From Pseudomonadota bacterium (GTDB lineage: Bacteria > Pseudomonadota > Alphaproteobacteria > Acetobacterales > Acetobacteraceae), in NCBI GenBank assembly GCA_021815835.1, contig JAKAZN010000012.1, positions 1 to 12,372 on the forward strand: a stretch of DNA of 12,372 bases, read 5' to 3'. Below are positions 1 through 12,372 of this stretch, one piece after another. Under the pieces are notes generated by a model that was not told where the DNA came from, did no database searches, and worked only from the letters and a program-made list of their open reading frames with translations. Made by a program: the position numbers and the translations under genes. Each line of letters starts with the position of its first letter. The first letter of the stretch is position 1.

Positions 1-2
1 CC

Positions 3-1976
3 GATCTGCATCTCGCCGCCGGCGCGCCCGAGGCCGCCCGCGCCCTGGCGCTGCGCGCTTGCGGCCTCGCCCCGGAGCGCGCCGATTCCTGGGACCTGCT
101 CGGCCTCACCCTGCAAGCCGCCGGCGAGCACAGCCTGGCCGAGACCGCCTTCGCCGAGGCCGCCGCCCGCGCGCCCGCCGCGCTCCCGATCGCGCTGCGC
201 CGGGTCGAGGCCGCCTGCGCCGCCGGCCTCGCCGACGCCGTCCGCGCCCAGCTCGAGCTCGCCGCCGCCGCGGACCCGCTGAACCCGATCCCGCACGCCG
301 CCCGCGGGCTGCTGCTGGAACGCACCCGACAGCGCGCCGCGGCGATCGAGGCGCTGGAGGTCGCCGCCGCCCTCGCCCCCGATCATCCCACCATCGCCCG
401 CCTGCGCGCCGGGCTGCTCGCCCGCGCCGCCCAGCCCCAAGCGGCGGAGGCGGCCCTGGCCCGCGCCGTGGCGCTCGATCCCACCGACCCGGCGCTGCGC
501 AACGATCACGCCGCGGTGCTGATGCGGATGCACCGCCACGCCGAGGCAAGCGCGATCCTGCAAGCCCTGCTCGACGAATCCGGGCCCGATGCAAACGTGC
601 TGTGCAACCTGGCCAACGCCACCGTCAATCTGGGCCTGCAACAACAGGCGCTCGATCTCGCCCGCCAGGCGACCGTGCTGGCCCCGGACACGCCGCTGCC
701 CTGGCGGACGCTGGCCAACGCCCTGCCTTATGCGCCCGGGACCGGGGCGGCGGAGATCGGCGCGGCGCTGACCGCCACCGCGCTGCGCCTGCCGCGCGCG
801 CCGGCACCGGTCTTCGCCAATCCGCGCGGCCCGGACCGGAAGCTGCGGCTCGGCCTGCTGTCCGGCAGCCTGCGGACCCATCCGGTCGGCTGGCTCACTT
901 TGGCCGGGTTCGAAACCTTAGACCCCGCCGCGTTCGAGATCGTCTGCCTGGCCCCGCCCCCAGTCCTGGCGGATCCGATGGCGCGGCGCTTCCACGCCGT
1001 CGCGGCTTCGTGGGAAGAGATTGACACGCTCTCCGACGCCGCGCTGGCGGAGCGCGCGCGCGCCCTCGGGATCGACATCCTGATCGACCTGGGCGGCTAC
1101 GGCGATTCCGGGCGGATGGCCGCCTGCGCCTACCGGCTGGCTCCGGTGCAAATCAAATGGGTGGGGATGCAGACCCACGGCAGCTTCCTGCCGGAGATGG
1201 ACTGGATCGTCACCGACCGCTGGGAGACCCCGCCCGGGTTCGAGCTGTTCTACACCGAACGCCTGCTCCGCCTGCCCGACGGCTATGTCTGCTACAGCCC
1301 GCCGCCCTACGCCCCGGACGTCGCCCCGCTCCCGGCGCGCGCCACCGGGCGGGTGACGTTCGGCTGCTTCAACAACCTGGCAAAGATCACGCCGGAGGTC
1401 ATCGCCGTCTGGTCAGCCATCCTGCGCCGGGTCCCGGGGTCGCGGATCGTGCTGAAGACGCACCAGCTCGCGGACGCGCCCACCGCGTCGCGCGTGCGCG
1501 GGGATTTCGCCGCGCACGGGATCGATCCGGCGCGGATCGAGACGCGCGGCGGGTCGGGCCATCGCGCCTTCCTCGGCCAATACAACGATATCGATCTCGT
1601 GCTGGACCCGTTCCCCTATTCCGGCGGCCTCACCACCTGCGAGGCGCTGTGGATGGGCGTGCCGACCGTCACCATGCCGGGCGAATTCTTCGCCTCCCGC
1701 CATTCCGCGAGCCATCTCAGCAACGCCGGGCTGGCCGACTGGGTGGCGCCGGACGCGGCCGGCTATATGGCGCGCGCGGTCGCCGCGGCGGCGGATCTGC
1801 CCGGCCTGGCGGCGCTGCGGGAGGGCTTGCGCGCCCAGGTACGCGCCAGCCCGCTCTGCGACGCGCCGCGCTTCAGCCGCGGCCTCGGCGCGGCGCTGCG
1901 GATGGCGTGGCAGGCCGCGTGCGCCGGGCCGGCCGCCTATCCGGGACCGAGCCTCGCACTGCCCGAGGCGGCCTGA
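3..1976 (+). CDS. TPR-containing O-GlcNAc transferase-like glycosyltransferase (GT41/SPINDLY family), 5' truncated
   Basis: The frame is open from the left edge, so the true start lies outside the window; about 657 codons are visible, ending in TGA at 1974-1976. The first ~260 codons are Ala/Leu-rich helical repeats of TPR style (for example the segments around 440-560 and 590-700). From about 835 the catalytic part begins with KLRLGLLSG and a following HPVGW, typical of GT41. Further hallmarks are LIDLGGY near 1080, VQIKWVGMQTHGS near 1150, FGCFNNLAKITP near 1360, and the UDP-binding region LDPFPYSGGLTTCEALWMG...VTMPGEFFASRHS near 1600-1700. Family members transfer a sugar from a nucleotide donor to Ser/Thr of proteins; in bacteria the acceptor is often unknown (flagellin or surface proteins in some cases). 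The single-ORF TPR-GT41 architecture is certain enough; donor and acceptor are not. The gene converges on the aminotransferase gene downstream. Confidence 0.9.
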   Translation, partial: DLHLAAGAPEAARALALRACGLAPERADSWDLLGLTLQAAGEHSLAETAFAEAAARAPAALPIALRRVEAACAAGLADAVRAQLELAAAADPLNPIPHAARGLLLERTRQRAAAIEALEVAAALAPDHPTIARLRAGLLARAAQPQAAEAALARAVALDPTDPALRNDHAAVLMRMHRHAEASAILQALLDESGPDANVLCNLANATVNLGLQQQALDLARQATVLAPDTPLPWRTLANALPYAPGTGAAEIGAALTATALRLPRAPAPVFANPRGPDRKLRLGLLSGSLRTHPVGWLTLAGFETLDPAAFEIVCLAPPPVLADPMARRFHAVAASWEEIDTLSDAALAERARALGIDILIDLGGYGDSGRMAACAYRLAPVQIKWVGMQTHGSFLPEMDWIVTDRWETPPGFELFYTERLLRLPDGYVCYSPPPYAPDVAPLPARATGRVTFGCFNNLAKITPEVIAVWSAILRRVPGSRIVLKTHQLADAPTASRVRGDFAAHGIDPARIETRGGSGHRAFLGQYNDIDLVLDPFPYSGGLTTCEALWMGVPTVTMPGEFFASRHSASHLSNAGLADWVAPDAAGYMARAVAAAADLPGLAALREGLRAQVRASPLCDAPRFSRGLGAALRMAWQAACAGPAAYPGPSLALPEAA

Positions 1977-1995
1977 AACCGCGCGTGGCGCTGCT

Positions 1996-2020
1996 CTCCC
2001 CTCCCCTTGCGGGAGGGGAG
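1996..2020. terminator. Perfect 10-bp inverted repeat between convergent genes (bidirectional terminator or dispersed palindrome)
   Basis: CTCCCCTCCC at 1996-2005 pairs perfectly with GGGAGGGGAG at 2011-2020 around a 5-nt loop (CTTGC). It sits in the 52-bp gap between the glycosyltransferase stop (1976) and the aminotransferase stop (2029), where a shared terminator is expected. No T-run follows on either strand. The motif also resembles a CTCCCCTCCC/GGGAGGGGAG palindrome that I recall as scattered through many alphaproteobacterial intergenic regions, so it may be a dispersed repeat copy. Confidence 0.65.
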
Positions 2021-2028
2021 GTATCCGT

Positions 2029-3228
2029 TCAGGCCCGGCGGCGCGCCGGGTCCGTCCGGTCCACCGTGCCCAGCCAATCGGCGATGCGGCCAACCGCGGT
2101 GCGCAGCGCCTCCAGGCTCGCCGCGTAGGAGAAGCGGACATTCCCGTCGCCGAACGCCCCGAAGCTGGTGCCGGACACGGTGGCGATCCCCGCCTCATCC
2201 AGCAGCCGCGTTTGAAACGCGCGGGAATCGAGACCGGTGCCGGTAATGTTGGGAAACGCATAGAACGCGCCCCCCGGCGTCGCGCAGCGGAACCCCGGCA
2301 GCGCGTTCAGCGCCGGCACGATATAGGCCCGCCGTTCGGCGAACGCGGCGACCATGCGTTCGGAGGGTTCGCGCGGGCCGGTCAGCGCCGCGATCCCGGC
2401 ATATTGCGCCGAGGCATTGACGCAGGAGTGGGAATTGATCGCCAGGCGTTCGGCGTGCGCCAGCAGCGCCTTCGGCCAAACGCCGTAGCCCAGCCGCCAG
2501 CCGGTCATCGCGTAGGTCTTGCTCCAGCCGTCGAGCAGGATCAGCCGGTCCTCCAGCTCGGGATAGGATGTCAGGCTGACATGCGCGCCCTCATACAGCA
2601 TCTCGCCATAGATTTCGTCCGACATCACCGTGACGTCGGGGTGGCGGGCGAGGCCGGCGACCAGGCGGTCGATCTCGGCTTTCGGCGCGACGCCGCCGGT
2701 GGGGTTGCCGGGGCTGTTGACGATCAGCAGACGCGTGCGGGGCGTGATCTGGGCCAGCACTTCCTCGGCGTCGAAGGAGAAGCCCTTCGCTTCATGCAGG
2801 CGCATCGGCACCGGCGTCGCGCCCGAGAAGCGGATAACGCTTTCGTAGATGGGAAAGCCGGGGTTCGGGTAGATGATCTCCACGCCCGGCTCGCCGAACA
2901 TCATGATGGCGAAGAACATCGTGACCTTGCCGCCGGGCACGACCAGCACGCGGTCCGGCGAGATGGTGACGCCGTGGCGGCGATGCAGATCGGCGGAGAC
3001 GGCCTCGCGGAGCGGCAGGATGCCGTTGGCGGGCGTGTAGCCGTGATGCCCGTCGGCCAGCGCCTTGCGCCCGGCCTCGACGATATGGGCGGGGGTTTTG
3101 AAATCCGGCTGGCCGATGCCGAGATTGATGATGTCCCGGCCCTGGCGCTGCAATTCGGTGGCGCGGGCGAGGACCTCGAAGGCGGACTCGGTGCCGAGTT
3201 GGCTCATGCGCCCGGCGAGGATGGGCAT
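2029..3228 (-). CDS. Pyridoxal-phosphate-dependent class I/II aminotransferase (AspC-like fold)
   Basis: This 399-residue protein has the length and motifs of fold-type I aminotransferases. NLGIGQPDF is at about 35-43, the NSPGNPTGG loop at 171-179 carries Asn175, SDEIY with the PLP-pyridine Asp204 is at 203-207, and SKTYAMTGWRLGYG at 236-249 places the Schiff-base Lys237. NVRFSYA near 363-369 supplies the substrate-carboxylate Arg365. The reaction is transfer of an amino group from an amino acid to a 2-oxo acid in the cytosol; the sequence does not tell me the amino acid. The ATG at 3228 is favoured because GGAG lies at 3235-3238 with a 6-nt spacer. The Met at residue 8 is a weaker alternative. 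The gene is 140 nt downstream of the DUF2189 gene on the same strand and probably has its own promoter (3313-3341). Confidence 0.93.
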   Translation of the reverse strand: MPILAGRMSQLGTESAFEVLARATELQRQGRDIINLGIGQPDFKTPAHIVEAGRKALADGHHGYTPANGILPLREAVSADLHRRHGVTISPDRVLVVPGGKVTMFFAIMMFGEPGVEIIYPNPGFPIYESVIRFSGATPVPMRLHEAKGFSFDAEEVLAQITPRTRLLIVNSPGNPTGGVAPKAEIDRLVAGLARHPDVTVMSDEIYGEMLYEGAHVSLTSYPELEDRLILLDGWSKTYAMTGWRLGYGVWPKALLAHAERLAINSHSCVNASAQYAGIAALTGPREPSERMVAAFAERRAYIVPALNALPGFRCATPGGAFYAFPNITGTGLDSRAFQTRLLDEAGIATVSGTSFGAFGDGNVRFSYAASLEALRTAVGRIADWLGTVDRTDPARRRA

Positions 3229-3312
3229 GGTGGGCTCCGTTGCGGGGAGGCGTGGTGCCGGCGGCGCCGCGCGGGCATCGCCGTCGCGCCGCCCCGGCCT
3301 TGGGGGTCGCGG

Positions 3313-3341
3313 ACGCTATGGGGGGGCCGGGGCAGTGTCAA
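3313..3341 (-). promoter_or_regulatory. Candidate sigma-70-type promoter for the aminotransferase gene
   Basis: On the minus strand, a perfect TTGACA lies at 3341-3336, followed after a 17-nt spacer by TAGCGT (3318-3313), a 3-of-6 match to TATAAT. Transcription would begin near 3306, giving a leader of about 78 nt before the ATG at 3228. The -35 is convincing and the -10 is weak. The spacer contains a run of seven C (minus strand). Confidence 0.45.
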
Positions 3342-3368
3342 ATAGGCACCCCTGACGTCCGGGACTCT

Positions 3369-4235
3369 CTACTCCGGCCCGAACGCCACCACCCGCCGAT
3401 ACAAATGCCAGGTCGCATGCCCCAACACCGGGAGCGCCACCGCGAGGCCCAGCAGGAACGGAATGCTCCCCACCACCATCGCCGCCGCCACGATCAGCCC
3501 CCATCCCGCCATCACCGCCTTGTTGCGCCACACCGCCTCGAACGAGGTCCGCACCGCAAGCTCCACCCCGACCCGCCGGTCCACCAGCATCGGAAACGAC
3601 ATCACTCCCAACACCAGCGCCGCCAGCGCGAACAGGAAGCCCACCAGATTGCCGAGCAGCAGCAGCATCCAGCCGGCCCGCGTGGTCAGCACCGCGCCGA
3701 GCAGCGCACGCACCGAAGCCGGCGCGAAATGCCCCAGGGTCAGCAGATAGATCCCCTCGGCGGCGACCAGCCACAGCACGAACAACGCGGCGAACATGAG
3801 CCCCAGCTTCAGGATTCCGCCCAGGGCCGGCGAGCCGAACACCCCGAAGGCGTGCCACCAGGCGATATCCTGGCCCGCCTCGCGCCGGCGGCTGAGTTCA
3901 TAGAGGCCCACCGCCGCGAATGGCCCGAGCAGCGCGAAGCCCGCGATCATCGGAAACAGCAGCGGCAGCGCGCCGCCGCCGGAAGCGAGCCGCCCCAGCA
4001 CCAGCCCGATCGCCGGATAGAGCGCGCACAGGAACAGATAATGCGTCGGATCGGCGCGGAAATCCGCGTACCCCTCGCCCAGCGAAGCGCGCAGATCCGC
4101 GACGGTCAGCGTGCGGATCCGGGGCAGCGGATGGGCCAGCTCGTGATGCCGCGCCTCCTCCATCCCCGCCAGCGCGCCGCGGACCTGATCCCAGCCCCAG
4201 ACCACGGGGTTGCGTGCTGCGTTGCCGATGCTCAT
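3369..4235 (-). CDS. DUF2189 domain-containing integral membrane protein
   Basis: The protein has 288 residues, with a hydrophilic N-terminus of about 60 residues and about five hydrophobic segments (roughly 66-84, 90-111, 137-165, 191-216 and 243-270). The C-terminal signature is the reason for the family call: a VGVELAVRTS segment, then WRNKAVMAGWG, and the ending VLGHATWHLYR. This matches the DUF2189 family of uncharacterised bacterial inner-membrane proteins, which is common in alpha- and betaproteobacteria. No catalytic motif is visible and the function is unknown. The ATG at 4235 follows GGGAG with a spacing of about 7 nt. It ends in TAG at 3369-3371 and lies 176 nt downstream of the enoyl-CoA hydratase gene, a gap large enough for its own promoter, although I see no good -35/-10 pair there. 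Confidence 0.88.
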   Translation of the reverse strand: MSIGNAARNPVVWGWDQVRGALAGMEEARHHELAHPLPRIRTLTVADLRASLGEGYADFRADPTHYLFLCALYPAIGLVLGRLASGGGALPLLFPMIAGFALLGPFAAVGLYELSRRREAGQDIAWWHAFGVFGSPALGGILKLGLMFAALFVLWLVAAEGIYLLTLGHFAPASVRALLGAVLTTRAGWMLLLLGNLVGFLFALAALVLGVMSFPMLVDRRVGVELAVRTSFEAVWRNKAVMAGWGLIVAAAMVVGSIPFLLGLAVALPVLGHATWHLYRRVVAFGPE

Positions 4236-4411
4236 GGCCGTTCTCCCTGCCGTTCTTGGTGCGGCGGGGCGCGCGGGCGGACGCGAGCGGGACGGACGAA
4301 ACCGGTCGCACCGAGCCGCGACCTCGCGGCGGCAGCATAGCAGGAAACGACCGGACAGGGTGAAACTTTCCGCGAGGCGTCCGCCCCCCCGGCTCCCCTT
4401 GGAAACGCGGC

Positions 4412-5185
4412 TCAGAAATTCGGCTTGCGCTTCTCCAGGAAGGCGCGCTTGGCCTCGATCGCGTCAGGGCTGCGCGATAGCTGCATCGTCATGTCCTGCT
4501 CGAAGCGGTAGCCGTCGCGGAGGCTCATCTCCTCGATCGTGTTCAGCGAATGCTTGGCAAGCTGCACCGCGGTGGGGCTGAGCGCGGCGATCCGCCGCGC
4601 GATGACCATCGCCGTCTCCAGCAGCGCGGCGCGTGGCACGCAGGCTTCCACCACGCCGCGGCGATAGAGTTCGGCCCCGCCCAGGCGTTCCCCGGTCAAC
4701 ATCATCCGCCGCACCGCGGAATGGCCGAACAGGCGCATCGCGTGCCGGCAGCCGCCCATCAGGCCCACCGTCACTTCCGGCAGGCCGAGCTCCGCCTCCT
4801 CGGCCGCCACCAGGATGTCGCAGCTCGCCACCAGCGCGAGGCCGGCGCCCAGCGCCGCGCCGTTGATCGCCGCGATCACCGGCTTCTTGCACTCCATGAT
4901 CGCGTGATAGCTCTCCCGCGCGCTGCGCAGATGCTGCCGGTCGCCGCCCAGGCTGGGCGCGGTGCTCGCGCGCGCCTTGATGTCCGCCCCGGCCGAGAAG
5001 ACCCGCCCGGCCCCGGTCAGGATCGCCACGCGCACCTCGTCCAGGTCCGACAGCTCGTCGAAACAAAGCGCGATCTCGTCCTGGCTCGCGCGCAGCTGCG
5101 CGTTTACCGGCGGGCGGTCGATGGTCACGACCGCTATATGATCGGCGATCTCGACCCGCAGGGTGGCAAACGAAGTCGGCGTCAT
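4412..5185 (-). CDS. Enoyl-CoA hydratase/isomerase (crotonase) family protein
   Basis: The protein has 257 residues, a typical crotonase length. The first oxyanion-hole motif FSAGADIKA is at 63-71 and the second region, NGAALGAGLALVASCD, at 108-123. The family acts on acyl-CoA thioesters in the cytosol. The glutamate equivalent to rat crotonase Glu164 is present (LPEV, Glu137), but the Glu144 position is alanine (Ala117 in GAGLAL). Simple hydratase activity is therefore not assured, and an isomerase, dehydrating or other crotonase reaction is possible. The C-terminus ends in a standard ALE-type segment (FLEKRKPNF). I chose the ATG at 5185 because GGAG (5192-5195) sits 6 nt upstream; an in-frame ATG at 5197 would add four residues. 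The start is 26 nt after the quiC stop, so co-transcription is likely. The frame stays open upstream to 5710, but that part is a shadow of quiC. Confidence 0.9.
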   Translation of the reverse strand: MTPTSFATLRVEIADHIAVVTIDRPPVNAQLRASQDEIALCFDELSDLDEVRVAILTGAGRVFSAGADIKARASTAPSLGGDRQHLRSARESYHAIMECKKPVIAAINGAALGAGLALVASCDILVAAEEAELGLPEVTVGLMGGCRHAMRLFGHSAVRRMMLTGERLGGAELYRRGVVEACVPRAALLETAMVIARRIAALSPTAVQLAKHSLNTIEEMSLRDGYRFEQDMTMQLSRSPDAIEAKRAFLEKRKPNF

Positions 5186-5211
5186 GGGGTGCTCCATGCT
5201 GGCGTTCCGGG

Positions 5212-7116
5212 TCACAGCAGCGCGAGGCGGGAGGCGAGGCTCGCATCGGCCCGCCGCTGCGCCTGCGCGGCCAGCCGGGCGCCGGCATTGGCCGCGCCGA
5301 ACTGGCGATAACCGCGGCGTTCGACGACCTCGCAGAAGAACCGGTCCTGGAACGGCACCGTGTAGGCCTGCGCGTAGGTGCCGTGCTCGTCGCGGTCGAA
5401 CATCAGATTGAGCCGCCGCAGGCGGTCCAGTTCCGCCGGCTCGATCTCCAGCCGTCCGGCCAGGTCGTCGTAGTAGTTCGGCGGCACCGGCAGCATCCGC
5501 GCCCCGCGCGCGCGCAAGGCGCCCATCGCGTCCTCGATATCGGCGCAGCCGAACGCCACGTGATGCACGCCCGCCCCGGCATAGGACGAAACGAAACGCC
5601 CGGTCGCGGTTTCCCGGCTTTCCGAAATATTCAGCGGCAGCCGGATCGATCCGTCGGTCGAGACCAGCGCGCGCGAACGGATCAGCCCGTACGGATCGGG
5701 CAATTCCCACAACGACTGCGGCTCGAAGCCGAACACCGCCTTGTAGAACAGCACGAAACTGTCCATCCGTCCGCCCGGCAGCGCCTGCGCCACGTGATCG
5801 ATCCCGCCCAGCACGCCGGGCGCGCCCTCGAGCGTGGGGTCCAGCACGAAATCGTCGTCGTAGATGGTCCGCCCGCCCGGTCCGGGCGCGACCAGGAAGA
5901 GCAGGGTGCCGTCGGGTGCGCGCAGCGCGGGAAGCTGACGCTCGCCGGCGCCGGTGCGCTCGTGCCAGGGGGGCGCGAGCAGCGCCACCGCGCGGGCCTC
6001 GGCCCGGGCCGCGTCATCGACCCGGAACGCCATCGCGCAGACCGAGGGTCCGTGCAGGTGGAAATGCTCGGCCGCCGCGCTGTCGGGCTCGCTGTTCAGG
6101 ATCAGGTTGGCGCGGCCCTGGCGGTACAGTTCCACCGCTTTCGACCGGTGCTGCCCGGCATAGGCAAAGCCAAGCGTGCCCAGGAACGCCGCCAGCTCGG
6201 CGCGCGAGCCGGGATCGACGGCAAATTCCAGGAACTCGATCCCGTCATAGGCGGCGGGCGGGGGCAGCGCCGTGGCCGGGACGGTCGGGCGCGCCTCGGC
6301 TTCCAGCAGCACCAGCGAACGCAGCCCGTCCCGCGCGGTCAGCCGCGCGGGGGCGGCGCGCATCTCGTCGTTGAAAATCTCGAGCGACAACGGCCCCGCG
6401 TAGCCCGCGTCCAGCACCTGGGCGAGGAAGCGCGCCACGGGAAGCTGGCCCTGACCCGGGAACAGCCGGAAATGCCGGCTCCAGGAGAGCGCGTCCATCG
6501 ACAGCAGCGGCGCGTCGGCCAGTTGCACGAAGGCGAGTTTCGCGGCTGGCACGGCCTCGATCCCGTCGAGATCGTCGCCCACCGCGAGCGTGTGGAAACT
6601 GTCGAGGATCAGCCCCAGCGCCGGATGCGCGGCCGCCTCCACGATCTTCCAGGCGTGGCGCCATCGGTTGACGTGCCGGCCCCAGGCCAGCGCCTCGAAC
6701 CCCACGGCGAGACCGCGCGCGGCGGCCCGCGCGGCCAGCGCGGCGAGATCGGCGGTGGCGCGGGCATCGTCGGCCAGGCTCGCCGGATCGGTGCTGGAAC
6801 AAACCAGCATGAGCTGCGCGCCCAGCGCCGCCATCACGTCGAATTTGCGCTCCGCGCGGTCGAGATTGCGGGCGAGCCGGTCGGGCGGCACCGCCTCGAA
6901 ATCGCGGAATGGCTGCCAGAGCACGATCGCGAGGCCCAGATCGGCGGCGATGCGGCGCACATCCGCGGGTGTGCCGTCGAAGGTCAGCAGGTCGGCGTCG
7001 AAAATCTCCACCCCGTCGAAGCCGGCCCGCGCCGCGGCTTCCAGCTTGTCGGGCAGGGTTCCGGAAAGGGTCACGGTGGCGATGGCGCGCGGACGGCGCG
7101 AGGGGGCGAGCGGCAT
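5212..7116 (-). CDS. quiC: 3-dehydroshikimate dehydratase, two-domain (sugar-phosphate isomerase-like TIM barrel + HPPD/VOC-like)
   Basis: The enzyme converts 3-dehydroshikimate to protocatechuate, the entry of quinate/shikimate into aromatic catabolism. Residues ~10-275 form an AP-endonuclease-2-type TIM barrel starting with ATVTLSGTLPDKLEA. Its likely metal ligands are Glu141 (VGFEALAWG), Asp172 (LDSFH), Gln198 (FVQLADAP) and Glu246 (LEIFND), the arrangement of Pseudomonas QuiC as I recall it. Residues ~290-610 form two VOC modules resembling 4-hydroxyphenylpyruvate dioxygenase; the iron triad positions appear intact (His441 in GGIDHVA, His519 in GVHHVAF, Glu596 in FFCEVVER). The length of 634 residues fits the fused class. 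I start at 7116 because GGAGG (7122-7126) lies 5 nt upstream and family proteins begin near IATVSLSGTL; an in-frame ATG at 7149 lacks a Shine-Dalgarno. It follows the UDG gene by 34 nt and precedes the crotonase gene by 26 nt. Confidence 0.93.
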   Translation of the reverse strand: MPLAPSRRPRAIATVTLSGTLPDKLEAAARAGFDGVEIFDADLLTFDGTPADVRRIAADLGLAIVLWQPFRDFEAVPPDRLARNLDRAERKFDVMAALGAQLMLVCSSTDPASLADDARATADLAALAARAAARGLAVGFEALAWGRHVNRWRHAWKIVEAAAHPALGLILDSFHTLAVGDDLDGIEAVPAAKLAFVQLADAPLLSMDALSWSRHFRLFPGQGQLPVARFLAQVLDAGYAGPLSLEIFNDEMRAAPARLTARDGLRSLVLLEAEARPTVPATALPPPAAYDGIEFLEFAVDPGSRAELAAFLGTLGFAYAGQHRSKAVELYRQGRANLILNSEPDSAAAEHFHLHGPSVCAMAFRVDDAARAEARAVALLAPPWHERTGAGERQLPALRAPDGTLLFLVAPGPGGRTIYDDDFVLDPTLEGAPGVLGGIDHVAQALPGGRMDSFVLFYKAVFGFEPQSLWELPDPYGLIRSRALVSTDGSIRLPLNISESRETATGRFVSSYAGAGVHHVAFGCADIEDAMGALRARGARMLPVPPNYYDDLAGRLEIEPAELDRLRRLNLMFDRDEHGTYAQAYTVPFQDRFFCEVVERRGYRQFGAANAGARLAAQAQRRADASLASRLALL

Positions 7117-7121
7117 CTTGG

Positions 7122-7126
7122 CCTCC
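7122..7126 (-). promoter_or_regulatory. Shine-Dalgarno that sets the quiC start
   Basis: GGAGG on the minus strand lies 5 nt upstream of the ATG at 7116. It decides the start in favour of 7116 over the in-frame ATG at 7149, whose upstream bases show no purine-rich site. Confidence 0.7.
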
Positions 7127-7150
7127 GGGCGGGACGCGGGGACGGCCATG

Positions 7151-7843
7151 CTAGCCGGACGGCGACAGACCGGACAGGGGTTGTCCGCGCGCCGCGAGCC
7201 GCGCGCGCAGCCCTGCCACCACCTCGGCGAACATCGCCTCCGTCAGCCGCCGCGTATTCGTGTTGTATCGGGACACATGATAGCTGTCGGCCAGCACCGG
7301 GCGTCCGGCCAGCGCATGCACCGCCCCGTGACGGAACGGCGTCTCCGCCTGCCGCGCCCCCCAGGCCCGCAGCACCGCCTGATGCGCCAGCACGCCCAGC
7401 GCCAGCACCGCTTGCAGCCGTGGCATCGCCGCCATCTCGGCGGCGAGGAAGGGCAGGCAGGCGCGGGATTCCGCCGGCAGCGGCCGGTTCTCGGGCGGGA
7501 CGCAGCGCACCGAGTTGGTGACCCGGCAGCCGAGCAGCGCCAACCCGTCATCCGGCCGCGCCGCATAGGCGCCCGTGGCGAAGCCGAAGCGCAGCAGGGT
7601 CTGGTACAGCAGCTCCCCCGCGTAATCGCCGGTGAAGGGCCGGCCGGTGCGGTTCGCCCCGCGCAGCCCCGGTGCCAGGCCCACCACCAGCAGCTTCGCG
7701 TCCGCGGCCCCGAAACTCGGCACCGGGGCGTTCCACCAGGCGGGCTCGGCGATCCGCGAGGCGGCGCGGAACGCCACCAGCCGCGGGCACAAGCCGCATT
7801 CCCGCCCCGGCCCCGCCGCGAGGGGTGCGGCGCCCCCGCTCAC
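7151..7843 (-). CDS. Uracil-DNA glycosylase, family 5 (UDGb type, iron-sulfur)
   Basis: The enzyme removes uracil (and in family 5 often hypoxanthine or other deaminated bases) from DNA. Its 230 residues contain the first catalytic motif GLAPGLRGANRTGRPFTGD at 55-73 and the second, HVSRYNTNT, at 189-197. In family 5 the first motif lacks the polar activating residue of other families, and GLAPGLRGA fits that. Four cysteines suit the [4Fe-4S] cluster: Cys16 and Cys19 (CGLC), Cys114 (SVRCVPPENRP) and Cys129, 14 residues apart. Cys106 is extra. The start is a GTG at 7843 whose first four bases overlap the stop of the upstream NYN gene (GTGA), so translational coupling is likely; only a weak Shine-Dalgarno is present. 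Co-transcription with quiC downstream (34-nt gap) is probable. Confidence 0.92.
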   Translation of the reverse strand: MSGGAAPLAAGPGRECGLCPRLVAFRAASRIAEPAWWNAPVPSFGAADAKLLVVGLAPGLRGANRTGRPFTGDYAGELLYQTLLRFGFATGAYAARPDDGLALLGCRVTNSVRCVPPENRPLPAESRACLPFLAAEMAAMPRLQAVLALGVLAHQAVLRAWGARQAETPFRHGAVHALAGRPVLADSYHVSRYNTNTRRLTEAMFAEVVAGLRARLAARGQPLSGLSPSG

Positions 7844-8448
7844 GCCGCGTCCGGCGGTTCCTGGAACGGCTCGGCCGGGGTCTGGCGCAGGTTCGGGCGC
7901 GGTGGCCGGGGCTCGGTCTGCCGGCGGGTGAACTCGGGCGCGATATCGGCCAGATCGAGGAACTGGTCGGCCTGGCGGCGCAAATCGTCAGCCACCATCG
8001 GCGGCGAGCTGCGGATGGAGGAGACGACGGAGACCCGCACGCCCTTGCGCTGCACCGCCTCCACCAGCCGCCGGTAATCGGCGTCGCCGCTGAACAGCAC
8101 GGCGTGGTCGATGCGCGGGGCGAGTTCCAGCATGTCGACCGCGACCTCGATCTCCATGTTGCCCTTCACCCGCCGCCGGCCGGTGGCATCGGTGAATTCC
8201 TTGGCCGGCTTGGTGACCAGGGTGTAGCCGTTATAGGCGAGCCAGTCGGTCAGCGGTTTCAAGGGCGAATAATCGTCGGTTTCCAGCAAGGCCGAGTAGT
8301 AATAGGCGCGGATGACATGCGCCTGGCGGCGAAAATATTCCAGCAGGTTGCGGTAATCGACGTCGAAGCCGAGATTGCGGGATGCGGAATAGAGATTGGC
8401 GCCGTCGATGAACAAGGCCACACGCTCGGTGGGCAGGAAGAAAGCCAT
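7840..8448 (-). CDS. NYN domain (LabA/DUF88-like, PIN-fold) putative nuclease
   Basis: The 202-residue protein opens with RVALFIDGANLY (9-20), the hallmark of NYN domains. Acidic PIN-like positions follow: Asp15, Asn18, Asp105 in EVAVDML and Asp122/Asp124 in FSGDADY. KGNMEIEVAVDM at 95-106 is the usual LabA/DUF88 pattern. Such proteins are predicted metal-dependent RNases and may act on RNA, but substrates are rarely known. The last ~35 residues (after about 165) are a low-complexity Pro/Arg/Glu-rich tail without a recognisable fold. The ATG at 8448 is chosen because AAGGAG lies at 8457-8462, 8 nt upstream; an in-frame start at 8529 would prepend a non-conserved stretch. The TGA overlaps the GTG of the uracil-DNA glycosylase gene. 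The gene is divergent from folK, with a 117-bp gap in which I could not identify a convincing promoter. Confidence 0.88.
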   Translation of the reverse strand: MAFFLPTERVALFIDGANLYSASRNLGFDVDYRNLLEYFRRQAHVIRAYYYSALLETDDYSPLKPLTDWLAYNGYTLVTKPAKEFTDATGRRRVKGNMEIEVAVDMLELAPRIDHAVLFSGDADYRRLVEAVQRKGVRVSVVSSIRSSPPMVADDLRRQADQFLDLADIAPEFTRRQTEPRPPRPNLRQTPAEPFQEPPDAA

Positions 8449-8565
8449 GTCGCAAACTCCTTCTGCGATACCTGGGCCGCAAACGGCCGGAATGGGCGCG
8501 GGCCGGACCAAAACCGCCGTCCGGAGCATCCGCGAACTGTCATCATCCCATCATCGCGGGCAAAA

Positions 8566-9051
8566 GTGAAATACGATCCGTTTCAGGCTGGGCCGATCCT
8601 GGTCGCGATCGGCGCCAACCTGCCGGGACCGGACGGCGCGCCGGCGCTGGAGACCTGCCGGCGGGCCGCCGCTGCGCTGGACGCGCTCCCCGGGCTGCGG
8701 CTGGTCGCGCTGTCGCGCTGGCACCGCACGCCGCCCGATCCGCCCTCGGATCAGCCTTGGTTCGTCAACGCGGTCGCGCGGCTGGAAGGCGCGACGGACC
8801 CGGCCTCGCTGCTTGCCGCGCTGCACGCGATCGAAGCGGCGTCCGGCCGCGCGCGCAGCGTGCCGAACGCGGCGCGCACGCTCGATCTCGATCTGATCGC
8901 GATGGGCGGCCTGATCCGCGCAACCCCGGCCCCGATCCTGCCGCATCCGCGCGCGCATCTGCGGCCCTTTGTTCTGATCCCGCTGGCGGAGGTCGCGCCG
9001 GACTGGATCCATCCCATCCTCGGCGACATCATCGCCCGGGGAGCCGGGTGA
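8566..9051 (+). CDS. folK: 2-amino-4-hydroxy-6-hydroxymethyldihydropteridine diphosphokinase (HPPK)
   Basis: The enzyme transfers pyrophosphate from ATP to 6-hydroxymethyl-7,8-dihydropterin, the step before dihydropteroate synthase in folate synthesis. Its 161 residues are typical of stand-alone HPPK. The opening ILVAIGANLPG (11-21) is the conserved pterin-side strand. SRWHRTPP...DQPWFVNAV (50-70) matches the usual YETEP...DQPxFLNAV region. RTLDLDLIA (104-112) supplies the two Mg-binding aspartates (Asp107, Asp109), and LPHPRAHLRPFVLIPLAE closes the family pattern. The frame is open far upstream, antisense to the NYN and UDG genes, but no ATG lies just upstream of the conserved start. The GTG at 8566 is the best start, although its Shine-Dalgarno (GCGGG) is poor. 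No other folate gene is adjacent in the window. Confidence 0.88.
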   Translation: MKYDPFQAGPILVAIGANLPGPDGAPALETCRRAAAALDALPGLRLVALSRWHRTPPDPPSDQPWFVNAVARLEGATDPASLLAALHAIEAASGRARSVPNAARTLDLDLIAMGGLIRATPAPILPHPRAHLRPFVLIPLAEVAPDWIHPILGDIIARGAG

Positions 9052-9076
9052 GGCGGATCGCGTCCGCAGGCGGCGC

Positions 9077-9106
9077 TTGATCGCCCCCCCCGGAATGGGC
9101 CACACT
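9077..9106 (+). promoter_or_regulatory. Weak candidate promoter upstream of infC
   Basis: TTGATC at 9077-9082 (5 of 6 bases of the -35 consensus) is followed after an 18-nt spacer by CACACT (9101-9106), a 3-of-6 match to the -10 consensus. The spacer holds a run of eight C. It is plausible as a separate infC promoter but not compelling. Confidence 0.25.
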
Positions 9107-9124
9107 GCAACTGGCCCCTTCCGG
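9090..9124 (+). terminator. Imperfect 13-position hairpin between folK and infC (terminator or infC leader structure)
   Basis: CCGGAA (9090-9095) pairs with TTCCGG (9119-9124), and GGGCCA (9097-9102) pairs with TGGCCC (9112-9117). One mismatch (T9096/C9118) separates the two halves, and the loop is 9 nt. The hairpin begins 39 nt after the folK stop and ends 20 nt before the infC Shine-Dalgarno. No T-tract follows, so it could be a folK terminator without a U-run or a structured infC leader. Confidence 0.5.
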
Positions 9125-9144
9125 CCACCCGAACCCACCACGAC

Positions 9145-9158
9145 AGGAGAACACCATA
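9145..9158 (+). promoter_or_regulatory. Shine-Dalgarno plus ATA start codon of infC
   Basis: AGGAG at 9145-9149 is followed by a 6-nt spacer and ATA at 9156-9158, which is in frame with IF-3. The in-frame ATG at 9171 has only GAGG (9163-9166) at an unusually short 4-nt spacing. Rare infC start codons (AUU in Escherichia coli) underlie autoregulation, because IF-3 rejects non-canonical starts. Confidence 0.7.
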
Positions 9159-9692
9159 GCAAGAGGACCCATGGCCGCGCCGCCTACCCGCGACGGCCCC
9201 CGCGTGAACGAAGAAATCCGCGCCGCGCAAGTGCGGCTGATCGACCAGGACGGCGAGATGCAGGGCGTGATGAGCGCGCGGGACGCGCTCAATCGCGCCT
9301 TTTCCGTGGGCCTCGACCTGCTCGAGATCAGCCCCAACGCCGAGCCGCCGGTCGTCAAGATCCTCGACTTCGGCAAGTTCAAATACGAGCAGCAGAAGAA
9401 GAAGAACGAGGCCAAGAAGAAGCAAAAAGTTATCGAAATCAAGGAAGTGAAAGTCCGCCCCAATATCGACGAAAACGACTACCAGGTGAAGATGCGCGCC
9501 GTGAAGTCGTTCATCGAGGAGGGCGACAAGGTCAAGGTCACCCTCCGCTTCCGTGGCCGCGAGATGGCGCACCAGGAAATCGGCGCCAAGGTGCTGGAAC
9601 GTATCCGTACCGAAATGGACCCGGTGACCAAGGTGGAACAATTCCCGCGCATGGAGAACCGCCAGATGGTCATGGTGCTCTCCCCGCGCTGA
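9156..9692 (+). CDS. infC: Translation initiation factor IF-3 (probable ATA start)
   Basis: IF-3 binds the 30S subunit, prevents premature 50S joining and proofreads the start codon and initiator tRNA. From the ATA the product has 178 residues; from the ATG at 9171 it has 173. The N-terminal domain contains DGPRVNEEI and [19 protein letters not shown]. The basic linker ([15 protein letters not shown]) follows, and the C-terminal domain has [25 protein letters not shown] and the ending [13 protein letters not shown], all classical. The ATA start is inferred from an ideally spaced AGGAG and from the in-frame codons reading (M)ARGPM, a plausible alphaproteobacterial IF-3 N-terminus. Neighbours are unusual: folK upstream and an oxygenase cassette downstream, in place of thrS and rpmI-rplT. 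A strong hairpin follows the stop. Confidence 0.96.
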
Positions 9693-9697
9693 CCGAA

Positions 9698-9731
9698 CAC
9701 GGCCGGCCGCCGGGAAAGGCGGCCGGCCGTG
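9698..9731 (+). terminator. Perfect 14-bp GC hairpin after infC
   Basis: CACGGCCGGCCGCC (9698-9711) is exactly complementary to GGCGGCCGGCCGTG (9718-9731) around the 6-nt loop GGGAAA. It begins 6 nt after the infC stop codon. There is no T-run, so termination would depend on the strength of the stem or on a factor. It separates infC from the oxygenase cassette. Confidence 0.75.
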
Positions 9732-9770
9732 ACGCGGACCGGGTGGAACCCAGGGAGAAAACCAAGGGCC

Positions 9771-10118
9771 ATGCCCGCCCAACCCCCGTGGCTCGATCTC
9801 TGCGCCGCCGACGCGCTCGACCCCGCCGCCCCGCTGCGGGTCGAACAGGCCGGCACGGCCTATGCCGTCTTCCTGCTGGACGGCGCCGTTCACGTCACCC
9901 AGGATGGTTGCACGCACGGCCCCGGATCGCTCGCGGAGGGCTATGTGGACGGCCAGGAGATCGAGTGCCCCTTCCATCAGGGCCGCTTTCATATCCCCAC
10001 CGGCCGGCCGACCGCGCCGCCCTGCACGATCCCGCTCCGAACCTGGCCCGCCCGGGTGATCGCTGGTCGGGTCTGCATCGATCCCGCCGCATCGACCCCA
10101 CCGGCGGGCGCGGCCTGA
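9771..10118 (+). CDS. Rieske-type [2Fe-2S] ferredoxin subunit of a non-heme iron oxygenase
   Basis: The protein has 115 residues, the size of stand-alone Rieske ferredoxins (BphF/NahAb type). The cluster ligands are Cys47 and His49 (GCTHGPG) and Cys66 and His69 (CPFHQGRF), in the pattern CxH-x16-CxxH. It would carry electrons from a reductase to the oxygenase alpha subunit encoded 1 kb downstream. The ATG at 9771 is chosen. The frame extends to a GTG at 9729, but that codon lies inside the infC terminator stem. The Shine-Dalgarno is not ideal: AAGGG ends 2 nt before the ATG, and GGGAG lies about 13 nt upstream. The last ~12 residues are a low-complexity Pro/Ala tail. The gene is 22 nt upstream of the PdxA-like gene, so it is probably the first gene of an operon, with no promoter I can identify in the 39 nt after the hairpin. 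Confidence 0.88.
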   Translation: MPAQPPWLDLCAADALDPAAPLRVEQAGTAYAVFLLDGAVHVTQDGCTHGPGSLAEGYVDGQEIECPFHQGRFHIPTGRPTAPPCTIPLRTWPARVIAGRVCIDPAASTPPAGAA

Positions 10119-10140
10119 TCCCGCGCGCCAGGAGACCCGC

Positions 10141-11142
10141 ATGAGCCGTCCCCGCCTCGCGATCACGCTCGGTGACCCGGCCGGCATCGGCCCGGAGCTC
10201 GCGCTCAAGGCCGCGCTCGATCCGGAGGTCCGCGCGCTCTGCGTCCCGGTGCTGGTGGGCGACCGCGTCGCGCTCGATCTGCACGCCGCCAAGTCGGGCC
10301 TGTCGGCGGAGATCGTCCCCCTCGCCGCGATCGCGGACGCCGATGCCGCGGTTTCGCGCGGCGCGGTCGCGGTGCTCGATCTCGGCGGGTTCCGCGACCA
10401 ACCGCCGCGCCTCGGCCAGGTCGCCGCCGCGCATGGCCGCGCCGCGGTGGATGCCGCCGCCGCGGCCATCCGTGCCGCGATGGCGGGCGAGGTCGCCGCC
10501 GTCGTCGCCTGCCCGCAGACCGAGATCGCGATCCACGAGGCCGGCATCCCGTTCGACGGCTATCCGTCCTTCGTCGCGCGGATCACCGCCACGCCGGTCG
10601 AGGACGCGTTCCTGATGCTGTGTTTCGACGCGACCCGCATCGTGCATACCACGTTGCATGTGAGCCTCGCGCAGGCGATCGCGCTCATCACCCGCGAACG
10701 GGTGGGCCGGGTGATCGGCGCGACGCACGCGACCCTGATCCGCCTCGGCATCGCCACGCCGCGCCTCGCGGTCTCCGGGCTCAATCCCCATGCCGGCGAG
10801 CACGGCATGTTCGGGCTCGAGGAGATCGAAACGATCGCGCCGGCGATCCGCGCGGCACGCGACGCGGGGATCGACGCCGATGGCCCATTCGGCGCCGATA
10901 CCATGTTCCGCCTGCCGGGCTACGACGCATTCGTGGTGATGTACCACGACCAGGGCCACCTGGCGGCGAAACTGCTCGCCACCAACCGCACCGCGGGGCT
11001 GACGATCGGCACGCCGATCCTGTTCTCCTCGGTGGCGCATGGCAGCGCGCTCGACATCGCCGGGCAGAACCGCGCCAGCCCGGCGGCCGTGATCGAGGCG
11101 ATCCGCCGGCTTGCCGGCGCTTGCGCCCAGAGAGGGGAGTGA
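10141..11142 (+). CDS. PdxA-family NAD-dependent dehydrogenase, probably a cis-dihydrodiol (TphB/IphB-like) enzyme and not a B6 enzyme
   Basis: The 333-residue protein is plainly PdxA family: it opens TLGDPAGIGPEL and contains GLNPHAGEHGMFG, FGADTMF, MYHDQGH and HGSALDIAG. The three metal histidines of PdxA are kept (His173, His217, His269). Compared from memory with E. coli PdxA, substrate-binding residues are changed: the His136-Thr137 pair is Tyr141-Pro142 (GYPSF instead of GHTEF), Asn283 corresponds to Gly286 and Arg292 to Phe295; only Lys274 (here Lys277) is kept. The region that reads GPVHK in PdxA reads CPQTE (124-128). This argues against 4-phosphohydroxythreonine as substrate. Family members TphB and IphB oxidise and decarboxylate diene-diol dicarboxylates to protocatechuate, which suits a gene between a Rieske ferredoxin and a Rieske oxygenase. 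AGGAG (10130-10134) lies 6 nt before the ATG. Automatic annotation would call it pdxA. Confidence 0.9.
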   Translation: MSRPRLAITLGDPAGIGPELALKAALDPEVRALCVPVLVGDRVALDLHAAKSGLSAEIVPLAAIADADAAVSRGAVAVLDLGGFRDQPPRLGQVAAAHGRAAVDAAAAAIRAAMAGEVAAVVACPQTEIAIHEAGIPFDGYPSFVARITATPVEDAFLMLCFDATRIVHTTLHVSLAQAIALITRERVGRVIGATHATLIRLGIATPRLAVSGLNPHAGEHGMFGLEEIETIAPAIRAARDAGIDADGPFGADTMFRLPGYDAFVVMYHDQGHLAAKLLATNRTAGLTIGTPILFSSVAHGSALDIAGQNRASPAAVIEAIRRLAGACAQRGE

Positions 11143-11146
11143 GACC

Positions 11147-12372
11147 ATGCTGCGTCAGGACCAGAACGAGCTGCTCACCCGGACCGGCCCCGGCACGCCA
11201 ATGGGGGCGATGTTCCGCCGCTACTGGATGCCTGCCCTGCTCGCCTCCGAACTGGCGGAGGATGGCGGCCCGCCGGTGCGCGTGCGGTTGTTGTCCGAAC
11301 CCCTGGTGGCGTTCCGCGACAGCGCCGGGCGCTACGGGCTGATCGAGGAATTCTGCGCCCATCGCCGGGTCTCGCTCTGGTTCGGGCGCAACGAGGAGGG
11401 CGGGCTGCGCTGCCCCTATCACGGCTGGAAATACGACGTGAGCGGGCAATGCACGGAAATCCCGTCGGAGCCCGAGGCCAGCGGCTTCCGCGCCCGGATC
11501 AAGCTGACCTCCTATCCGCTGGTCCGGCACGGCGACATCCTGTGGGCCTATCTCGGCCCGCCGGAATTGCAACCGCCGTTGCCGGAGTTCGAGATCGCGC
11601 TCGTTCCGCCCGAGCACAGCTACACCTCCAAGCGCCTGCAATACAGCAACTGGCTGCAGGCGCTGGAAGGCGGCATCGATTCCAGCCACGTCTCCTGGCT
11701 GCACCGCGACAGCCTGCGGACCGATCCGCTGTTCAAGGGCGCACGGGGCAACGACTACAATCTGGGTGATGCGATGCCGGTCTTCGAGGTGGTGGACCAG
11801 CCCGCCGGCCTGTTCATCGGCGCGCGGCGCACGACGCCGGAGGGCGCGCATTACTGGCGCATCACGCCCTGGTGCATGCCCGCCTTCACCATGATCCCGC
11901 CGCGCGGCGATCATCCGGTGCACGGGCATTTCTGGGTGCCGATCGACGATGAGAATTGCTGGGCCTGGAGCTTCGACTACCATCCGCTGCGCGCGCTGAC
12001 CGCCGCCGAGCGAGCGGCGATGGCGGACGGCATGGGCATCCATACCCGCACCCTGCCGGGCGGATTCATCCCGGTCGCCAACCGCGACAACGACTACCTG
12101 ATCGACCGCGCGGCGCAGCGGGCGGGCCTGTCCTATAGCGGCGTTGCCGGGATCGCCATGCAGGATGCGTCGTTGCAGGAAAGCATGGGACCGATCGTCG
12201 ATCGAAGCCGCGAGCATCTGACCTCCACCGATGACGGGATCATCTTCGCGCGCAACCGGCTGCTCCGCGCGGCGCGCGCGCTGGCCGAGCAGGGCACCGC
12301 GCCGCCGGGGATCGATCCGGTGACGCAGCGGGTGCGTTCCGCCGCGCTGGTGCTGCCGGCGGGCATAGCGTT
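11147..12372 (+). CDS. Rieske non-heme iron oxygenase alpha subunit, phthalate 4,5-dioxygenase-like, 3' truncated
   Basis: There are 408 complete codons and no stop before the window edge. The start LRQDQNELLTRTGPGTPMG is the typical opening of phthalate-dioxygenase-type oxygenases. The Rieske centre is Cys70/His72 (FCAHRR) and Cys89/His92 (CPYHGWKYD), pattern CxH-x16-CxxH. The mononuclear iron site is Asp178-x2-His181-x4-His186 in GGIDSSHVSWLH, in which Asp178 is the bridging residue to the neighbouring Rieske cluster; Asp340 in MQDASLQES is the probable third iron ligand. The family dioxygenates or demethylates aromatic acids using electrons from a reductase or ferredoxin. GGAG at 11136-11139 lies 7 nt before the ATG, and the start is only 4 nt after the PdxA-like stop, so the two are almost certainly co-translated. 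Family length suggests only a few tens of residues are missing. The substrate cannot be read from the sequence; a phthalate isomer or another aromatic carboxylate is likely. Confidence 0.93.
   Translation, partial: MLRQDQNELLTRTGPGTPMGAMFRRYWMPALLASELAEDGGPPVRVRLLSEPLVAFRDSAGRYGLIEEFCAHRRVSLWFGRNEEGGLRCPYHGWKYDVSGQCTEIPSEPEASGFRARIKLTSYPLVRHGDILWAYLGPPELQPPLPEFEIALVPPEHSYTSKRLQYSNWLQALEGGIDSSHVSWLHRDSLRTDPLFKGARGNDYNLGDAMPVFEVVDQPAGLFIGARRTTPEGAHYWRITPWCMPAFTMIPPRGDHPVHGHFWVPIDDENCWAWSFDYHPLRALTAAERAAMADGMGIHTRTLPGGFIPVANRDNDYLIDRAAQRAGLSYSGVAGIAMQDASLQESMGPIVDRSREHLTSTDDGIIFARNRLLRAARALAEQGTAPPGIDPVTQRVRSAALVLPAGIA

Follow-up and report, generated by a model that had tools for sequence, protein, structure and literature searches.

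A predicted non-canonical ATA start codon of infC, conserved among Acetobacteraceae, and its likely place in IF3 feedback

Initiation factor IF3 represses translation that begins at codons outside the set AUG, GUG and UUG, and it autoregulates its own gene, infC, according to the relevant passages of two papers (PMC5472188; PMC4611024). The portion of one of them devoted to this autocontrol describes it with an ATT start in E. coli and an ATC start in Streptomyces (PMC5472188). In S. aureus, an AUA start of infC is marked by ribosome density in the presence of retapamulin (Ribo-Ret), and the authors, in the part of the paper that deals with it, consider autoregulation of the gene likely (PMC13009471). 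Here we describe an infC gene of the Acetobacteraceae that resembles these systems in its start site.

The infC start site and its conservation

The window, by which we mean the whole 12,372-nucleotide stretch analysed, is a contig (C556) of an incomplete genome. An earlier note, made from the sequence alone, had proposed that infC begins here at an in-frame ATA (9156-9158, + strand), six nucleotides behind an AGGAG motif (9145-9149) and upstream of an ATG (9171-9173). All of these positions are correct, and the codons between read (M)ARGPM in the infC frame (ATA GCA AGA GGA CCC ATG), as it had said. The AGGAG, read from the sequence, is the Shine-Dalgarno (SD) element of the proposed start. 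Counted from ATA, infC spans 178 codons plus the stop (9156-9692). The 173-residue reading frame beginning at 9171 is identified as IF3 by the TIGR00168 equivalog (E 2.8e-74), and PDB chains of IF3 match the frame as well (best from E 1.1e-59). The frame is open from an in-frame stop at 9078-9080, and a scan of the 25 codons separating that stop from ATA 9156 found no ATG, GTG or TTG.

For comparison we assembled 240 infC loci: 30 from the genomes of relatives (one being the window's own), 80 from named records, 30 from a class-wide search and 100 further stretches. The class-wide search matched 276 of 289 genomes. The 100 stretches were picked from 120 further places among the matches listed, ranked by score; since these were listed in descending order, infC genes of low score are under-sampled. 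Merging identical upstream stretches reduced the close set (the named records L031-L106, some of which, a few, have doubtful titles, together with the genomes of the same family) from 99 to 90 loci, and the class set from 141 to 140. The titles of three records (L034, Nitrosovibrio; L104, Acidobacteria; L108, Asaia bogorensis) fit their infC sequence poorly, possibly through errors of binning or naming.

An SD match of at least five bases to TAAGGAGGTGA lies upstream of the conserved core in 89 of the 90 distinct close loci. Start codons were assigned by scoring in-frame start-like codons behind this match. The test that the earlier note had suggested, whether AGGAG-N6-ATA (or ATT/ATC) is conserved in Acetobacteraceae and Rhodospirillales together with the codons that follow, came out in its favour: 88 of the 90 close loci, the window's own among them, were assigned ATA (74), CTG (7) or ATC (7), and ATG, GTG or TTG was assigned in none of the 88. 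The two loci left without an assignment are L077, which meets a contig end, and L093, in which the frame breaks after the site and before the core. The latter, from Asaia astilbis, keeps both SD and ATA, and its broken frame may be an error of sequencing or assembly. Only start-like codons were admitted to the scoring, so the control on frame matters. At an aligned spacing of 4-8 from the best SD, 88 of 89 close loci have a start-like codon in frame, against 1 of 89 in each of the shifted frames; for the class the corresponding counts were 85 of 99 in frame and 2 and 4 of 99 out of frame. A stricter count of the codon anchored on the SD chose wrongly where two candidate codons lay three bases apart, and this spacing window with its frame controls took its place. 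Under an SD-first rule, the best SD of two loci (L003, L081) points to the ATG at codon 6, though ATA is present in them too. The seven loci with CTG in place of ATA are of Roseomonas type (L017, L020, L021, L022, L057, L060, L070) and have a similar SD, with A-R-G-P following.

Class-wide (n=140), the assigned codons were ATA (81), ATC (28), ATT (6), TTG (5) and ATG (3), with 17 loci unassigned. A non-canonical infC start is not universal in the class, 8 of the 140 loci being assigned ATG or TTG and 17 having no assignment. Two of the three ATG loci (L182, L183) also carry an in-frame ATA upstream, with the motif I-A-R. By eye, an ATG stands at the possible infC start of six class loci (L121, L157, L181, L188, L193, L200), of which the script assigned ATG only to L193 and left the others unassigned; those six may have lost the non-canonical start. 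In a sample of 29 loci from the phylum, four of which belong to the class itself, many have, again by eye, ATC, ATT or ATA at the equivalent place.

Diversity among the 88 close loci, aligned at the start, is 0.70 at positions -45 to -18, 0.24 in the SD and 0.14 in the start codon itself. Codons 2-5 (A R G P, 9159-9170), which would form an unannotated N-terminus of IF3, have diversities of 0.29, 0.18 and 0.53 at codon positions 1, 2 and 3, compared with a flat 0.72, 0.71 and 0.70 upstream. These codons vary as coding sequence does, and the stretch upstream of the SD is unconserved. Arginine occupies codon 3 in 85 of 88 close loci and proline codon 5 in 87 of 88. Within the body of infC, ATA is the rarest isoleucine codon (11 of 971, or 1.1%, against 812 ATC and 148 ATT). 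At codon 1 of the close loci it makes up 74 of the 81 isoleucine codons, with a binomial probability of 3e-135 that ignores relatedness and so exaggerates the significance, as these sequences are not independent of one another. Among the class loci, ATA accounts for 81 of the 936 isoleucine codons in the stretches read and for 81 of the 115 that stand at assigned starts. A quick protein tree of the 88 rows, weakly supported (6 of 85 inner branches starred), implies at least seven changes of start codon among ATA, ATC and CTG. As a control, rplT was read at 28 of 30 loci in the relatives' genomes (the pattern did not find the other two), and all 28 begin with ATG.

The bare pattern is of little use as evidence. 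AGGAG-N6-ATA occurs at least once in 12 of 200 shuffled windows, and the incomplete genome holds 6 copies as against 20 of a reversed control pattern; a count of the pattern, with those 12 shuffles and 6 genomic copies, was dropped as an argument. What stands above chance is the position of the motif, in frame before infC, and its conservation. The infC start is almost certainly the ATA at 9156, judging by this comparison, which settles the question insofar as sequence is able to.

IF3 feedback and other readings of the start

We consider it very probable that the window encodes an AUA-started IF3 of 178 residues under feedback of the E. coli type. In the cell, AUA 9156, positioned by AGGAG, would be decoded by initiator tRNA to begin a protein reading fMet-Ala-Arg-Gly-Pro, and IF3 would destabilise 30S initiation complexes formed on this codon. 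A rise in free IF3 would then lower its own translation and a fall would relieve it, a loop like that of E. coli infC with a different codon. The observations behind this proposal are the sequence itself, the frame, its conservation, the replacement of ATA within the close group only by non-canonical codons, and the ATG of the control gene. Autoregulation of the window gene by IF3 is suggested by analogy with E. coli. The gene encodes IF3 and, by sequence comparison, pairs an SD with a start other than AUG, GUG or UUG; it fits such a loop in its SD, its discriminated codon and the non-canonical replacements in the close group. Changing the E. coli infC start to AUG is said to abolish autocontrol, to go by a cited title (Butler 1987). 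CUG is probably discriminated by IF3 as well, to judge from its place outside the canonical set given in the pertinent part of one paper (PMC4611024). In the 88 close loci with an assignment, the codon shifts between ATA, ATC and CTG and was never assigned as one that IF3 accepts; these shifts would form a natural evolutionary record of IF3 feedback. Elsewhere in the class, lineages with ATG or TTG may have lost the feedback, and they offer a comparative test of the question.

A reading that overlaps with this one is that both starts are used, AUA giving the full-length, feedback-controlled IF3 and AUG 9171 a basal form five residues shorter and insensitive to IF3; we regard this as improbable. 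The earlier note had called the GAGG before this ATG poorly spaced. The GAGG is present (9163-9166), but the description overstates the matter, for its aligned spacing to the ATG, worked out by hand, is 4, only slightly close. This nearby GAGG speaks for internal initiation, as does GAGGT at the same aligned spacing before the ATG of L003 and L081, but in the window the GAGG arises as a by-product of the codons AGA GGA. At codon 6, 54 of the 88 close loci have ATG, 5 have TTG and 29 have neither. Although 28 of the 54 have a four-base SD-like match within 14 nt, the other 26 have none, and a constitutive second start would weaken the feedback. Some internal initiation at ATG 9171, weak as it would be, is possible. 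A two-tier infC in some species, the window's included, with an IF3-repressed AUA and a weak internal AUG served by its own GAGG, strikes us as an outside chance; if it were true, species that have no such ATG would provide a natural control.

It is similarly doubtful that AUA is the true start and merely holds IF3 at a low level, without feedback. Non-AUG starts yielded about 10% of the AUG reporter output for three genes other than infC in S. aureus grown in poor medium, in the section of the paper reporting these assays (PMC13009471), as such a role would suggest. A weak start could, however, equally be GTG or TTG, neither of which was assigned in any of the 88 close loci, or could come from a weaker SD, whereas the match reaches at least five bases in 89 of 90.

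Initiation at ATG 9171 alone, the codons upstream forming a conserved untranslated leader, is very unlikely. No canonical start precedes this ATG in the frame, and 107 of the best 120 of 8000 scored database proteins begin at or after codon 6. Against it, codons 2-5 are conserved with a codon periodicity, and codon 6 is neither ATG nor TTG in 29 of 88 close loci. Moreover, 15 of 90 close loci (one of them the broken-frame L093) and 57 of 140 class loci lack any canonical start from the in-frame stop down to the asparagine of the conserved core; apart from L093, these have no ATG, GTG or TTG before the core, so a canonical start ahead of it is impossible there. The database starts bear equally on the claim that automatic gene callers miss the ATA, which holds for those 107 of the 120 and not for one NCBI protein among them (P0090), which starts with M exactly at codon 1. 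Its N-terminus, compared as protein, the form in which P0090 is known, is identical to that read from L007, whose codon 1 is ATA. Starts upstream of codon 1 were found by script for 11 of the same best 120 of 8000, and by eye for P0029, which has no anchor. The finding would correct the N-terminus of an essential protein, IF3. Finally, the stop/start overlap ATAG, coupling infC to an upstream reading frame, was rejected, as the TAG is missing from loci with C or T as the first base of codon 2 (10 of 88) and from those with CTG or ATC at codon 1 (14 of 88).

Upstream region and gene neighbourhood

A candidate infC promoter lies at 9076-9106 on the + strand, with CTTGATC (9076-9082) and CACACT (9101-9106) separated by an 18-nt spacer, and would give a leader of about 40-45 nt. 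Of the 88 close loci, 38 have CTTGA[TC] between -110 and -14 relative to the start, where 200 mononucleotide shuffles gave 2.8 on average and 9 at most. By eye, CTTGAT/C recurs some 65-108 nt before the infC start, often with a CACACT-like stretch about 18 nt further on, and the pair looks like a shared form of promoter. A scanner for consensus promoters found none for infC and did not recognise the pair. Between folK and infC lies a strong hairpin (9090-9124; z -3.7 in a 70-nt fold). We rejected it as a structure of the leader, since part of it falls within the candidate promoter and most of it would precede the predicted transcript start. The corresponding region of relatives (L002 and L003 left aside) forms other hairpins or weak folds, and the hairpin sequence is unconserved in those examined. 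No family reached threshold in an Rfam scan of the window.

By Pfam, folK (HPPK) precedes infC, and genes for a Rieske protein and PdxA follow it, in place of the infC-rpmI-rplT cluster of E. coli and B. subtilis; relatives were judged by rplT. In all 21 same-family genomes with both genes, rplT is on another contig or 1.3 Mb from infC, a count in which contig ends could hide some linkage. With infC apart from rplT in the family, the start codon has been kept independently of that linkage. In other families of the class, infC and rplT can be less than 1 kb apart (G025, G030, G031, G038).

Comparison with described infC genes

In the open-access literature searched, we found no report of an ATA start for an alphaproteobacterial infC. 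An arXiv paper on genes that prefer non-AUG starts reportedly names infC, and the general fact of this preference is probably already in print. According to the parts of the sources that describe it, E. coli offers the same gene with a non-canonical start and an expected IF3 feedback (PMC5472188), but its codon is AUU rather than AUA, and its infC is clustered with rpmI-rplT (PMC10931766), whereas in the window a Rieske-protein gene comes next. The infC of S. aureus has the same AUA start, seen by experiment in a Firmicute according to the account of that start (PMC13009471), while the start in the window is predicted from comparison. Streptomyces infC likewise has a non-canonical start, misannotated in most Streptomyces species by the account in the corresponding passage (PMC5472188), although the codon there is ATC in place of ATA and the phylum is a different one. 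The mechanism is not new; the Acetobacteraceae gene adds to these known systems a solid, well-supported further example, and its evolutionary pattern is clean.
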